NCBI GenBank assembly: GCA_029261355.1
Contig: JAJDBM010000050.1
Span: 1 to 64,000, forward strand
DNA: 64,000 bases
DNA from: Nitrospirales bacterium
GTDB taxonomy: Bacteria; Nitrospirota; Nitrospiria; Nitrospirales; UBA8639
Direction of reading: 5' to 3'
The notes below the pieces were generated by a model. It worked only from the letters and a program-made list of their open reading frames with translations. It was not told the DNA's origin and did no database searches. This document shows, in pieces, positions 1 through 64,000 of this stretch. Position 1 is the stretch's first letter. Each line of letters starts with the position of its first letter. A program made the position numbers and the translations under genes.

Positions 1-80
1 GTGATGGACCGCTCAGCACCTCTGGTCATCTGAACGGCCTCACGCTTGAAGTCCTTCGAAAATCTTCTCCGTTGTTGCAT
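1..80 (-). mobile_element. IS3-family transposase OrfA, 5' end, cut by window edge
   Basis: The minus strand from 80 reads M-Q-Q-R-R-R-F-S-K-D-F-K-R-E-A-V-Q-M, the typical start of an IS3/IS911-type OrfA (helix-turn-helix subunit that binds the element ends). A good ribosome binding site (GGGAGGTGTGT) precedes the ATG. The frame is open for all 26 codons to the window edge, so only the N-terminus is visible. The bases at about 81-150 should be the element's left end. They abut the first alkD relic, so the element may have inserted into the downstream flank of that relic. Whether OrfB and the second end follow cannot be seen. Confidence 0.75.
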
Positions 81-159
81 ACACACCTCCCGGCTCATTA
101 TGAACCTTTTCGAATGTGTTCACAAAATCAGGGGAAGACCAAGTATACGTTTGAACGGT

Positions 160-412
160 TTAGAGTTGGCCTTTCAAATACTGTAACCTCTTTTCGTGTG
201 TGAACTTTTCAATCGCGTAACGCAGCATGGTGCGTGGCATCTGTTGATAGTGCGTTTTCAAGAACCCCTCCAAGACTCCTTGATCTTTTTTCCCAACTTC
301 ACGAAGCATCCATCCCCACAGCCTTGCACCTGAGATCTTCTGGATCTTTCAGCAAGAGGCTAGCCAGTTTTAAGGTATCAATGAAATCATCTTCCTTGGT
401 GAAGTGCTAGGC
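160..412 (-). pseudogene. alkD-type DNA alkylation repair gene, 3'-end relic (copy 1)
   Basis: The minus strand encodes the last ~80 residues of an AlkD-like HEAT-repeat protein. Recognisable pieces are DTLKLASLLLKDPEDL, then (after a frameshift near 318-330) REVGKKDQGVLE, then RTMLRYAIEKF and the C-terminus QYLKGQL followed by TAA. It closely matches the 3' end of the intact gene at 2186-2917, with scattered substitutions. The N-terminal two thirds are absent and replaced at about 412 by unrelated sequence. This is one of four such 3'-end relics in the first 10 kb. Confidence 0.85.
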
Positions 413-451
413 ATTCGTCAAACTTTAACCCACGCGCGTAAGTTAGTAGGG

Positions 452-805
452 CTACTCCGAGGTCTTGTTGTTTGCATTGTAACCATGAAACATTCGGTTC
501 ATTTGCCAGACAAAAAGTGCTCCGCCAATCCAAAAGAACAGGGTCGAAGCAATAAAATAAGTAAGGACATCGAGAAGGGTGTCGTCCAGCTCCCAGCGGA
601 AATCAGGCAGACTACGAGAAGAATTGACTATCTCCCAAAGCAAACTCCCAAAAGAAATGACGACAGCGAAAGTCATAGGGATTGTGATAAACGGCACAAG
701 GGTGGATGGAACATGAGGGTCGCTGGGAAGTAGAAAGCTGAATGGCATCCAAGCCATGAGCCAGATACCTGAGGCATTCAATTTCCTCAATCCCTTGAAT
801 CTCAT
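452..805 (-). CDS. small integral membrane protein, unknown function
   Basis: A 117-residue protein with a basic N-terminus and about three hydrophobic stretches (roughly residues 14-30, 38-58 and 78-100), so probably an inner-membrane protein with three or so helices. I chose the ATG at 805 over the upstream GTG at 820 because GAGGAG lies just before it. No family recognised. It sits between two alkD-derived fragments and its stop lies close to relic copy 1. Coding status rests on the ribosome binding site and the regular hydrophobic pattern; it could be a passenger of the same rearrangements. Confidence 0.5.
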   Translation of the reverse strand: MRFKGLRKLNASGIWLMAWMPFSFLLPSDPHVPSTLVPFITIPMTFAVVISFGSLLWEIVNSSRSLPDFRWELDDTLLDVLTYFIASTLFFWIGGALFVWQMNRMFHGYNANNKTSE

Positions 806-1323
806 AGCTCTCCTCGTCACTTTTTGTCTTTGATCTTAGTCTTAGAGGTCAAGTCTAGTTTTGTTGGTTTAACAGGTTCAAGAACTACCAATTTTCTGTC
901 GTAAGTCTGACCGATTTACAATGGATGCCTTTCGGGAGCTGGCCGGTGTTAGACACGCTAGCTCCTTGGGATTTTCATAAAAAGAATCATGAATGGTTGT
1001 CGAAGACTAAGGGGAGGCCTATTCTACTCTAACCCATTTTGGGTCACACTCCAGCTGTATCTGATTGGATATGTTTTGTATCAGTACAGATACAATGATA
1101 CCTATGCTCGTTGCTTCTCTAGAGAAAATTTCCACAGTTTCACTAGATTCCTCAAGCAAGAATCTAGGAATGTTTCTTGCGATGAAAACAGTCACGTATC
1201 GTGAAGAACTAGGTTATCTAGTGATTGGGGGTTACCGCACTTTTATAATCGCCGAATCCCCACGCTTCGACCCATCAAGACTTTTTGTTAGTTCAATGCT
1301 CTTTCATTTTTGAGAGGTTACTC
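806..1323. other. intergenic region with a short alkD-flank repeat
   Basis: No convincing gene here. Short frames at 989-1313 have no ribosome binding site or protein-like composition. Bases about 887-935 resemble the sequence immediately downstream of the intact alkD-type gene (about 2158-2200), including the shared block around AAGTCTGACC, so this is a fifth trace of that duplicated segment. Confidence 0.5.
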
Positions 1324-2055
1324 GTGGCTACTGCAGGAAGCAAGGTCGAGATCTTTGGGACCGTCATTAGGAATCTGGTTTCAGCATTGAGAGACAGTGT
1401 AGTCTTTTTGTTATTTGTCCTGTTGTTGTTCACACCAGGTACGATACGAGATCGTCTGGTTTCGGCCGGATTTACGAAAGGGTCTATTGCTGGATTCGAG
1501 TGGGAAGCTGAACTGAAGTCTGCTGCTGAACAAACGAAATCGGTGGGTCAAACGGTTGAGCAAGCGAGCGAGAATTACGAAGTGCTGATTGAGCGACTTA
1601 ATTCGCTAGAGAAAGACGTCACTGATCCAATTGTAAGGGAATCAGTCAAGAAAATTGAGAAAGTGGCGAATGAATCGCGTACTAAACTGCAAGCAGCTGA
1701 CCGCAGCGTGAGACATAGTTATGCGGTCCAACAACAGATCGTTGCGAAGGTCAACCCTGCAGCCGTCACGACCGCTGGTTGGCTTTATCTTGGTAAAGTC
1801 ACAGAAGATAAGAAGGCTTGGACGAAGGGTTCGCCAAAACATATTCGAACCACGCGCCCTGAACTATCGTCAGGGACAACGCTGACGCTTAAGGATGATG
1901 CCTATCTTCGTGAACGTGGTAAATCAAAGGTTTACGCAAGAGGTAGAATACTTGGGGTAGCCAAAGAAGGTGATACTATGAAGGTCATAGAATTGGATTA
2001 TTCCCATGCGAGAGGTGGAGGATGGTTTGTCTGGGTAAAGGTCCAACGTGCCTAG
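1324..2055 (+). CDS. membrane-anchored coiled-coil protein with C-terminal SH3-like region
   Basis: A protein of about 243 residues. The GTG at 1324 is preferred over the longer frame from 1285 because GAGAGG lies 8 bases upstream and the protein then starts with a normal cytoplasmic leader before one hydrophobic helix (about residues 20-38). Residues ~60-140 are rich in Glu, Lys, Gln and Ser with heptad-like spacing (SLEKDVTDPIVRESVKKIEK), suggesting a coiled coil. The last ~80 residues (WLYLGKV ... LTLKDDAYLRERG ... GGGWFVWVKV) resemble a small beta-barrel/SH3-type domain. Such layouts often occur in envelope-anchored accessory proteins, but I cannot assign a function. Confidence 0.7.
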   Translation: MATAGSKVEIFGTVIRNLVSALRDSVVFLLFVLLLFTPGTIRDRLVSAGFTKGSIAGFEWEAELKSAAEQTKSVGQTVEQASENYEVLIERLNSLEKDVTDPIVRESVKKIEKVANESRTKLQAADRSVRHSYAVQQQIVAKVNPAAVTTAGWLYLGKVTEDKKAWTKGSPKHIRTTRPELSSGTTLTLKDDAYLRERGKSKVYARGRILGVAKEGDTMKVIELDYSHARGGGWFVWVKVQRA

Positions 2056-2185
2056 GTGTGTATAAGGTATGGGTTCCTACATCGAGGGCCTCTCGTCATA
2101 GGAAATGGGGGGAAGGGGGCAAGTTTGCTATTACTAGTATGGTAAATGCAATGACTCTCAATTTTCAGTCATAAGTCTGACCAGC

Positions 2186-2917
2186 CTAGAATAATCCTTT
2201 CAAATATTGCATTCTCTTTGCCTGTGGAAATTTCTCAATCGCGTAACGAAGCATGGTGCGCGGCATTTGTTGATAGTGCGTTTTCAAGAACCTTTCCAAG
2301 ACTCCTTGATCTTTTTTTCCGACTTCGCGAAGCATCCATCCTACGGCCTTGTGCATGAGATCTTCTGGATCTTTCAGCAATAGTTTAGCCAGTTTTAAGG
2401 TATCAGTGAAATCGCCTTGCTTAATGAAGTGCAAGGTCGTAATGATCGACACACGTCGATCCCAGAGTCGCGAAGATCGAGCAAGTGTATAGAGTCTCTT
2501 TCGGCTTTTGTCGCTCAGATACACTCCAAGAATATAATGTGCGCTCGAATCTACTAGGTCCCAATTGTTGACGTATTGGAGGTTGGTGACATACGCATCC
2601 GCAATCTGTTTTTGAGTTTTGCTGTCTCCGCGTTGGAACTGGGCAACAAGGATCAGTAACGCAAGTAGACGCTCTTCATGAATTTTAGAGGGTAGCAGTT
2701 TCAGGACCTGCACTAAGGGAAGGTTTTGGTATTGCTTCACCACTGATCGAATGTGTGGAACGGTGACGCCGATAAAACGATCCCCTTCTGCATATTCACC
2801 TTTCCCAGTCTTAAAAAACCACTGATTAATTTTGGCTCTTTCTGCACTCGCCAGATGACGTAGTGCTTGTCGAGCACTCGAGACCGTTACATTCCTTACT
2901 GCACTCTCTTGTTTCAT
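2186..2917 (-). CDS. DNA alkylation repair protein, AlkD-like HEAT-repeat glycosylase
   Basis: A 243-residue protein of the DNA_alkylation family, the usual length for AlkD-type enzymes, which excise positively charged alkylated bases such as 7-methylguanine. Hallmarks are TVPHIRSVVKQY near residue 50, VNNWDLVDSSAHYILG near 120, LWDRRVSIITTLHFI near 150 and KAVGWMLREVGKKD near 190. The Trp and Asp residues of the substrate pocket (NNWDLVD; LWDRR) are present, so it is probably active. It is the only intact member of a group that includes four 3'-end relics nearby. No operon partner is evident. Confidence 0.93.
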   Translation of the reverse strand: MKQESAVRNVTVSSARQALRHLASAERAKINQWFFKTGKGEYAEGDRFIGVTVPHIRSVVKQYQNLPLVQVLKLLPSKIHEERLLALLILVAQFQRGDSKTQKQIADAYVTNLQYVNNWDLVDSSAHYILGVYLSDKSRKRLYTLARSSRLWDRRVSIITTLHFIKQGDFTDTLKLAKLLLKDPEDLMHKAVGWMLREVGKKDQGVLERFLKTHYQQMPRTMLRYAIEKFPQAKRMQYLKGLF

Positions 2918-3315
2918 TTCACCGTCCCTCTAGTTAAAAGATTCTTTTTAACAGTCAACCTAAGAAGATATCCGTTTAGATAAATATTGTATCTAATCGG
3001 ATAATATTGAAATTAGTTTTTTCATGTATGTAGAAAACTCATTTATGGTATTGGATCAAATCTAAAATTATATCAAGTATTTGCACTTATAAGGGTTTGG
3101 CAACGTCTCTTTTCCCACATAGCATGAAACATGCTTCTATAAGGCCTTACATATAGTTTTCAGTGAAATAGAGTTTGAGTTTGGTCGCGTGGTCTGCGGG
3201 CTCGTTCTCATGTGGAATCTTGATTTCATACCAAGGCCCCTCCATGAAAAGGAAAGCGAGTCAGGCCGCGTACTTATTCCAAGTTGCACTATTACTATTA
3301 CATGGAGGTGAAAGC
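2918..3315. other. AT-rich intergenic region
   Basis: About 400 bases between the divergent alkD-type gene and the secreted-protein gene at 3316. The region around 2940-3080 is very AT-rich and probably carries promoters for one or both, but I could not pick out a convincing -35/-10 pair. A longer frame from 3175 covers its right end but lacks a ribosome binding site. I see nothing else here. Confidence 0.4.
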
Positions 3316-3924
3316 ATGAAAGGTAAACTGCTAAGACTGACCCAGTATTTGATTAGTATGATTTTTGTTTTTTGCATAAGTGGTTTTATTGATTCACATG
3401 CACAACATATTCAATTTTCTGATGATTTTTCCTATGGGGAACCATGCAAGCTTCCTCAAATACACAGACAAATTCATTACAATCCACAGACTGATACAGT
3501 AATTTTACCTTCTTTGTATCAAGGACCCTTCTCTCAACTTGAAAATTTTTCTTCTCCTAACTTTGGGAGCGTACCTTCAAAATTACTTGAAGTGACGAGG
3601 ACTTCATTTAGATTAGAAAAATATTTTGGTCCTCATCTAAAAACTTCGTTCCCGAATTCGTGTCCTCGGCCAATTCCAGCACCACTTGATATAGATTTTC
3701 CATCACCATGCTCCCTTGGCTATATTGAAGCTCTGGCTGCATGTCTGGAGGATGCGAATCTAATAACCGGTGAAAAAAATACTCAGCGAGAATGTGAATC
3801 AAGATCGTCTATAGGTATAGAGTTAGGCAAGAGTGTTCGATGCATGGAAAACTCTCTCAGTCTTGGAAATAGATACTCTAATGTCATACGTGTATTTACG
3901 TTCAGATCTGGAACAACACCCTAG
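3316..3924 (+). CDS. secreted protein of unknown function, possibly truncated
   Basis: A 202-residue frame that starts at an ATG with an excellent ribosome binding site (GGAGGTGAAAGC). The N-terminus is a signal peptide (KGKLLRL, hydrophobic stretch to about residue 27, then SHAQ). The mature part is rich in Pro, Ser and Phe and has several cysteines (EPCKLPQIHRQ; FPNSCPRPIPAP; FPSPCSLGYIEALAACLED; RECESR; VRCME), which suggests disulfide-bonded periplasmic or extracellular material. No family recognised. Its end lies less than 100 bases before the IS30 wreck and the last ~25 residues are compositionally odd, so the original C-terminus may have been lost to that insertion. Confidence 0.6.
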   Translation: MKGKLLRLTQYLISMIFVFCISGFIDSHAQHIQFSDDFSYGEPCKLPQIHRQIHYNPQTDTVILPSLYQGPFSQLENFSSPNFGSVPSKLLEVTRTSFRLEKYFGPHLKTSFPNSCPRPIPAPLDIDFPSPCSLGYIEALAACLEDANLITGEKNTQRECESRSSIGIELGKSVRCMENSLSLGNRYSNVIRVFTFRSGTTP

Positions 3925-4008
3925 AAACTATCGAAGGGTTTTGTTAGAGAATTGCGATGAGCAGGGTGCCATTGCCACACAGATTTGTAGGTCAGATATC
4001 AATATATT

Positions 4009-4624
4009 TACAGGGTGGCGCTGGAATTGAGAGTCTTTCTGCTTCGCCATCATTGCAAGCGCAAACCGAAGCAGCCGTATCGGAAGACCGGCAAACGAAT
4101 CAAGAACTGTACGGGCCTTGAGAGGCGGCCCCAAGTGGCCGCCAGACGAATAGCCTGTGGGTATTGGGAAGTCGATATGATTGTGGCGGGAGACTGCACG
4201 TCTGGCCTGAATGTCTTAGTGGATCGCAAGAACCGATTGACTCATATTAGTTTCTTGCCTAAGAAGACAGCGACAGAAACTCAAAAGGATATGCTACGTC
4301 GTTTGATAGTGATATCCAAGTGCGTTTTGACAAACCATTACCCATGACAATGGCATTGAAAATACTTGCCATGAAGTGGTTAATGTGGCCTTTGGCACGG
4401 ACTCGTTCTTCTATGCGCCTTACCATAGCTGTGAGAAAAGCTACGTGGAACACAGCAATGGATTAATTCGTCGATTCTTCCCAAAAAGCCTGAACTTCCA
4501 GACACTTGAGCCCAGCACGTTCAACCGCATCGAAAAGTAATTGAACAACCGACCACGGAAGTGCTTACAGTATCGGATGCCCTACGAAGTCTTTCTCGAA
4601 ACCCGTGGTGTCTTTGACGGTTGA
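4009..4624 (+). pseudogene. IS30-family transposase, decayed
   Basis: Fragments of an IS30-type DDE transposase. One frame gives GYWEVDMIVAG, then LNVLVDRKNRLTHISFLPKK (the first catalytic Asp region). After a frameshift near 4325-4345 the second frame gives DNGIENTCHEVVN (second Asp region), FFYAPYHSCEKSYVEHSNGLIRRFFPK (the Glu-containing EHxNGLIRRF-like block) and, after an in-frame stop at about 4540, LNNRPRKCLQYRMPYEVF. At least two lesions make it non-functional. The N-terminal HTH is missing. Terminal inverted repeats could not be identified by eye. Confidence 0.85.
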
Positions 4625-4801
4625 ATCTGGGAGCTGACCAGGGCTAATCAACGATCGTTTCAGCCATTATTCACTCAGACTTCTTGCAGTTTTTCTCATG
4701 AATCTTCGGGTAAGGATGATCTCTCAAATCAAGAAGTGAGGCATGTGGGTAAAAGAAGTTCCCAGGTAAGCCTTTGGACCTTCCAATGTTAGGATAGTCG
4801 T

Positions 4802-5371
4802 TTATTCATGAAAGCGAAATGTATTCCAGTTGCCACCGCGCAGATCACTAAAAAATAATGTTCGATCTTCTTCTTTTACTATCATGTTTGCCGCTGCGAT
4901 GGCCTTGCGGTAAAAATTCGTAGCCTCCGTCGCGTTGTTTTGAAGGGCATGTGCCCGCGCCATGGCTTCCATCGCATATGCCAGATCAAAACTCTGAAAC
5001 TCTGGATTGTTCGAGTCGGTTAATTCGAAGCATTTTTGTGCGTGGCTTAATGCCATTGAGCCATTACCTAGTTTCGAATGAGCACGCGAGATTAACCATT
5101 CGCCTCGTTGCCGATTCACAACGGTGCCAACGTTGCTCCAGTGGTACGCCGAAGCATAGGACGCATAGATTAATTCATCCTTCTCGTCTTCGGAAAGATT
5201 CTCTTTTTGGAGGAGTTCCCACGCCTTTCCATTCGTTTGCTTGGCGAATTCTCTATGCGCTTCATGTAACGGATGCATGTTTTCTTTCGACATTTCTTCA
5301 CCAACGGCTATACATGCTTGAACGTGAGCACTCATCCCGAAAAACAACAATAGCCAAAGTGTTTTTCTCAT
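4802..5371 (-). CDS. secreted TPR-like helical protein
   Basis: A 189-residue protein with a clear signal peptide (MRKTLWLLLFFGMSAHVQA, cleavage near residue 19-20). The rest is alpha-helical, with repeat-like blocks such as RGEWLISRAHSKLGNGSMALSHAQKCFEL and YAMEAMARAHALQNNATEATNFYRKA, which read as two or three tetratricopeptide-like hairpins. Such proteins usually act as periplasmic protein-protein scaffolds. No catalytic motif is visible. It stands alone on the minus strand between IS30 remains and alkD relic copy 3. Confidence 0.8.
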   Translation of the reverse strand: MRKTLWLLLFFGMSAHVQACIAVGEEMSKENMHPLHEAHREFAKQTNGKAWELLQKENLSEDEKDELIYASYASAYHWSNVGTVVNRQRGEWLISRAHSKLGNGSMALSHAQKCFELTDSNNPEFQSFDLAYAMEAMARAHALQNNATEATNFYRKAIAAANMIVKEEDRTLFFSDLRGGNWNTFRFHE

Positions 5372-5678
5372 TGTACGTTTAACCAGCTCTCACGGTCGCA
5401 AGCTCAACTATGTATACGGTGTTCTGATGCGAGCGTGAATTTTTTTGTCTGTCTATGTTCCTTTTTCACTGTAGCATTTGTTCAAAGGGCAGTCACATAC
5501 GAACGTATACCCCATATTGCGGCCTCATCAGGACTATTCAGGATTACACCGAAGGCCACGTGATAGGGAATTTTTTAGGACTTTCTCTTCCATGTTATAT
5601 TCGAGTAAAGGGGGCAAGTCTGATTTACTAGTGTGATAAATTCAATGAATATTGATTTTGGTTATATGTCTGAACAGT

Positions 5679-5845
5679 TTACAACTGTCCGTTCAAATAC
5701 AGCCTCCTCTTTCCATGTTGAAAAATTTTAATGACGTAACGAAGCTTAGTCCGCGGAATCTGCTGATAGTGTGTTTTTAAGAACTCCTCCATGACTATTT
5801 GATCTTTTTTCACGACTTCACAAAGTCTTCCGAGAAGATCCTACC
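5679..5845 (-). pseudogene. alkD-type gene, 3'-end relic (copy 3)
   Basis: The minus strand reads QIPRTKLRYVIKIF, then KRRLYLNGQL and TAA, homologous to PRTMLRYAIEKF ... KRMQYLKGLF of the intact gene at 2186-2917. The resemblance continues about 85 bases beyond the stop (GGGGGCAAGT near 5610, matching about 2115), so the duplicated segment includes the 3' flank. It is more diverged than copy 1 and breaks off near 5845. Confidence 0.8.
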
Positions 5846-5883
5846 AACGCATGCCGATTCTGTCGACGCCTATTTTCTTGTAA

Positions 5884-6183
5884 TCAGTATCCGTGCCTGA
5901 TTTTATAAACACGACTCAACTGCTTTTCATTCGACCCCAATACCACGCGTATCTTTTCAGATACTGGATGTATCTGTTCCGATACGTTTCTGTCCCATAA
6001 CTCAAAGGCTTCTGTTTTCAAATTCTCAGTAAAACTGTCAGTTTGTGCACGGCATTGGGCATGAGTCCATTTTTTGCTCTTTGTTAACTTAACGGTAACT
6101 AGTTTATCGCCATTCTTTTTTAATAATCGTTTCTCGGCATCGTCGTTATTAAAAGAACAACATTGATAAAGAAACTTGGCCTT
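5884..6183 (-). pseudogene. orphan open fragment, no start codon, unknown family
   Basis: The minus strand is open for about 100 codons from a poly-A run at about 6180 to a TGA at 5884-5886, with protein-like composition (KFLYQCCSFNNDDAEKRLLK; KWTHAQCRAQTDSF; LKTEAFELWDRNV; VSEKIRVVLGSNEKQLSRVY) but no ATG, GTG or TTG with a ribosome binding site. It looks like the 3' part of a gene whose 5' end is lost or frameshifted at the A-run. I do not recognise the family. The stretch from here to 6623 shows no further gene; a plus-strand frame at 6213-6473 has no ribosome binding site and is probably spurious. Confidence 0.35.
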
Positions 6184-6623
6184 TTTTTACCAGTCCTATC
6201 AGCTCCGAGAAAGTGATAATGCCAAGTATTTCCCATTGGTCTGCTAAGAGGCGTTCAGAAAAGAAGATGTCGTTAACCTTCAATGGCATGCTTCAACTGC
6301 TTGGAGTAATTCTTGAGAAATCATTGCTGCCCATGTGCAAGAGCGTAAGGCTCGATCGACACGGGTTGGATAAAAATATTGGAAGGCTTCCCTTTAAGGT
6401 AAAACAACAAGCGTTACGACTAGTGAGCTTTAAAATTCTGGGAGTAAAGGGAAGGTATGCATCCATTGTGTAGGATGGGTGCTTTTCTTCTAAGGGAGGT
6501 TGAAAATTTGGCAGAAGAGCTGCGCTCTACTTGATCTCGTTATTCAATAGCATGGGGTTGCAGACTTCTTTTAGGTACGGCAATGACGATTATATTCATT
6601 GAAATTAAAAGGGAGGTAGACTA

Positions 6624-8915
6624 ATGGCCACGCCTTTTACCGGGAAAACATTTACATTTACTCAACCAGACGGAACCACGTTGCAAGTACGTGGCTGGGG
6701 TGACCAACATTATGCGGTGTTTGAGACACTTGATGGCTACACGCTTGCTAAAAATCCAACAACAGGATTCTTTGAAATTGCTCAACTATCGAGCGACGGT
6801 ACAAGCTTAGAAGCGGCACCTGGCCCTCCAGGTAACCTGGATAGTGCTCGAGCACCTGTCGGACCTGGGTTGCGGATTAATCGTGAGGCGGCTCGAGCAC
6901 GAGGCTTCGAAGGTGCACTGCGGTTTGGTGGTCGACGGTGTGATAAGCGCCGTGAGGAACGAAAAAACATGGGAAGAGCGGCTCGAGCACTGAGCGGACC
7001 TGCTTTTGCTCCACCGCAACGTGCCACTGTTGGAGAGTATGTGGGACTGTGTCTCTTAATTGATTTCCCTGATGAATCTGGAACGATTCCTCGAAATGAA
7101 GTTGAAAAATTTTGTAATCAGGAAGGGTATTCAGGTTTTGGAAATAATGGATCGGTGTTTGATTATTTTCGGGACAACTCCATCGGTCGTTGTCAGTATA
7201 CCAATATCATTGCGGAATATTATCGTGCCCAACATCCCAAGTCATTTTATACGGATCCCACCATCGAGCAAGGCATCCGGGCTCGGCAGCTTATTGTTGA
7301 AGCCCTTACTCACTTGCAGGGCAATAACTTTGACTTTACGTCATTAACAGCTGATGGCGATGGGTTTGTCTATGCAATGAATGTGTACTACGCTGGTGAA
7401 GTTGTCAATAACTGGGCCGAAGGCCTCTGGCCACATGCGTGGCATCTGGCGACTCCGATCGAACTTGCGCCCGGGATATCAGCTTTTGATTATCAGTTTA
7501 CGGATATGAGCCATCAGCTTACGCTTGGTACCTTCTGTCATGAGAATGGGCATATGCTGTGCGACTATCCAGATTTGTATGACTATGGTAGCGAATCGAG
7601 TGGAGTTGGTGCGTATTGTCTGATGTGTGCGGGAGGAAACATCGACGAGAAAAATCCTGTGCACATTTCTGCGTATTTGAAGCGACTCTCGGGGTGGGCC
7701 AGAAATGTGAAGGCCATTCAGCATAACGAGGATATTGACCTTGTCTCGGGGACAAACGACTTTGCTTTATATGCGAAGGACAGTGGGGAATATTTCATTA
7801 TTGAAAATCGTCAAAAAATTGCGCGAGATAGTTCCTTGCCTCACGCGGGTTTGACCCTTTGGCATGTTGATGAGAATGGCAGCAACAACAATGAGCAAAT
7901 GACACCCACTCACCATTATGAACTATCGTTAGAACAGGCAGACGGTAATTTTCGTTTGGAGCGATCACGCAATCATTTTGGAGATTCAACTGATCTCTAT
8001 GGAGCAGCAAATTCGCGATTCGCAGATTCAACGACTCCAAGTAGCAAGTGGTGGGATGGTTCCGCGTCTAATTTGGACATTTTCGAGATTTCCGAATCCG
8101 GACCTACCATGCGGTTTCGGACGAAGTTGCTCGATGATGGGGATGGCCATTCGCCGATCGTAGGACAATCTTCGCCAGGACTCGATATTCCGGACAATAT
8201 TGGGGTAGGCATATCTGACACGATCACAATTGATCAAGATGTGGTCATTGCAGGCGTAAAAGTGATGTTGGATATCACGCACACCTATCGTGGCGATCTG
8301 CGAGTGACATTGATTACTCCATGGGGTGAGGAGATTCGTTTGCATGACCGAAATCAAGGGGGTAGTGCCGATCATATTCAAGGAACGCTCGATGAATCTG
8401 ATCTGCAGGCTCTGGCAACCCTCCATGGGCATAGCGCGCAGGGAGATTGGCGGCTAGTTGTCCAAGATCTGGCACCAGCAGATGTGGGTGTGCTCAATAG
8501 TTGGGGGTTCGAGTTCACAACCAGCGAGCAACCGCGAGGCAAAGTCGTACTTGAAGAATCACCTGGCACACACATACCTGATAACGACTCAGTTGGCATT
8601 CAACGCACGCTTTCTACGGATGCTCAGGGTCAGGTGGCGAATGTGGAAGTGTCGGTCAATATTACCCACACGTATATTGGTGATCTGCGGGTCAGTCTCC
8701 TGTCTCCGTCTGGGACAGAGGTGCCGCTTAGAAGTCAGGCCGGTGGGTCGGCCGATAATGTGATAGAGACCTACACGCCAGCAACCACTCCCACACTCGG
8801 GACACTTGCCGGACAATCAATTAATGGGACATGGCGTCTCAAGGTATCAGATAGTGTCGGTCAGGATGTCGGCAAGTTGAATAACTGGCAAGTCGTGATC
8901 CAACCGGTGTCGTAA
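6624..8915 (+). CDS. M6-family (immune inhibitor A-like) metalloprotease with two P-domains
   Basis: A 763-residue zinc metalloprotease. Residues ~1-90 resemble the M6 propeptide (PDGTTLQVRGWGDQHYAVFE, TLDGYTLAKNPTTGFFEIA). The catalytic domain carries HENGH at residues 306-310 (HExxH zinc site) followed by the DYPDLYDYG region. Residues ~515-630 and ~640-763 are two consecutive proprotein-convertase P-domains, each with an IPDN block, a THTYxGDLRVxL block, a GGSADN/H block and a W-R-L-xV-xD block. P-domains usually stabilise or target secreted subtilases and M6 enzymes. A strong ribosome binding site (GGGAGGTAGACTA) supports the start, yet there is no signal peptide, which is odd for this family. 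A low-complexity Ala-Arg stretch at ~70-130 contains three copies of CTCGAGCAC. Confidence 0.9.
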   Translation: MATPFTGKTFTFTQPDGTTLQVRGWGDQHYAVFETLDGYTLAKNPTTGFFEIAQLSSDGTSLEAAPGPPGNLDSARAPVGPGLRINREAARARGFEGALRFGGRRCDKRREERKNMGRAARALSGPAFAPPQRATVGEYVGLCLLIDFPDESGTIPRNEVEKFCNQEGYSGFGNNGSVFDYFRDNSIGRCQYTNIIAEYYRAQHPKSFYTDPTIEQGIRARQLIVEALTHLQGNNFDFTSLTADGDGFVYAMNVYYAGEVVNNWAEGLWPHAWHLATPIELAPGISAFDYQFTDMSHQLTLGTFCHENGHMLCDYPDLYDYGSESSGVGAYCLMCAGGNIDEKNPVHISAYLKRLSGWARNVKAIQHNEDIDLVSGTNDFALYAKDSGEYFIIENRQKIARDSSLPHAGLTLWHVDENGSNNNEQMTPTHHYELSLEQADGNFRLERSRNHFGDSTDLYGAANSRFADSTTPSSKWWDGSASNLDIFEISESGPTMRFRTKLLDDGDGHSPIVGQSSPGLDIPDNIGVGISDTITIDQDVVIAGVKVMLDITHTYRGDLRVTLITPWGEEIRLHDRNQGGSADHIQGTLDESDLQALATLHGHSAQGDWRLVVQDLAPADVGVLNSWGFEFTTSEQPRGKVVLEESPGTHIPDNDSVGIQRTLSTDAQGQVANVEVSVNITHTYIGDLRVSLLSPSGTEVPLRSQAGGSADNVIETYTPATTPTLGTLAGQSINGTWRLKVSDSVGQDVGKLNNWQVVIQPVS

Positions 8916-8924
8916 TAGAGAATA

Positions 8925-9037
8925 GACTAGCTGGAGGAAGCTAGTCACACACATAGCACGTCACAGTTACCTTGTGACACATTACTGGAATTGGTTGGCA
9001 CCTCTAAGGATTGGGTGGACCCCCTTTTAGAGGTGCC
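8925..9037. terminator. three stacked hairpins downstream of the M6 protease
   Basis: Three inverted repeats follow the protease stop within 125 bases: GACTAGCT/AGCTAGTC (8925-8946), GTCACA/TGTGAC near 8960-8978, and an 11-bp perfect stem GGCACCTCTAA/TTAGAGGTGCC (8997-9037). None is followed by a good T-run, so they may act as Rho-independent-like barriers or mRNA 3'-end stabilisers rather than textbook terminators. The stretch from 9038 to 9290 shows nothing else. Confidence 0.5.
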
Positions 9038-9290
9038 TAACTAATTATCTAAATGTTTTGAAATTCGTGTATAGACTTGCTTCTTAGTTTGGGAAAGGCG
9101 ACATTCTCATTTTTCTCGACATACAACACCCACAATCCTTCGTATGCAAAGATATTCGGACACTGATCCTGATGAACGTGGCAAGCAGTGGGCTAGGAGG
9201 ATACAGAACTCAATGAGATGTTCAATTGGAAGAAAAGGAGAATGCCTCATTTTTATATTTTCAAATTTTCAAGTCTAAGTCCTGAAGAGT

Positions 9291-9365
9291 CTACCGCTCA
9301 CTTTTCAAGCACTGAGATCTCTTTTCCTGCCTAAACTTCTCAATGACGATGTAAAACAGGATGCG
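9291..9365 (-). pseudogene. alkD-type gene, 3'-end relic (copy 4)
   Basis: A 24-codon minus-strand trace, RILFYIVIEKFRQEKRSQCL then KSER and TAG, aligns with RTMLRYAIEKF ... KRMQYLKGLF at the end of the intact AlkD-like protein. It is the most diverged of the four relics. Its existence is supported mainly by the conserved IEKF-x-Q-x-KR-x-Q-x-LK pattern in the same orientation as the others. Confidence 0.65.
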
Positions 9366-9533
9366 ATTCCTGCGGCTTTCGGCCCGGATACGACCTTGTG
9401 GACGGTTAGTCTTGATTTTTTGGTCCGCAACCCTCCAAACTTAGAAAAAATAGAACAATCAAATACTCCTCTGGAGACCATGTCTCGTACTGGGTTCAGG
9501 GAATGATATTTTTTTGAGACTGCAAATCCCTAG

Positions 9534-9782
9534 TACTCATTATCACGACTATTCTCGAATATTGCGCGGGATGTCGTGAAGGTAGAACAAGCAACGTGGC
9601 CGGCAGGAATAACATTGACGGTGTATCACTACCCGGATGATCCAACTCAAACTTCGTTGGTTCGCGATGGCGGTCGCGAAGCCATAGCCGTCGTGGCTTC
9701 GATTCTGATGCCAATGGATATTTGGGTGTTCGCACTTCTCATTTTAAAAAAAAAAGCGTCTTCAATAAAAGTCGTGAAGTGA
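9534..9782 (+). pseudogene. DUF3592-like C-terminal fragment
   Basis: The plus strand is open from 9534 and contains GITLTVYHYPDDPTQTSLV, which resembles the conserved V-x-V-x-YxPxxP-x-x-A-x-L block of DUF3592 membrane proteins, followed by a hydrophobic helix (VVASILMPMDIWVFALLIL) and a Lys-rich end. The only possible starts are GTG codons without a ribosome binding site and the N-terminal domain is missing, so I read it as the 3' scrap of a DUF3592 gene. Low confidence in the family name. Confidence 0.4.
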
Positions 9783-9865
9783 ACTTCCCCAAGTTGATGG
9801 CTCTTGGTAGAAATATATAGCATGTCTGTGTGTCATATACATTTGAACAATCAAAAGGGTGCTTT

Positions 9866-11545
9866 ATGGGAATCGTGAATGCATTACTTATCGCTTCGTT
9901 GGTTCTTCTGTCAGGCTGTGACTCTAGCGAAGCTGACATGGGGCCATTAACTTCAATCATAGAGTCCAGCACAGGAGACACGTGGTCTGTGCAGAATAAC
10001 GGCAGCTCCGTAATCATGGAGAATCAAAGCGATGGTGGCTCCGTTCAATATTATTACGCGAATCCAGATTCGGACGAAGAAGGTCGAAGAGAAATTTCTG
10101 TGGAGCTGGATTTCAGCCAATCGCAGACTGAATCACTCGCCGGGCTCCTCTACGGTTTTCAACCCAATCCGAAGTCCTATTTTTTATTCACCGCCGGCAA
10201 TGACCAACATGTCGGTTTGTACCACAAGAGTAAAAATGGATTTAAAGAGATCATGAAGTTTAGCGTAGACAATTTCACATCCAAGAAAATTAGACTCGCA
10301 ATCCAGGAGCGCGGTAATAGCATTGCCCTGCTTGTCAACGGCACGGAGAAGTCGACTTATTCAAATAAGCGAACGGGTCGTGGTGCCGTTGGTATATTGG
10401 CCGTCGGAATGGGAATATTTCAATTTAGTGATTTTGATATTGAGTTATCCGGCACGGTAGCGCGTGAGGACAGAAATACCAAAATTGATGACACCTTTGC
10501 GAGCACTAAAAGCGTTCCAGATAGCCCTCACACTACACAACGCCAGGATCTCACCTTTCAAGACTTATACGACAAGCAAAATGGCATGGTTAAGACTCAA
10601 TTTCCCTTTCCCAGTGGTTGGCGTTTTGCTGGGAAAAACACGAATAATTTATTTATGGTAGGGCCGAACAATATTGAGGTGTATTCGGGTTTTGTTGGTC
10701 ATTTCGTTTACTCCGATGATCCCTTTGCGGTTGAATCTGCGCGCAGGGCTGGTGGTAACGTTGCACGACCCGTGAAACTAGAACAGTTTGCACGAGAGCA
10801 GCACAGTCAGTACCTATCCCAGCAGGGATTTTCCCTTATTACCACGTACCCGCTGCCAAAGGTTAATGATGTTTACGAATTAGTCTCTGCAGGAATGCCT
10901 CAAGGCCTGAGTCAAAGAAGATCTTATAGTCTTGGCGCTGAATGGGAGCATCAGGACGGCACTCGGGTGTACAGTATTTTGGTTCAGAACGTGACCCAGA
11001 AGGGTGTCCTTACAGTGTGGGGCGTTCAATATTCAGATATGTACTCATCGAGCGAAGACTTTGATCGTGCAAAGGCGGATTTTAGGTATGCTGTAGAAAA
11101 TCAAGAACTCAACCCGCAGTATCAAATATTTAAAAACAATGAATTATTAACAAATTTAAAAAGAAATGCTGAAATATGGGCAACGCGAGGAGCGCAAGCC
11201 CAAGCTGCCCATCTCAGTAGGATGAACGCCATCCTAGCCCGAAGGGAATCAAGCTCAAGCATTGCCAAAATTAACAGTGATATTCTCGATATTAACCATG
11301 CCGGCTATCTAAAAAGAAGCAGTATGGTGGGTGCTGGTCAGGCCAAAACTATCGACATGGTCAGTGAAACCAGTATCATAGCCAACCCGACCACGGGCGA
11401 GCATTTTCGTGTGGAGGCTGGAGCAAGTCATTACTGGGTGAACAACGAAGGGAAATATTTTAACACTGAAAATTCTCTTATCGATCCCAGAACCGACATC
11501 AACATCCGTGATCAACAGTGGGAAAGGTACCAAGTGGTTCGATGA
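9866..11545 (+). CDS. large lipoprotein with concanavalin-like domain
   Basis: A 559-residue protein. The ATG at 9866 is chosen because it gives a textbook lipoprotein signal peptide (hydrophobic core, lipobox LLSGC with Cys18) and has AAGGG upstream. Residues ~35-195 resemble a concanavalin/laminin-G-like beta-sandwich (VELDFSQSQTESLAGLLYGF, GILAVGMGIFQFSDFDIEL). After a Ser/Thr/Asp-rich linker, residues ~230-440 form a second domain (FPFPSGWRFAGKN; YELVSAGMPQGLSQRRSYSL; AKADFRYAVENQELNP) that I do not recognise. A C-terminal helical region (~450-559) ends with a short EHFRVEAGASHYWVN motif of a kind seen in secreted bacterial proteins. Probably outer-membrane anchored and interacting with polysaccharide or peptide ligands. 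Confidence 0.85.
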   Translation: MGIVNALLIASLVLLSGCDSSEADMGPLTSIIESSTGDTWSVQNNGSSVIMENQSDGGSVQYYYANPDSDEEGRREISVELDFSQSQTESLAGLLYGFQPNPKSYFLFTAGNDQHVGLYHKSKNGFKEIMKFSVDNFTSKKIRLAIQERGNSIALLVNGTEKSTYSNKRTGRGAVGILAVGMGIFQFSDFDIELSGTVAREDRNTKIDDTFASTKSVPDSPHTTQRQDLTFQDLYDKQNGMVKTQFPFPSGWRFAGKNTNNLFMVGPNNIEVYSGFVGHFVYSDDPFAVESARRAGGNVARPVKLEQFAREQHSQYLSQQGFSLITTYPLPKVNDVYELVSAGMPQGLSQRRSYSLGAEWEHQDGTRVYSILVQNVTQKGVLTVWGVQYSDMYSSSEDFDRAKADFRYAVENQELNPQYQIFKNNELLTNLKRNAEIWATRGAQAQAAHLSRMNAILARRESSSSIAKINSDILDINHAGYLKRSSMVGAGQAKTIDMVSETSIIANPTTGEHFRVEAGASHYWVNNEGKYFNTENSLIDPRTDINIRDQQWERYQVVR

Positions 11546-11768
11546 ATTTCTCAAGAGATTTGGTTCTTGGGGAAAGTTTGTTTTATTAGTTTTGGGCACT
11601 TTGCAAATTCGTTCTCTTTCGAGATGGCGGCACTACCATCGCGCTCAAACCCACATGTACGCGTTTAATCCTTGTGCTCACCACAAAACTCTGGTTGTGA
11701 GAGGTGTCCAATATATACTTTTCAAATAAGCATCTGATTATTGGAATGTTGATTCTGCCAGAGAACGA

Positions 11769-12047
11769 ATGTTGGCGGTAGCAGACGCCAAAGTCCGATT
11801 GAGCGAACTCGTCGCTAATGTGCAATAGACTGAAGAAGAGTTGGTGATGACTAGGAATGGTCGACCTGCGGCAGTAGTGGTGAGCGCTGAAGAATGTGAG
11901 AGCTTGAAGGAAACCCGGGAAATTAAGAAGGATCCTGACCTCATGAAAGAACTTAAGCAAAGTCTTGTTCAGCTAGAAAAAGACCACAGGTTTTCCATTG
12001 AAGAAGTGTGTGGTACATCGTCTCCGTTACTAAAACGAAAGAACTGA
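11769..12047 (+). pseudogene. Phd/YefM-type antitoxin, interrupted by an amber codon
   Basis: Reading from ATG 11769 gives the N-terminus typical of Phd/YefM antitoxins (AVADAKVRLSELVANVQ), then TAG at 11826-11828, then in the same frame TEEELVMTRNGRPAAVVVSA and EECESLKETREIKKDPDLM. Family members have about 80-95 residues, which matches the combined length (92 codons plus stop). No toxin (RelE/Doc/VapC type) frame is seen downstream before the mobile mystery gene pair. An internal restart at 11841-11847 would lack half of the DNA-binding domain. Probably a dead antitoxin of a lost toxin-antitoxin module. Confidence 0.75.
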
Positions 12048-12204
12048 GCGAGCCGTGCCTTGAAATGTCTCAGGATATTCCCGGCCTTATTTTGATTAAT
12101 CATCTTCGCTAATAGGTTTGAGAGTTCGATGTCGTGGCAAACTTTTTGTGACGAATACTGTTAGGGAGAACGTCCTACCAGTGAGCTGTAATAAAGCGAA
12201 TGTT

Positions 12205-12819
12205 CTAGTTGGACTGATAGAGGCAATCTTCAATGAATGTCATGAGTGGTGTGATATCTCCTTGATCGGCCTGTTTCATGGCCGTCATGTAATACACACG
12301 AACTTCGTTTCCTCGTGCCATCAATTGAATCTGCGGCCACTGAGGTAATCGGTGTTGGCGGGAGTAGAAGAATATATCGGTGAGAAGTCTAGCATGTCGC
12401 CCGTTCCCATTGATAAATGGGTGTATGTATGTCAGTCGATGTTGTAGTCGTGCGGCGACTTCTAGCACTGGTATCGTTGAACGATTGTCATCCCAAGTAA
12501 GGAAATCTCTGCATAGGAGAAGTATCCGTTCATGAATATCTTGTGGTTCTACGCAGTCTTGTAATCGTATCTTCCTATATTCCCCTCCCCAGTTCCAGAT
12601 CGCTCCGAACATGTCAGCATGCACCTTACGGATAAAATTGTCTGTGAGCCATTCTGCTCCACTTTTTTTCCGCCGAGCACGAAAAACATATTTATCATAG
12701 GCTCGACTCATGGCTTCGGCTTCAGCTGCATTACGAGTAGATGCAGTCGTTAGGTGTTCAAGGATAAGATTAGACGTATCCACTCGTGGGGTTGCAGCAA
12801 TAGGTCGTGAGTCATTCAT
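12205..12819 (-). CDS. mobile mystery protein B (Fic-domain protein)
   Basis: A 204-residue Fic-fold protein. The signature HPFINGNGRHAR spans residues 133-144; FGAIWNWGGEYRK near 71-83 is the usual N-terminal part of the fold. Fic proteins transfer AMP or other phosphate-containing groups to target side chains. The acidic residue that normally follows HPFx and helps hold magnesium is Asn137 here, as I recall is common in the mobile mystery B family, so the chemistry may differ. It overlaps the HTH gene upstream by 8 bases, implying translational coupling, and the pair is known from mobile elements. Confidence 0.88.
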   Translation of the reverse strand: MNDSRPIAATPRVDTSNLILEHLTTASTRNAAEAEAMSRAYDKYVFRARRKKSGAEWLTDNFIRKVHADMFGAIWNWGGEYRKIRLQDCVEPQDIHERILLLCRDFLTWDDNRSTIPVLEVAARLQHRLTYIHPFINGNGRHARLLTDIFFYSRQHRLPQWPQIQLMARGNEVRVYYMTAMKQADQGDITPLMTFIEDCLYQSN

Positions 12820-13288
12820 TGTCGTTTTTGCGCCAGAGACGTTCGCGTGGATCGCTCAATATATCGTCTGTTTTTTTTTCGAGAAGCTTCTCAACGACTT
12901 CTCTATCTGGTGCCTGCTCCTCGAGCGCCATCGTCCCCATTGTTTTCTTCAATCTATTCAGTGCGACGGCACGAGCACGACTGCGTAGTATCTCCTTAAG
13001 AGGTTGGTCTGGATGTGGGGCAACTCCCAGATTACAGGACAACCCTTTGTATATACGCTGGAGCGTGCTCACTCGAGGATCAGCTTTTCCTGATTCAATA
13101 GCCGTGAGGTTGGCTTGAGTAATGTGGGCACGCTTGGCAAGTTCCATCTGGGACATTCGAAGATAGGTCCGAACGAGTCGTATCCAATCTTTGTGAGTGA
13201 AGTCTGCTCCATCGGATGGTGAATCGACTTGTAGCTTTGATAAGGCAATCTCATCGACGATTGTGATAATTTTCTTTCCCATAACCAT
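12812..13288 (-). CDS. mobile mystery protein A (HTH regulator)
   Basis: A protein of about 158 residues with a Cro/C1-type helix-turn-helix (LRMSQMELAKRAHITQANLT, then AIESGKADPRVSTLQRI) preceded by DWIRLVRTYL and followed by a basic segment RSRARAVALNRLKKTMGTMA typical of mobile mystery protein A. It lies immediately upstream of the Fic gene and probably regulates the pair. Start is uncertain: ATGs at 13288 and 13282 both lack a clear ribosome binding site, and the longer frame to 13339 enters the AT-rich inverted repeat and is unlikely to be translated. Confidence 0.85.
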   Translation of the reverse strand: MVMGKKIITIVDEIALSKLQVDSPSDGADFTHKDWIRLVRTYLRMSQMELAKRAHITQANLTAIESGKADPRVSTLQRIYKGLSCNLGVAPHPDQPLKEILRSRARAVALNRLKKTMGTMALEEQAPDREVVEKLLEKKTDDILSDPRERLWRKNDNE

Positions 13289-13326
13289 ATAATATATTGT
13301 AAATAATAATAGATCAACTAAATTTA

Positions 13327-13378
13327 ATACTATAAACAATATTAGATATATATAATTCTATATTGTTTATATAGTATT
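13327..13378. promoter_or_regulatory. long AT-rich inverted repeat upstream of the mobile mystery pair
   Basis: The arms AATACTATAAACAATAT (left) and ATATTGTTTATATAGTATT (right) are almost perfectly complementary, separated by about 14 bases, starting some 40 bases before the mobile mystery A start. The placement fits an operator bound by a dimeric HTH protein, with a promoter inside the AT-rich block; a small palindromic transposon end is the alternative. The region from 13379 to about 13670 is AT-rich with no gene seen. Confidence 0.5.
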
Positions 13379-13677
13379 TTTGATGTATCATATTGACTAA
13401 TAAGGTATTTTTAATTAAACACCTAATAGAATCCTTAATTGAATATTTTGATCAAGTTTAAAGACTAGATAATATTAAGTACTAGTGAGGAATTGGAGTG
13501 ACTGGACCGTCAGAAGAATTTGTTAAATCGAGGGATGAATGATAGATGGGTGTTTGGCTAGATTAAGCCGTTTGACAAATCGATAAGGACTATTCACAGC
13601 TGTGCGTATGTTGGGGAGTTCGGGGATAAGTCAAATATTTGTAATGGGTAGCAGGGCATTTCTTAGTTAGTTGCGGT

Positions 13678-13872
13678 TTAAGATACGCTTGTCGTTGTCT
13701 GCCAAGGATCTTCTTCGAAGACTTTATTCTGTTTATTTTCCATTGCTGAAGAAATACCTAAATAGACCGCATGCGCCGCTTCAGACCACTGCGGATCACA
13801 TGGTAATCCTTTGAACGCTGCTTCTGCGGCTTTTTTTTCATCATAGGTTAAAGGTCGATTGGGTTGTTGCAT
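13678..13872 (-). CDS. conserved small hypothetical protein (64 aa)
   Basis: A 64-residue cytoplasmic protein starting at ATG 13872, with AAAGGAGG upstream. The core LTYDEKKAAEAAFKGLPCD and WSEAAHAVYLGI resembles small proteins seen widely in environmental bacteria with no assigned role. The ATG overlaps the stop of the tiny upstream gene (TGATG), so the two are probably translated together. Confidence 0.75.
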   Translation of the reverse strand: MQQPNRPLTYDEKKAAEAAFKGLPCDPQWSEAAHAVYLGISSAMENKQNKVFEEDPWQTTTSVS

Positions 13873-13958
13873 CACAGTCCTCCTTTGTTTTTACACATGA
13901 AAGGCGAGGATTCCTTCAAAAAGCTGTCTGAGTTTCGATAATCAAAAGAGTCATTCAT
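13872..13958 (-). CDS. tiny ORF (28 aa) coupled to the next small gene
   Basis: A 28-codon frame from ATG 13958 with a strong ribosome binding site (AAAGGAGGCCATC). The product begins MNDSFDYRNSDSF and ends in a Lys-Gly-Gly-Leu tail. Its TGA overlaps the ATG of the 64-residue protein. It may be a real microprotein or a leader that loads ribosomes onto the following gene; its own C-terminal codons contain that gene's Shine-Dalgarno. Confidence 0.45.
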   Translation of the reverse strand: MNDSFDYRNSDSFLKESSPFMCKNKGGL

Positions 13959-14474
13959 GATGGCCTCCTTTGTTTTCTTGTTTCAGCCCTTGTTTCCTAA
14001 TTAAAGCAAGCTTAGTGCCATGACTCGCTCATCTCGGTCTGTCTCATCCCTATATTCTAACTCATTGAATTATTGGAAGAAGTAGGAGGGTTGTGGGAAG
14101 GGAAGATTCGGGCACTCATGAACGGTGTTGTATCAGAATGCCAGAGGGTGTCTAAATCGTGACGGGTACTGGTTGAATAACGGGTAGAAAGTTCCGTCCG
14201 ATTATGTGATGAGCCGGATGATCTCACTCCTTGAACAATCAACGACTAGAATAAGTCTATGAGAGAGAACCCAAATGGGTGAACGTTAGAATACTTGAAC
14301 TGGATACATGCAAGACCTTGCGGTTCTCATATACATTCGACATTGCCACTCAATCATCCAACTGATTTGAGGACCTCAAGGTTCTTCCCCTGTTTCACTG
14401 GTAGGAATAGGAGTCTGTCTAGCACTGCGGGTATCGTGTAGGCGATGCCCGCAGTTATCGTTTAGGAACATCTC
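13959..14474. other. intergenic region with a strong hairpin
   Basis: No convincing gene. The stretch holds a 13-bp stem at 14424-14455 (ACTGCGGGTATCG with CGATGCCCGCAGT, one G-T pair, 6-base loop) just beyond the stop of the Lys-rich microprotein on the minus strand. It may be that gene's terminator, although no T-run follows. Confidence 0.5.
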
Positions 14475-14567
14475 TTAACTATTTTTCCCCTTCTTTTTCT
14501 TTTCCTGTTTATTTGTTTTCTGTTTTTCACTTTTAGCTTTATCCTTTTTTCCGCCTTTGTCTCCCAC
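14475..14567 (-). CDS. Lys-rich microprotein (30 aa)
   Basis: A GTG-initiated 30-codon frame with AAAGGAGGTAGACC upstream. The product begins MGDKGGKKDKAKSEKQK and stays almost wholly Lys, Glu, Gln, Gly and Asn to the end, so it is disordered and very basic. Similar tiny Lys-rich proteins are annotated in many proteobacteria and Nitrospira-like genomes, often as stress-related hypotheticals. Ribosome binding site quality and composition argue that it is expressed. A nucleic-acid-binding role is conjecture. Confidence 0.65.
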   Translation of the reverse strand: MGDKGGKKDKAKSEKQKTNKQEKKKKGKNS

Positions 14568-14846
14568 GGTCTACCTCCTTTCTGTGTAATCTTCACGGGT
14601 TTTCTGTGAAGAGCATGTGACTCGTACCAATCAGCGACTGTCTATTTTCTAATATTTACGGGTAGTGTCTGAGTTTATCATGTAAGTAGACATCAGTGAT
14701 GAAGTATTTTTTCAATTATAAAGAACTCATTAGAAATGAGATGAAATGTACCGTGTCTGTTGTTCGTGATGAACAAATCTCGGTGGGCCGAATTCTATGG
14801 ATACAAAGTCGGTCAGTAGAATGACTTTGTATGGAACAAAGTTTGA

Positions 14847-15836
14847 CTAGACCGTGACGACAATTTTCCCTTTTTGTTGATTACTTTCCATGTACCGGTG
14901 AGCATCCACGATTTTCTCAAAGGGAAATGTGCGATCAATAATTGGCTTTAACCTGCCAGCCTCAAGTTCTTGATAGATATGCTGTTTCCCGCGTGCGAGC
15001 CGTTCAGGGTCTTTGGCAATTTCAAATAATGTGTATCCTCGTACCGTTAGCGCTTTTGCCAGCGATGTGAAGAGAGGGAAAGGGGTTGGATCTGGGGATA
15101 GGGCTCCGTACTCAAAGATGATTCCCTCTTGTGCTGTTCCTTCTGCAAGTTTTTCCAGGATAGGGCCAGCGATAGGATCAAAGACGAGACGGCATCCCTT
15201 TCCCGAGGTGAGTGCATTTACCTGGGCCACTAAATCTTCTTCCTCCGTCGCAATCACGTGATCCGCTCCAGCTTTTAAGAGAAACGACTTTTTGGTGGAT
15301 CCTCGAGTCACCGCAATGGCGGTGGCTCCTACAGCTTTGGCTATCTGAATGGCCGCGAGTCCCACACTGCTACTGGCGGCTGTAATCAGAACCGTGTCTT
15401 TTGCATTCAATTTCCCAAATTCGATAAAGGCACCATAGACAGTCATGTACTGCATCCAGATAGAGGCGCCTTCAATACATGATAAATTGTCAGGATAATG
15501 TGCGACTGCGTAGGCTGGTACGATCGCACTTTCACCATATACGCCATATTGGCCAATAGAAAATGCTGGTATCGTACTCACGCGATCGCCCACTTGAATG
15601 CCGTTCGTGTCCAGACCCACCGCATCCACTGTTCCCGAAGCTTCATAGCCTAGCCGTGAGGGGAAAGAGGGCGTTTCCAAGTACTGACCTCGTCGAAACA
15701 TGACTTCTGCTCGATTGAGCCCAAGAGCTTCGACTTTAATTCGGACTTCACCCTTACCGGGTTCAGTCAAAGGCAAATCTTCAATTTTCAGAACGTCGGC
15801 TTCGCCTGTCTCATGAAAACGCACAATTTTGGGCAT
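14847..15836 (-). CDS. MDR-family zinc-free alcohol dehydrogenase / quinone oxidoreductase
   Basis: A 329-residue medium-chain dehydrogenase/reductase. The N-terminal GroES-like domain (LPLTEPGKGEVRIKVEALGL, NRAEVMFRRGQY) lacks the Cys/His zinc ligands of true alcohol dehydrogenases, as in quinone oxidoreductases. The Rossmann domain shows AASSSVGLAAIQIAKAVGAT near residues 150-170 in place of the usual GGxGxVG, and SGKGCRLVFDPIAG. The C-terminus has FPFEKIVDAHRYMESNQQKG followed by KIVV, typical of the family. ATG 15836 is preferred because GAAGGAGAAGACC precedes it. Likely an NADPH-dependent reductase of quinones or enals. Confidence 0.9.
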   Translation of the reverse strand: MPKIVRFHETGEADVLKIEDLPLTEPGKGEVRIKVEALGLNRAEVMFRRGQYLETPSFPSRLGYEASGTVDAVGLDTNGIQVGDRVSTIPAFSIGQYGVYGESAIVPAYAVAHYPDNLSCIEGASIWMQYMTVYGAFIEFGKLNAKDTVLITAASSSVGLAAIQIAKAVGATAIAVTRGSTKKSFLLKAGADHVIATEEEDLVAQVNALTSGKGCRLVFDPIAGPILEKLAEGTAQEGIIFEYGALSPDPTPFPLFTSLAKALTVRGYTLFEIAKDPERLARGKQHIYQELEAGRLKPIIDRTFPFEKIVDAHRYMESNQQKGKIVVTV

Positions 15837-16602
15837 GGTCTTCTCCTTCAACTGAGGCCTGATTGATTTTATAGAAGATTATTTAGCACTTCTTTTGTTT
15901 TAGTATATGGCCGTTCAGTCCATGCGAACAACTCGGATTGAGGCTGCTAAGGAAACACTGATTAGGAGATTATTAACTTGAAAGGGAAGGAGAATGAACA
16001 GGGTCCACAATTATATTGACGATAAGTGGCAATAAGGAATAGTTGAAATTATTTTCACACAACGTTTGAGTTTCCAATTTTATTGAGCAATACCGGTAAT
16101 CAGGGTCGGAGCCTCTTTCTTAAAGAGGGTTAAAAATCAAAGAGGTGTTTGGAAGGTGAAACGTGCCAACCCGATATCATTTCATACAACCGGGAGGGAG
16201 GATACTTGCTTCCAACCACTATGCGACTGAGTCTTTGAGTCAATTGACAGAATGAAGGTCGAGGAGTGGTGTAGACTTTGATGAGACTTATCTCCAGCAT
16301 GAGATCTCATGCAGCGAATCGGTCGTTCATGCTGTGAAGGAAAAGTTGATTCCGGCTGCTGAGCCTGTAGAGTTGAAGGAATTATTGAGTAGAATGCCTT
16401 CTACCACGTCAACATCATGTTGCCCACATGAAGCAAGCCGTAGGCCCGCCCTAAGGGAGGAACCTACAGCATGCATGGAAATCATTGATATCTCGATGAG
16501 ACTTGTTTGACGACGATAGGGCTCTTCCACAGCGTCAACGGAAAATTCAGTTCCTATTTCTGATTCCGCCACACATATCTCTGTCCTGAACCCATGGTCT
16601 GT
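15837..16602. other. long intergenic region with a possible DUF2267 scrap and a hairpin
   Basis: About 765 bases without an intact gene. The plus strand around 16310-16400 reads ESVVHAVKEKLIPAAEPVEL then KELLSRMP, faintly resembling the end of DUF2267 proteins. A strong imperfect hairpin lies at about 16437-16475 (GCCGTAGG ... CCTACAGC). Both are tentative. The rest shows nothing. Confidence 0.3.
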
Positions 16603-17004
16603 TTATTGAAAGTTAGGATTGTAATAGAACTTGTTATGGACAGCTTTGCCGTTGACCCATTTGGTGACTTGAACTTGATCTGGGTTAAATTTACTCCCAT
16701 CTTTCATGTCGACACTTAACTTATATTCAGCAAACGTGGTTCCATTTCCCTGGCCATCATCATCGCCAACACCAACGGTCTTGACTTCAATTCCATGATA
16801 GGTTTTGACTTGTTGAAGAATGTTCTTCTCATTGTCGATAATCGCTTGTTTCCCTTTTACGGTGACGCCTGTGGGTTCTTCGTTAACGACATCATCCGCG
16901 TAAAACTGTTCCATCCCCTCGACAAATTGTCCTTTGGCAAGCATGGCAAGGATTTGTTGGGTTTTTTCTCGTAATGATTCGTTGTTTTTCGTTTCTTCAG
17001 TCAT
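16603..17004 (-). CDS. SnoaL-like (NTF2-fold) protein
   Basis: A 133-residue protein with the SnoaL/NTF2-like layout: an N-terminal helix (LREKTQQILAMLAKGQFVEG), the MEQFYADDVVNEEPTG block, VKGKQAIIDNEK and a C-terminal sheet ending KAVHNKFYYNP. Members bind small hydrophobic ligands or serve as polyketide cyclases, epoxide hydrolases or simple ligand carriers. No catalytic pair can be assigned. ATG 17004 is preceded by AGGAGAAT. Stands alone between intergenic stretches. Confidence 0.85.
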   Translation of the reverse strand: MTEETKNNESLREKTQQILAMLAKGQFVEGMEQFYADDVVNEEPTGVTVKGKQAIIDNEKNILQQVKTYHGIEVKTVGVGDDDGQGNGTTFAEYKLSVDMKDGSKFNPDQVQVTKWVNGKAVHNKFYYNPNFQ

Positions 17005-17403
17005 CGTTATTCTCCTATTATTATTGAATTGATAGTTATTGAGCCAAATGCGGCAATCTCTATTTTAGTCCCGGTGAGACTATCTCAAGATGCAAAACTC
17101 ACATGGAGTTATTTGTTGTGTCTGAAGTACAGAGGAAACATTACAGCATGTTCAAAATGAATATTGGCTTTGAGATATCTGCAGAAGGTCGTTCATCCTG
17201 GGCTTCCACGAGAAGTAGGCCTGTCACGTATCTTTTAGTGTTGATCATATGCGGTCATTGAGGTAGTCGTCGCCTTCGAGGGGCCACGATAGGTATCCAT
17301 CTTTAAGTGTTGTAGGTGTTTGAGGGTTATCGGTTATTTCTCACTCAATTGTGAGGGGGAAAGTCATGATGAATGACCAGATTCTGCGGAACAGGGCAGG
17401 CCA
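17005..17403. other. intergenic, nothing recognised
   Basis: About 400 bases without a supported gene or clear repeat. It probably includes the SnoaL gene promoter near its left end. The IS3 relic follows. Confidence 0.4.
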
Positions 17404-17740
17404 ATATTTGAGGTGGTCACAGAAAATTGGACAGGGTGTTACGCTACAATTTGTGAGCCAAGGAGGGTCATGGCTTATGAGGCAATTCGAAAGAATCATC
17501 TTGCGATTTTCAAGGTGAACGTCGCGATGTCTGTGCTCCGGGACGATGCGCCGATATCACAGCTGGCGGTAAAATATAGCCTGAATGACATCATTATTCA
17601 TCGCTGGAAATGTGAAACCCTGGCCTCCATGGAGGCCAGGGTTTTCAGGAAAGCTTGAGAAGAGCCAAGCCGAGTACGAGTCGCACCTCCATATGCTTCA
17701 CGCCAAAATCGGCTAACTGTGTGTGGAGGGGGATTTTTTA
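17404..17740 (+). pseudogene. IS3-family OrfA relic
   Basis: The plus strand reads FKVNVAMSVLRDDAPISQLA, VKYSLNDIIIHRWK and LASMEARVFRKA, which matches the OrfA pattern KxxVALxALxGxxTIxELAxKYxVHPxQIxxWK of IS3 elements. In another frame YESHLHMLHAKIG and VEGDFLV correspond to the leucine-zipper end of OrfA. A stop after RKA and a frameshift separate them. No OrfB or terminal repeats are seen, so this is a dead remnant. Confidence 0.75.
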
Positions 17741-18033
17741 GTCAATGCCTCTACCCGATTGGGGTTAGGAGGCGGCAAGAAATGATCGAGCCCTCTCATA
17801 AACAACTGAGCAATTGGCTTACGATCGAGAATCGTGCAGACTGTGAAAGCTGGGACTATACACCATCCACTTAAGTAGAGAATTCACATACCACTTGGGG
17901 GAAAACTCCATATTGTAAATTGGGTTATATCTTTTGTTCAATAATTATCAAGCAGATGATATTTTTTTGATCTTCCTCAAAATTGATTTTGATAAACTCA
18001 TTCGATAGTGACGGCTCGATTTTCACTTTGAAG

Positions 18034-18768
18034 TTAAGCTGCGGCCATGCCTGCATCAAGGCCCAACAAGTACAGGTCATAGCTTTTCAGTATCGAGTGT
18101 TTCACACGTTGTATTTTCGATTCTTCTGGTTTGTCACCTAGCAGATTATGAATGATGTCTAGAGCTTCTACCGGGTGTTTATCATCATACGCAGCGTGCG
18201 CTTGAATCCACTTCATGGCGCGTTTGCGTTCCTCTTCCGAAAAAAAGAGTTTGTAGTCTGGGCTTTCCCATACCATCTGTGTCCATTCTCCTGTGACGCC
18301 TTCTATGGCGTAGTTAGTTGCGGCCATTCCCTCTGATAGTCCATCGGCTTCGCACACATGCCAGCACCAATCAGTGACTGCAGTGGAGGCCGCTGGTCGA
18401 TGACCCCCGAACAATTGTTTTCGAGGGATGCCGGCGCATTCGGCCCAGTCTCGATACATTTCCGCATGTCGTTGTTCGATACGAAGGTTTTTGATCAACC
18501 ACCCTCGCGCTTTACTTAATCCTTGATGCTCTCCGTATGAACATTTTAGAAGATTAAGAGCTAAGTATTGAGGAAAGCGTTCAATGAGAGGCCAAAACCC
18601 CATTAATAGGGCATGGTGTTTGGATTGAGAAATGGATCCATCGCTAAATCGAATCCAAGCCTCATGTTTCGCAACCGCTTGTGCGTTCCTTTCTGTTTCT
18701 TCAACGATATCTTGGATCCACTGCGGATAGCGACATGAATTAATCGCGGCTTCGACGGCTTGTAACAT
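18034..18768 (-). CDS. haem-oxygenase-like diiron protein (TenA/CADD superfamily)
   Basis: A 244-residue all-helical protein. The pattern ExxH near residue 98 (RIEQRHAEMYRDWAECAG), a Glu in ATNYAIEGVTGEW near 155, and DxxH near 195 (AAYDDKHPVEAL) matches the metal ligands of haem-oxygenase-like diiron oxidases, such as CADD, rather than the thiaminase TenA. Known members cleave or oxidise amino acids or aromatic substrates; CADD-type members donate their own residues to make p-aminobenzoate. ATG 18768 follows ACAGGAGGAAAGTC. No biosynthetic neighbour is present, so the substrate cannot be inferred. Confidence 0.8.
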   Translation of the reverse strand: MLQAVEAAINSCRYPQWIQDIVEETERNAQAVAKHEAWIRFSDGSISQSKHHALLMGFWPLIERFPQYLALNLLKCSYGEHQGLSKARGWLIKNLRIEQRHAEMYRDWAECAGIPRKQLFGGHRPAASTAVTDWCWHVCEADGLSEGMAATNYAIEGVTGEWTQMVWESPDYKLFFSEEERKRAMKWIQAHAAYDDKHPVEALDIIHNLLGDKPEESKIQRVKHSILKSYDLYLLGLDAGMAAA

Positions 18769-19046
18769 GACTTTCCTCCTGTTGAAGTAAATGCTGCAAA
18801 ATTTTCAGGGAATCAATATTGTTGACTGTTCCGGAATGCTTAACGAGTTTTTACAATTTTGAACGGTCTCGTTTTGTGATATAGCAAGCGGTGAGCCAAA
18901 CCTGATGATGTTGCAGAAAAGCCACGAAAATACTGAACAGAAGCTTGTTCAAGTAAGTTGTAACCACAGCGAAGAGAAAGACTGAAGGCAGATAAACATA
19001 TACATTCAGATACCTTGTTGTATCTGAAAAGATATCTTCGAGAAGA

Positions 19047-19760
19047 GTTCTTGAGAATGTTCCTGGACCGTATCATGATGCAAATGAAAAAATTAATGCG
19101 CATGTCACATGTGCATTAGGTGATGAATATGCCTTGGTGTATGCGTTTGACGAACGTTGGGGGCCTGAGGCTAATCGTTGGGATACGTATTTTTGTTTTC
19201 GGATAGGAAACGGGGTTCACGATACACATATGAATTACGGAAACGTTGGGCGGTTTGTGAAGGACGATGGAGTCTGGCAGGATGGAGTCGTCTTGTTTCA
19301 TTTTTCTGGGGAGATTCAGTGGATGGCTATTTTACTTGCCTTTCAATCATAGTCCTGGCATACGGATGATAAGACTGGGTACACGATTCCCACGGAACTG
19401 AAAGAAGGTCCGCAAGGTCTCATCAATATCATTGCGGCTCAGGTGAATACCGAAGGCGGAGATGTGGGAAAAGAGACGGTGACTCTGCTGAATCGCATAC
19501 CCAACACCGTGGATATTTCAGGATCGGGGGTTTTGGAAAAATAAGGATCGTGAGCCACTTTCCGGCGTCATAGAGCCAGGTGGTGCGAAGCGAGTCATCC
19601 TTGCTGGAAAAGGTGCCTAACTTTCTAATTTGGTTAATGCTCAATCTATTGGGTCTCGTACCACTTCGAACGTAAATATTCCCAATATGGTAGACGACTA
19701 TGGATGCTCCAATGGTCAGCTCATCGACACCTTTGAGAACCCAGGCAGTTCTCTTTACGG
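19047..19760 (+). pseudogene. DUF2278 (YukJ-like) gene with LTD tail, multiply broken
   Basis: The plus strand preserves VLENVPGPYHDANEKINAHV, YALVYAFDERWGPEANRWDT, IGNGVHDTHMNYGN, DDGVWQDGVVLFHF and WMAILLAFQS, the DUF2278 core. TAG at 19350-19352 interrupts it in frame before SWHTDDKTGYTIP. Next comes a lamin-tail-like domain (INIIAAQVNTEGGDVGKETV; PNTVDISGSG), a frameshift near 19538 leading into PLSGVIEPGGAKRVILAGKG, and TAA at 19618. The 5' part before ~19047 is unrecognisable. At least three lesions, so a pseudogene. Confidence 0.85.
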
Positions 19761-20059
19761 TCCCTGATATGACCGTGGCCGTCCCTTTCATGACCGAACA
19801 TCTAGCTATGACTAGTCCAATACAGACGACGAGGGAAATATACATACGTGATTGGAATCGTTCCAAGTCTTCTGCCATGGCTTTTGAATGATCAGTATTC
19901 ATCAAAAATCTCAGCAGTTATTTGATCGCATCTAAAAAAGTCTCCAAAACCGTATGCCCTCCCGTTACAATGCCGAGTTCCTATTTTTCATTCCTCAGGT
20001 GTGAACATGAGAGGGGTTTTAGTGTTACCAAAGTCTTAGACGGTGAGTTGGCGAAAACC

Positions 20060-21769
20060 ATGATGCTTCAGAATAACGACTTTCTCAAATCGTTTAGTCA
20101 GACAGGAAAAGGACATGGGCTCATTCTCGGGACGATGAGTCTTTTCGCGTTCTTCTACAATTTGCAGATTTCTCTATTTGGAGTGACAGAAGGGCTCTAT
20201 GCGTCTGTGACAGAGACGATGGTTCGTACAGGTGAGTATGTCCAATTGACCTTACATGGTCAGCAGTATTTCAATAAACCCCCGATGTTTTTTTGGCTTC
20301 AAGCCTATTCGACTCACCTATTTGGGTGGAGTGAGGCTGCGTTGAGGTTACCCTCTGCCCTCTTCAGCGTGGGCACTGTGGTCGCAACCTACTGGATAGG
20401 ACGAACCTTGTATTCTGCAACGGCTGGATTTTGGGCAGCCCTGGTGGTTCTGACAAGTTATACCTCTTTGTGGTTTGGGCAAATGGCTATTATCGATCCG
20501 ATTCTCACTTGTTGCATGACGGTGGGAGTTTTAGGATTTGTTCGAGCTTATTTCCAGGAAGGTGCCTCTTGGTGGTATGTCATCGGGTTTGTCGCGTTAG
20601 CCTTGGGTGCCATGGTGAAAAATCTTCACGCGTTTGCCATGCCAACCCTACTCTTTCTCGCACTTCTTTTGATCCGTCGTGATGCCACACCTTTGAAGTC
20701 AATTTCCTTTTGGGCAGGCCTGCTGGTTTTTTTCGGTCTTCTTGGTGCGTACTACGCGTATTTAGGGCAAGAGTTTTTTCAGCATTACCTGCTGAAAGAA
20801 AACTTGCAACGTATGACCAAATTAGCAGGAGACACGCAAGGGACCGCTTGGGAAGCCTATTGGGGAAAGCGCCCTATTGTGTGGTATGCAATAGTTTTGT
20901 GGTTTGATTTTTTTCCATGGTCAGTACTGCTTCCCTCTGGGTTACTTCTTCTCTGGAGGCAGAAACCTCTCCAGCAGTATCCCAAAGAAACCTTCATTCT
21001 TTTTTGGGTAATGGGATATTTTCTTGTGTTTTCTCTCTTTCCAGAAAAACATGAACGCTATTTGATGCCCATGGTTCCTGGGGTAGCCATATTGATTGGC
21101 TATTTGTATCACCGGGCGTTTGAGACTCACGATCTTGAGGTTTGGACTTCTTCCTTATTTACAAGAATGCTGAGTTTGTTGTGCGTGGTGTTTTTGGTGA
21201 TCGTGTTTCTGCTTCCCTATCTTTTAGGGAGAAAATGGAATGTGCCCACCGATAGCTTTCCATGGCTCTATCAAATCATCATGGTATGTGGGATTGGACT
21301 GTTAGGGTATTCGCTCATAAAAGTTCGGGAAAAAGTTGCTCTTCAGATGGTGGGGTTATTAGCTGCAGGCCTCATGCTTGGCGTGGTGGTCTTTATTGTA
21401 CCTGGTATTAATGCGGTGGCATCGCCTAAGTTCATTATGACTGAAGTCCAATCGTTCCTAAAAACTTCCAATGAGCCTATCAGAACCTTTCAGCATTGGA
21501 ATTGGCGGAATGATGAGGATTTGTATTATTGGCAGCATGTTCACAAGCATGCCAGCATGGTTGGTGGAGGCCTGGATGATGAAGATGCGTTAGAAGCCTT
21601 ACGAAGGGAAGTTGAAGCAGCCGGTTCTTTGGTGATTATGATGACCGAACACCAATATCAGAAGACCGTACGTCCAGCATCAGAACTGACTTCGGTTGTC
21701 TTACGAGAATTTCATCGACCGAAAAAGACTATCCTATTGATCTCGATTGAGTCTAAGTACAATTCTTGA
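20060..21769 (+). CDS. GT39/ArnT-like membrane glycosyltransferase
   Basis: About 569 residues with some 11-12 membrane helices. The N-terminus holds SLFGVTEGLYASVTETMVRT, QYFNKPPMFFWLQA and SEAALRLPSALFS, the conserved GT39 (PMT_2/ArnT) region. These enzymes move sugars from polyprenyl phosphate to lipid A, proteins or glycans on the periplasmic face. Usual GT39 members have Asp-Glu in the first loop; here it reads VTEG, so only the Glu is kept. A long C-terminal periplasmic part (SFLKTSNEPIRTFQHWNWRN) follows the last helix. The start is uncertain: TTG 19922 and ATG 19970 are in frame, but the ATG at 20060 best suits the N-terminal helix. Confidence 0.85.
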   Translation: MMLQNNDFLKSFSQTGKGHGLILGTMSLFAFFYNLQISLFGVTEGLYASVTETMVRTGEYVQLTLHGQQYFNKPPMFFWLQAYSTHLFGWSEAALRLPSALFSVGTVVATYWIGRTLYSATAGFWAALVVLTSYTSLWFGQMAIIDPILTCCMTVGVLGFVRAYFQEGASWWYVIGFVALALGAMVKNLHAFAMPTLLFLALLLIRRDATPLKSISFWAGLLVFFGLLGAYYAYLGQEFFQHYLLKENLQRMTKLAGDTQGTAWEAYWGKRPIVWYAIVLWFDFFPWSVLLPSGLLLLWRQKPLQQYPKETFILFWVMGYFLVFSLFPEKHERYLMPMVPGVAILIGYLYHRAFETHDLEVWTSSLFTRMLSLLCVVFLVIVFLLPYLLGRKWNVPTDSFPWLYQIIMVCGIGLLGYSLIKVREKVALQMVGLLAAGLMLGVVVFIVPGINAVASPKFIMTEVQSFLKTSNEPIRTFQHWNWRNDEDLYYWQHVHKHASMVGGGLDDEDALEALRREVEAAGSLVIMMTEHQYQKTVRPASELTSVVLREFHRPKKTILLISIESKYNS

Positions 21770-21772
21770 TCG

Positions 21773-23281
21773 CTATTGGGTTTCGCCAATCCCCATCAAA
21801 GACAAACGTCGTTTGGGTGCCCGTTTTAAGGCGTGATGAAACTGTTCCCTAGCCTTTTCGGGCTGATTCAATTGTAAATATACCTCACCCAACAATTCAT
21901 GTGCTGGTTTGATAGGAATAGGAGGTCCATAGTCGTAAGGCAAGCTATTTTCGAGGGCAACAGCTTCTTGTAAAACCGTCAAAGCTTTCTCGGGCTGAGA
22001 TTCTTGAAGCAGGATCAAGGCTTCAAGTTCTTTCGCCATACTGAGTCCAGTCACTCCATCCTGTGAGAGTGAGGCCGACTGTTGTGGATCAATTCTCTTG
22101 TTCAATAGTCCGAGTACTTGTTTTGCGATGGATAGATTGTGGCGTTTCACGGCACTCATTCCAATAGCAAAGAGTTCACTCGCGGCAAAAGAAAACCGTA
22201 GTCCAGCTCGATTTTCACTGAGATGATGAACGTCCCATTCCTGAGTCTCGATAATATACAGAGCACGCATAGAGGCGTAGTAGCCTTTGGCATATCGAGA
22301 TTGATTCTGTTGGGCATCTGATTGAATCATATTTAATACACGTTTGGCCTCCTTCATCTCGCCAGTTTGAAGGTACGCATACAGAAGCCATTTCAACGTG
22401 TGGTAAGGCCTGGCCTCGATCGTGAGGCCTTTGCGTTGAATACGCGCTTCACTTGAAGTCCAGGCGGCTTCGTTTGCAGTGATGACGTCTGCCCACATCC
22501 CCAGGGCCATAAAGATATGGGACGGCATATGTTGCGCATGAGAAGCGGCTGGTGCCAGTGAGGAGTAGATCCGTGCGGCATGTAATCCAAGCGGGGCGTG
22601 AATGGGATCATCATAGGAATGAATCAAGTAATGAACCGCCCCAGGATGCTTCTGGTTGTGTCGATAGACGCCTTCGGCAATGGCTGCGGCTTTCATATAG
22701 GTGGCCACATCGCGTTTACCTTGTGTACTTCCAAGAATGGCTAATGCATGGAAAGTCGCCGCTTCGAGATCATCGGGAAAATCTTCTGAGAGCTGACGCA
22801 TGGCGATGAGATACGCCTGGTTACGAGCTGATTTGCTTCCTTCACCGTACAACGCTTCAACGGCACGAAGGTAGCTTTGCTCACGAATTGTTGGGGCTTG
22901 GGCGACTCGGGTGGCAGGAGTAGATCCAAGACGATGGAGGGATTCTCGACCCTCTTTCAGATATTGCTCATTCCAGAGAGGGTGATTGGCGGTCATCGCT
23001 TCACCCCAATAGGCCATGGCAAATGTTGATTCAAGTTGCTGAGCCTGACGAAAAGCCTCTTTCGCATCATCATATTGAAAGTTATGGAGGAGCAGTACTC
23101 CGCGAAGGAACCATCGCTGCGCTTCTGGTGTTCCTGATGTTGGGAATTCAATGTGGCCCAATCCAATGGTCGATGGAGGGCTTTCTGTCTTTGTTTCTGA
23201 AATTTCGGATAGTACGTGAGGAACATACGCCAATCCACTCAATCCAAGAAAACTAATTAGCAAAGTGAGTATGTATTTCAT
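21773..23281 (-). CDS. secreted TPR protein of the SoxCD operon
   Basis: A 502-residue protein with a signal peptide (MKYILTLLISFLGLSGLAYV) and tetratricopeptide repeats along its length (for example LHNFQYDDAKEAFRQAQQLE and LGEVYLQLNQPEKAREQFHH). The middle carries the strongly conserved HYLIHSYDDPIHAPLGL, then ASHAQHMPSHIFMALGMW, a His-rich signature of a widespread but uncharacterised TPR family; the histidines could bind a metal. Its ATG overlaps the stop of the upstream cytochrome gene by 4 bases, so it is co-translated with the sulfite dehydrogenase genes. A role in assembly or electron transfer of that enzyme is inference from position. Confidence 0.88.
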   Translation of the reverse strand: MKYILTLLISFLGLSGLAYVPHVLSEISETKTESPPSTIGLGHIEFPTSGTPEAQRWFLRGVLLLHNFQYDDAKEAFRQAQQLESTFAMAYWGEAMTANHPLWNEQYLKEGRESLHRLGSTPATRVAQAPTIREQSYLRAVEALYGEGSKSARNQAYLIAMRQLSEDFPDDLEAATFHALAILGSTQGKRDVATYMKAAAIAEGVYRHNQKHPGAVHYLIHSYDDPIHAPLGLHAARIYSSLAPAASHAQHMPSHIFMALGMWADVITANEAAWTSSEARIQRKGLTIEARPYHTLKWLLYAYLQTGEMKEAKRVLNMIQSDAQQNQSRYAKGYYASMRALYIIETQEWDVHHLSENRAGLRFSFAASELFAIGMSAVKRHNLSIAKQVLGLLNKRIDPQQSASLSQDGVTGLSMAKELEALILLQESQPEKALTVLQEAVALENSLPYDYGPPIPIKPAHELLGEVYLQLNQPEKAREQFHHALKRAPKRRLSLMGIGETQ

Positions 23282-23859
23282 GGTCGCACCTTTGAAAAAT
23301 CTGGCCGTGCATCTCCAACGAAACCTTTATGGTTAGGCATGGTGATGGTGGGAAGAGTTTGAGCGTTCAGAATAGTGGATTCTTCAATGATTCCGTTGCG
23401 AAATAGAATCCACGCGACGACGGCATAGACCTGTTGAGGGGCTAATGACTGTGGAGCGTTGAAAGGCATAGCCCGGTAAATGTAATCGAATAAGGTCGTT
23501 GCAAATGGCCAATAGCTTCCCACGGTCTTCAAGGGCTGATCGGTATTCAGCGTGCCAATGCCGCCGATAAGTGTTGGCATTGGCCCCTCAATTCCTGTTG
23601 GGCCATGACAAGGTGCGCAGGAATTTGTATATATCATTCCACCTTCTTTTACTGTTCCTTGGCCTGAAGGAAGACCCTTGCCATTTGGTGAAATATCAAT
23701 ATCCCAGGGATGAATATCCGTTGGGGTCGCAGGACGGCCTAGACCAAAGGTTGCAAAAAATTCAGAATCTGCGGCGACAGATGGAAGAGTCATCGTAAAC
23801 AATATGGCAACGGAAACAACCCCTACTCGTATCAGTGGCGTTCCGCTAGATTTGAACAT
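23278..23859 (-). CDS. periplasmic c-type cytochrome, SorB/SoxD-like
   Basis: A 193-residue cytochrome c with an N-terminal signal (hydrophobic core at residues 12-28, PSVAA cleavage region). Haem attachment CAPCH is at residues 81-85 and a likely distal ligand Met131 sits in RAMPFNAPQSL. The domain resembles the cytochrome half of sulfite dehydrogenases (GLGRPATPTDIHPWDIDISP is typical of SoxD-type N-termini). It overlaps the molybdoenzyme gene by 14 bases and is almost certainly its electron acceptor. Canonical SoxD carries a second cytochrome domain, absent here. Confidence 0.9.
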   Translation of the reverse strand: MFKSSGTPLIRVGVVSVAILFTMTLPSVAADSEFFATFGLGRPATPTDIHPWDIDISPNGKGLPSGQGTVKEGGMIYTNSCAPCHGPTGIEGPMPTLIGGIGTLNTDQPLKTVGSYWPFATTLFDYIYRAMPFNAPQSLAPQQVYAVVAWILFRNGIIEESTILNAQTLPTITMPNHKGFVGDARPDFSKVRP

Positions 23860-25126
23860 TGTTAACCTGCCCTTCTTTGGTCACCTTCCAGCTTTGAATC
23901 GCATTGTTGTGATAGAAAGAGTTGAACCCGCGAACGGCAATGAGGTCGGTAAGTGTGGGCTGAACATCGCCGGTTTCATCTTGACAGCGACTTTGAAGAA
24001 TTGTTTCACCGCCATTCCATTTCCAGGAAAATCGAAATCGTGTGTGACACATGGGAAGGACTGGTTCTTGTAATTCAGCTGTCTGCCAAGACTCTCCGCC
24101 ATCTGTGCTGACATCTACTTGCGTGATCCGTCCCCGTCCACTCCATGCCAATCCGCGAATTTCTATAAACCCGGGATTCTCCAATTGCTGGCCACCCGAA
24201 GGTGAGGTAATAACGGATTTTGTCTCCATTTCAAATGTAAATTGGCGAGCGGTTCCATCAGGCATAAGGTCAGTGTATTTTGAAGTTTCTTCTCGCGTCA
24301 TCGCAGGATGTGTCATGAGCTTGAGTCGACGTAGCCATTTAATGCAGGTGTTACCTTCCCAGCCAGGAATCAGCAGTCGTAAAGGGTAGCCTTGCTCGGG
24401 CCGTAATGGCTCGCCATTTTGGGCATAGCAAAGTAATGCGTGAGGAAGAATTGATGCCAATGGGAGACTTCGGGTTAATGCGGCTGCGTCACTCCCTTCC
24501 GCTAAGATCCACTGGGCTTCAGGTTTAAGACCGATCTCTTGAAACAACGTTGTTAAGGCGACGCCGGTCCATTCACTGGTACTGGTGAGTCCATGAGTTT
24601 CTTGAACCGTTGTGCCGTTCGGTTCCTTCCATTCTTTTCCTGAATTCCCAGAACATTCAATAAAGGCGATACGTGATTGTGCGGGAAACCGCTTGAGTTC
24701 CTCTACGGTAAAGATCATTGGCTGACTGACTAAGCCATGAACTAAAAGACGATGTTGTAGAGGATGTATCACAGGAACACCATTGTGATGTCGTTCAAAA
24801 TGGAGGGCTGAAGGGGTGATGATTCCAGATAAATGTTGAAGAGGGGTTAATGATCGTGTTGAAAAAAATTGGCGTTGTGTTTCCACAAATACTGCACGAG
24901 TCCCATAAGCCGATGATGTTTTTCCTGGAGTACGAGAAGGATCATTGGGAACTGATGTAGCCGTTGCTGAAGTGGCTGGAAATACCATCTGAGCTGCAGC
25001 GATACCTAGAGCGGAGGAAGCGGTGGCGAGAAAGGTCCGACGGTTTAGCGAAAACTCTGATCTGGATTGACCGGTGGATTGAGGAGGAGAATCTTTTCTG
25101 TCTGCAGGCTGCTCGTTGTTTTTCAT
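23846..25126 (-). CDS. soxC: molybdenum sulfite/sulfane dehydrogenase, SoxC/SorA-like
   Basis: A 426-residue molybdopterin oxidoreductase of the sulfite oxidase family, exported by Tat (LNRRTFLATASSALG motif near residues 28-42). The Mo-binding Cys lies in AFIECSGNSGKEW (around residue 158). RPEQGYPLRLLIPGWEGNTC and IKWLRRL are typical of the SoxC/SorA group, and the C-terminal dimerisation domain (FIEIRGLAWSGRGRITQVDV, STDGGESW) is complete. It oxidises sulfite or protein-bound sulfane sulfur in the periplasm, passing electrons to the downstream cytochrome. No soxAX, soxYZ or soxB is in the window, which favours stand-alone sulfite dehydrogenase use. The symbol reflects the closest family, not a proven Sox role. 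Confidence 0.9.
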   Translation of the reverse strand: MKNNEQPADRKDSPPQSTGQSRSEFSLNRRTFLATASSALGIAAAQMVFPATSATATSVPNDPSRTPGKTSSAYGTRAVFVETQRQFFSTRSLTPLQHLSGIITPSALHFERHHNGVPVIHPLQHRLLVHGLVSQPMIFTVEELKRFPAQSRIAFIECSGNSGKEWKEPNGTTVQETHGLTSTSEWTGVALTTLFQEIGLKPEAQWILAEGSDAAALTRSLPLASILPHALLCYAQNGEPLRPEQGYPLRLLIPGWEGNTCIKWLRRLKLMTHPAMTREETSKYTDLMPDGTARQFTFEMETKSVITSPSGGQQLENPGFIEIRGLAWSGRGRITQVDVSTDGGESWQTAELQEPVLPMCHTRFRFSWKWNGGETILQSRCQDETGDVQPTLTDLIAVRGFNSFYHNNAIQSWKVTKEGQVNNVQI

Positions 25127-25232
25127 GCGGTTCTCCTTGCTGCAGATTTACGGTCTTGGTACGGTACGTTTAATATAACATAAGCGTCATGGGTCATTTG
25201 TTAGCTACTCAACACATGGGAAGGAGGCCAGT

Positions 25233-26045
25233 ATGAAAAATCATCAGAAATTGATATTCGGATGTGTGGTTCTTGGAATCATTGGGTTGGTGCTTCCGTT
25301 AGAAAATGTCGCGGCAAAGGTCATCACGAAAAGCATTACCTATACGCATGGGGAGGTCGAGCTCGAAGGGTATCTGGCTTGGGATGATACGGTGAAGGGG
25401 AAAGCTCCGGGTGTGCTCGTTGTGCATGAATGGTGGGGGCTCAATGAGTATGCCAAATCTCGAGCCAAGCGATTAGCGGCGGAGGGCTATATCGCATTTG
25501 CCGCAGATATGTACGGGAAGGGCAAGGTCACCGAGCATCCAAAACAGGCTGGAGAATGGATGAACACCATGATGGCGAATGTGAGCAACTGGCAGGCGCG
25601 AGCCATGGCAGGGCTGAAAGTTCTTCAACAGCATGCTTTAGTGGATGCGAATAATATTGCGGCGATCGGTTATTGTTTCGGTGGCGCGACGGTTACGCAA
25701 CTCGCTTATGATGGAGCTCCAGTAAAGGGTGTGGTTAGCTTTCATGGAGCCTTACCGTTGCCGAGTGAAGGCCAAGTCATTAGTTCAAATGTCAAAATTC
25801 TTATCGCTCATGGAAATGAAGATCCGTTTCTCAAGGAAGATCATATTCTAAACTTTCGAAGTGCGGTAGAAAAAGCTGGACTTGATTGGCAGATGATCAT
25901 CTATGCTGGTGCCAGGCATAGTTTTACGAATCCTGCAGCCGACAAAGTTGGAATGGATGCTCTTAAATATAATAAAAAGGCCGACGTGCGTTCGTGGAAC
26001 CATATGGAACTTTTTTTCGAGGAGTTGTTTGAAGTTTCTCAATAG
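25233..26045 (+). CDS. secreted dienelactone hydrolase family protein
   Basis: A 270-residue alpha/beta hydrolase with a signal peptide (residues 1-28). The nucleophile Cys lies in IGYCFGGATV (near residue 150), the Asp in HGNEDPFLKED (near 193) and the His in GARHSFTNPAA (near 227), the Cys-Asp-His triad of dienelactone hydrolases. VVHEWWGLNEYAKSRAKRLA is the usual oxyanion-loop motif. The ribosome binding site is GGAAGGAGG. These enzymes hydrolyse lactones or esters; the periplasmic location suggests scavenging or detoxification. It is divergent from the sulfite dehydrogenase operon. Confidence 0.93.
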   Translation: MKNHQKLIFGCVVLGIIGLVLPLENVAAKVITKSITYTHGEVELEGYLAWDDTVKGKAPGVLVVHEWWGLNEYAKSRAKRLAAEGYIAFAADMYGKGKVTEHPKQAGEWMNTMMANVSNWQARAMAGLKVLQQHALVDANNIAAIGYCFGGATVTQLAYDGAPVKGVVSFHGALPLPSEGQVISSNVKILIAHGNEDPFLKEDHILNFRSAVEKAGLDWQMIIYAGARHSFTNPAADKVGMDALKYNKKADVRSWNHMELFFEELFEVSQ

Positions 26046-26072
26046 CGATTTTCACAAAGCATCAGATAAAGT

Positions 26073-26104
26073 GTTGCTCCGTGCACTCAAGTGCACGGAG
26101 CAAC
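26073..26104 (+). terminator. perfect 15-bp hairpin after the dienelactone hydrolase gene
   Basis: GTTGCTCCGTGCACT pairs without mismatch to AGTGCACGGAGCAAC around a CA loop, 28 bases past the hydrolase stop. The stem is strong but no T-run follows, so it is either a terminator of unusual form or an mRNA end-stabiliser. Confidence 0.6.
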
Positions 26105-26107
26105 GTC

Positions 26108-26175
26108 ACTTGTTTCATGATACTTTCTGGTTCGTATCCTCCCATTGCCATACTCGCTGGTCAGTTTTCGTTCGG
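26108..26175. repeat. dispersed repeat, copy 1
   Basis: Shares the core TTTCATGATACTTTCTGGTT, then CGTATCCT, an ACTGCC/TTGCC block and TGGTCAG-TTCG with copies at about 33664-33746 and 34411-34492. Copy 1 is about 85% like copy 3 over 65 bases by eye and sits in a gap between genes. Confidence 0.7.
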
Positions 26176-26585
26176 ATTTAGGAGCGGGGCCTCTCTACAT
26201 TTTCAATATGTGTGACCTAAAATGTCTTGGCTGTTTAACAATTCACATGTATAGGTATTTTAGAAGCAAGTGATTTGACTTCTTTCCGGGAGACGGTCCC
26301 CCAATCAAATTTTTTTTGCATCACGAGCTTCGCGAACGATTTCATATTGTCTTCGATAATTTAAGTCTTTAAGTTATTCGAGGAGGGGGCAAGTAGACGG
26401 TAGCTTGCATGGATGATGTCTTATGCTGGCCCCATGAATAGAAATAGGGAGCATCAATCTTGGTTGGCTTCGGTTGGGGTGTCTCGGTAATTGATTGGAT
26501 ACTTTGAATGGCTAATTGGGTAGTAATTGGAGGTGTCAGTGGTAATCAAGAAATACAAATGGACAGTTATACCAATTGCTCCAGC

Positions 26586-29500
26586 TCAGTCTCTGCGATT
26601 TTTTTGTTCTAGTGTATTGGCTATGGCTAGTTTGGGTCGTCGAGGCTGAACACGTTGTTGGGGCAATGTAAAGAAAAAGGTGGAGCCTTCATCAAGTTTG
26701 GACGTGACCCATATTTCTCCTCCATGAAGTTCGACTATTTTTTTACAAATGGCGAGCCCAATCCCTGTGCCAGCATATTCTTGTTTTGCGTGTAATCGTT
26801 GAAAGATGACAAAAATGCGGTCGGCATATTGTGGGTCAAGTCCAATGCCGTTGTCCCGAATGCCTATTTCCCAGTTGTGTTCCGTTTGTGTGGCGAAGAC
26901 TTCAATTATTGGAGCATGTGAGCCGTGATATTTAAGTCCATTGCCAATAAGATTTTGAAAGAGTTGCTCCATTTGTGATGGGTTGGCCTTTACTGTTGGG
27001 AGGGAGTGTATGTTGACGGTGGCTTGGCTGTCGGTAATCACCGCTTCTAAGTTGCTTTTTGCCTGTTCTGCAATTTGTTGGAGGTCGACGATTTTAACCT
27101 GTAGTTCTCCGCGAGCAACCCGAGAATAGGCAAGTAAGTCTTGGACGAGGGTCTGTAGGCGAATGGCGCCGTTAACAATGCTGGAGAGGTATTTTTCAGA
27201 TTCTTGAGGCAATTGGCCTTTGGCACGTGTTACTAAAAGTTCCGAGAAATTTCGAATTTTGCGAAGAGGTTCTTGCAAGTCATGAGAGGCAACATAGGCA
27301 AACTGTTCAAGTTCTTCATTCGAACGGCGTAAGTCATCGATGTATTGCTTTAAGGTCTCCTCAGTGACTTTCTCTGCGGTCATATCCCAATTCACCCCAG
27401 TCATGCGTATAGCCTGATTGTGCTCGTTCCGTTGCACCATGGCAAAGGCACGAATGTGGTGAACCGAGTGATCTGCCCAGACCACACGAAATTCGGTATC
27501 AAAGGGTTTTCCGCCATCTAGGGCTTCTTGGAGTGCGGCTTGGGCTTTGGCGTTATCCTCAGGATGGATGCCCTGTGTCCAGGCTTCATAGGCACCGGTG
27601 AAGGTCTCTTCCTGAACGCCGTAGAGGGCATACATTTGGGTGTCCCAGGTAAGCTGATTGTGAATGACGTCCCAGTCCCAAATTCCAATTTGAGCTGATT
27701 GGGTAGCGATTTGCAGTCGTTCAGAGAGGGCGAGGATTTTGTCTTGGTGGGCTTTTTGTTCGGTGATGTCTTGGAAGGTGACAACGACGCCTGTTAATCG
27801 ACCGTCTTCATCAGGAATTGGGGTGCTGGTATAGGTTACAGGGAAACTGGTGTTGTTTTTCCGCCAGAACACTTCGTCGCCAATGTGATGGATGGAGCCG
27901 TCCATAAAGGACGCATACATCGGACATTCTTCGCGTGGATAGGGCGAGCCATCAGTTTTGGTGTGGTGGATCGTCGTATGCATCGGAAGCCCGATTAGTT
28001 CTTCCGGCGTAGAGCCTAACATCTTCGCAGCAGCCGGGTTCACGAAAGTGGTGTTACCTTCTAGGTCGATTCCATAAATGCCTTCTCCTGCTGACCTTAA
28101 AAGGAGCTCGTTATTTCGATTCAATTCTTGCATCTGTTTTTCAGATTTTTGGCGTTCTCGGAGATCACGAACAAAGGCACTAAATTGGATGGTTTCATTC
28201 AACTTGACTGGTGTTACGGCTAGTTCAATGGGGAATTCTACCCCATTCCGATTGAGTGCGGTAATCTCCATGCGTTGATTTAATATTGACCCGCTACCAG
28301 ATTCAAAGAAAGTTTTCATACCATGTGCGTGGCTTTCACGATGGTGGATGGGAATAATGGTTGAGGCAACAGATTTCCCAATAATTTCTTCTTGTGACCA
28401 CCCAAAGATGAGTTCAGCTTGAGGGTTCCATCCAGTGATTTTTCCATGACTATCCATGACAATATGGGCATCAAGCGAGTTTTCAACAATTAGGCGATTT
28501 TTAATCTCACTTTGTTGTAAGGCTTCTTGTGCATTTTTTCGCTCAGTAATATCAACAATAGTGGCGAGGACGAATGTCCCCATCTCTGTGGTCATGGAAT
28601 TCAACAGAATCTCTAAAGGAAACTCAGTTCCATTCTTTCGTTGGCCAAATAACTCGCGGCCGAGTCCCATGGAATAGTCTTTTTGTGAAGATAAAAAGTT
28701 GGCGCGTAGTTCAGGGTGTTGAGCACGGAATCGCGTCGGGAGAAGAATTTCTACTACTTGCCCAGTGAGTTCTTCACGTGTATAGCCAAATTGTTTCGAA
28801 ATCACTTCATTTATAAGGACAATGATGCCCTGTTGATCTACCATAAGTATGCCATTAGATACAGCTTCGACAATGGTTCGAAATTGTTGTTCCTTTTGTG
28901 CTAATGCAGCTGTTCGTTCCTCCACTCGAGATTCTAGCGTATGATTTGCCCGTTGTACCTCGAGTTTTCGTTCCCAGGCTCGTTGCTGAACCACGTTGAA
29001 ATGGATGGCTAATTCTCGGAGCTCTTCAATGGTCTGATTTTCAGGAAGAAGTTGAATAGTCTCTTCTTCAAGTAAAGCAGAAGACCGTATTTTGAGTTGT
29101 TCTAAGGGAGTAATGAGAAATTTTCGCCCAAGGGTGATGCCTATCATCACGCAGAGGCTTGTGACGATGAAAGACATGAGCAAAATTGGTTGGAGTAATG
29201 TGGCCATGGCTGAAGAGGTATTTTCAGCTGATGCCGTATATTGAAGCGTGAGCCCCCAAACGTCGGTTTGTTCTATGGAGTGATTGTCCGTAGATTCAAT
29301 GTGACCCCATGTCGTGACAAGTTGATTGTGATCAAAGAGTTGTAAGTGTGCATTGACTAACGAATCATGTAGTCCCTGAAACTGATGGTTTGGGCCGATA
29401 GGAATTTCTCCAACTAATATTCCTTCAGGATTTCCTTTGAATAGAATGGGGACGGCAATTTCCCAAAAATATGTCTGACCTTGAGAATTGAACCCAATAT

Positions 29501-29966
29501 GATGAGTGGTTCTGCCTTGTATCAAATTTTCTAGCCAAGGGGCATCTGTAAAGGCCGTGTGTATGGTTGCGTGTGTGGCATGAATGGGTTGTCCAAGAAA
29601 GTCTACAAGTATTAACTGCGAGTCCTCTCCTAAGACTCGTAATTCTGCCATGAAGTCTGCAACTTGCTCTGGATTTCGTTTGGGTTGCATCACCGCTTGA
29701 ATCATGAGAGGGAACCTTGCATGATCGATGAGCTGTGTTGTGCGGTCATCTAGGTAGGTTTGCAGCAAGGTTTTGAGTGTGGTGAAGTTTGTCTGCACGT
29801 TGGCCTGCTGGGTCTGGTAAATTGCATCTTGTAATTTAAACACCACGACGCTTGAAATGAGAAGAGAGAGAGTGACAAATCCCAGGAGGATGAGGGTTGG
29901 ATAGATTGAGGAGAGTGAGAGAGTTCGACGTGAAGGTTGTTGTGCCTCTGGAGGTGATATTCTCAT
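26586..29966 (-). CDS. multi-PAS sensor histidine kinase with periplasmic sensor region
   Basis: A large, 1126-residue kinase. A membrane helix at ~25-47 and another at ~262-285 bracket a periplasmic sensor region with a Cache-like appearance (LRVLGEDSQLILVDFLGQPI). A linker with HAMP-like character follows, then four PAS domains at about 363-485, 490-610, 620-745 and 755-880 (the last a PAS_3 type, IGIWDWDVIHNQLTWD). The HisKA box is YVASHDLQEPLRKIRNFSEL near 905. The ATPase domain shows IGNGLKYHG, DNGIGLDP and GTGIGLAICKKIVELHGG. No receiver domain is attached, so a separate response regulator, not seen nearby, must be its partner. It lies 43 bases after a receptor-type binding-protein gene. 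Confidence 0.93.
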   Translation of the reverse strand: MRISPPEAQQPSRRTLSLSSIYPTLILLGFVTLSLLISSVVVFKLQDAIYQTQQANVQTNFTTLKTLLQTYLDDRTTQLIDHARFPLMIQAVMQPKRNPEQVADFMAELRVLGEDSQLILVDFLGQPIHATHATIHTAFTDAPWLENLIQGRTTHHIGFNSQGQTYFWEIAVPILFKGNPEGILVGEIPIGPNHQFQGLHDSLVNAHLQLFDHNQLVTTWGHIESTDNHSIEQTDVWGLTLQYTASAENTSSAMATLLQPILLMSFIVTSLCVMIGITLGRKFLITPLEQLKIRSSALLEEETIQLLPENQTIEELRELAIHFNVVQQRAWERKLEVQRANHTLESRVEERTAALAQKEQQFRTIVEAVSNGILMVDQQGIIVLINEVISKQFGYTREELTGQVVEILLPTRFRAQHPELRANFLSSQKDYSMGLGRELFGQRKNGTEFPLEILLNSMTTEMGTFVLATIVDITERKNAQEALQQSEIKNRLIVENSLDAHIVMDSHGKITGWNPQAELIFGWSQEEIIGKSVASTIIPIHHRESHAHGMKTFFESGSGSILNQRMEITALNRNGVEFPIELAVTPVKLNETIQFSAFVRDLRERQKSEKQMQELNRNNELLLRSAGEGIYGIDLEGNTTFVNPAAAKMLGSTPEELIGLPMHTTIHHTKTDGSPYPREECPMYASFMDGSIHHIGDEVFWRKNNTSFPVTYTSTPIPDEDGRLTGVVVTFQDITEQKAHQDKILALSERLQIATQSAQIGIWDWDVIHNQLTWDTQMYALYGVQEETFTGAYEAWTQGIHPEDNAKAQAALQEALDGGKPFDTEFRVVWADHSVHHIRAFAMVQRNEHNQAIRMTGVNWDMTAEKVTEETLKQYIDDLRRSNEELEQFAYVASHDLQEPLRKIRNFSELLVTRAKGQLPQESEKYLSSIVNGAIRLQTLVQDLLAYSRVARGELQVKIVDLQQIAEQAKSNLEAVITDSQATVNIHSLPTVKANPSQMEQLFQNLIGNGLKYHGSHAPIIEVFATQTEHNWEIGIRDNGIGLDPQYADRIFVIFQRLHAKQEYAGTGIGLAICKKIVELHGGEIWVTSKLDEGSTFFFTLPQQRVQPRRPKLAIANTLEQKNRRD

Positions 29967-30009
29967 GTATGTATCAATACAGGTCTAATTCAAGTAATGA
30001 TGTGATGAC

Positions 30010-31266
30010 TTAATCAAAGAGTAATAGGATTTCGCCATCATTGCCGTAATGTCCCATGACAAAATCTTCTGATGAGAGTGCTTCATGGGCGTCAGGGTTT
30101 TTTGGACTAAATATGCCAAAGGGTTTGTGATAGGTTTTAATGAGGCCGGTCACTGGTTCCTTCAGATTTTCGAGAGCTGTTCTGATGTTTTTCCTATTGG
30201 TCGTCATGTCCTGTGTCAGGTCAGTTTGCTTGATGGCTGCAATAAGGAGTTTCGTTAAATCATATCCATGAATAAATCCTGTTGGGGCTTTAATACTTTT
30301 AGGTGTGGTGATGATTGTCGGGAAAAGTTTTTTGGCCCGTTGAAACACCTGCTGTCCCATGGAGTGGATGCTCTGGCCTATAAAAGAAAAGCGTGTTTGG
30401 ATGAATGCCAGATCGAGTTGTGTGCGCATTGCCTGATTAATCACGAGAGGAAAGTCGCCTCCCGTTATACCCCAATGAGAACGAATTGGCAGTCGTTTGT
30501 CTTGGGGGAAGCTCAACAGTGATTTGGTAAAGGTTAGTCCATCAGGTTCCCCTCCAACAAAGAGAATGACATCAGCGTTGGAATGATAAATCTTTGTGAG
30601 AATACGTTTGGCCTGGCTAGCACCTAATGTCCAATTGAACCAGGCTAACCCCGCAAGGTCGGCTCCGGTCCGTTTGTAGGTTTCTATGGCTTTACGCATG
30701 GTGCGTTCATTGGATTTCCCCCATCCTGTATCTTCGAGTAGGAGAAATGGGTGTCGGAACCCATCTACTTCAATGGCATGTTTCACTATGGTATAGCCTG
30801 CCTTGCTGTCGTCAATGGATAAGCGAAAAATCCAGTTTTCCTTGGAGGGATATCGAGTAATGGGCCCTGCTGCTGCCCAAGGGTCTAGGGTTAGGATTCC
30901 TTGAGTATTAATGTATTCACGATTCGCCAGTAATGGAGGAGAGTGAAGTCCGGCAAATACTGCAAGAGCCTGAGGATCTACGAGAAATTGTTTTAGGTGC
31001 TGTAAGCTTCGGGGAGAACTTCCTCGATGATCTTTCTTGATAACCTCAACAGGATGTGTGGCAAGAAGATTATCGATTTCATCGAGTGCGGTACGAATGC
31101 CTTGTTCGATTGATATTGCTGATGTGCTATGGACTGTGAAGTCAGCGTCAATATACAACTTGAGTGGTGATGGTGCTTGCGCTGTAGCGACGTGAGCTCC
31201 TAGGAACCATATGCTGACCCCAAACACCAGTGAACTGCATATGACCGCTCTGCTCCTCATGGACAT
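30010..31266 (-). CDS. type 1 periplasmic ligand-binding protein (LivK-like)
   Basis: A 418-residue substrate-binding protein of the branched-chain amino acid receptor type. ATG 31266 is chosen because CAGGAGAACACA precedes it. The signal peptide runs through VFGVSIWFLGAHVATAQA. Two Rossmann-like lobes show FAGLHSPPLLANREYINTQG near residue 110 and YHSNADVILFVGGEPDGL near 230. No ABC permease or ATPase genes follow; instead the next gene, 43 bases on, is a sensor kinase with a periplasmic domain. The pairing suggests a receptor feeding the kinase. Confidence 0.85.
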   Translation of the reverse strand: MSMRSRAVICSSLVFGVSIWFLGAHVATAQAPSPLKLYIDADFTVHSTSAISIEQGIRTALDEIDNLLATHPVEVIKKDHRGSSPRSLQHLKQFLVDPQALAVFAGLHSPPLLANREYINTQGILTLDPWAAAGPITRYPSKENWIFRLSIDDSKAGYTIVKHAIEVDGFRHPFLLLEDTGWGKSNERTMRKAIETYKRTGADLAGLAWFNWTLGASQAKRILTKIYHSNADVILFVGGEPDGLTFTKSLLSFPQDKRLPIRSHWGITGGDFPLVINQAMRTQLDLAFIQTRFSFIGQSIHSMGQQVFQRAKKLFPTIITTPKSIKAPTGFIHGYDLTKLLIAAIKQTDLTQDMTTNRKNIRTALENLKEPVTGLIKTYHKPFGIFSPKNPDAHEALSSEDFVMGHYGNDGEILLLFD

Positions 31267-31758
31267 TGTGTTCTCCTGCAAATGTGGTATCAGTTTGGGT
31301 GTCGGAAATTTATTGTCAATGTGATGTGGTCATGGTCTGTTACGTCAGGTATGGTTTGGATGGTCTCTTTAAATTACTTATATCCTCCTTCTTGCGTTAA
31401 ATCCAATATATTCTGGTTTCCAAAATTTTGCTAGAAAACTTGACCCAGTTATGAAAGGTGGGAGTATTTCATAACACGTACATGTGAAAAAAAAAGACAA
31501 GGTCCATTACCTTCTGAACAAAAAAAAGACGCCCGAGTCATTCCACTGCTTGGAATACCGAGGACGCCATCAACTTATCACTCTTGACTATCTCAAGTGA
31601 CACGGTAGGCTTTATCTGTGCAGGAGATTATCTTTGGAGAAATACACCGTTACTCTATTAGAGACTGGGAACGTAAGGGTATCTTCAAAAACATCTCGTC
31701 CATGAATCTATCGGCCTCTTCTTTTCATTTCTTAAGTGTTATGTAAGCATTCTTGGAT
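31267..31758. other. intergenic, no gene seen
   Basis: About 490 bases upstream of the binding-protein gene. It includes A-rich tracts near 31490-31530. Short frames such as GRHQLITLDYLK appear on the plus strand but none is convincing. Confidence 0.4.
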
Positions 31759-31890
31759 TCAATTTGTAAGTGCAATGGTTAATGAGGTCGTGGTGTCAAA
31801 GAATACTTCATGTGGTGTGCGATAGCCCAGTGTCGTTGAGTGATTTCGAGTTCCTATCTCATCGATGTAGGATATGATCGTTCTTATAGT
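31759..31890 (-). pseudogene. IS3-type transposase OrfB, C-terminal scrap
   Basis: The minus strand reads SYIDEIGTRNHSTTLGYRTP then HEVFFDTTTSLTIALTN and TGA, matching the C-terminus of IS3 OrfB (YNxxRxHSTLGYxTPxEF). It starts inside the 3' end of the outer-membrane barrel gene, whose stop at 31884 overlaps it, so the element appears to have been deleted down to this end. Confidence 0.7.
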
Positions 31891-32711
31891 TTGACCCGAA
31901 TCCCGCCAGCCACTCCAACGCCATCTAGAGAGGGGTTGCGTTCTTCAAATCCGTTGAAACGACCTTCCACAATCAAGTCAAATGTATCTGTCAGTGTGAA
32001 GCTGAGTTCAGATTCGGCAACCCATTGGTTCGGGGCATTGTTCACAATGTTGTAATCGGCAAATCCAATGAGTTTTATCCGTTCAGTCAGGACGAAGAAA
32101 TGCGTGTTACTGAGTTGCCAGCCTTTTCCATCTGAGCGCCATGGGAGAATTCGCCATTGCAGCCAACTCTTGTCTTGATGAAGAAATGGTACAGAATGTT
32201 GATAGCCTAGTCCGGCTCGGAGAAGACTATTGTCTGGCCCGTTGGCATCATTATATTCCAGTTCAATATCGAATCCTTTCAGACCCAACAACCGGTCTGG
32301 GCTTAGTGGTCGTCGTAGACGGTATTCATGAAAAAACCGTGTCATATCAAATCGATTGGATGACTGTCCCTCCGTCCCATGTAGATCGGTGAATCCAAAA
32401 ACATTCAATCCCCATGGTAGGGCAGTCGAATTGACTAATAGATTCATCGTATTGTAATCACGAGAGTCGAAGTAATAGCTTAGATTAATATGTGTGTTTT
32501 TTTGAATTTCTCCTATACTCGAAGATGGTTCTGTCTGTGTTTCTGCAGGTTGGGCTGAGGCCGTCGTGTTATCAGTTGTGTGAGGTCTTGTCTCCTCTGT
32601 ACTGGTTCGTGGTGCTGCGTTGATGTACGACCATGTTGATGGCGCGATGATACTTACGGCGATGAGGCTCGTTAGTAAACAGCCAATTGGTCGCTGAGTT
32701 GTGGATCGCAT
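31884..32711 (-). CDS. outer-membrane beta-barrel protein, Tsx-like
   Basis: A 275-residue protein with a signal peptide (CLLTSLIAVSIIAPSTWSYI NAAP region), a Thr/Glu/Ser-rich linker to ~70, then amphipathic strands (NTHINLSYYFDSRDYNTMNL; KGFDIELEYNDANGPDNSLL; LSFTLTDTFDLIVEGRFNGF). The alternating pattern and the late strands ending in IRVKL resemble 8-12 strand barrels of the nucleoside-specific Tsx channel group. The C-terminal Leu replaces the usual Phe/Trp. The end is overlapped by IS3 debris, so the original C-terminus may be altered. Confidence 0.75.
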   Translation of the reverse strand: MRSTTQRPIGCLLTSLIAVSIIAPSTWSYINAAPRTSTEETRPHTTDNTTASAQPAETQTEPSSSIGEIQKNTHINLSYYFDSRDYNTMNLLVNSTALPWGLNVFGFTDLHGTEGQSSNRFDMTRFFHEYRLRRPLSPDRLLGLKGFDIELEYNDANGPDNSLLRAGLGYQHSVPFLHQDKSWLQWRILPWRSDGKGWQLSNTHFFVLTERIKLIGFADYNIVNNAPNQWVAESELSFTLTDTFDLIVEGRFNGFEERNPSLDGVGVAGGIRVKL

Positions 32712-32995
32712 CGTCTAGTATTTTTCTTTTTCTAATATCTGGTGATTGAGGGTGGTTGTGGTGAGATAGTTTGACCATGGTGTTGGTTGCTGGTCTTTAA
32801 AATCTCGGTATCCTCATCGGTGGATGAAGGAAGAATCTTTAATGAGGTTAAAGTGTCTTGAGTTTGAGGAATGGAGATGTGAGGCTCCCTCAATTGAGTG
32901 ATAGACGGAGTCTGTTGAGACGTCCTAAATTATCTGATGTGGATTGAAATCCGTGTGTTTATGTATTTTTTGACCATAGTTCAGGAGTATTCATC
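32712..32995. other. divergent intergenic region
   Basis: Holds the promoters of the outer-membrane barrel (minus) and the lipoprotein gene (plus). I see no clear site and no gene. Confidence 0.4.
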
Positions 32996-33526
32996 ATGAA
33001 AATTCAGCCTAGAGACTTAGTCTTATCCAACTATTATTCTCGTGTCATTAGTGTGTTTATAATGGCGGCAATTTTCATTTTTGGTGTCGTTGGTTGTAGT
33101 ACAAAGGTTCTTCGTTTACACGATGAGTCTCAGAATTCTCGTCATGCCGTTGCGACGTTAGAACTTCCCGATTCATCCATGGTCTTGACTGGAATGATAG
33201 ATGCTACCAACAATACTGGTCGATCAATGCCACGCAATGACCTGGCTTCCACACGCATTGTCGAAGTCAGCCCTGGTCAGTATGATGTTTCAATATTTTA
33301 TGAGCACCTTGGGTATTCACGGTGTTGGCCTCAAGACCATGTTGTTCGTTGTACGAAAACTCTTGATCGTGGTTGGTGGTTACCAGGATCCACTTTGATT
33401 CCAGGTCGTGCTCATTGGGAGGCTGAGCCAGGAAAGACATATATCGTACAATTGACTCAAGAATATTGGTCAATTGCTGAACATGGGGAGTGGTCTCCGG
33501 TCATAGTAGAGAAGTCTCTAGAGTGA
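32996..33526 (+). CDS. lipoprotein of unknown function
   Basis: A 176-residue protein with a signal peptide and lipobox VVGC (Cys34). The mature part reads like a small beta-sandwich: HAVATLELPDSSMVLTGMID, RIVEVSPGQYDVSIFYEHLG, then HWEAEPGKTYIVQLTQEYWS. Pattern and length resemble lipoproteins of the carboxypeptidase-regulatory-like or DUF-type envelope group, but no name is certain. Two cysteines flank a WPQDHVVRC segment that could form a disulfide. Confidence 0.8.
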   Translation: MKIQPRDLVLSNYYSRVISVFIMAAIFIFGVVGCSTKVLRLHDESQNSRHAVATLELPDSSMVLTGMIDATNNTGRSMPRNDLASTRIVEVSPGQYDVSIFYEHLGYSRCWPQDHVVRCTKTLDRGWWLPGSTLIPGRAHWEAEPGKTYIVQLTQEYWSIAEHGEWSPVIVEKSLE

Positions 33527-33583
33527 TGAGCTGGTCTGGGTTTTTGTCGTTGCGTGCATTCATGAGACCCTGTGAGATGTAAA

Positions 33584-33649
33584 TTATCCTTTGGGTTGTC
33601 GATGATGTAAGTGTTGTTGCGGCAACGTAAAGAAAAAGCTTGAATTCAA
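33584..33649 (-). pseudogene. histidine-kinase 3'-end scrap
   Basis: The minus strand reads LNSSFFFTLPQQHLHHRQPK then G and TAA, matching the end of the ATPase domain of the kinase at 26586-29966 (GSTFFFTLPQQRVQPRRPK). Only about 21 codons survive. It is followed immediately by repeat copy 2. Confidence 0.7.
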
Positions 33650-33663
33650 GTATGTTCTCACGA

Positions 33664-33746
33664 TATACGGGTCAAGCTATTTACTTCATGATACCTTCGG
33701 GTTCGTATCCTCAAACTGCCTTACTCAGTAGCCAACATTCTTTCGA
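33664..33746. repeat. dispersed repeat, copy 2
   Basis: Resembles the copies at 26108-26175 and 34411-34492 (ATACGGGTCAA, then TTCATGATACC, GGGTTCGTATCCT, ACTGCCTTACTC). It is more diverged and contains a stop in the frame kept open by the others. Confidence 0.65.
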
Positions 33747-34047
33747 GCTAGTGTATATTCCAGGAAATTTCTAGATTACCGGAATAGGGCGTGGATCAAA
33801 GGAAGGCTCTGGACCTCGCCAAGCGGATTAAAATCTCACGTTATTACTTAACGAAGATTTTTTGAACCAATATGGAACACTTCTCCAAAGGTAACCGTTC
33901 CCTTTGGAGGTCATCATGTTATTTGAAAAATACAAAGTCCTGTGGATTCTGAATAAGAAGATTTTATGGGCAAGTCAAAGATATAACCGAATAGCCTATT
34001 TGTTACATGGAGACTGAGGAAACTGTGTTTAAAGAGGATGGAAACAT

Positions 34048-34398
34048 ATGAGCCTGCATGACGTATCGAAAGCAGCCATTCATGATCTAGTTGCCCCCAT
34101 GTTCCAAAGTATTATTCGAAGTAGCAATAACAACAATTACTACACGTTTAGTCATGACTTTAGTGATGAGTTAAAGTCACGTCTGACTCAAGAGAATTTT
34201 GAGAACTAACGAGCTACTAAGCCGCAGCTAACTGGCATCTCAGAAGAGATGGAGTTTATTGATTGTATTCGAAGAGATTCTGGCATTACTGCTGTGTATC
34301 GTTTAACAAACACGACATTGCTCGGTGAGTGTTTGGGGGTAATTACCGTAGAAGATATGGCCAACACGATACATGTCACGGCGGTCCTTATTCATTAG
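34048..34398 (+). pseudogene. hypothetical gene with an in-frame TAA
   Basis: From ATG 34048 the frame reads MSLHDVSKAAIHDLVAPMFQ, SIIRSSNNNNYYTFSHDFSD, ELKSRLTQENFEN, then TAA (34207-34209), then continues in the same frame as ATKPQLTGISEEMEFIDCIR, RDSGITAVYRLTNTTLLGEC and LGVITVEDMANTIHVTAVLIH before TAG at 34398. Continuity of frame and composition implies a former 116-residue protein (possibly a periplasmic or cytoplasmic NTF2-like fold) split by a nonsense mutation. No family recognised. Confidence 0.55.
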
Positions 34399-34410
34399 AG
34401 TAAGCAACAG

Positions 34411-34492
34411 GTATACGGGGCAAAACACTTATTTCATGATACTTTCTGGTTCGTATGCTGCTACTGCCGTTTTCACCGGTCAGCATTCGTTG
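34411..34492. repeat. dispersed repeat, copy 3
   Basis: Best preserved member with ATACGGGGCAA, TTTCATGATACTTTCTGGTT, CGTATGCTGCTACTGCCGTT and CACCGGTCAGCATTCG. It starts 12 bases past the stop of the broken gene. No terminal repeats of its own are visible. Confidence 0.7.
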
Positions 34493-34626
34493 AGCTTTCT
34501 CCAGAAGCCGATCGCGATTGAGAAGAAGTCTTAGATTTACTGAACGTGAATTTTGATAGGTCAAGCGGTTACATAGATTTTTCGTTTTGTCGTTAAGAAT
34601 GTGTGGAGTGCGGAGCTAACGCAAAA

Positions 34627-34660
34627 CCAGGAGCCGCATGACACGGCCCCTGGCTTGGGT
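34627..34660 (-). terminator. Rho-independent terminator of hsp20
   Basis: On the minus strand, CCAGGGGCCG and CGGCTCCTGG form a stem with one mismatch and a 7-base loop at 34627-34653, followed by TTTTG, just past the Hsp20 stop at 34666. Confidence 0.75.
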
Positions 34661-34665
34661 GAGAG

Positions 34666-35085
34666 TTATCGGACGGCAATCTGACGAGGCTTAGCATCTT
34701 CTCTCTTGGGGAACCCAATGGTGAGAACCCCATCGCTAAATGATGCGTCAGCCTTATCCCATTGAAGGTTTGTTGGGAGGCGAAACGCTCTCTTGAAAGA
34801 GGCGGTTTCGATTTCTCGTACATGATACGTCCGTTCGATTTTTTCGTCCTTGTTTTTGACGTCTTCTCTTTTGCCTTCGATGGTTAACACGCCTTTATCC
34901 ACTTCTACCTTCACTTGCTCAGACTTCCATCCTGGCAATGCCAGCTCGATTCCAAAGGTGTCGACATTTTCCCAGGCATTGCTGGCAGGGGCCCAGTTAG
35001 GAACCTCTCGATCAAAGGCACGAACAGCGTCATTAAATAAACGATCAATTTGAGTATTGAGTGGAGCATATGTTGTGAGTGTCAT
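34666..35085 (-). CDS. Hsp20/alpha-crystallin small heat-shock protein
   Basis: A 139-residue small heat-shock protein, normal for the family. ATG 35085 is chosen because GGAGGGTGCC precedes it (the longer frame to 35199 starts without one). The alpha-crystallin domain (residues ~35-125) shows VDTFGIELALPGWKSEQVKV, VDKGVLTIEGKRED, RTYHVREIETASFKRAFRLP and the A-x-x-x-GVL block SFSDGVLTIGFPK. An ATP-independent holdase against aggregation. The expected heat-shock control site was not located upstream. It ends at a good terminator. Confidence 0.95.
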   Translation of the reverse strand: MTLTTYAPLNTQIDRLFNDAVRAFDREVPNWAPASNAWENVDTFGIELALPGWKSEQVKVEVDKGVLTIEGKREDVKNKDEKIERTYHVREIETASFKRAFRLPTNLQWDKADASFSDGVLTIGFPKREDAKPRQIAVR

Positions 35086-35485
35086 GGCACCCTCCTTTGT
35101 GTTTGTATGAATAGTTTTGCTGCACTGTTTTGTCTTGCCGGCTTGTTCAACAGATAAGTTGCTTTCTCGAAAAGTCAAGAGAAAAAATATACAGGACACA
35201 TGTGTGCTTTTCTATTTGCAATCTATTTGCAAAGTTGATGATGACAATATGTATGTGCGAGCAAGGAAATGAAACAATGTAAATACGGGGTTTTTATTTC
35301 GTAAAGAAATGAAAAGCTACGAGATAAAAAAATAGATGAAAGAACATATATGAGTGGAGGTGTTGGTCAGTTGATTTGTGAGTACAATAGAAATGAAGGA
35401 GGCAATACTTGGACAGGCAGGTCACGATGCTCACAAAAAGTAAGGCGAGTGATCCCTGTAGAAGGGGTCAGGAGTGCAAGATTTC
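35086..35485. other. intergenic region upstream of hsp20
   Basis: Very AT-rich near 35200-35340; likely contains the hsp20 promoter. A plus-strand frame at 35350-35598 has no ribosome binding site and runs antisense to the small ORF below, so I do not call it. Confidence 0.4.
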
Positions 35486-35638
35486 TTACACTGATGTTGT
35501 GGAGGCTGCCGTCCCTGATGATTCTGGGTGCGGGTCGGGTTGTATCTCACCGACGGTCACTGCAGCGGCTTGCTTTTGAGATTGAGGGTCAGGCATAGCT
35601 GATGGCTCGGTGATGAGTGCTGGATATCCTGTATCCAT
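35486..35638 (-). CDS. small Pro/Thr/Ser-rich protein (50 aa)
   Basis: A 50-codon frame from ATG 35638 with ACAGGAGGTCCTC upstream. The product reads MDTGYPALITEPSAMPDPQS, QKQAAAVTVGEIQPDPHPES, then SGTAASTTSV and TAA; disordered and without a membrane helix. The ribosome binding site argues it is real. No family recognised. Confidence 0.5.
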   Translation of the reverse strand: MDTGYPALITEPSAMPDPQSQKQAAAVTVGEIQPDPHPESSGTAASTTSV

Positions 35639-35926
35639 GAGGACCTCCTGTGGTAATAGTGAGAGATCTTTTACTCTACTTCTTATTGTCGGTGTAGTTT
35701 GGTCTTTTGTAAAGGGAAATCATTACCAAAAAGTTACTATATTGTGTCTCCCTGATAATGAAGGAAATGAGTTTGGTCTCTTGACTCTTTTTGTCTCGGT
35801 GTTATCTGGTATGATAGGAGATGGAACGTGGTCCACTGCCATAGGGTCTCCGTTTCTTCGGGGACATCGTAAGAGCACATACAATTTTAATACAACGTAA
35901 CTTTGGTGGGGTTCACATCAAGACCC
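35639..35926. other. region upstream of the MoxR-Bat-Gld cluster
   Basis: Presumably holds the promoter of the ten-gene cluster. No gene and no clear operator or terminator seen. Confidence 0.4.
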
Positions 35927-36901
35927 ATGTCAAGATTTGAACACGACAGCATTATTCAGCTTCAGGCCTATCTCAATAAGCAAGTAATCGGGCAAGAGGG
36001 TCTGATCCTTCGCCTGCTCATTGCGTTGTTGGCAGATGGTCATTTGTTAGTTGAGGGTGCTCCAGGCCTTGCCAAAACTACCGCTATTAAAACCTTGGCT
36101 TCAGGCATTGAAGCTGACTTTCATCGTGTTCAATTTACTCCCGACCTTTTACCTGCAGATATTACGGGAACAGACATTTATCGTCCCCAAGAGGGCACGT
36201 TTGCCTTCCAGCAGGGTCCGATCTTCCATAACCTCTTGCTTGCTGATGAAATCAATAGGGCACCTGCCAAGGTACAAGCGGCATTATTGGAAGCCATGGC
36301 TGAGCGTCAGGTGACGATTGGCCGAAATAGTTATCCCCTCCCCGAATTATTTTTAGTCATGGCGACTCAGAATCCAATTGAACAGGAAGGAACGTATCCT
36401 CTTCCAGAAGCCCAGCTTGACCGGTTTTTGCTGTATGTGACGGTGGGGTATCCTGATGTGCAATCAGAGCGGAAGATTGCTCAATTGGTTCGCCATCAAG
36501 CTCAGGACAAAGATAAGGCAACCCAAACGTTCAATTCACCAATACCTCAGAAAGTGATCTTGGCGGCACGCCAGGAATTGTTCGACCTTCATTTGGCTGA
36601 CAGTCTGGAAGAATATATCGTGCAGTTAGTTGTCGCCACGCGCGATCCTGCTCCTTACAGCAAAGAGCTCGGACGATGGGTACGATATGGTGCCAGTCCT
36701 CGGGCGACGATCGGTATTGAGCGGTGTGCCCGTGCCCATGCATGGCTAGCAGGGCGTGATTATGTGTCTCCTGAAGATATCCACGCCATTGTTCCCGATG
36801 TGTTGCGGCATCGTATTCTCCTTTCGTTTGAAGCTGAAGCAGAAAGCATGAGTACTGATCACGTGATTACGGAGATTCTCTCTCGTGTGGCCGTTCCCTG
36901 A
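35927..36901 (+). CDS. MoxR-family AAA+ ATPase
   Basis: A 324-residue MoxR-type ATPase. Walker A is VEGAPGLAKTTAIKT near residue 45, Walker B is LLLADEINRAPAKVQAALLE near 105, and the sensor 1 region is MATQNPIEQEGTYPLPEAQL then DRFL. MoxR proteins act as chaperone-like ATPases with VWA partners, several of which follow here. ATG 35927 is chosen over the upstream TTG at 35903, though neither has a strong ribosome binding site. It overlaps the DUF58 gene by 17 bases. Confidence 0.95.
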   Translation: MSRFEHDSIIQLQAYLNKQVIGQEGLILRLLIALLADGHLLVEGAPGLAKTTAIKTLASGIEADFHRVQFTPDLLPADITGTDIYRPQEGTFAFQQGPIFHNLLLADEINRAPAKVQAALLEAMAERQVTIGRNSYPLPELFLVMATQNPIEQEGTYPLPEAQLDRFLLYVTVGYPDVQSERKIAQLVRHQAQDKDKATQTFNSPIPQKVILAARQELFDLHLADSLEEYIVQLVVATRDPAPYSKELGRWVRYGASPRATIGIERCARAHAWLAGRDYVSPEDIHAIVPDVLRHRILLSFEAEAESMSTDHVITEILSRVAVP

Positions 36902-37907
36902 TCGAACAACCCATCACACAGAACCTACAATTGATTCTCGCTCCAACTCAGGAACCACTGTGCGGTTGGAGGAATTAATTCAGATTCGTCACTCCATCAG
37001 AGCCTTTAGCATGGGAGCCAAAAAGGGAGTGCAATCACTCTTAGCGGGTGGTGAGCGCTCACCGTTTAAAGGGCGTGGAATCGATTTTGAAGAAGTTCGA
37101 AGATATCAGCCAGGTGATGATGTCAGGTATATGGATTGGCGCGTCACTGCACGTTCTGGTGAGCCACATCTTAAAGTATTTCGGGAAGAGCGAGAACGAC
37201 CTGTATTTTGTGTGGTTGACTATACGCCTTCGATGTTGTTTGGCACGAAAGTCATGTTCAAATCTGTCGCAGCTGCCAAAGCTGCAAGCCTGTTAGCCTG
37301 GGCCTCACAACATCAGGGTGATCGTATTGGAGCAGTCGTGTTTTCCAATCAAGGGCATGGGGAACGACGTCCTCGTGGTGGAAAATCTGGAGTCCTTCAG
37401 GCTTTGGATCTATTCGCAACCCATCATCAGCAAGCACTCCAACGCGAACCGTTGTCGAGTGACGTCAGTCGTTCTGCCTTTGTTTCTGCTCTAGCGCGAG
37501 TGACTCGTACCGCACGCCCTGGCAGTCTGATCTTCCTGCTGAGTGACTTTCGAAGTTTGGATGCGCAAGCAGTCCCCTATTTGACTCGATTGAGTGTCCA
37601 TCATGATGTCGTCAATGTGTTTGTATTTGATCGTCTTGAGCAAGAGCCGCCCGAGCCTGGGGTGTATCGTGTGACCAATGGAACTAACTTTGGTGTTCTT
37701 GACTCGCGATCATCTGAACTTACCAAGAAGTATCGGCGTCAGTTTCATATTCGTTACCAATCGGTGAAAACCTTGTGTCAACAACATGACATGGGGTTAT
37801 TGACGTTGGGTACCCATGAGTCTATTGAAGAAAAGATCCTCCAGGGCTTGCGGAATATCGGGGCTCGCCGAAGGCATATTCCAATTTTGGGAGAAGTCGG
37901 TATTTAA
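36885..37907 (+). CDS. DUF58 domain protein
   Basis: A 340-residue protein starting at GTG inside the MoxR gene. The DUF58 signature RRYQPGDDVRYMDWRVTARS lies near residue 75-95 with EPHLKVFREERERP after it. A VWA-like fold covers ~105-280 (VVDYTPSMLFGTK replaces a perfect MIDAS DxSxS, and FLLSDFRSLDA provides a later Asp). DUF58 proteins are regular partners of MoxR in complexes or chaperone pathways. The cluster order supports a functional pair. No membrane helices are evident. Confidence 0.93.
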   Translation: MWPFPDRTTHHTEPTIDSRSNSGTTVRLEELIQIRHSIRAFSMGAKKGVQSLLAGGERSPFKGRGIDFEEVRRYQPGDDVRYMDWRVTARSGEPHLKVFREERERPVFCVVDYTPSMLFGTKVMFKSVAAAKAASLLAWASQHQGDRIGAVVFSNQGHGERRPRGGKSGVLQALDLFATHHQQALQREPLSSDVSRSAFVSALARVTRTARPGSLIFLLSDFRSLDAQAVPYLTRLSVHHDVVNVFVFDRLEQEPPEPGVYRVTNGTNFGVLDSRSSELTKKYRRQFHIRYQSVKTLCQQHDMGLLTLGTHESIEEKILQGLRNIGARRRHIPILGEVGI

Positions 37908-37910
37908 AAG

Positions 37911-38411
37911 ATGAATGCGATGGCAGATCCACTTGAGCAATTGCGAGACCTTCATGTCCCCGATCCAATTTCATTTTGGCCGCTGGCCATCGGGTGGTGG
38001 ATGGTAGTGTGCGTCTTGCTCGTTCTTGGAGCTATCGGGATGTGGATCATACGATATCGAAAGAAAATGGCTCCGAGACGATTAGCATTGTCTGAACTCA
38101 CGACATTGAAGACAACGTTTCAGGAAACCCAAGACTCTGTCTGGTTGATGCAACGTCTTTCGCAATTGCTTCGACGATATGCCATCGTGTGCTTTGGACG
38201 TCAGCGAGTCGCTGGGTTAACTGGCGATTCTTGGCTTCGGTTTTTAGATGATCAAGGAAAGACGCAACAATTTTCCAGTGAGATGGGGCAACAAGCGTTC
38301 GTGGCCATACCGTATGGCTCCAAATGCTCAGTGAATGAGGGAGAAGTTGTGAACTTGGTCGAGCAATGGATCAAACACATTCCATTGTCTTCAAGGAAGC
38401 CATTTACATGA
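37911..38411 (+). CDS. DUF4381 membrane protein
   Basis: A 166-residue protein with LRDLHVPDPISFWPLAIGWW at the N-terminus, the DUF4381 hallmark, leading into a single membrane helix (~22-48). The rest is a soluble cytoplasmic helical part (LMQRLSQLLRRYAIVCFGRQ). It starts 3 bases after the DUF58 stop and its TGA overlaps the ATG of the BatA-like gene (ATGA), so the genes are translationally coupled. It is a typical companion of MoxR-Bat loci with unknown biochemical role. Confidence 0.92.
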   Translation: MNAMADPLEQLRDLHVPDPISFWPLAIGWWMVVCVLLVLGAIGMWIIRYRKKMAPRRLALSELTTLKTTFQETQDSVWLMQRLSQLLRRYAIVCFGRQRVAGLTGDSWLRFLDDQGKTQQFSSEMGQQAFVAIPYGSKCSVNEGEVVNLVEQWIKHIPLSSRKPFT

Positions 38412-39463
38412 TCACGTGGGTATGGCCATGGGTGTTGGTGTTGTTCCCTATTCCCTGGATTGTTCGACTATTCCGGAAGCCCGTTGAAGAGGTATCGGGA
38501 AGTTCATTGCGAGTACCGTTTTTTCAAGACCTTATGGCCATTGATGCTGGCGGACCAACCGTGAAAAGCCATTCCAGTATTTCACGAAAATTTTGGCTGG
38601 TGTTCATCATTTGGATGGTTTTACTTCTTGCTGCCGCACGGCCTCAGTGGATTGGAGAACCTGTCGCCTTACCTGTGAGTGGTCGTGATCTGATGATGGC
38701 TGTAGATATTTCTGGAAGCATGGAAATTCCGGACTTCGCCCTTAATGGTGAAGAGGCGAACCGCTTGATGGTGGTGAAGTCAGTTGCGGGAGAATTTATT
38801 CAGCGTCGGCAGGGAGATCGATTGGGGCTAGTCTTGTTTGGAGCCCGAGCCTATGTGCAAACCCCACTGACCTTTGATCGGGATACGGTCCATGCCATGT
38901 TGAGAGAAGCTGAAATTGGTTTAGCTGGAAAAGAAACGGCCATTGGTGATGCGATAGGGTTAGTGATCAAGCGACTGAAGGAACAACCCCATGATAAACG
39001 TGTGCTGATTCTCCTGACTGATGGTGCCAATACATCTGGAGATATTAGTCCCATACAGGCGGCCAAATTGGCTGCTGAGGAAGGGGTTCGTATTTATACG
39101 ATTGGCGTTGGTGCTGACCAGATGCGTGTTCCTTCTCTCTTTGGCAGCCGTATGGTGAATCCTTCCCAGGATTTAGATGAAGGGACGTTAAAAGAGATTG
39201 CTGAATTGACGGGAGGGACGTATTTGCGTGCAAAGGACACGAAACAACTCGATGATGTCTATCGGGAGTTGGATCGTTTAGAACCCGCCGTGCAAGAAGC
39301 TGAACTCTTTCGGCCAACTGAAGAACTCTATCCCTGGCCTTTAGGTTTCTCACTCGTGCTCTCTGCCCTATTCGTTCTGAGTTTGATACGGATGCCAATG
39401 TTTGGAAGGGCGAACTCCAAGCAATCTTCATCGCAACCATTATCGACTTCACCTGCAAGTTGA
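38408..39463 (+). CDS. BatA-like VWA protein
   Basis: A 351-residue membrane-bound VWA protein. The ATG at 38408 overlaps the preceding stop and gives MITWVWPWVLVLFPIPWIVR. Helices lie at ~5-22 and ~58-78; the VWA domain follows (MMAVDISGSMEIPDF is a MIDAS with DxSxS; LLTDGANTSGDISPIQA carries the later Asp), then a C-terminal helix (PWPLGFSLVLSALFVLSLIR). BatA/BatB pairs form VWA complexes at the inner membrane, implicated in aerotolerance or stress resistance in Bacteroides and Francisella. Confidence 0.94.
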   Translation: MITWVWPWVLVLFPIPWIVRLFRKPVEEVSGSSLRVPFFQDLMAIDAGGPTVKSHSSISRKFWLVFIIWMVLLLAAARPQWIGEPVALPVSGRDLMMAVDISGSMEIPDFALNGEEANRLMVVKSVAGEFIQRRQGDRLGLVLFGARAYVQTPLTFDRDTVHAMLREAEIGLAGKETAIGDAIGLVIKRLKEQPHDKRVLILLTDGANTSGDISPIQAAKLAAEEGVRIYTIGVGADQMRVPSLFGSRMVNPSQDLDEGTLKEIAELTGGTYLRAKDTKQLDDVYRELDRLEPAVQEAELFRPTEELYPWPLGFSLVLSALFVLSLIRMPMFGRANSKQSSSQPLSTSPAS

Positions 39464-39554
39464 TGGACGCTAACATTACAGATGTCCCTAGGGCACGATA
39501 CGGGACAGGACAAATTTCCACCGGTGTACAATTTATGTTGTCCGAAGGAATTAC

Positions 39555-41459
39555 GTGATGGACGCTTGGATTACAGGTGCCCTAGATCTTCACTTTTTGA
39601 GGCCCTGGTGGTTTGTCGGATTTCTGCCGTTGGGTATCATGATATTTCTGCTGATTCGCCAAAGAGTGGGTTCCAAAAGTTGGGAAGCCATTTGTGACCC
39701 GCATTTACTTCCTCATCTGCTCGTCGGAAGTCATGGGGGGCAGTCTCGTGGCCCGTATATTTTACTGGCAACCGTGTGGTCTTTGTGCTTAGTGGCCCTA
39801 GCGGGGCCTGTCTGGTCAAAGTTGCCGCAACCCGTGTTTCGTGCGCAATCGGCACTTGTGCTCGTGTTAGATCTTTCGCGATCGATGGATGCTGAAGATA
39901 TGACGCCGTCGCGGCTGACCCGTGCGAAACATAAGACATTAGATATCTTGAAGCGACGGCAAGAGGGGCAAATCGCTTTGGTTGTGTTTGCAGGAGAACC
40001 GTATGTTGTGTCTCCACTCACAGAAGATGCGCAGACGATTGCGGCCATGGTTTCCTCACTCGATACCGATATTATGCCGCTTCAAGGGAGTCGGTCAGAC
40101 CTTGCTCTACTTCAAGCCGAAAAATTATTCACACAAAGTGACATTCCTCGTGGACAGATCTTACTTATCACTGATGGAGTTGAAGAAAGTCATGCACAAG
40201 AAGTGGTGAATAAATTACTCAAGGCAGGACATCAGCTTTCTGTCTTGGGTGTGGGAACAGCAGCGGGTGCCCCAATTCCACAGAGCCAGGGATTTGTGAA
40301 AGATAAAGATGGAGTCATTGTGATCCCAACGCTTGACTCTCAAGTTCTTCGTGAGTTGGCGAAACACGGTCAAGGGCGGTATGCCACGTTAACCATTGAT
40401 GATCAAGATCTTGAAACGGTCTTACCTTCAGATTGGGAAATGACTGATGAACAGCAAGACAGCTCGACTCAGCGGACAACCGATTTGTGGCGTGAAGAAG
40501 GGCCATGGATTGTTTTGGGAATCGTGGCACTCACCATTCCAGCCTTTCGATCTGGCTGGTTGGGTATCTTGCTCCTCATGATTCTTTTGACGCCTACTCA
40601 CGGAGAAGCTTTTTTTGAGAAAGATTGGTGGAATCGACCAGACCAACAAGGTGCTCGTGCTCTGGAACAAGAAGACCCAGAAACAGCCGCGACATTATTT
40701 GAAGATTCTTCATGGAAAGGCGTTGCCAATTACCGTGCTGGGAATTTTGAGAATGCTGCAGAAAATTTTTCCCAGGATTCTTCAGTTGATGGACATTTTA
40801 ATCGTGGCAATGCGTTAGCCAGAGCCGGACAACTTCAAGAAGCTCTTCAGGCCTATCAGACCGCCTTGAAACAGGATCCGGATCATGAAGATGCTCAACA
40901 TAACTATGAGTTGATTGAGAAGCTACTCGAACAACAAGACCCTCAAGAAAATTCTGATTCTAAAGTGGACCCATCGGAAGACCAAGAATCTTCGGAATCG
41001 GAGCAATCAGAGGATGAACCCTCTCAAGAGAGTGGTGAACAGCAAGAGGGTCAACAAGAGTCAGAAGATGCTGAAGGACAATCATCTCAGGACAAAGAGC
41101 AGGCAGATTCGCAATCCTCGTCAGGATCTTCAGAAGAATCAGAGGCGAACACCGATCTTGCCCAACAAGACAATGGAAAGAACGATCCTGGAGAAGAGGA
41201 AGACCCAAGCCAAGATGCCGGGAATCTTGCCGATGAATCAGAAGCTGACCCTAGTGATGATGACAATCAGCAAGGTATGACGACAGCTGGGCTTTCAAAA
41301 GAAGAGAAAAAGGAATTGGAGTCTCAGCAAGCCACGGAACAATGGCTGCGTCGTATTCCTGATGATCCAGGAGGCCTTTTACGACGAAAGTTTTTATTTG
41401 AACATCGGCGACGACAAGAGTCTGGTCAATTTAACACTTCAGGTGGTCAGGGATGGTAA
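39555..41459 (+). CDS. BatB/BatC-like fusion: VWA plus TPR plus acidic tail
   Basis: A 634-residue protein. N-terminal helices (~18-35, 60-78) precede a VWA domain with MIDAS DLSRSMDAEDMTPSRLTRAK and LLITDGVEESHAQEVV. Two helices follow (~315-350), then a TPR region (NFENAAENFSQDSSVDGHFN; LQEALQAYQTALKQDPDHED) and a long Gln/Glu/Ser/Asp-rich tail from ~470 to 590, ending with basic TEQWLRRIPDDPGGLLRRKF. In Bacteroides, BatB and BatC are separate; here the VWA and TPR parts are fused. The start could be GTG 39555 or ATG 39558. It overlaps batD by 7 bases. Confidence 0.92.
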   Translation: MMDAWITGALDLHFLRPWWFVGFLPLGIMIFLLIRQRVGSKSWEAICDPHLLPHLLVGSHGGQSRGPYILLATVWSLCLVALAGPVWSKLPQPVFRAQSALVLVLDLSRSMDAEDMTPSRLTRAKHKTLDILKRRQEGQIALVVFAGEPYVVSPLTEDAQTIAAMVSSLDTDIMPLQGSRSDLALLQAEKLFTQSDIPRGQILLITDGVEESHAQEVVNKLLKAGHQLSVLGVGTAAGAPIPQSQGFVKDKDGVIVIPTLDSQVLRELAKHGQGRYATLTIDDQDLETVLPSDWEMTDEQQDSSTQRTTDLWREEGPWIVLGIVALTIPAFRSGWLGILLLMILLTPTHGEAFFEKDWWNRPDQQGARALEQEDPETAATLFEDSSWKGVANYRAGNFENAAENFSQDSSVDGHFNRGNALARAGQLQEALQAYQTALKQDPDHEDAQHNYELIEKLLEQQDPQENSDSKVDPSEDQESSESEQSEDEPSQESGEQQEGQQESEDAEGQSSQDKEQADSQSSSGSSEESEANTDLAQQDNGKNDPGEEEDPSQDAGNLADESEADPSDDDNQQGMTTAGLSKEEKKELESQQATEQWLRRIPDDPGGLLRRKFLFEHRRRQESGQFNTSGGQGW

Positions 41460-43270
41460 GACAGAGCCTGTTATTTCTTTGTTTCGGTATTCTCGCGTTG
41501 CTTATCGGCGAGCAAAACGCTTGGTCTCAAACGGTTCGAGCCTATGTTGACCGTAATCCGATATCAGTCGAGGAAACGGTTCGCCTTGTTGTTGAGCAGC
41601 AAGGACAGATAACGGAAGATTCTCCCAGTCTCTCTGCTCTTGAGAAAGATTTTGATCTACTGGGAAATTCACAAAGTAGCCAAACTAGTATTATCAATGG
41701 CCGAACGTCGACTTCTAAGCAATGGATCATCACGCTAGCCCCCAAACATGCTGGAAATGTGACTATTCCTCCCATCACGGTTGGAGGACAATCGAGTGCT
41801 CCGTTGGTGTTGACGGTTCAAGCGGCAACTCATGGGGCGAAGGGGAAGACTGGAAAAGACTTTTTCTTAGAAGCGACCGTTGAACCAAAAGATCCCTATG
41901 TGCAAAGCCAGATTCTTTATGTTTTGCGCTTGTATCATGCGGTCCCCCTTCGAGAGGGACAGATAGAAGATCCACAGATTAGCCAAGCGGTGGTGGAACG
42001 TATTGGAGAAGATCAGTCGTTCGAGACCATTCGTGATGGACGTCGGTATCAAGTCATCGAGCGTCGCTATCTCGTGGTTCCTCAAGCAAGTGGGTCCTTG
42101 AAGATTCCTTCTGTCTTATTTTCCGGGAAAGCGCCTGATGGTCGACGATCTCGATCAATGTTAGACGAGATGTTTGGGAACCGTGGCGGTGTATTCGGGG
42201 GAGGTGTTCAAACCGCACGCCTTGTTCGAGCAAGAAGCCAGGAGTTGACTCTCACAGTTCGTGAAATACCTCCAGACATGAGAGGTGAGGCATGGCTTCC
42301 GGCTCGAGAATTATCGTTGACTGAAACCTGGTCAACTGATTCTTTGGACGTACAAGTTGGAGAGCCTATTACCAGGACAATCACCATACATGCTAAGGGA
42401 ATTACCGGCGAGCAATTACCAGAATTGTCTTTCTCAGAAAATGTGCTGGTAAAGGTCTATCCTGATCAACCCAGTATCACAACGACGTTTGATGGGTCCT
42501 GGGCAGTCGGAACTCGAGAGCAAAAACTGGCCTTGGTCCCGACGCAACCTGGTGAGGTTTCTATTCCAGAAATACGCCTCCGCTGGTGGAATCTGGAAAC
42601 CCATCAATCTGAAGAAGCTGTGCTTCCTGCACGTTCGTTGACTATTCTCGGGTTATCTACGACCTTCAAAGACAAAGGGAATACGGTCATGCCCGACATG
42701 ACCTTGCCATCTTCCAGCGTGGCAGAACAAGTTCAACTGTCTGCAAATACAGGTCAGGCCCTCCCCTCTTTTTTGTTGACTCAATGGCCCCTAATGGCAG
42801 GTTTCTTTCTGGTGATGTGGGTCCTTACCTTGGCTGGTTGGTGGTATGACAGAAGACGTGTTCGGAACAATTTGACGCTTCCCAAGATTCAGGAAAAAGA
42901 GCAGGCACGTGCCTCCCTTCGTGCTGTGCGGGAATCAGTGAAGAAGGCCTGTTTGGAAAATTCTCCAGGGCATACTCGGGAAGCGTTGCTTCAATGGGCG
43001 ACGGTGGCCTGTCGCGGAAATCCACAGAGAAGTCTTGGAAATGTTGCAAGGAAATTCTCATGTTCAGATCAAAGTCAGAGTGAGGCACAACTCGCGATTT
43101 TGGATTTAGATCGAAATCTCTATGCGGCCTACCAAAATATTTGGGATGGGAAGAAGTTTTGGACTGTTGTGTCTCCAGAAATGAGTAATCTTGAAACATC
43201 AAAAGGTGTCGACCGTGTAAAAGCCCATGCGACCTTACCAGATTTGTATTTGCATGCTGGAACATCATAA
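41453..43270 (+). CDS. BatD-like protein
   Basis: A 605-residue BatD family protein (oxygen tolerance). It begins with a signal peptide (LFLCFGILALLIGEQNAWSQ), then repeated immunoglobulin-like beta-domains (RAYVDRNPISVEETVRLVVE; TPKHAGNVTIPPITVGGQSS-like blocks; TWSTDSLDVQVGEPITRTIT). One helix near 445-465 (PLMAGFFLVMWVLTLAGWWY) anchors it and a cytoplasmic tail of ~140 residues follows. The first codon is GTG? or ATG 41453 within the previous gene's end; ATGG precedes a plausible signal. BatD is thought to be the periplasmic scaffold for the VWA proteins. Confidence 0.92.
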   Translation: MVRQSLLFLCFGILALLIGEQNAWSQTVRAYVDRNPISVEETVRLVVEQQGQITEDSPSLSALEKDFDLLGNSQSSQTSIINGRTSTSKQWIITLAPKHAGNVTIPPITVGGQSSAPLVLTVQAATHGAKGKTGKDFFLEATVEPKDPYVQSQILYVLRLYHAVPLREGQIEDPQISQAVVERIGEDQSFETIRDGRRYQVIERRYLVVPQASGSLKIPSVLFSGKAPDGRRSRSMLDEMFGNRGGVFGGGVQTARLVRARSQELTLTVREIPPDMRGEAWLPARELSLTETWSTDSLDVQVGEPITRTITIHAKGITGEQLPELSFSENVLVKVYPDQPSITTTFDGSWAVGTREQKLALVPTQPGEVSIPEIRLRWWNLETHQSEEAVLPARSLTILGLSTTFKDKGNTVMPDMTLPSSSVAEQVQLSANTGQALPSFLLTQWPLMAGFFLVMWVLTLAGWWYDRRRVRNNLTLPKIQEKEQARASLRAVRESVKKACLENSPGHTREALLQWATVACRGNPQRSLGNVARKFSCSDQSQSEAQLAILDLDRNLYAAYQNIWDGKKFWTVVSPEMSNLETSKGVDRVKAHATLPDLYLHAGTS

Positions 43271-43390
43271 TGGGTTATCCATGACATTTAGGGAAATTCG
43301 GAGTATAAATGGGCACTCTCATACTTTGAGCCTGTAGAATAAGAGAACAGTAATCATGCACAACGAATTTTCGTGAAGCAAAAGAGGAAT

Positions 43391-44353
43391 ATGCCAATGG
43401 GTACCATGGTAGAAATTACAGATTTGCGGAAGGATTTTGGGTCAATTGTGGCCGTCGATGGTGTGACCTTTTCGGTAGGCCAAGGTGAGGTCTTAGGGTT
43501 TCTTGGGCCGAATGGTGCAGGAAAGTCGACCACGATGAAAATGATTACAGGCTTCCTGACGCCAACGAGTGGATCGGCCAAGATATGTGGGCATGACATT
43601 TTAGAGCATCCTTTGGAAGCTAAAAAACGGATTGGCTATCTGCCGGAAGGCGCACCGGCCTATCAAGATATGACCCCTGCTGCCTATCTAACCTTTATCG
43701 GAGAAATGCGCGGTTTGGGAGGGCAAGATCTTCAGAAACGTGTCGCTGACACGGTAGAAAAGGTCAATCTTCAAAGTGTCCTTGGTCAACCGATTGAAAC
43801 GCTGTCAAAGGGGTTTAAGCGTCGACTTGGGTTGGCGCAGGCCATTTTGCATGATCCAGAAGTATTGATTCTTGATGAGCCGACTGATGGATTGGATCCC
43901 AATCAGAAGCACGAAGTGAGAACGTTAATACGAACGATGGCTCCGGAAAAAGCCATTATCCTCTCGACTCATATTCTTGAGGAAGTTCAAGCGGTGTGCA
44001 CTCGTGCAATGATCATAGCCAATGGAAAAGTAGTGACAGATGGAACCCCTGCTGATTTGGAGGGGCAATCTCCCAATCATAATACCGTGGTGTTGACGGT
44101 TCGAGGTGGGGATGTTTATGCCATTCAGGCGCAACTGGTGAAAATTGATGGAGTGAGCAAGGTCGAAGAACTTGGGCAAGATGGCGAGTTACGCCAATTT
44201 CGCGTGTTCCCAGACCAAGGTCGATGGATTATAGCGGATGTTGGTCAATGTGCACGTGAACAGCAATGGGAAGTGGCAGAGTTGCATGTGGACCGTGGGC
44301 AACTTGATGAAGTGTTCCGATCGTTAACGGCTCCGAAACAAGCACTCACCTAG
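43391..44353 (+). CDS. ABC transporter ATP-binding protein, GldA/CcmA-like
   Basis: A 320-residue ATPase with Walker A GPNGAGKSTT, signature LSKGFKRRLGLAQAI, Walker B VLILDEPTDGLDPNQ and switch His in STHILEEVQ. The ~100-residue C-terminal extension is typical of ABC-2 family ATPases with a regulatory tail. The ATG at 43391 is preferred because AAAGAGGAAT precedes it. It lies 120 bases past BatD, the largest gap within the cluster, so an internal promoter is possible. It forms a module with the permease and GldG-like genes next. Confidence 0.94.
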   Translation: MPMGTMVEITDLRKDFGSIVAVDGVTFSVGQGEVLGFLGPNGAGKSTTMKMITGFLTPTSGSAKICGHDILEHPLEAKKRIGYLPEGAPAYQDMTPAAYLTFIGEMRGLGGQDLQKRVADTVEKVNLQSVLGQPIETLSKGFKRRLGLAQAILHDPEVLILDEPTDGLDPNQKHEVRTLIRTMAPEKAIILSTHILEEVQAVCTRAMIIANGKVVTDGTPADLEGQSPNHNTVVLTVRGGDVYAIQAQLVKIDGVSKVEELGQDGELRQFRVFPDQGRWIIADVGQCAREQQWEVAELHVDRGQLDEVFRSLTAPKQALT

Positions 44354-44396
44354 AGACGTTGTTCCTATCTCGTACCGAGGAAGAAAGGACAAGATC

Positions 44397-45131
44397 GTGG
44401 GAAGAATACAGGTCATTCTCAAGCGAGAATTAGCAGGATATTTTGCCACTCCTATTGCAGGGGTGTTCATTGTGATCTTTCTGTTATTGAGTGGAGCATT
44501 TACGTTTTACTTGGGAAACTTTTTCGTTAGAGGCCAAGCAGATTTGATTCCTTTCTTTGATTTCCATCCCTGGTTGTATCTCGTATTGATTCCAGCGATT
44601 GCGATGCGGCTGTGGGCCGAGGAACGTAAGGAAGGCACTATTGAAATGTTGCTGACATTGCCCGTAACGATATGGGAAGTGGTGGCTGGGAAATTCCTCG
44701 CGGCTTGGGTGTTTACTGGTATTGCCCTAGCCCTGACATTTCCTATGTGGATTACCGTGAACATCTTGGGTAACCCGGACAACGGGGTTATCGCGGCCAG
44801 TTATATCGGAAGCCTCCTCATGGCTGGCGGGTTTTTGGCAATTGGCTCATGCATGTCTGCGTTAACAAAAAATCAGGTTATCGCGTTTATTCTGAGTGTT
44901 GTGGTGGGTTTAGGGTTTATTCTGAGTGGTTTTCCAATGATCCTTAACTTGTTTAGCGGGTGGACACCGCATTTTATCTTGGACACCGTTAGTTCCTTCA
45001 GTTTTTTGACGCATTTTCATTCGATCAGTAAAGGCGTGCTAGATCTTCGGGATATTTTCTTTTTTCTGACTTTGATTGCGTTCTGGTTGTTTGCGACGGC
45101 CACCATTATCGATATGAAAAAAGCTGAATAA
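44397..45131 (+). CDS. ABC-2 type permease, GldF-like
   Basis: A 244-residue integral protein with six predicted helices. The first residues RIQVILKRELAGYFATPIAG are typical of ABC-2 permeases, and RLWAEERKEGTIEMLLTLPV is the conserved motif after the second helix. It starts at GTG with GAAAGGACAAGATC upstream. Combined with the GldA-like ATPase and the GldG-like partner it would make an exporter or a mechanical ABC complex such as those with GldFG or NosDFY. Confidence 0.93.
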   Translation: MGRIQVILKRELAGYFATPIAGVFIVIFLLLSGAFTFYLGNFFVRGQADLIPFFDFHPWLYLVLIPAIAMRLWAEERKEGTIEMLLTLPVTIWEVVAGKFLAAWVFTGIALALTFPMWITVNILGNPDNGVIAASYIGSLLMAGGFLAIGSCMSALTKNQVIAFILSVVVGLGFILSGFPMILNLFSGWTPHFILDTVSSFSFLTHFHSISKGVLDLRDIFFFLTLIAFWLFATATIIDMKKAE

Positions 45132-45153
45132 TACAAGGTAAAGGTAGAATTTT

Positions 45154-47082
45154 ATGAATAAGACACTTCTTACGGGGACTGGGTTGATCATCGCTGTTGT
45201 ATTGTTTGGGGCCGCTAATATGATGAGCAATGCGGCGCTGAGCTCAGCACGTTTCGATCTCACCGAACAGAAGCTCTATACCCTTTCTGAAGGTACGAAA
45301 AACATCATGCGGGGTGTGGAAGAACCCATTACGCTGAGGCTCTACCTCTCAAAAAAGTTGGCGACAGGCCTACCTGGTATAAAAGGGTATGCAGATCGCG
45401 TTGAAGAAATGCTCGAAGAGTTTGAACAAGTTTCGGGTGGAGGTATTGTCTTGCAGGTCATCGATCCCGAACCATTTTCCGAAGAAGAGGATCGGGCCGT
45501 GGCTTCTGGGCTTCAAGGTATTCCGTTAGAGGGTGGGACCAAACAGTTTTATTTTGGGATGGTCGGAACCAGTTCCACAGATGATCAAGAAGTGATGCCA
45601 TTTTTCCAACCGGAACGAGAAGAATTCTTAGAGTACGATCTTGCCAAATTGGTTCATACCCTCGCGAATCCTCAAAAGCAGGTTGTCGGGTTAATGAGTG
45701 CTCTCCCAATGGAAGGTGCTCCACCAAATCCCATGATGCCTCAAGCAGGTGGTGGAGAACCTTGGCTGATCTTGGATCATATTCGACAATTGGTTGAGTT
45801 GAAGACGATCGAACGAAATGCGAGTGATATTCCTGAGGATGTGAACGTTCTAATGGTTGTCCATCCGAAGAATTTGAGTGATTCTACTCTCTACGCGATT
45901 GATCAGTTTGTGCTCAGAGGTGGACGAGCCTTGGTGTTTGTTGACCCTCATTCGGAAGCCGACCGAGGTGCCGCCACTCCTCAAAATCCTTTTGGAGGAA
46001 CTGGTCCCAAAAATTCAGACCTTGGGAAATTGTTTGATGCGTGGGGGATAGAACTCGTGAAAGGCAAAGTTGTCGGAGATCTCCCGCTTGCTAAAAAAGT
46101 TCAAATTCAGCAGCAAGCCCGCGTTCGCGTGATTGATTACCCCGTTTGGTTTGGTCTAGAGCAAGCTAATATGAGTGCTGATGATATCGTGACGGCTCAA
46201 ATTCCAACGATTAACCTTGCTTCGCCAGGTTTGCTGAAAAAGAAAGACGGAAGCGAAACGGAGTTGATACCTCTCCTGCAATCTGATGAGCAAGCTATGC
46301 AAATTGAGGCATCACGACTCGCGTTAATGCCGGATATCGCGGGGATGTTGAACAGTTATAGGCCTGGCGGAGAAAAGCTCACATTGGCTGCACGTATACG
46401 AGGTACCGTCAAATCGGCCTTCCCAGATGGAAAGCCCCAACCTAAGAAGAGTGAAGACTCAGAATCAGAGAAAGCAGAAAAGCCGGTGGACTCAATTCCT
46501 CATGAACATATCGCCGAATCGCAAGAACCCATTAATGTCATTGTGATTGCTGACACGGATCTTCTTCAAGATCGTTTCTGGGTACAAGTGCAAAACTTTT
46601 TTGGACAACGTATTGGGATTCCGAATGCAGGCAATGGCAGTTTTGTCACCAATGCGTTGGACAATCTTGGTGGGAGTAATGATTTGATCAGTGTGAGAAG
46701 TCGTTCAGGGTTTTCTCGTCCGTTTACGCTTGTGAAAGCCATACAGCAGGAGGCTGAACAACAGTTTCGGCAGAAGGAGCAGGCGCTTCAAAACCGAATG
46801 AAGGCAACTGAGAAAAAAATTCAGGACATGCAAAGCCAAAAACAGGAAGGAAATGCCCTCATCCTTAGTTCTGAACAACAGATGGAAATTACGAAGTTTC
46901 GTGAAGAACTCGTGGACGTGCGAAAAGAACTTCGTGGGGTTCAGCATGAATTGGTCAAGAATATTGATGGGGTGGAGGCATGGGTGAAATTCCTCAATAT
47001 TGGGTTGATTCCTCTAATCATTGGTGTGGCCGGTGTGTGGATTGGTGGCCGGCAGGTACGGCGACGAAATAACAAAAAGTAA
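45154..47082 (+). CDS. GldG-like ABC auxiliary protein
   Basis: A 642-residue protein with N-terminal helix (~5-25), then a large periplasmic GldG/ABC_transp_aux domain (RFDLTEQKLYTLSEGTKNIM; VNVLMVVHPKNLSDSTLYAI; FVLRGGRALVFVDPHSEADR) to about 500, a Lys/Glu coiled-coil region (~530-610) and a C-terminal helix (~615-635) that ends in a basic tail (GRQVRRRNNKK). The N- and C-terminal helices with the periplasmic body match GldG. It lies 22 bases after the permease gene. Confidence 0.94.
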   Translation: MNKTLLTGTGLIIAVVLFGAANMMSNAALSSARFDLTEQKLYTLSEGTKNIMRGVEEPITLRLYLSKKLATGLPGIKGYADRVEEMLEEFEQVSGGGIVLQVIDPEPFSEEEDRAVASGLQGIPLEGGTKQFYFGMVGTSSTDDQEVMPFFQPEREEFLEYDLAKLVHTLANPQKQVVGLMSALPMEGAPPNPMMPQAGGGEPWLILDHIRQLVELKTIERNASDIPEDVNVLMVVHPKNLSDSTLYAIDQFVLRGGRALVFVDPHSEADRGAATPQNPFGGTGPKNSDLGKLFDAWGIELVKGKVVGDLPLAKKVQIQQQARVRVIDYPVWFGLEQANMSADDIVTAQIPTINLASPGLLKKKDGSETELIPLLQSDEQAMQIEASRLALMPDIAGMLNSYRPGGEKLTLAARIRGTVKSAFPDGKPQPKKSEDSESEKAEKPVDSIPHEHIAESQEPINVIVIADTDLLQDRFWVQVQNFFGQRIGIPNAGNGSFVTNALDNLGGSNDLISVRSRSGFSRPFTLVKAIQQEAEQQFRQKEQALQNRMKATEKKIQDMQSQKQEGNALILSSEQQMEITKFREELVDVRKELRGVQHELVKNIDGVEAWVKFLNIGLIPLIIGVAGVWIGGRQVRRRNNKK

Positions 47083-47124
47083 CTTAATACTGTCTATGAG
47101 ACATGATTATTTGAAGGATATGGC

Positions 47125-48285
47125 ATGAACTCAAAAACCTTGATGATGCTGGCTGGCATTACTCTTGTTGTGATGGCGGGGGCAGCTTTCTTTGGACAAG
47201 AGCGGCAGGATAAGCCCGTTCACGGTAATAAATTGGTATTTCCAGATTTGATGAATCGGATCAATGAGATTCATGAAATGACGATCGAGACTAAAGGGGT
47301 GACCGTGACGCTGATCCAAACAAACAACACATGGAATGTGAAGGAGAAGGGAAGCTATGCAGCGGATCTGGCAAAGATTAAGCCAGTATTGATTGGAATG
47401 GCTGAACTCCGTTTTCGTGAGCCCAAAACGAAAAACCCAGAACTCTATGAGAAGCTTGGACTTCGAGATATAAAGGCTGAAGGCTCTGCCGCTACGTTGA
47501 TTACCTTGAAAACCAAAGATTCGAGTGAGGTTGCCAGCTTACTATTGGGAAATCAGCGTCCGGCCAAAGGTGCGCCTAGTGTTAGTGAAATGTATATTCG
47601 AAACCCTGAAGACCCCCAGACGTGGCTGGTCACCGGGAAACTTCCCATTGAGAAAGTGTCAGGAGAATGGCTCGACAAAGACCTATTTACAATCGTGAAC
47701 AAACGCGTTCACCAAGTACGCGTGACCCATCCTGGTGGAGAAAAGCTGGTTGTCTATAAAGACAGCCCTGATGCTCTAGATTTCCAAGTGAGAGATCTTC
47801 CTAAGGGGTCGAAAGTCAGTTCGCAATTTAATGTCAATAATGTCGCGACTTCCTTGGCACAATTGCAGCTGGAGGATGTGACGAAATCAGATGACGGAGA
47901 ATTTTCGTCAAAGAATGGAGTTCAGGCGGTGCTCGAGACGTTTGATGGTCTGCGAGTCACTGTTGAAACGATGAGCAAGGACGAAGTTGTCTTAAGCAAA
48001 ATTGAAGCAGTCTTTGATCCAGCTCTTGTGTATCAAAAGCCTAAACAGGAATCTTCTGAGAAGACTGAAGCTGTGACTGAAGAGTCTAAGGATAGTTCTA
48101 AAGCTGGTAGTGAAAAGGAAAGTGAGGAGCTAGCAGCGATAGATTCGATTCTAAAAACTGAGGAAGAGGTTCAAAAAGAAGTGACAACGCTGAATGCAGC
48201 ATTCAAGAATTGGCTCTTTGAACTACCAAAATTCCGTGTCGAAAACTTTTCTAAAAAGAAAACTGACCTCATTGCCAAAGAATAA
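47125..48285 (+). CDS. DUF4340 domain protein
   Basis: A 386-residue protein with N-terminal helix (LMMLAGITLVVMAGAAFFG) and a periplasmic body with DUF4340-type repeats (EIHEMTIETKGVTVTLIQTN; LLLGNQRPAKGAPSVSEMYI, RNPEDPQTWLVTG; WLDKDLFTIVNKRVHQVRVT). A Lys/Glu/Ser-rich acidic stretch lies at ~305-345. DUF4340 proteins nearly always follow GldG-like genes and are probably a fixed periplasmic partner. It ends the cluster; nearest gene downstream is convergent. Confidence 0.93.
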   Translation: MNSKTLMMLAGITLVVMAGAAFFGQERQDKPVHGNKLVFPDLMNRINEIHEMTIETKGVTVTLIQTNNTWNVKEKGSYAADLAKIKPVLIGMAELRFREPKTKNPELYEKLGLRDIKAEGSAATLITLKTKDSSEVASLLLGNQRPAKGAPSVSEMYIRNPEDPQTWLVTGKLPIEKVSGEWLDKDLFTIVNKRVHQVRVTHPGGEKLVVYKDSPDALDFQVRDLPKGSKVSSQFNVNNVATSLAQLQLEDVTKSDDGEFSSKNGVQAVLETFDGLRVTVETMSKDEVVLSKIEAVFDPALVYQKPKQESSEKTEAVTEESKDSSKAGSEKESEELAAIDSILKTEEEVQKEVTTLNAAFKNWLFELPKFRVENFSKKKTDLIAKE

Positions 48286-48376
48286 GAGGATAATAGGCTG
48301 GACTACATTTTTGTCTTTTTCCTACCTGAGGTATTTTGGTACGCGTAAAGACATAGTGTGAGGGAAGGCACTTTCA

Positions 48377-49015
48377 TTATCCCGCTGTTCCATTCTTCGA
48401 TTCCGCTAATACGTCCTGCAGCTCGGTATAAACTTTCATGAGTCGTTGATCTTCGAGTCGATAAGCCAACGAGAGCAGGATTAATCCAAAGATTAATACC
48501 AAGATTCCTAATGCCAGAATCCCAATTCCCAACATCGTTCCGCTCCCAGACCCAAATCCTCCATCCAGGGCAAACATCACGACGAAGACAATGGTGCCGA
48601 TGACGACAAGGCCCAGCCAAAATATGCTGATCACAGTAGAGGACCACGGCGTACGTTTGACTAATTCAATAGTGAGGTCTTTCCCATCTGAGAGTACCTC
48701 AATAGTGCCTTTTAATGGCCATGCCGTTCGGAACCTCATTGAAAACAGATGGTAGTAGGGACGAATGATGATGAGTTTCTGATCTCGAATAAAGCGCGCT
48801 AATCCATGGGGGAGTTCAAGAAGTCCGTGTTTTGTAAAGTGCTTATGAAGGTTTGGAGAGCCTGACAATGTGAGAGAATCTCGTCTGCGAGCCAGAGCGC
48901 ACCCATATCGACTCGCCGAATCCCGAAGGCTCGTGAATTGATACCAATCTCCTGAGATAATGATGATGCACAGAATGGCACCAAATACTCCCGCCATGAC
49001 CATGGTTGTGAACAT
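48377..49015 (-). CDS. membrane protein of unknown function
   Basis: About 212 residues: the internal ATG at 49015 (MFTTMVMAGVFGAILCIIII) is preferred over the longer frame to 49135, which runs over the tRNA gene. One N-terminal helix (~5-25), a soluble middle (~30-125) with FIRDQKLIIIRPYYHLFSMR, then two helices (~135-160, 170-195). The middle reads like a PH-domain or DUF3592-style beta region. Convergent with the DUF4340 gene. No family named. Confidence 0.7.
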   Translation of the reverse strand: MFTTMVMAGVFGAILCIIIISGDWYQFTSLRDSASRYGCALARRRDSLTLSGSPNLHKHFTKHGLLELPHGLARFIRDQKLIIIRPYYHLFSMRFRTAWPLKGTIEVLSDGKDLTIELVKRTPWSSTVISIFWLGLVVIGTIVFVVMFALDGGFGSGSGTMLGIGILALGILVLIFGLILLSLAYRLEDQRLMKVYTELQDVLAESKNGTAG

Positions 49016-49098
49016 AGCACAGACTTTAGAATGGCCTAAAGTCGACGAATTCTTATTCGTGCATTGACTTAGAATGGGGTGCTCGTCTACTATCCATC

Positions 49099-49175
<77 letters not shown>

Positions 49176-49641
49176 ACATGAATGTTTAGGTAAGTCGTTA
49201 TTAGGGTTAGGAAAGAAATTTCCTACCCTTTTTTTGTTTCTCCTCTATTCCAATCACTCTCCTCCTCTCTGGCACTCCTTATTAGGCGAGAGATCCATGG
49301 TTGTCTGACATAGGACTCGGCATGTCGTGGAGAGTCTCGGATGTCATGATCAAGTTCTGCAAAGTAAGTTCTCTTATCGTCTAGACTTCCTAAGAAATTA
49401 CTTTGAGTTTTTTACGAAAGTGAAACTCACTTTTCCCTTGATTGAGTTTCGATGGATTGCGAAAACGATACTTGCTTAAATATTCTAAGTATTTGATATC
49501 TAATAGTTTTAATTCACTTTCTCGACATGAATCTAAGGTTTTTGTTGTCCTCCCACTTCTTCTTTGTCATTACCCTTAATAGTTTTCATTAGGTGACCGA
49601 AAAAGGGACTTAGATCAAAGGTTTTCTCCAGGGGACTCGGC
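49176..49641. other. intergenic region between tRNA and HD-GYP gene
   Basis: Contains the tRNA terminator at its left end. The rest should hold the HD-GYP promoter; nothing else identified. Confidence 0.5.
49203..49236 (+). terminator. terminator of the initiator tRNA gene
   Basis: AGGGTTAGGAAA pairs with TTTCCTACCCT (one bulged T) around a GAAA loop, followed by a run of seven T bases. Confidence 0.9.
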
Positions 49642-51042
49642 ATGGACTTTATCGAACTGCAAAATCATCAGGATCTTCGCCTTGGTCTTTTTGTCAAGTT
49701 GGAGGGGTCGTGGTTTAGTCATCCATTCTCTAAAAATACGTTTAAAATTAAGTCGACGACTGATTTAGAGACGATACGCAATCTAAAGGATGTGAAAATT
49801 CTTTATGATCCTGATCGTTCAGACACTGAGGAACTCTCTGAATTATCAGATATGGGAGAAATCGAATGTCATGAGACTGAGCGTGAAATGTCTGAAGGCA
49901 GTGGATCTGATGCTGGCGTAGATGCCAAAGAGGAAGGCCGTTCGCAGGAATCCATCGAAGAGCAGGATCATCTTATTGAGCGACGCAATAATTATCAAAA
50001 TTTTCGAGAACATTTACGAAATGTTGAAGGCTCGTATCTTAAAGTTCTTGGCCAAAACAATGAACTTTTCGAGCACGTGCATAAAGGAAAAGCTAAAGGG
50101 CTTAAGGTGGCTGAGGACATTGTTTCAGGTATTCAACAAACCCTTCAGAATCCACAGTCAGCGATGTCTCTGATTCATGTGATTGGTAGCAATGGTGCCA
50201 TGTGGGGATTGCCAGAGCATGCTCTCAATACCTGTATGCTGTCATTGCTTATTGGAAAACAGATGAACTTGTCGTCTGATGAAATGCTCAATTTGGGGAT
50301 GAGTGGGTTATTGCACGATGTGGGTCATCGCCTGTTGCCGATGAAGGTCAAATTTTTATCTGGAGGAATGAAGGTTCAGGCGGACCCAGATATGTTGAAA
50401 GATCACTCGGCATGTAGCTGTCAACTTCTCGCCAATTTACCCGGTACCCAACGCGAGGTGCTCGACGGTATTCTTCAACATCATGAGAGACTTGATGGTT
50501 CTGGCTATCCAAAACAATTACACAAGGATGAAATCTCCAAGTTAGCCAAAATTATGATGGTGGCAGATCGGTATGATGAGCTTTGCAATGCCTCTGACCC
50601 TGAGTTGAGTCTTATCCCACATGATGCACTTTCTAGATTATTTCGACATGTTGTGCATAAAGGAGAGTCGTCAAAATATTGTGAACATGTCGTGCAAGCG
50701 CTTGTGCAGGCAGTGAGCGTCTACCCTCCAGGAAGTTTGGTTGAGCTCACAGATGGGATGTTCGGGGTCGTCACGGCTCTTAGTATAGAAAATCCAACAA
50801 AACCAATTCTGCTGTTGTATGCACCATGGCTTTGTCGAAAGGACGGAATGGTCGTGAATCTGGCCAAGGATGCGACGGTAGATATTAAAAAAGCTGTTCA
50901 CCCCAAAGATCTTCAAGCAAATGTCTTGGCCTATCTGAGCCCTCGTCGTATGGCGATGTTTATCCATGGGACCGAGGAAAAGTCTCCGTTTGGAGGCAAG
51001 CCTAAAAAGTCAAAGCCAAAAGCACAGACTGTTTCACCGTGA
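49642..51042 (+). CDS. HD-GYP domain protein with DUF3391 N-terminus
   Basis: A 466-residue putative c-di-GMP phosphodiesterase. The N-terminal DUF3391 region starts MDFIELQNHQDLRLGLFVKL. The HD site is GLLHDVGHRLLP near residue 225-236 and the GYP loop is HHERLDGSGYP near 280. Basic C-terminal tail (FGGKPKKSKPKAQ). The HDxxH and GYP residues are intact, so cleavage of c-di-GMP is plausible. Its paralogue at 59868-61235 shares the same layout in opposite orientation. Confidence 0.94.
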   Translation: MDFIELQNHQDLRLGLFVKLEGSWFSHPFSKNTFKIKSTTDLETIRNLKDVKILYDPDRSDTEELSELSDMGEIECHETEREMSEGSGSDAGVDAKEEGRSQESIEEQDHLIERRNNYQNFREHLRNVEGSYLKVLGQNNELFEHVHKGKAKGLKVAEDIVSGIQQTLQNPQSAMSLIHVIGSNGAMWGLPEHALNTCMLSLLIGKQMNLSSDEMLNLGMSGLLHDVGHRLLPMKVKFLSGGMKVQADPDMLKDHSACSCQLLANLPGTQREVLDGILQHHERLDGSGYPKQLHKDEISKLAKIMMVADRYDELCNASDPELSLIPHDALSRLFRHVVHKGESSKYCEHVVQALVQAVSVYPPGSLVELTDGMFGVVTALSIENPTKPILLLYAPWLCRKDGMVVNLAKDATVDIKKAVHPKDLQANVLAYLSPRRMAMFIHGTEEKSPFGGKPKKSKPKAQTVSP

Positions 51043-51085
51043 GAATGGCCAGAAAGTCAGCTATCTAAACGTACCGTTTGAATTT

Positions 51086-52333
51086 CTATTCGTCCCGTAA
51101 CATGTGAATAAAGAGGCCATCTCTGAGTTTAGGTTCAAACCATGTGCTTTTAGGCGGCATGACCCGATTAGCATCAGCTACAGCCATGAGTTCGTCGACG
51201 GTCGTGGGGTATAACCAAAAAGCAATCGCCCAGTCACCGCTCTCAACCCTTGCTGCAAGTTCTTGATATCCACGAATTCCTCCTACAAAATCAATGCGGG
51301 GATCAGATCGTTGGTTCTTTATGCCTAGGATTGGATCCAGGACGCGTTCCGTTAACTCTGACACGGCTAAGGCTCTGACCGGATCTGTTTGACTGTTTGT
51401 CGTTGGATCGTATTTGGGTTTTGCACGATGCCATTGACCTTCCAGATACATATCGAATCCAGCGGCCGGCGGGTGGCCTGGTTCGGGTACGACGGTTAGT
51501 TCAAAGTGTGGGGCAAGAGAATTGAGCAATTGTTGGGCTGTGAGGCCGTTTAGATCTCGAACGACTCGGTTATAGGGCAGAATTTGAAGTTGATCATGCG
51601 GGAAGATGACCGATAAAAATCCTTGTTTGAGGTTGTGTATTGCAGAGGAACGAGCCGGTTGACTGGCGGCTCTCACGCGACTTGCTGCTGCGGAACGGTG
51701 ATGCCCATCTGCAATATATAACGCGTCAATTTTCTGAAAGTCACTGACGACTTGTTGAATGGTCGATTCATTGCGGACACTCCATAGGGTATGTTCGATC
51801 TTATCGTCAGCGACAAAATGAACATCTGGTTTGGTGCTCGTTACATTCTTCATCCACTTGGCGACATTGGCTGTATTGCGGAAGAACAGGAGGACCGGTC
51901 CAGATTGAGATTCATGGGTCGTGATGAGCTGAACCCGATCGTGTTCTTTGACCGGTCGCGTGTACTCATGCTTTTTAATGATACCCTGATCGTACTCGTC
52001 AACTGAGGCAAGTGCGACGATTCCTGTTTGTTCATGCGAACCCCACTTTTGGCGGTAGACACCCAGAAGTGGTTTCTCTTCTTGGGTTAGAATTCCTCCT
52101 CTTATAAGACTTTGTAGATTGTCCGCACCTTGTTGATACACTGCTGAGGAATACGGATCGACGTCAGTGGCAAGCTCGAGCTCGGCTCGGCTGACTCGTA
52201 AAAAACAATGTGGGTTTCCCTCCGCTATTGCCCGTGCCTCTGTTAATGATACGACGTCGTACGGTGGGGCAGACACTTGGTTGGCTAATTCAGCTGTTGG
52301 TCTTACGGCACGAAAGGGAGTGATGGTTGCCAT
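51086..52333 (-). CDS. DUF1015 family protein
   Basis: A 415-residue cytoplasmic protein; ATG 52333 is preferred because AAAGGAGAACTCTAGT precedes it. Hallmarks are ATITPFRAVRPT, VSAPPYDVVSLTEARAIAEG, LYIADGHHRSAAASRVRAAS and FLSVIFPHDQLQILPYNRVV. DUF1015 is widespread; its HH-x-(S/R) motif suggests a kinase- or hydrolase-like active site, and some members act on SerK-type pathways. The role is unproven here. Confidence 0.94.
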   Translation of the reverse strand: MATITPFRAVRPTAELANQVSAPPYDVVSLTEARAIAEGNPHCFLRVSRAELELATDVDPYSSAVYQQGADNLQSLIRGGILTQEEKPLLGVYRQKWGSHEQTGIVALASVDEYDQGIIKKHEYTRPVKEHDRVQLITTHESQSGPVLLFFRNTANVAKWMKNVTSTKPDVHFVADDKIEHTLWSVRNESTIQQVVSDFQKIDALYIADGHHRSAAASRVRAASQPARSSAIHNLKQGFLSVIFPHDQLQILPYNRVVRDLNGLTAQQLLNSLAPHFELTVVPEPGHPPAAGFDMYLEGQWHRAKPKYDPTTNSQTDPVRALAVSELTERVLDPILGIKNQRSDPRIDFVGGIRGYQELAARVESGDWAIAFWLYPTTVDELMAVADANRVMPPKSTWFEPKLRDGLFIHMLRDE

Positions 52334-52596
52334 ACTAGAGTTCTCCTTTAGGGGATATTCTCTGTTCAAACGATGGACTCTGGATCGAGATGAGGCTGTA
52401 TTGGGGGGCACAGATTAGCATCATGGCCATTGACTGAATCTGTAGACAGACAGGTTGTGCAATATAGCTGAGGTTAAAGGAATGGTGCCACTTTTCAGAA
52501 AAGAGTCTGTGCAAATGACTTGATATTGGTGAGGTTTTTCTTATAAATGAACACACATGGCTTTTCCGTTCATAGATAAGATAAAGGATGAAATAG

Positions 52597-52848
52597 ATGG
52601 CAATGGGTATACGGTGGTTATGGGTGGCAATGGTTGGTGGTAGCTTACTGCTGGCGATTCCAGGAAACTCTCATGTCGATCGAATTCTAGGCGATGTTGT
52701 TGGACACATATTCTCTGCCTTATTGTTAGCGTCACTTCCTATTGTTGGATATTATTTCTTCTATAAACAGATGGGCGAGAAAGAAGCGACCTATATTATT
52801 GGGGTTGCTTGGGTCTATTTAGTCATTTCCAAGCTGATGGGACTTTGA
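52597..52848 (+). CDS. small membrane protein (83 aa)
   Basis: An 83-residue protein with three hydrophobic helices (~7-25, 37-53, 64-82) separated by short loops (PGNSHVDRILGDVV; KQMGEKEAT). AAAGGATGAAATAG precedes the ATG. No family recognised; the composition is consistent with a small inner-membrane protein. Divergent from the DUF1015 gene. Confidence 0.7.
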   Translation: MAMGIRWLWVAMVGGSLLLAIPGNSHVDRILGDVVGHIFSALLLASLPIVGYYFFYKQMGEKEATYIIGVAWVYLVISKLMGL

Positions 52849-53278
52849 AGGCTGATAACGATAGGTCCTTCAACCTTAATAGTTTACTCGCTTGACAATT
52901 TCGCAAAGAATAACAGATCTAATTTGTTTCCCATACTTTTCCAAGTTTTTGTTCATAGGACCTCCCAATTTTGGTCGTTTCCAGCATTCTTCTACTATGG
53001 CTGCTGCCGTATTCAATAGTTGGCAGATGGCACGATGGACGTAGGCGATGTGAGGCTAAGGCTTGAAGCGGGAGGTGTTTGGTGCGGTCTCGATTGATGA
53101 ATATTACTTTGGAATGATTCATCTAAATGTGGTATCTTAATGAAGCCCAATGCTACTACACATGGTATTGATAGTTCATTCTTGAATAGTACTCTACAGA
53201 AGCCTCATTCGTTCATTGTGAATCTGTAAGACAGCTACAGAACATCCCCCTCCCTACTTTACATTCGTGAGGCCACCT
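52849..53278. other. intergenic, no gene seen
   Basis: About 430 bases. A weak inverted repeat TTGAAGG/CCTTCAA follows the small membrane protein gene. A minus-strand frame at 52919-53122 lacks a ribosome binding site and coding composition. Confidence 0.4.
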
Positions 53279-54433
53279 ATGAATCTTCATCTATTCTTCA
53301 GAATTTTGTTGACACTTTTTCTGCTTGCCTGGTTGGGCGGTTGTGCCGAAACCTTAGAGCATGTGGATTTAGAGCCTCAAGCTGTGGGCTTTGAAGCTCT
53401 CCTCCCGAAAGCAGGAACGCGCGTTATCGTTTGGGGGAACCATGCGACCGCGGTCGATCAGACTTCGACCTGGCTTCATCGGCAAGGGCTCGTGATTCTA
53501 GATCGTACAAAGTTAGAACAAGGGTTTCCTGATAAGAAACCGAAACTTGTTGGTAGCTCAAAAGATTGGCCCCATATTCTTGAGGCCAGTAAGAGGATTG
53601 GGGCAGACCTTGTGACAATTGTTGAAGTATCGAATATTAAAGGCGGACAGAAATTTGCGTTGTCTCAAGTGAGGTCTTCTCCGACTTTTGCGCTGACTGT
53701 TGAGATTCGAGGAGTAAAGCCCGGAACAGGAGAAATGGTCACCAAATCTAAGGCCTGGCAAACCGGTCCAGCTGAAAACCCAGATTGGATCATAGAGGAT
53801 TTGACGGCCCGCGCGCTTGATGGGGCATGGCTTCCTATGGGGGCTGATAACATGGTTGCCGCAGCAAATGGAGAAGGATCTGAAGTAGAGACCGACATGC
53901 AACAAGGGTCCTCACCTTTGCAGATTCTTCCGGGTTCGCACATTGCGTCTCAAAGCACCAGCACTCAGAGTAAATTCGAGGTCAATCGTTCAGAGTCTTC
54001 GGTTTCGTTTTCTCCTGAATCCGCCATTCCTGTTGAGACTCAAGTAGAGTCCGTACCTATTCCCAAACCTGTCTTAACGGTTTCGACGCCGTTGGAGGAA
54101 CAGTCGAGTAGGCACAACGAAGTGAATTCCACATATTTAAGTGATCTCGAGCCTATCCAGAAATTAGAGCCAAGTTCAGACCCATCATCTGATGATATCG
54201 GTACAAAATTGGCAAGCGGAGCTTTATCCATTCTCTATACGCCGGCGAAACTTGTCTATGCGGGACTTGGAGGAATATTTGGTGGGTTAGCCTATGTGTT
54301 GTCGGCAGGTGACGAACGGGCGGTAGATACTATTTGGACAGGATGTTTTGAAGGGGACTATTATTTGACTCCAGCACATTTGAAAGGGGACATTCCACTT
54401 AAGTTTATGGGGCCTTCTTCTTCGGTGAATTAG
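53279..54433 (+). CDS. lipoprotein, CsgG/TolB-like N-terminal part
   Basis: A 384-residue protein; ATG 53279 gives a lipoprotein signal (LFLLAWLGGC, Cys22) with GAGG upstream. Residues ~40-190 have the look of a CsgG/TolB N-terminal domain that binds nucleotides or glycan (GFEALLPKAGTRVIVWGNHA; TWLHRQGLVILDRTKLEQGF; RIGADLVTIVEVSNIKGGQK). A Ser/Val/Glu-rich linker (~200-305) leads into a conserved C-terminal block (SILYTPAKLVYAGLGGIFGG; TIWTGCFEGDYYLTPAHLKG) seen in other envelope lipoproteins. Probably outer-membrane anchored. Confidence 0.82.
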   Translation: MNLHLFFRILLTLFLLAWLGGCAETLEHVDLEPQAVGFEALLPKAGTRVIVWGNHATAVDQTSTWLHRQGLVILDRTKLEQGFPDKKPKLVGSSKDWPHILEASKRIGADLVTIVEVSNIKGGQKFALSQVRSSPTFALTVEIRGVKPGTGEMVTKSKAWQTGPAENPDWIIEDLTARALDGAWLPMGADNMVAAANGEGSEVETDMQQGSSPLQILPGSHIASQSTSTQSKFEVNRSESSVSFSPESAIPVETQVESVPIPKPVLTVSTPLEEQSSRHNEVNSTYLSDLEPIQKLEPSSDPSSDDIGTKLASGALSILYTPAKLVYAGLGGIFGGLAYVLSAGDERAVDTIWTGCFEGDYYLTPAHLKGDIPLKFMGPSSSVN

Positions 54434-54577
54434 TGCCTTACGAAGTGGAGAGTTCCTCCCTGTCGTCTAGGTCTTTTTGTTCTCGAGGAATGAGCTCGGT
54501 AAATTTATCGAATATTCTTGAAGTACTGAGGGGAGGCGTAGGGGGTCGATCACAGATTGTGCCAAGGCAAGAAAACC

Positions 54578-55654
54578 CTACATGGTGGTTCTTCTCGTAA
54601 ATAAGGACTGATACTGTTTCGTGCTCGCTCCCTCAGAATCCATCAAGATTCCAATCCAGCGTGTATTCTCATGGCCTTCTAAGGCAATTTTTACAATCAT
54701 GGTCATGGGTACGGAAAGAAGCATTCCGACAGGGCCCCACACCCATCCCCAGAAGACTAAGGATAGAAACACGACCAAAGTCGAAAGGCCCAGCTTACGT
54801 CCCATCATCCGAGGTTCAATGACATTACCAAAGATAATGTTAATGACAACATAGCCGACTGCAATTAACATTGCCCGACCAATTCCAAACTGAATATACC
54901 CTAATAAGACAGCGGGGACTGCGGAAATGATCGACCCAAGGTTGGGAATGTAATTGAGTAGAAAGGCCAACAATCCCCAAACTAAAGGGAAGTCGACACC
55001 TAGGATCGAAACCCACAGCGTGACTGTGAGCCCTGTCCCAAAACTCATTATGGTTTTAATCCCCAAATAATTATTGATGGCTGTGGTCAGTTTGCTGAAT
55101 TGTTGAATGGCGCTGGTTGGGTCACCGAATGCGGCCTGTACTTTATGACGAAAACTTGAGGCTTCAAGTAGTATGAAAATCACCGTGAGTAAAATCAGAA
55201 AGGTGTTGGTCAAAATACCTCCGAGGCTCGAGAGCATTTTCGCTGCCATCCGCATAGAGGCCCCAGGGTCGACATATTGCAGGAGTGTTTCTTCAGATAA
55301 TTTAATGCCTAATGACTGTAGCCATTGAAACCCAGGTGCTAATTCCTGTGTGAGACGAGCTTGATATCGTGGTAAGGATTCCGAAAAATCATCAAGCGAG
55401 GTTCCGATGAGAGCTCCAAATCCAAGGCTTAGTCCTAACGCAGCCATCACCACTAGTAAAACGGCTAAGGGGGCAGGGACTCGTTTACGTTGTAGCCAAA
55501 ATACTGGTGAAGCGCTAATAACCGCCAGAAAAGCTGAAACCAACAGTGGAACGAGGATAGACTCAGCCGCACGCATACCTGCGACGACCACAACGAATCC
55601 GGCGGCTATAATGATAAAATGCGCGGCTTGCGATGGAGAGGATTCATCATTCAT
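54578..55654 (-). CDS. AI-2E family transporter (YdiK/TqsA-like)
   Basis: A 358-residue protein of the AI-2E_transport family with eight helices. Characteristic blocks include ESILVPLLVSAFLAVISASP, LTTAINNYLGIKTIMSFGTG, WGLLAFLLNYIPNLGSIISA and FGNVIEPRMMGRKLGLSTLV. Members export small molecules including AI-2 or act as Na+/H+ antiporters; no substrate can be assigned here. It is preceded by GATGGAGAGGATTC, partly in coding overlap with nothing upstream. Divergent from the small lipoprotein gene. Confidence 0.94.
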   Translation of the reverse strand: MNDESSPSQAAHFIIIAAGFVVVVAGMRAAESILVPLLVSAFLAVISASPVFWLQRKRVPAPLAVLLVVMAALGLSLGFGALIGTSLDDFSESLPRYQARLTQELAPGFQWLQSLGIKLSEETLLQYVDPGASMRMAAKMLSSLGGILTNTFLILLTVIFILLEASSFRHKVQAAFGDPTSAIQQFSKLTTAINNYLGIKTIMSFGTGLTVTLWVSILGVDFPLVWGLLAFLLNYIPNLGSIISAVPAVLLGYIQFGIGRAMLIAVGYVVINIIFGNVIEPRMMGRKLGLSTLVVFLSLVFWGWVWGPVGMLLSVPMTMIVKIALEGHENTRWIGILMDSEGASTKQYQSLFTRRTTM

Positions 55655-55753
55655 GTGTTATGGAGATACTGAAGGCTTTGTCCCTAAGAATTGCTCATTC
55701 AATATTGTGTATCCTATCAGATCCCAGATGACACAATGATTGCCGGAGGAATA

Positions 55754-56308
55754 ATGATGAACAACAAATGGGGAAGGAGCTTTTGTCAACGGGTTCTTGT
55801 GTGCTTGTGTACTCTTCTTCCGACTGTTTTGGTCGTTGGGGGATGTAGTTCGCAATTGAGCCACGTTCCGTCATTGCGTGAGGCACCCAAGGCATTTCCG
55901 GTGGCCCAGGATCGGTCTTGGATTGTTGCCCCTCCCCTCAAGGGTGATGAATATGGGGATTGGTATTATCTGCGAGCTCGTGTTTCTTCTCATGATATCC
56001 TTTTTTACCAGTTATGTCTTCGTGATCGAAGAGATGGTGATGATGGGTGGGCGTTTTATGAGCAGGCGTTTGATACTGACAATCGCGAATATCCCACAGT
56101 AGTCCTCGGGCGGAAGGTGAATCAGGAATCTGTCATGAAGGAGTTGCTTGGAATTATGTTGACGCGAGAGGAATTAGAGAAGGCCTCTCGTAATGGACTT
56201 GTACTTCATGTCAAGGGGAAATTCGCTACGATGCAAGCTCGAATTCAAGCCGCTTATGCAAGAGGGTTTCTTTTACTTGTTGATGAGTACATGGAAGAAC
56301 ATTCCTAA
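55754..56308 (+). CDS. lipoprotein of unknown function
   Basis: A 184-residue protein; ATG 55754 (or 55757) follows CCGGAGGAATA and gives a signal peptide ending in VVGGC (lipidated Cys near residue 31). The mature part has a mixed pattern with repeated charged stretches (DEYGDWYYLRARVSSHDILF, YQLCLRDRRDGDDGW; EYPTVVLGRKVNQESVMKEL) that resemble a small soluble domain of unknown fold. Convergent with mlaA. Confidence 0.8.
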   Translation: MMNNKWGRSFCQRVLVCLCTLLPTVLVVGGCSSQLSHVPSLREAPKAFPVAQDRSWIVAPPLKGDEYGDWYYLRARVSSHDILFYQLCLRDRRDGDDGWAFYEQAFDTDNREYPTVVLGRKVNQESVMKELLGIMLTREELEKASRNGLVLHVKGKFATMQARIQAAYARGFLLLVDEYMEEHS

Positions 56309-56342
56309 GTAGTCGGTTATCGCTTTCTAGTTTGTCGTCTTT

Positions 56343-57245
56343 TTATCGGCTAATTTCATTTGCCCTTTGTTGCAAGTATCCATTCCTTACCGCTCCATAC
56401 AGGTCAAGAGTCCCTGCTTCAACTCCTTGGAATTTTTCTAAGTTCAGGGAACGGAGGTTTACCGTATCTTCAACCTTGAGGCCAAATTGTAGGATTGAAA
56501 TGGTGTCATCATGTTGGACGAGTTGAGGTGCATCAGCAATTTCGATAATTGGAAGGACAAGCCAATTAAAGGGATCAAGAAATGTATCTCCTGCAAACCC
56601 CACGGCATCACGAGCAGTAAACGATCCCAAGAATGGTAAGACGAGATAAGGTCCGGGGGGAGTTCCGTAGACCCCTAATGTTTGACCTGTATCTTCGAGC
56701 GGCGTTTTCATATCAAATAAGCTTCCTGCAGGGTCGAACAGACCGCCGATTCCCAGTGTGGAGTTGACTAAGAATCGTCCGAGTTCAATCCCAGCGCCTT
56801 TGAATTTTGCTTGAAAGACATTATTGAAGAATCGTGGGGCAAATCGGAGGTTTTGGAAAAAGTTAAAAATACTGCGCTGAACTTCCGTGGGCATAATAAA
56901 GTTATACCCTTGAGCGACTGGTTTTAATAGATATTTATCAAATTGATAATTAAATTCAAACGCTAACACATTATAAGACTCCCACGGATCATACTCTTCA
57001 AGCCTTTCAGAGTCTGGTTCCTCAAATGGGTCATATCCAAATTCTTCAAAGACTTCTTCTGTATCCGCCGTTAAAGGTTCAACCGTTTGAGCGCGCGCGT
57101 CATTGAGTGCTGTCGTCGAAGTCGTGGCGTCAGTTGTGACCAACCGTTTACTGTCTCCGGAACAACCGACTAACCCTACGGTTATCAGGCCAATACACAT
57201 GAAGAGCATTGCTCTCTTCACTAATGGTGTGTTTATAGGTGCCAC
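56343..57245 (-). CDS. mlaA: MlaA family outer-membrane lipoprotein
   Basis: A 300-residue VacJ/MlaA protein with lipobox GLVGC (Cys28). The body has EEYDPWESYNVLAFEFNYQF, DKYLLKPVAQGYNFI, FQNLRFAPRFFNNVFQAKFK, FLVNSTLGIGGLFDPA and the P-loop-like GVYGTPPGPYLVLPFLG, all typical. It extracts misplaced phospholipids from the outer membrane and passes them to MlaC. No mlaBCDEF genes occur in the window, so they must lie elsewhere. Confidence 0.95.
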   Translation of the reverse strand: MAPINTPLVKRAMLFMCIGLITVGLVGCSGDSKRLVTTDATTSTTALNDARAQTVEPLTADTEEVFEEFGYDPFEEPDSERLEEYDPWESYNVLAFEFNYQFDKYLLKPVAQGYNFIMPTEVQRSIFNFFQNLRFAPRFFNNVFQAKFKGAGIELGRFLVNSTLGIGGLFDPAGSLFDMKTPLEDTGQTLGVYGTPPGPYLVLPFLGSFTARDAVGFAGDTFLDPFNWLVLPIIEIADAPQLVQHDDTISILQFGLKVEDTVNLRSLNLEKFQGVEAGTLDLYGAVRNGYLQQRANEISR

Positions 57246-57894
57246 AGCGCTTCCTTCAATAGAATGTGACTAATTTCATCCCCGCGTGATGAACCAACAG
57301 CATAGTCTTTGTTTCGGTTAGTCCATTACAAAACCGTATGGACTGTATCAAAAATCCCTATTCAGTCCAAGCATTTTCCCTTTGACCCTCTTCACTATCA
57401 TGTCCCTGTTTATTTTCCTCTTGTTACCAGAAATGGTTGGTTTGTGCCAATTATTACACAACCCCCACATAGATTGTGTGGTCTGTCAGTGTTGAAGGGG
57501 TTTTTAAGACCCCTGTCCGTATTCTTTTCCTGAATGCTCAAAGACCGGAAGGACTAATGTCGGTATCCCTTCCACCAAGTTGGATTTCCCATATGCTTGT
57601 TATGAGAAAACGTATGCAATTAGGTTCATTTGTGGGTAGTCATTTTCAGGCTATTTGGTGTCTGTAAATTCCTCTGACAGAAACCTTACCACTTCATCGT
57701 TTTCAGAACCGAATGAATGAATAGTAGCTGAAGAAGATCACGCATATTGACACAAAAATAAGAGCAACAGACCCTAAATAGGGAATGGCACTGCGTTTGC
57801 TGATTGTTTGTGAAGTGTCACTGTAACTACCAAGTCGGTAGAAGCCATGGGGTCGGCAATCACACTTTCAGGACATTCGTAGGAGAATGAGGAC
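57246..57894. other. long intergenic region
   Basis: About 650 bases between the mlaA and sigma factor genes. A GGGGT/ACCCC mini-hairpin occurs near 57496-57513. Short plus-strand frames have no ribosome binding sites. It probably holds the promoters of both divergent genes. Confidence 0.5.
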
Positions 57895-59430
57895 ATGATG
57901 AAAAAAAATCAGCAACTACGGCAGCATTCTGAAGAATCTGATCAAGGGCAGCAGAGACCTGACTTTACCCCTGGGGCATTGAGCTATTCCGATGGTCATA
58001 TTCCTCTGTATTTAAAAGAAATTGGAAGAGTGGCGTTACTCTCTCGTGAAGAAGAAGTGATGCTGGCAAAAAATATTGAGGAAACTCGTCATGCCGTCTC
58101 GACGATCATTTATTCCATGCCAATGGCTATGGCCTACTTTCATAGTCTTTGTGAGCAAGTGTGTAGCGGAGATTGTACCCCTCAGGACATTGTCCAATTT
58201 CCAGAGACTACAACGGTTGGTGAATCTGGGGAGGAAGCTGTCGTAGAGCAAGACAATACTACATTTCATGCCGAGGTTATCCGTGGTTTAGAAGAGATTC
58301 GCCGATTGATGCAAGCATATTTTGAGTTACAGGTCATGAGGAACACAGGAGTTGATACGACGCATAAAGATGGAAATAGACTCATCCAACTGAAGCAGGA
58401 TATTCTTCGAGAATTGCAGGCTGTACCATGGGCGTCCTCGGTTCCAAAACGGATAGAAGAACAGATTCGAGCGGTTGAGGCAGAACTTCACATGGTGCAA
58501 CATCATGTGATGAATATAGGCGACTCAAGGAAGGCATCGCTTGATAACCCCACTCCCACGTCTATCCAGAGTAATGATGGAGACGACGCATCTCTTGAAG
58601 TATTAGCAAGACAGCGAGGAATAGAAAATGAAATCATTTTTATGTCGACTGAAGATTTTTTCTTGGCTCTTCAATCACTTGAAAATGGGAAGGCAAAATT
58701 TGAGCAAGCAAAGAATGTTCTCTATGAAGCAAATCTTCGTTTAGTGGTGAGTGTCGCGAAGCGATATATCAATCGCGGGCTAGATTTGTTAGACCTGATT
58801 CAAGAAGGGAATATTGGCCTGATGCGTGGGGTTGAACGTTTTGAATATCAACGAGGGTATAAATTCAGCACCTATGCGACCTGGTGGATTCGGCAAGGCA
58901 TTACCCGAGCACTGGCGGATCAATCTCGGACCGTTCGTATTCCTGTTCATGTTTGTGATGCCTTAAATAAGGTGAGGCGCATTAAAGCGAATTTAGCAGG
59001 CCAATTTGGTCGTCCTGCCACGCTTGAAGAAATTGGCGCGTATGTGGATCTTTCTCCTGATAAAGTATCAGGTCTTCTCGAAGCCGGAAAGGGAACATTT
59101 TCACTTGAAACCCCTGTTGGCGAAGACGAAGGCAATCAACTTGATGATATTCTTGAGGATCCGATGGCCGTGTCGCCACTTCAGACGGTAGAACGAGGCG
59201 ACCTTCAACGACAAGTCTCTTCCGTGTTAGACACGTTAACACCTCGAGAGGCGTATATCATACGCAAACGATTTGGAATTGGGGAAGAAGAGGATTCAAC
59301 GTTAGAAGAAATTGGGCAAGAGTTTTCGGTGACTCGTGAAAGAATTCGACAAATCGAAGAGCGTGCCCTTAGTAAATTACGAGACCCTGGACGTAATCAT
59401 CAGTTGCGTGGGTTTGTCATGGCTTCCTAA
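57895..59430 (+). CDS. RpoD-family sigma factor
   Basis: A 511-residue sigma-70 protein. Region 1.2 is [20 protein letters not shown]; a non-conserved insertion (~75-270) follows; region 2 shows [40 protein letters not shown] and [20 protein letters not shown]; region 3 starts [19 protein letters not shown] (where typical RpoD has HMIETINK); region 4 ends with [20 protein letters not shown]-type [11 protein letters not shown] and [15 protein letters not shown]. The large insertion favours RpoD-type, but the altered region 3.0 leaves open a group 2 paralogue. AGGAGAATGAGGAC precedes the start. Confidence 0.9.
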
Positions 59431-59867
59431 CTATCGCAAAAATATTAGGCTTAGAGAGCTTTTGTTTTTGCTCGTTAACATGATCATAGTGGATCCAGGT
59501 GAAGTTGAGTGGCCAGTTCATCTGGATCCTGATCAGCACGTTCTGCGGAAGCTCGCGTACGTCATCAAGTCAAGTAGCATCTAAGTTAGTGGTCTCGGTG
59601 GTCGTTTCGAGCCAATCAGCTCTCTCCAAATCTGCTTCTTGCATATTTATTTCCTGTCAATCAGCATAATGAGAATCTGCGACAGGTAGATTGGCACGGA
59701 TAATTTCTTTTGGTGAACAATTGGTGTTGGAGAAGATTCTGGACAAGGACTCACTGTATGTTCAACGCGATGACTCCTGATTTATGTCGTTACAGTCGAG
59801 GGTATTGCCGACGATGAGCAGGAAACGTATGGACCATCTTGAAATGTAATCTATAGATACCAGAACG
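59431..59867. other. intergenic region, possible tiny ORFs
   Basis: No supported gene. A minus-strand 24-codon frame (59570-59644, MQEADLERADWLETTTETTN) has ACAGGAAATAAAT upstream, and a plus-strand 34-codon frame starts at about 59479 (MIIVDPGEVEWPVHLDPDQH); both are only possibilities. Confidence 0.35.
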
Positions 59868-61235
59868 TTAGACTTTTGATTTAAGATGAATTTGGACAAC
59901 ATCGGGAGTTCGATTGGCATGGATGAAAATGGCCATCCGTCGAGGACTTAGGTGCTCCAGGATATTTGGTGAAAGATCTTTGGGTCTAATCGATTTCGAA
60001 ATGGACAGCAGTCCATCTTCTGCAAGGTCAACGATCATCGCTTCGTGTTTTGGCATGTCAGCAACATATAGCATGACCAATGGTTTTGTCGGTGTGCTCA
60101 TATTGATGCTGGTGACAATTCCAATGGATCCATCATTGAGTTCAACCATGGTCCCAGGAGGGTAAAGGCTTAGGCTCTGAATCATGGCGAGAATGACATC
60201 GATGGAGAACCTGCATGTTTCCTTATGTTGGTTGGCTTTGAATAAGCGGGAGAGGGCTTCGTGTGGAGTTAAACTTGTTTGAGGATTTGATGAGTTACAG
60301 AGATCATCGTATTCATCAATAACCATAACGATTTTGGCTAACTCAGATATTTGGTTATTCTTGAGTCCTAATGGGTACCCAGATCCATCGAGTCGTTCGT
60401 GATGTTGATAGACGGCTTCGATACTTTCTTTGGGGAAATCAACAAAGGTGTCAAGTAGTTCTTTGCCTTGTCCTGGATGCAATGGGAGGGTTTTGGGATC
60501 TGCTTGCGTCATGATTCCGGACCCTTCGAATTGCACTTTCACGGGGAGGAACCGTTGGCCAATATCATGAAAGAGTGCAGCCAGTGCTAACGCATTGAGC
60601 TGATCTTTACTCAACCCTAAGGTCTTGCCAGTAATCAGTGATAAGATACAGACATTGATGGCATGGTAGGAAATACCTTTCGACATGCCGTGTGAGCTCA
60701 CGACATCCATGAGAGTCATGGTCGCGTTTGGATCCTCCAAGACCGCACCTAAATTTGAAACCACTTCCTCTGCCTGTTTTAGTCCTTTTTTTTTGTTACC
60801 ACCACCACTGATACCCTTGAAGATATCTTTACTCTCTCCAAGAATTCTCCAGTAGGCATTTTCTACCTTTTTAAATCGTTGTCGATGATCATGAAAGGCT
60901 TGTCGCCGCTGTTCTTTCACTTCTGGGGGTATCGCAACTTCCTCGATCGGTTGCTCAACTTCTTGGGGAGGGGGAATGGCTTCTTCTTCCACTTCAATGA
61001 AGACGACGGGTAACGCTACGTCCTCGCTCTCGGGAGTTTCTTCTGGGAGTGGAGTAGACAGGGATGGGTCATAGAAGAGTTTTAGTTTTTTTATCGAGCG
61101 GATGGTCTTGATTTCTTTTTGCGATTGAACCTTGAATGTATTCTTCGTGAAAGGGTGATTCCACCAAGAACATTCCAACTTTACGAACAGGCCAATGCGA
61201 AGGTCGTCTAGATTGGTGAGTTCAATGAATGCCAT
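59868..61235 (-). CDS. HD-GYP domain protein with DUF3391 N-terminus (second paralogue)
   Basis: A 455-residue paralogue of the protein at 49642-51042, with MAFIELTNLDDLRIGLFVKL, the HD site ALFHDIGQRFLP near residue 240 and HHERLDGSGYP near 290. A Pro/Glu-rich linker follows DUF3391. Note that the HD motif ends HDIGQ here where the first has HDVGH; the metal-binding HD pair itself is intact. It is a predicted c-di-GMP phosphodiesterase whose site may differ in the second metal. Confidence 0.93.
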   Translation of the reverse strand: MAFIELTNLDDLRIGLFVKLECSWWNHPFTKNTFKVQSQKEIKTIRSIKKLKLFYDPSLSTPLPEETPESEDVALPVVFIEVEEEAIPPPQEVEQPIEEVAIPPEVKEQRRQAFHDHRQRFKKVENAYWRILGESKDIFKGISGGGNKKKGLKQAEEVVSNLGAVLEDPNATMTLMDVVSSHGMSKGISYHAINVCILSLITGKTLGLSKDQLNALALAALFHDIGQRFLPVKVQFEGSGIMTQADPKTLPLHPGQGKELLDTFVDFPKESIEAVYQHHERLDGSGYPLGLKNNQISELAKIVMVIDEYDDLCNSSNPQTSLTPHEALSRLFKANQHKETCRFSIDVILAMIQSLSLYPPGTMVELNDGSIGIVTSINMSTPTKPLVMLYVADMPKHEAMIVDLAEDGLLSISKSIRPKDLSPNILEHLSPRRMAIFIHANRTPDVVQIHLKSKV

Positions 61236-61585
61236 GATTGGAAGAGCTAAATAAGGAAGATTTATGTTGTCTTAGGATATGGCTTCCGCAAGTAGCCACC
61301 CCAAAGCAGTACAGTCTCAAACTTGTTAAAATGCCTACGGTTTTCTTTCTATTTCCTGTATCGGAAGCAAAGAAAAAATCTATAATGATGAGAGATTGGA
61401 AATGAATGTTCTTTCATGCAACCTGCAATAACTGATAAGAGTGGGCAGTATGCTCTGTTTTTGCTATAGTTTTTTAAATAGAGAGAATATTGGCCGTGTA
61501 CGTCTTCAACCTCCAGACTCTATAAAAATATCAGTGATATCAAAGGCTCTCAGTCAAGGAAATTCAGGAAATCTGATGGTGGAAA
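61236..61585. other. divergent promoter region
   Basis: Carries the promoters of the HD-GYP gene (minus) and the membrane/zinc-ribbon gene (plus). A TTGCTATAGT-type element near 61460 is suggestive but unproven. Confidence 0.4.
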
Positions 61586-62263
61586 ATGGATAGCGGATCA
61601 TGGTGGGTACTGGTGATTTTTGTCGTCGGCGTGTGTGTCGTATGGTTCTGGAAAAAGAAGTGTGGAGAGAATGGTGATTCTCGGCGAACTGGCAGTGCAA
61701 CGCTCAAAAAACAAGTGCGGCTGTGGCTTCAAACTGCTGATCAGGAAGAACTCAATATTTTGCGTCAACAATTAGAAGTGCAGCGTGCAGAGTTAGAATC
61801 TCGACTCGATCGTCTGGATGTGACCTTGTTCCAACAAGGGCGACTGGAGAGTTGGGCGAGCGAAGTGAATGGTCGTCTTAGTCAATTGGAAGTATCCAAA
61901 GTTTCCCATCAAGAAAAAGAAGGTTCTCCTCAAGTTTTTACCAAGTCCATCCTTTGTCTGGGAATGAGAGTAACCTTGATGGATCAGCTCTGGCATGAAC
62001 TCGGCATCGTCAATCCTCAAGATGTGCAAGATCCCCAAATTCACAAATGGATTCAAGGGCCATTTTGTCGGAACTGTCTTCGCTCTTTGGTGGTCCACGG
62101 TGACAAAGAACATGAAAAAACTGTTCGGACTCAATGTCGATATTGTTCATTATCATGGCGAGAAGCGTCCACAGTTTCTCTCTCCCTTCTACGAGTAAAA
62201 CGAGAAGTCTATGAATATCTTGATGTCGCGTACAGAAGCAGTCGGGAGAGTAAACCGTTGTAG
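61586..62263 (+). CDS. membrane-anchored coiled-coil protein with C-terminal zinc ribbon
   Basis: A 225-residue protein: N-terminal helix (WWVLVIFVVGVCVVWFWKKK), a Glu/Gln/Leu-rich coiled coil (~45-100; EELNILRQQLEVQRAELESR) and a C-terminal zinc-binding module with FCRNC and QCRYC (two Cys-x2-Cys pairs about 25 residues apart). It looks like an envelope-tethered zinc-ribbon scaffold. No family recognised. Confidence 0.75.
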   Translation: MDSGSWWVLVIFVVGVCVVWFWKKKCGENGDSRRTGSATLKKQVRLWLQTADQEELNILRQQLEVQRAELESRLDRLDVTLFQQGRLESWASEVNGRLSQLEVSKVSHQEKEGSPQVFTKSILCLGMRVTLMDQLWHELGIVNPQDVQDPQIHKWIQGPFCRNCLRSLVVHGDKEHEKTVRTQCRYCSLSWREASTVSLSLLRVKREVYEYLDVAYRSSRESKPL

Positions 62264-62510
62264 GGACATCTCATATTCTTTGTCGTAACAGTTGCGTGAC
62301 AGGATGCGATGGAGAGCCAACGTTGTCTCTTAGCAATGTGAGGTATGCTTTGTCAGCTCGGTAAAAAATATTGAATTGTACCGTTATTCCCAAGACGGTA
62401 AATGTCTTCGACCTAGTACAGCACTGTCACATGTATCCCCTTTACCTCATGGGTTAGCAGGAAGCCTTGACGCTTGTGTGTCTCTAGGCAGGATGGTATA
62501 ACCTGATTCG

Positions 62511-63233
62511 ATGACTGCTTGCAAAACCTGTGAACAACAAAATCCAGACGGTGCCAATTTTTGCACACGATGTGGAGCGGCACTGGCTGATTCTCCGACT
62601 GAGGCTATTTCAGAGCCTCAAGCTGAAACCCAGTCCATGGCCGACGGTCCACCTTCTGGTGTGAGTGAGTCGGATCTATGGCAAGCTTTTATTGGGCCAA
62701 GCAAATCGGTCCAGTTTAACCTTTCAACCGGGTGGGCATGGCGACCAGCCTATCTGTATTACCAAGAAAAATTTCGTCAGTTCCAAACACCAGAGGGTCC
62801 ACGTTTTGGACTGAGTTGGCATTGGCCTGCAGCCCTCTTGGATTCATTCTTATGGTTTCTTTACCGCAAAATGTACATGTTTGCGTTTGTGTATGCGGTA
62901 GGACCCGTGATTTCGGCATTTGCCTTTGGTGACTGGTCAGTGGGGATTGTCTGGCAGATTGGAGCAGGCGTCAGTGCCAACTATCTCTATTATTGGCATG
63001 TCAAGGATAGTGTGGAGAAGGTACGGAAATCTCCCGAATTGGATGCTGAGGCCCAGCTGCGTACTTTGCATGATGATGGAGGCGTGCAACCGTATGTCTT
63101 ATGGTTAGGCGCAGCCTTACATTTATTTAAAGTCGGATTAATCCTGGCTTTGATGGACCAAGGGTTACCTGTAGGCGAATTAGGTGAGCAACCGCTTCCA
63201 ACTGACCGGCCGGCAGACACAAAGTTTTTTTAA
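62511..63233 (+). CDS. zinc-ribbon membrane protein, DUF2628-like
   Basis: A 240-residue protein. The N-terminus is a zinc ribbon (Cys4-x2-Cys7, Cys18-x2-Cys21: ACKTCEQQNPDGANFCTRCG). After a Ser/Glu/Pro linker comes a DUF2628-like membrane region (FGLSWHWPAALLDSFLWFLY, RKMYMFAFVYAVGPVISAFA) with about four helices and YYWHVKDSVEKVRKSP. Its function is unknown. The gene ends 44 bases before the convergent final gene and shares a hairpin terminator. Confidence 0.85.
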   Translation: MTACKTCEQQNPDGANFCTRCGAALADSPTEAISEPQAETQSMADGPPSGVSESDLWQAFIGPSKSVQFNLSTGWAWRPAYLYYQEKFRQFQTPEGPRFGLSWHWPAALLDSFLWFLYRKMYMFAFVYAVGPVISAFAFGDWSVGIVWQIGAGVSANYLYYWHVKDSVEKVRKSPELDAEAQLRTLHDDGGVQPYVLWLGAALHLFKVGLILALMDQGLPVGELGEQPLPTDRPADTKFF

Positions 63234-63250
63234 TGGTGTGATTCTCGAGG

Positions 63251-63271
63251 AGCACTTGTGTCTCAAGTGCT
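63251..63271. terminator. bidirectional hairpin between convergent genes
   Basis: AGCACTTG and CAAGTGCT form an 8-bp perfect stem with a 5-base loop between the two convergent gene ends. T-runs are short on both sides, so it is a plausible but modest terminator. Confidence 0.6.
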
Positions 63272-63277
63272 TGAAAA

Positions 63278-64000
63278 TTAAGCAGACTGCTCAGCTTGCC
63301 AGGCTAACCACGATTTAAACCAATCGTAGTCACTTTGATAGGCCGTATGTGTGGCTTCCATCTTCGCGTTTTTTTCTTTAAGCATTGTATATGTACGTGG
63401 CCAGTTTTTGGTCCACCATGACTTAAGCTCTTCAGGGGAATAGGGGTGCCCCGTTCCTTGAACAATCTCCGCAGCCTTCACCACATCTGCAATGAGTCGC
63501 CAGGACCGCTCTTTTCCAATTCCAAGACTTCGACAATGCTCACGTAAGAGAAACACGACCCACAGCTCAGCACTATGCCGTTTGTTATGTTTAAAGGGCT
63601 GAGTTTGTCTGAGCGGAATGGGATCAAAATACTTGATAATGGATGTATAGTCTGGGCCACCGTAACTTCCGGTAATTTCGGCAATACCTTCTAACATTCG
63701 TGCCAGTTCAACTTCGACTATTGGGGGTGATGGAGAGGATTCCTGTGCCAAGGGGTTAGGAGTGGTGAGTAAATCAATCACTGGCTTGAGTTCACGAAGT
63801 CGGACCACTGCTGCTTTCAGAATTTGTTCTGATTCGATCCAATAATCCGGATCGCTTTTCGACGTTCGTTCCCGACCAGCAGGTGGCAGAACGGGAGGAA
63901 TCCAGTGGCGCAACAGTACAAATAAGACGTAGTCAGGATCGCAGCCTTCTCGGTCAACATGCTCTAAGGCCCGATCAGATCCCAAGGCATTGGCAAAAAA
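63278..64000 (-). CDS. hypothetical protein, runs off the right edge
   Basis: The frame remains open from the stop at 63278 to the window edge (at least 240 codons; FANALGSDRALEHVDREGCD lies at the edge). It has HWIPPVLPPAGRERTSKSDP, KAAVVRLRELKPVIDLLTTP and a C-terminal part with EELKSWWTKNWPRTYTMLKE. It looks soluble and helical. The TTG at 63985 is not a likely start, so the N-terminus lies outside. No family recognised. Confidence 0.7.
   Translation of the reverse strand, partial: FFANALGSDRALEHVDREGCDPDYVLFVLLRHWIPPVLPPAGRERTSKSDPDYWIESEQILKAAVVRLRELKPVIDLLTTPNPLAQESSPSPPIVEVELARMLEGIAEITGSYGGPDYTSIIKYFDPIPLRQTQPFKHNKRHSAELWVVFLLREHCRSLGIGKERSWRLIADVVKAAEIVQGTGHPYSPEELKSWWTKNWPRTYTMLKEKNAKMEATHTAYQSDYDWFKSWLAWQAEQSA

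Follow-up and report, generated by a model that had tools for sequence, protein, structure and literature searches.

Insertion between the hydrolase and HSP20 genes

The window (the whole stretch of DNA analysed here, 64,000 nucleotides from a contig of an uncultured Nitrospirales bacterium) contains a dienelactone hydrolase-family gene at 25233-26045 on the forward strand and an HSP20-family gene at 34666-35199 on the reverse strand. These two genes are convergent direct neighbours in the genus-mates G001 and G002. Homology to the window ends at 26030-26060 on the left and restarts at 34623-34630 on the right, and therefore a stretch of ~8.6 kb (26061-34622, with the left edge possibly at 26031), absent between the flanking genes in both genus-mates, is inserted in the window. 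The span of 26108-34492, over which a dispersed repeat had been noted in the initial annotation, nearly coincides with this insertion relative to the close relatives.

Four larger frames are present in the insertion. A PAS histidine kinase (26586-29966) and a periplasmic binding protein of the Peripla_BP_6 family (30010-31281) are both encoded on the reverse strand, and among 39 relatives the binding protein has one weak match only (G041, 23% identity). They are followed by an open frame of 275 aa (31884-32711, reverse strand) with no Pfam, NCBIfam or PHROGs match and by an open frame of 176 aa (32996-33526, forward strand) with no Pfam or PHROGs match and two NCBIfam matches far below the cut-off. 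A foreign base composition of the insertion was considered and set aside, the G+C content (0.441, compared with 0.457 in the rest of the window) being uninformative.

The gap between the hydrolase and HSP20 genes is occupied by a different insert in the genus-mate G003, which includes part of the hydrolase 3' end a second time (273 bp, 82.8% identical), and this gap may be an insertion hot spot. By eye, the G003 insert (C33:27500-35500, L174) holds a gene resembling nucleotidyltransferases and small frames resembling those of toxin-antitoxin systems. In G004, just a remote relative of the hydrolase was found.

Extent, similarity and surroundings of the three copies

Three intergenic copies of a repeat, all in direct orientation and ~85-100 bp long each, are present in the window at the places proposed in the initial annotation. 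A three-sequence profile scores copy 1 (c1, 26088-26180), copy 2 (c2, 33650-33750) and copy 3 (c3, 34398-34498), all on the forward strand, with 88.8, 92.3 and 99.0 bits, respectively, and the next-best place in the window with 5.4 bits. Each copy has a TIR-like core, which lies at 26097-26122 with one extra base in c1, at 33669-33693 with 1 mismatch to the family pattern in c2, and at 34417-34441 with 2 mismatches in c3. In a 66-base ungapped block, c1 and c3 are the most similar pair (54/66, so that 12 places differ), while c1-c2 and c2-c3 share 48/66 each. The tails that follow the cores are clearly conserved among the three copies, as the 60-base tail pair scores of 48, 58 and 45 lie above the top shuffle scores of 28, 34 and 29, respectively, from 1000 shuffles per pair. 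No clear similarity was seen past the limits of the copies, where the best pair was equalled by 10 of 200 shuffles. A shared GTCAGCATTCG end, also claimed earlier, is literal in copy 3, but copies 1 and 2 have related, differing letters there.

The outer copies c1 and c3 are near the two edges of the ~8.6 kb insertion, with the start of c1 at 27-57 bp from the left edge and the end of c3 at ~124 bp from the right edge. At 26073-26104 there is a perfect hairpin, with arms of 15 bp, that starts 27 bp past the stop codon of the hydrolase gene. The earlier description of this hairpin as a neighbour of one copy needs a correction, because the hairpin's right arm coincides with the left end of c1, so that the two features overlap. 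In the hydrolase-HSP20 gap of G001 and G002, a different hairpin is found. The gene wreckage reported at the other two copies is borne out. A histidine kinase C-terminal-like fragment of 19 residues (33590-33643, reverse strand) abuts c2 and resembles the kinase at 26586-29966 (DNA 81.6% identical over 49 bp; 12/19 residues, E 0.002). A broken frame with one internal stop and a weak, below-cut-off DUF3887 match (34048-34398, forward strand) adjoins c3.

The fold at c1 was suggestive of a head-to-head pair of ends, a candidate which was rejected as the similarity outside the perfect stem is not significant. A degenerate second end to the left of the hairpin was equalled in 296 of 2000 shuffles, and in 34 of 300 when anchored.

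The copies carry the core of a genome-wide family

The first ~35 bases of the copies match a genome-wide family with the core GGGGTCAAGnYrCTTGYTTYATRATA. The core has relatives elsewhere in the own genome: with up to 3 mismatches, the core pattern occurs at 26 sites (0 with a reversed-pattern control), including c2 and c3 and leaving out c1 owing to its extra base. In the genus-mates G001 to G004, the same pattern occurs at 0, 20, 7 and 13 sites, respectively, again with 0 in the controls. In the profile search proposed for this repeat, a sequence-only model of c1-c3 was run on 21 genomes with the own genome included; apart from the copies, it gave shorter matches to its first half, some in the own genome and others in genus-mates, and these have the core in common.

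Because the pattern was built partly from the window copies, which makes the count of 26 sites circular when taken alone, an independent HMM was built from 56 sites outside the window, and its result is not circular. The top three places of this HMM in the window are c2 (19.0 bits), c3 (17.0 bits) and c1 (11.8 bits), compared with 9.3 bits for the best place in 20 Markov-simulated windows; c1 exceeds this best null match by just 2.5 bits.

By a simple count, with one locus measured at a neighbouring site, the site falls within an ATG frame of at least 100 codons at 2 of the 26 own-genome loci. One of these two, C49:10058 within a 472-codon frame, may be a chance match, which makes at least one such site among the 26. 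Clusters of TIR cores in both orientations were seen at G000:C33:2496-5744 and 45045-45127, and one pair in inverted arrangement is included, with 58 bp between the two starts.

The tail is convincingly found only in the three copies

The tail of ~50 bp is convincingly present only in c1-c3. Compared with 57 other tails, transposase ends included, it gave no significant match (best z 1.8, equalled by 15 of 200 shuffles). No full copy was found outside the window at E 0.001 under stricter filters in 48 family genomes, the own genome included. The sole further match at this threshold, at C6:2072-2109 (E 7.2e-4), covers model positions 11-47 only. A candidate fourth copy at C17:96095 (E 0.0195) was dropped, since its tail is matched by 35 of 200 shuffles and it is absent at E 0.001.

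Searches with the DNA of copy 3 in the own genome and 58 relatives gave, past c3 and c1, just short weak matches, such as one of 21 bases in G004 (E 0.0195). Copy 3 with its flanks had no match at E 0.01 among plasmids and phages. A 21-base pattern directed to the tail had 0 matches in genome_contigs and 0 in viral_contigs, collections from which records of the own or a very near genome are possibly excluded. The tail was also compared with the 5' leader of the transposases described below, and the alignment is not significant. The distance from the core to a TGCC in the tail is ~23 nt, which resembles the 20-26 nt between TIR and ATG in five of the six full-length elements.

Two known motifs were looked at by eye. 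Sigma-54 promoters have a GG-N10-GC spacing, which is seen at C6:2081 and is not kept by the window copies. Integron attC sites have the motif GTTRRRY, which is seen in c3 only, and the genes here lie in both orientations. Both candidates were rejected.

Association of the core with Y1 transposases

The exact core pattern was found at 30 loci from named genomes (labelled Nitrospirales, Pseudoalteromonas, Acidiferrobacteraceae, Chromatiales and others). At six of these, a full-length Y1 transposase gene has the core inverted at both ends; eight more have other transposase matches, either incomplete or lacking the core on at least one side, and in the fetched stretches of the other 16 transposase is absent. 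The six full-length elements are alike in their architecture: the 5' core precedes the ATG by 20-26 nt in five of them and by 47 nt in L138, and the 3' core overlaps the stop codon in all six. No transposase was detected beside the window copies themselves.

Among the full-length transposases, the Pfam scan covered that of locus L075 from the genus-mate Nitrospirales bacterium NPIRA01 (G002). This one protein has a Y1_Tnp domain (PF01797, E 9.9e-12) and a C-terminal Bac_DnaA_C domain (PF08299, E 1.4e-7; 31.9 bits with a cut-off of 31.5), and it matches a DnaA chain in the PDB (3pvp, E 0.0006).

In the own genome, two Y1 transposases have open frames and are more distant from L075 (37% and 41% identity); four short Y1 transposase pieces, 29-63 residues long, lie at C58, C74 and C5. 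An intact transposase from the cognate clade did not turn up in our searches of this genome, and the window copies are therefore probably fossils; an intact copy could be missing because the assembly is 99% complete and in 74 contigs. Beside c1-c3 there is no convincing transposase remnant (best hmmsearch E 0.4), and the best tblastn match near the copies (E 0.005, 26% over 94 columns) lies inside the binding-protein gene. A different GGGGTCA-type inverted repeat was read on both sides of one open-frame Y1 transposase, L034 (G000:C10:294331-295170).

Comparison with described repeat families

Elements of this kind have been named TIRtrons, and some of their TIRs have GGGGWSAS in common (PMC3733652, 2013), published for the TIRYT repeats as GGGG[AT][CG]A[CG]. 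Section 20 of a later study (PMC6006769, 2018) places 20 of the 26 described TIRYTs in subclass 2.1, whose HTH domains are DnaA-like or of other types. That study detected no REP-like sequences in the vicinity of genes of this subclass and urges more analysis of the TIRYT link. Judged by its domain pair of Y1_Tnp and Bac_DnaA_C, L075 fits the described TIRYT/TIRtron group, subclass 2.1. The family resembles that group, as these two articles describe it, in its Y1 transposase with a DnaA-like C-terminal HTH, in inverted repeats starting GGGGTCA and in solitary and paired repeats that are scattered across the genome. The window copies differ in being solitary and decayed, in having a private tail of ~50 bp and in lying in a genome where the intact cognate transposase was not found. 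The family core continues after GGGGTCA with A or G, mostly A, at the eighth base, for which published GGGGWSAS has S; the aligned place in the window copies reads CGGAGCAA, CGGGTCAA and CGGGGCAA.

The REP/RAYT system, as outlined in PMC2817692 (2010), likewise has a Y1 gene between inverted repeats and solitary copies mostly outside long open frames. However, reading of the aligned cores (consensus AAAAAGGGGTCAAGTTGCTTGCTTCATAATATAGAGT) reveals neither a long palindrome nor the GT[AG]G that marks its foot in GTAG REPs, and there are tens of sites here compared with usually >100 copies per genome in that system. MITEs are 70-300 bp long with TIRs of 15-30 bp and no coding capacity (PMC3733652). 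The window copies share with them a short noncoding unit of less than ~100 bp bearing a transposon-end sequence, but the second, inverted end was not found in the unit, and c2 and c3 have a single end by reading. Nitrospira moscoviensis is listed in a table of REP counts in PMC12306157, the main text of which does not contain GGGGTCA. In the TIRYT and Nitrospira REP literature searched, this repeat family was not seen described for Nitrospirales, which is not proof of absence.

Origin of the copies

The copies appear to be noncoding termini from a transposon family. It is likely that c1-c3 are decayed remnants of a TIRYT-type element, each with one TIR and ~50 bp of adjoining sequence, within an accessory insertion. 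In such an element, inverted TIRs enclose a Y1 (HUH tyrosine) transposase gene. By analogy with the published RAYT/TIRYT group, the transposase would recognise and cut the TIR on single-stranded DNA and might spread TIR-bearing pieces into intergenic gaps, after which the family would have decayed in this genome. The copies may have come along with foreign DNA or may have acted as short homology for recombination. As all copies have the same direction, c1 and c3 do not represent a pair of inverted ends enclosing a single simple transposon.

The position of the outer copies also raises the possibility that c1 and c3 are direct-repeat junctions, attachment-like or of short homology, left by a circular DNA bearing the repeat that integrated between the hydrolase and HSP20 genes. 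Their closeness to the edges, shared orientation and status as the most similar pair agree with such an event. When the three copies are placed at random, the chance of such closeness is 0.0003-0.0006 over the whole insert and 0.003-0.006 if a simulation restricts them to its gaps, in a test that was picked post hoc. However, the gaps of G001 and G002 have no copy that could have served as the target, no Pfam recombinase is encoded in the four larger frames of the insertion, the internal copy c2 demands an extra step and the 12 differences between c1 and c3 imply that the junctions, if any, are old. We therefore regard integration through these repeats as unlikely. There is a very slim chance that solitary ends of the tyrosine-transposase family serve as landing or joining sites, so that accessory genes are captured as modules between direct repeats. 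The modules, assigned with equally little confidence, would be c1-c2 with the kinase and the binding protein and c2-c3 with the further decayed gene, an arrangement distinct from integrons.

The conservation of the tail across all three copies would also be expected of an unrelated noncoding element, such as a small RNA or a regulatory site, that happens to hold a TIR-like stretch. Two copies also have an unbroken ATACG/CGTAT pairing that spans the core, and in c1 one of its pairs is broken. Yet the RNA folding suggested in the initial annotation gives weak support for structure: the consensus of the copies has 13 pairs, one of them compensatory in three sequences, and a low folding energy of -4.65 kcal/mol. 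No Rfam family reaches the gathering score at the copies, the only such match in the window being a tRNA elsewhere, and a relaxed Rfam search of 25950-34700 gave 5 sub-threshold matches, of which 4 are on the c1 hairpin and 1 is at 28819-28928. Since the core also scores with transposon ends in the independent profile, this origin appears quite improbable. The idea of a former coding sequence had been prompted by the open reverse frame of copy 3, and one forward frame is in fact open across 21 codons in all three copies. The variable columns are spread nearly evenly over the codon positions (9/7/7). In addition, a stop interrupts the reverse frame in copy 2, and copy 1 has no start codon for it; together these observations leave hardly any room for protein-coding remnants.

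The likely origin from TIRYT-type ends makes this an ordinary transposon-end family with an interesting placement. With it, a TIRYT-type repeat family is placed in the genus to which this uncultured Nitrospirales bacterium belongs, and the window provides a concrete case in which such repeats lie close to the two edges of an accessory insertion. The same core is also present in Pseudoalteromonas and in other records labelled gammaproteobacterial. In the locus L138 of Pseudoalteromonas caenipelagi, the 5' TIR and part of the leader are tandemly duplicated (4751-4812) before the full-length transposase gene.
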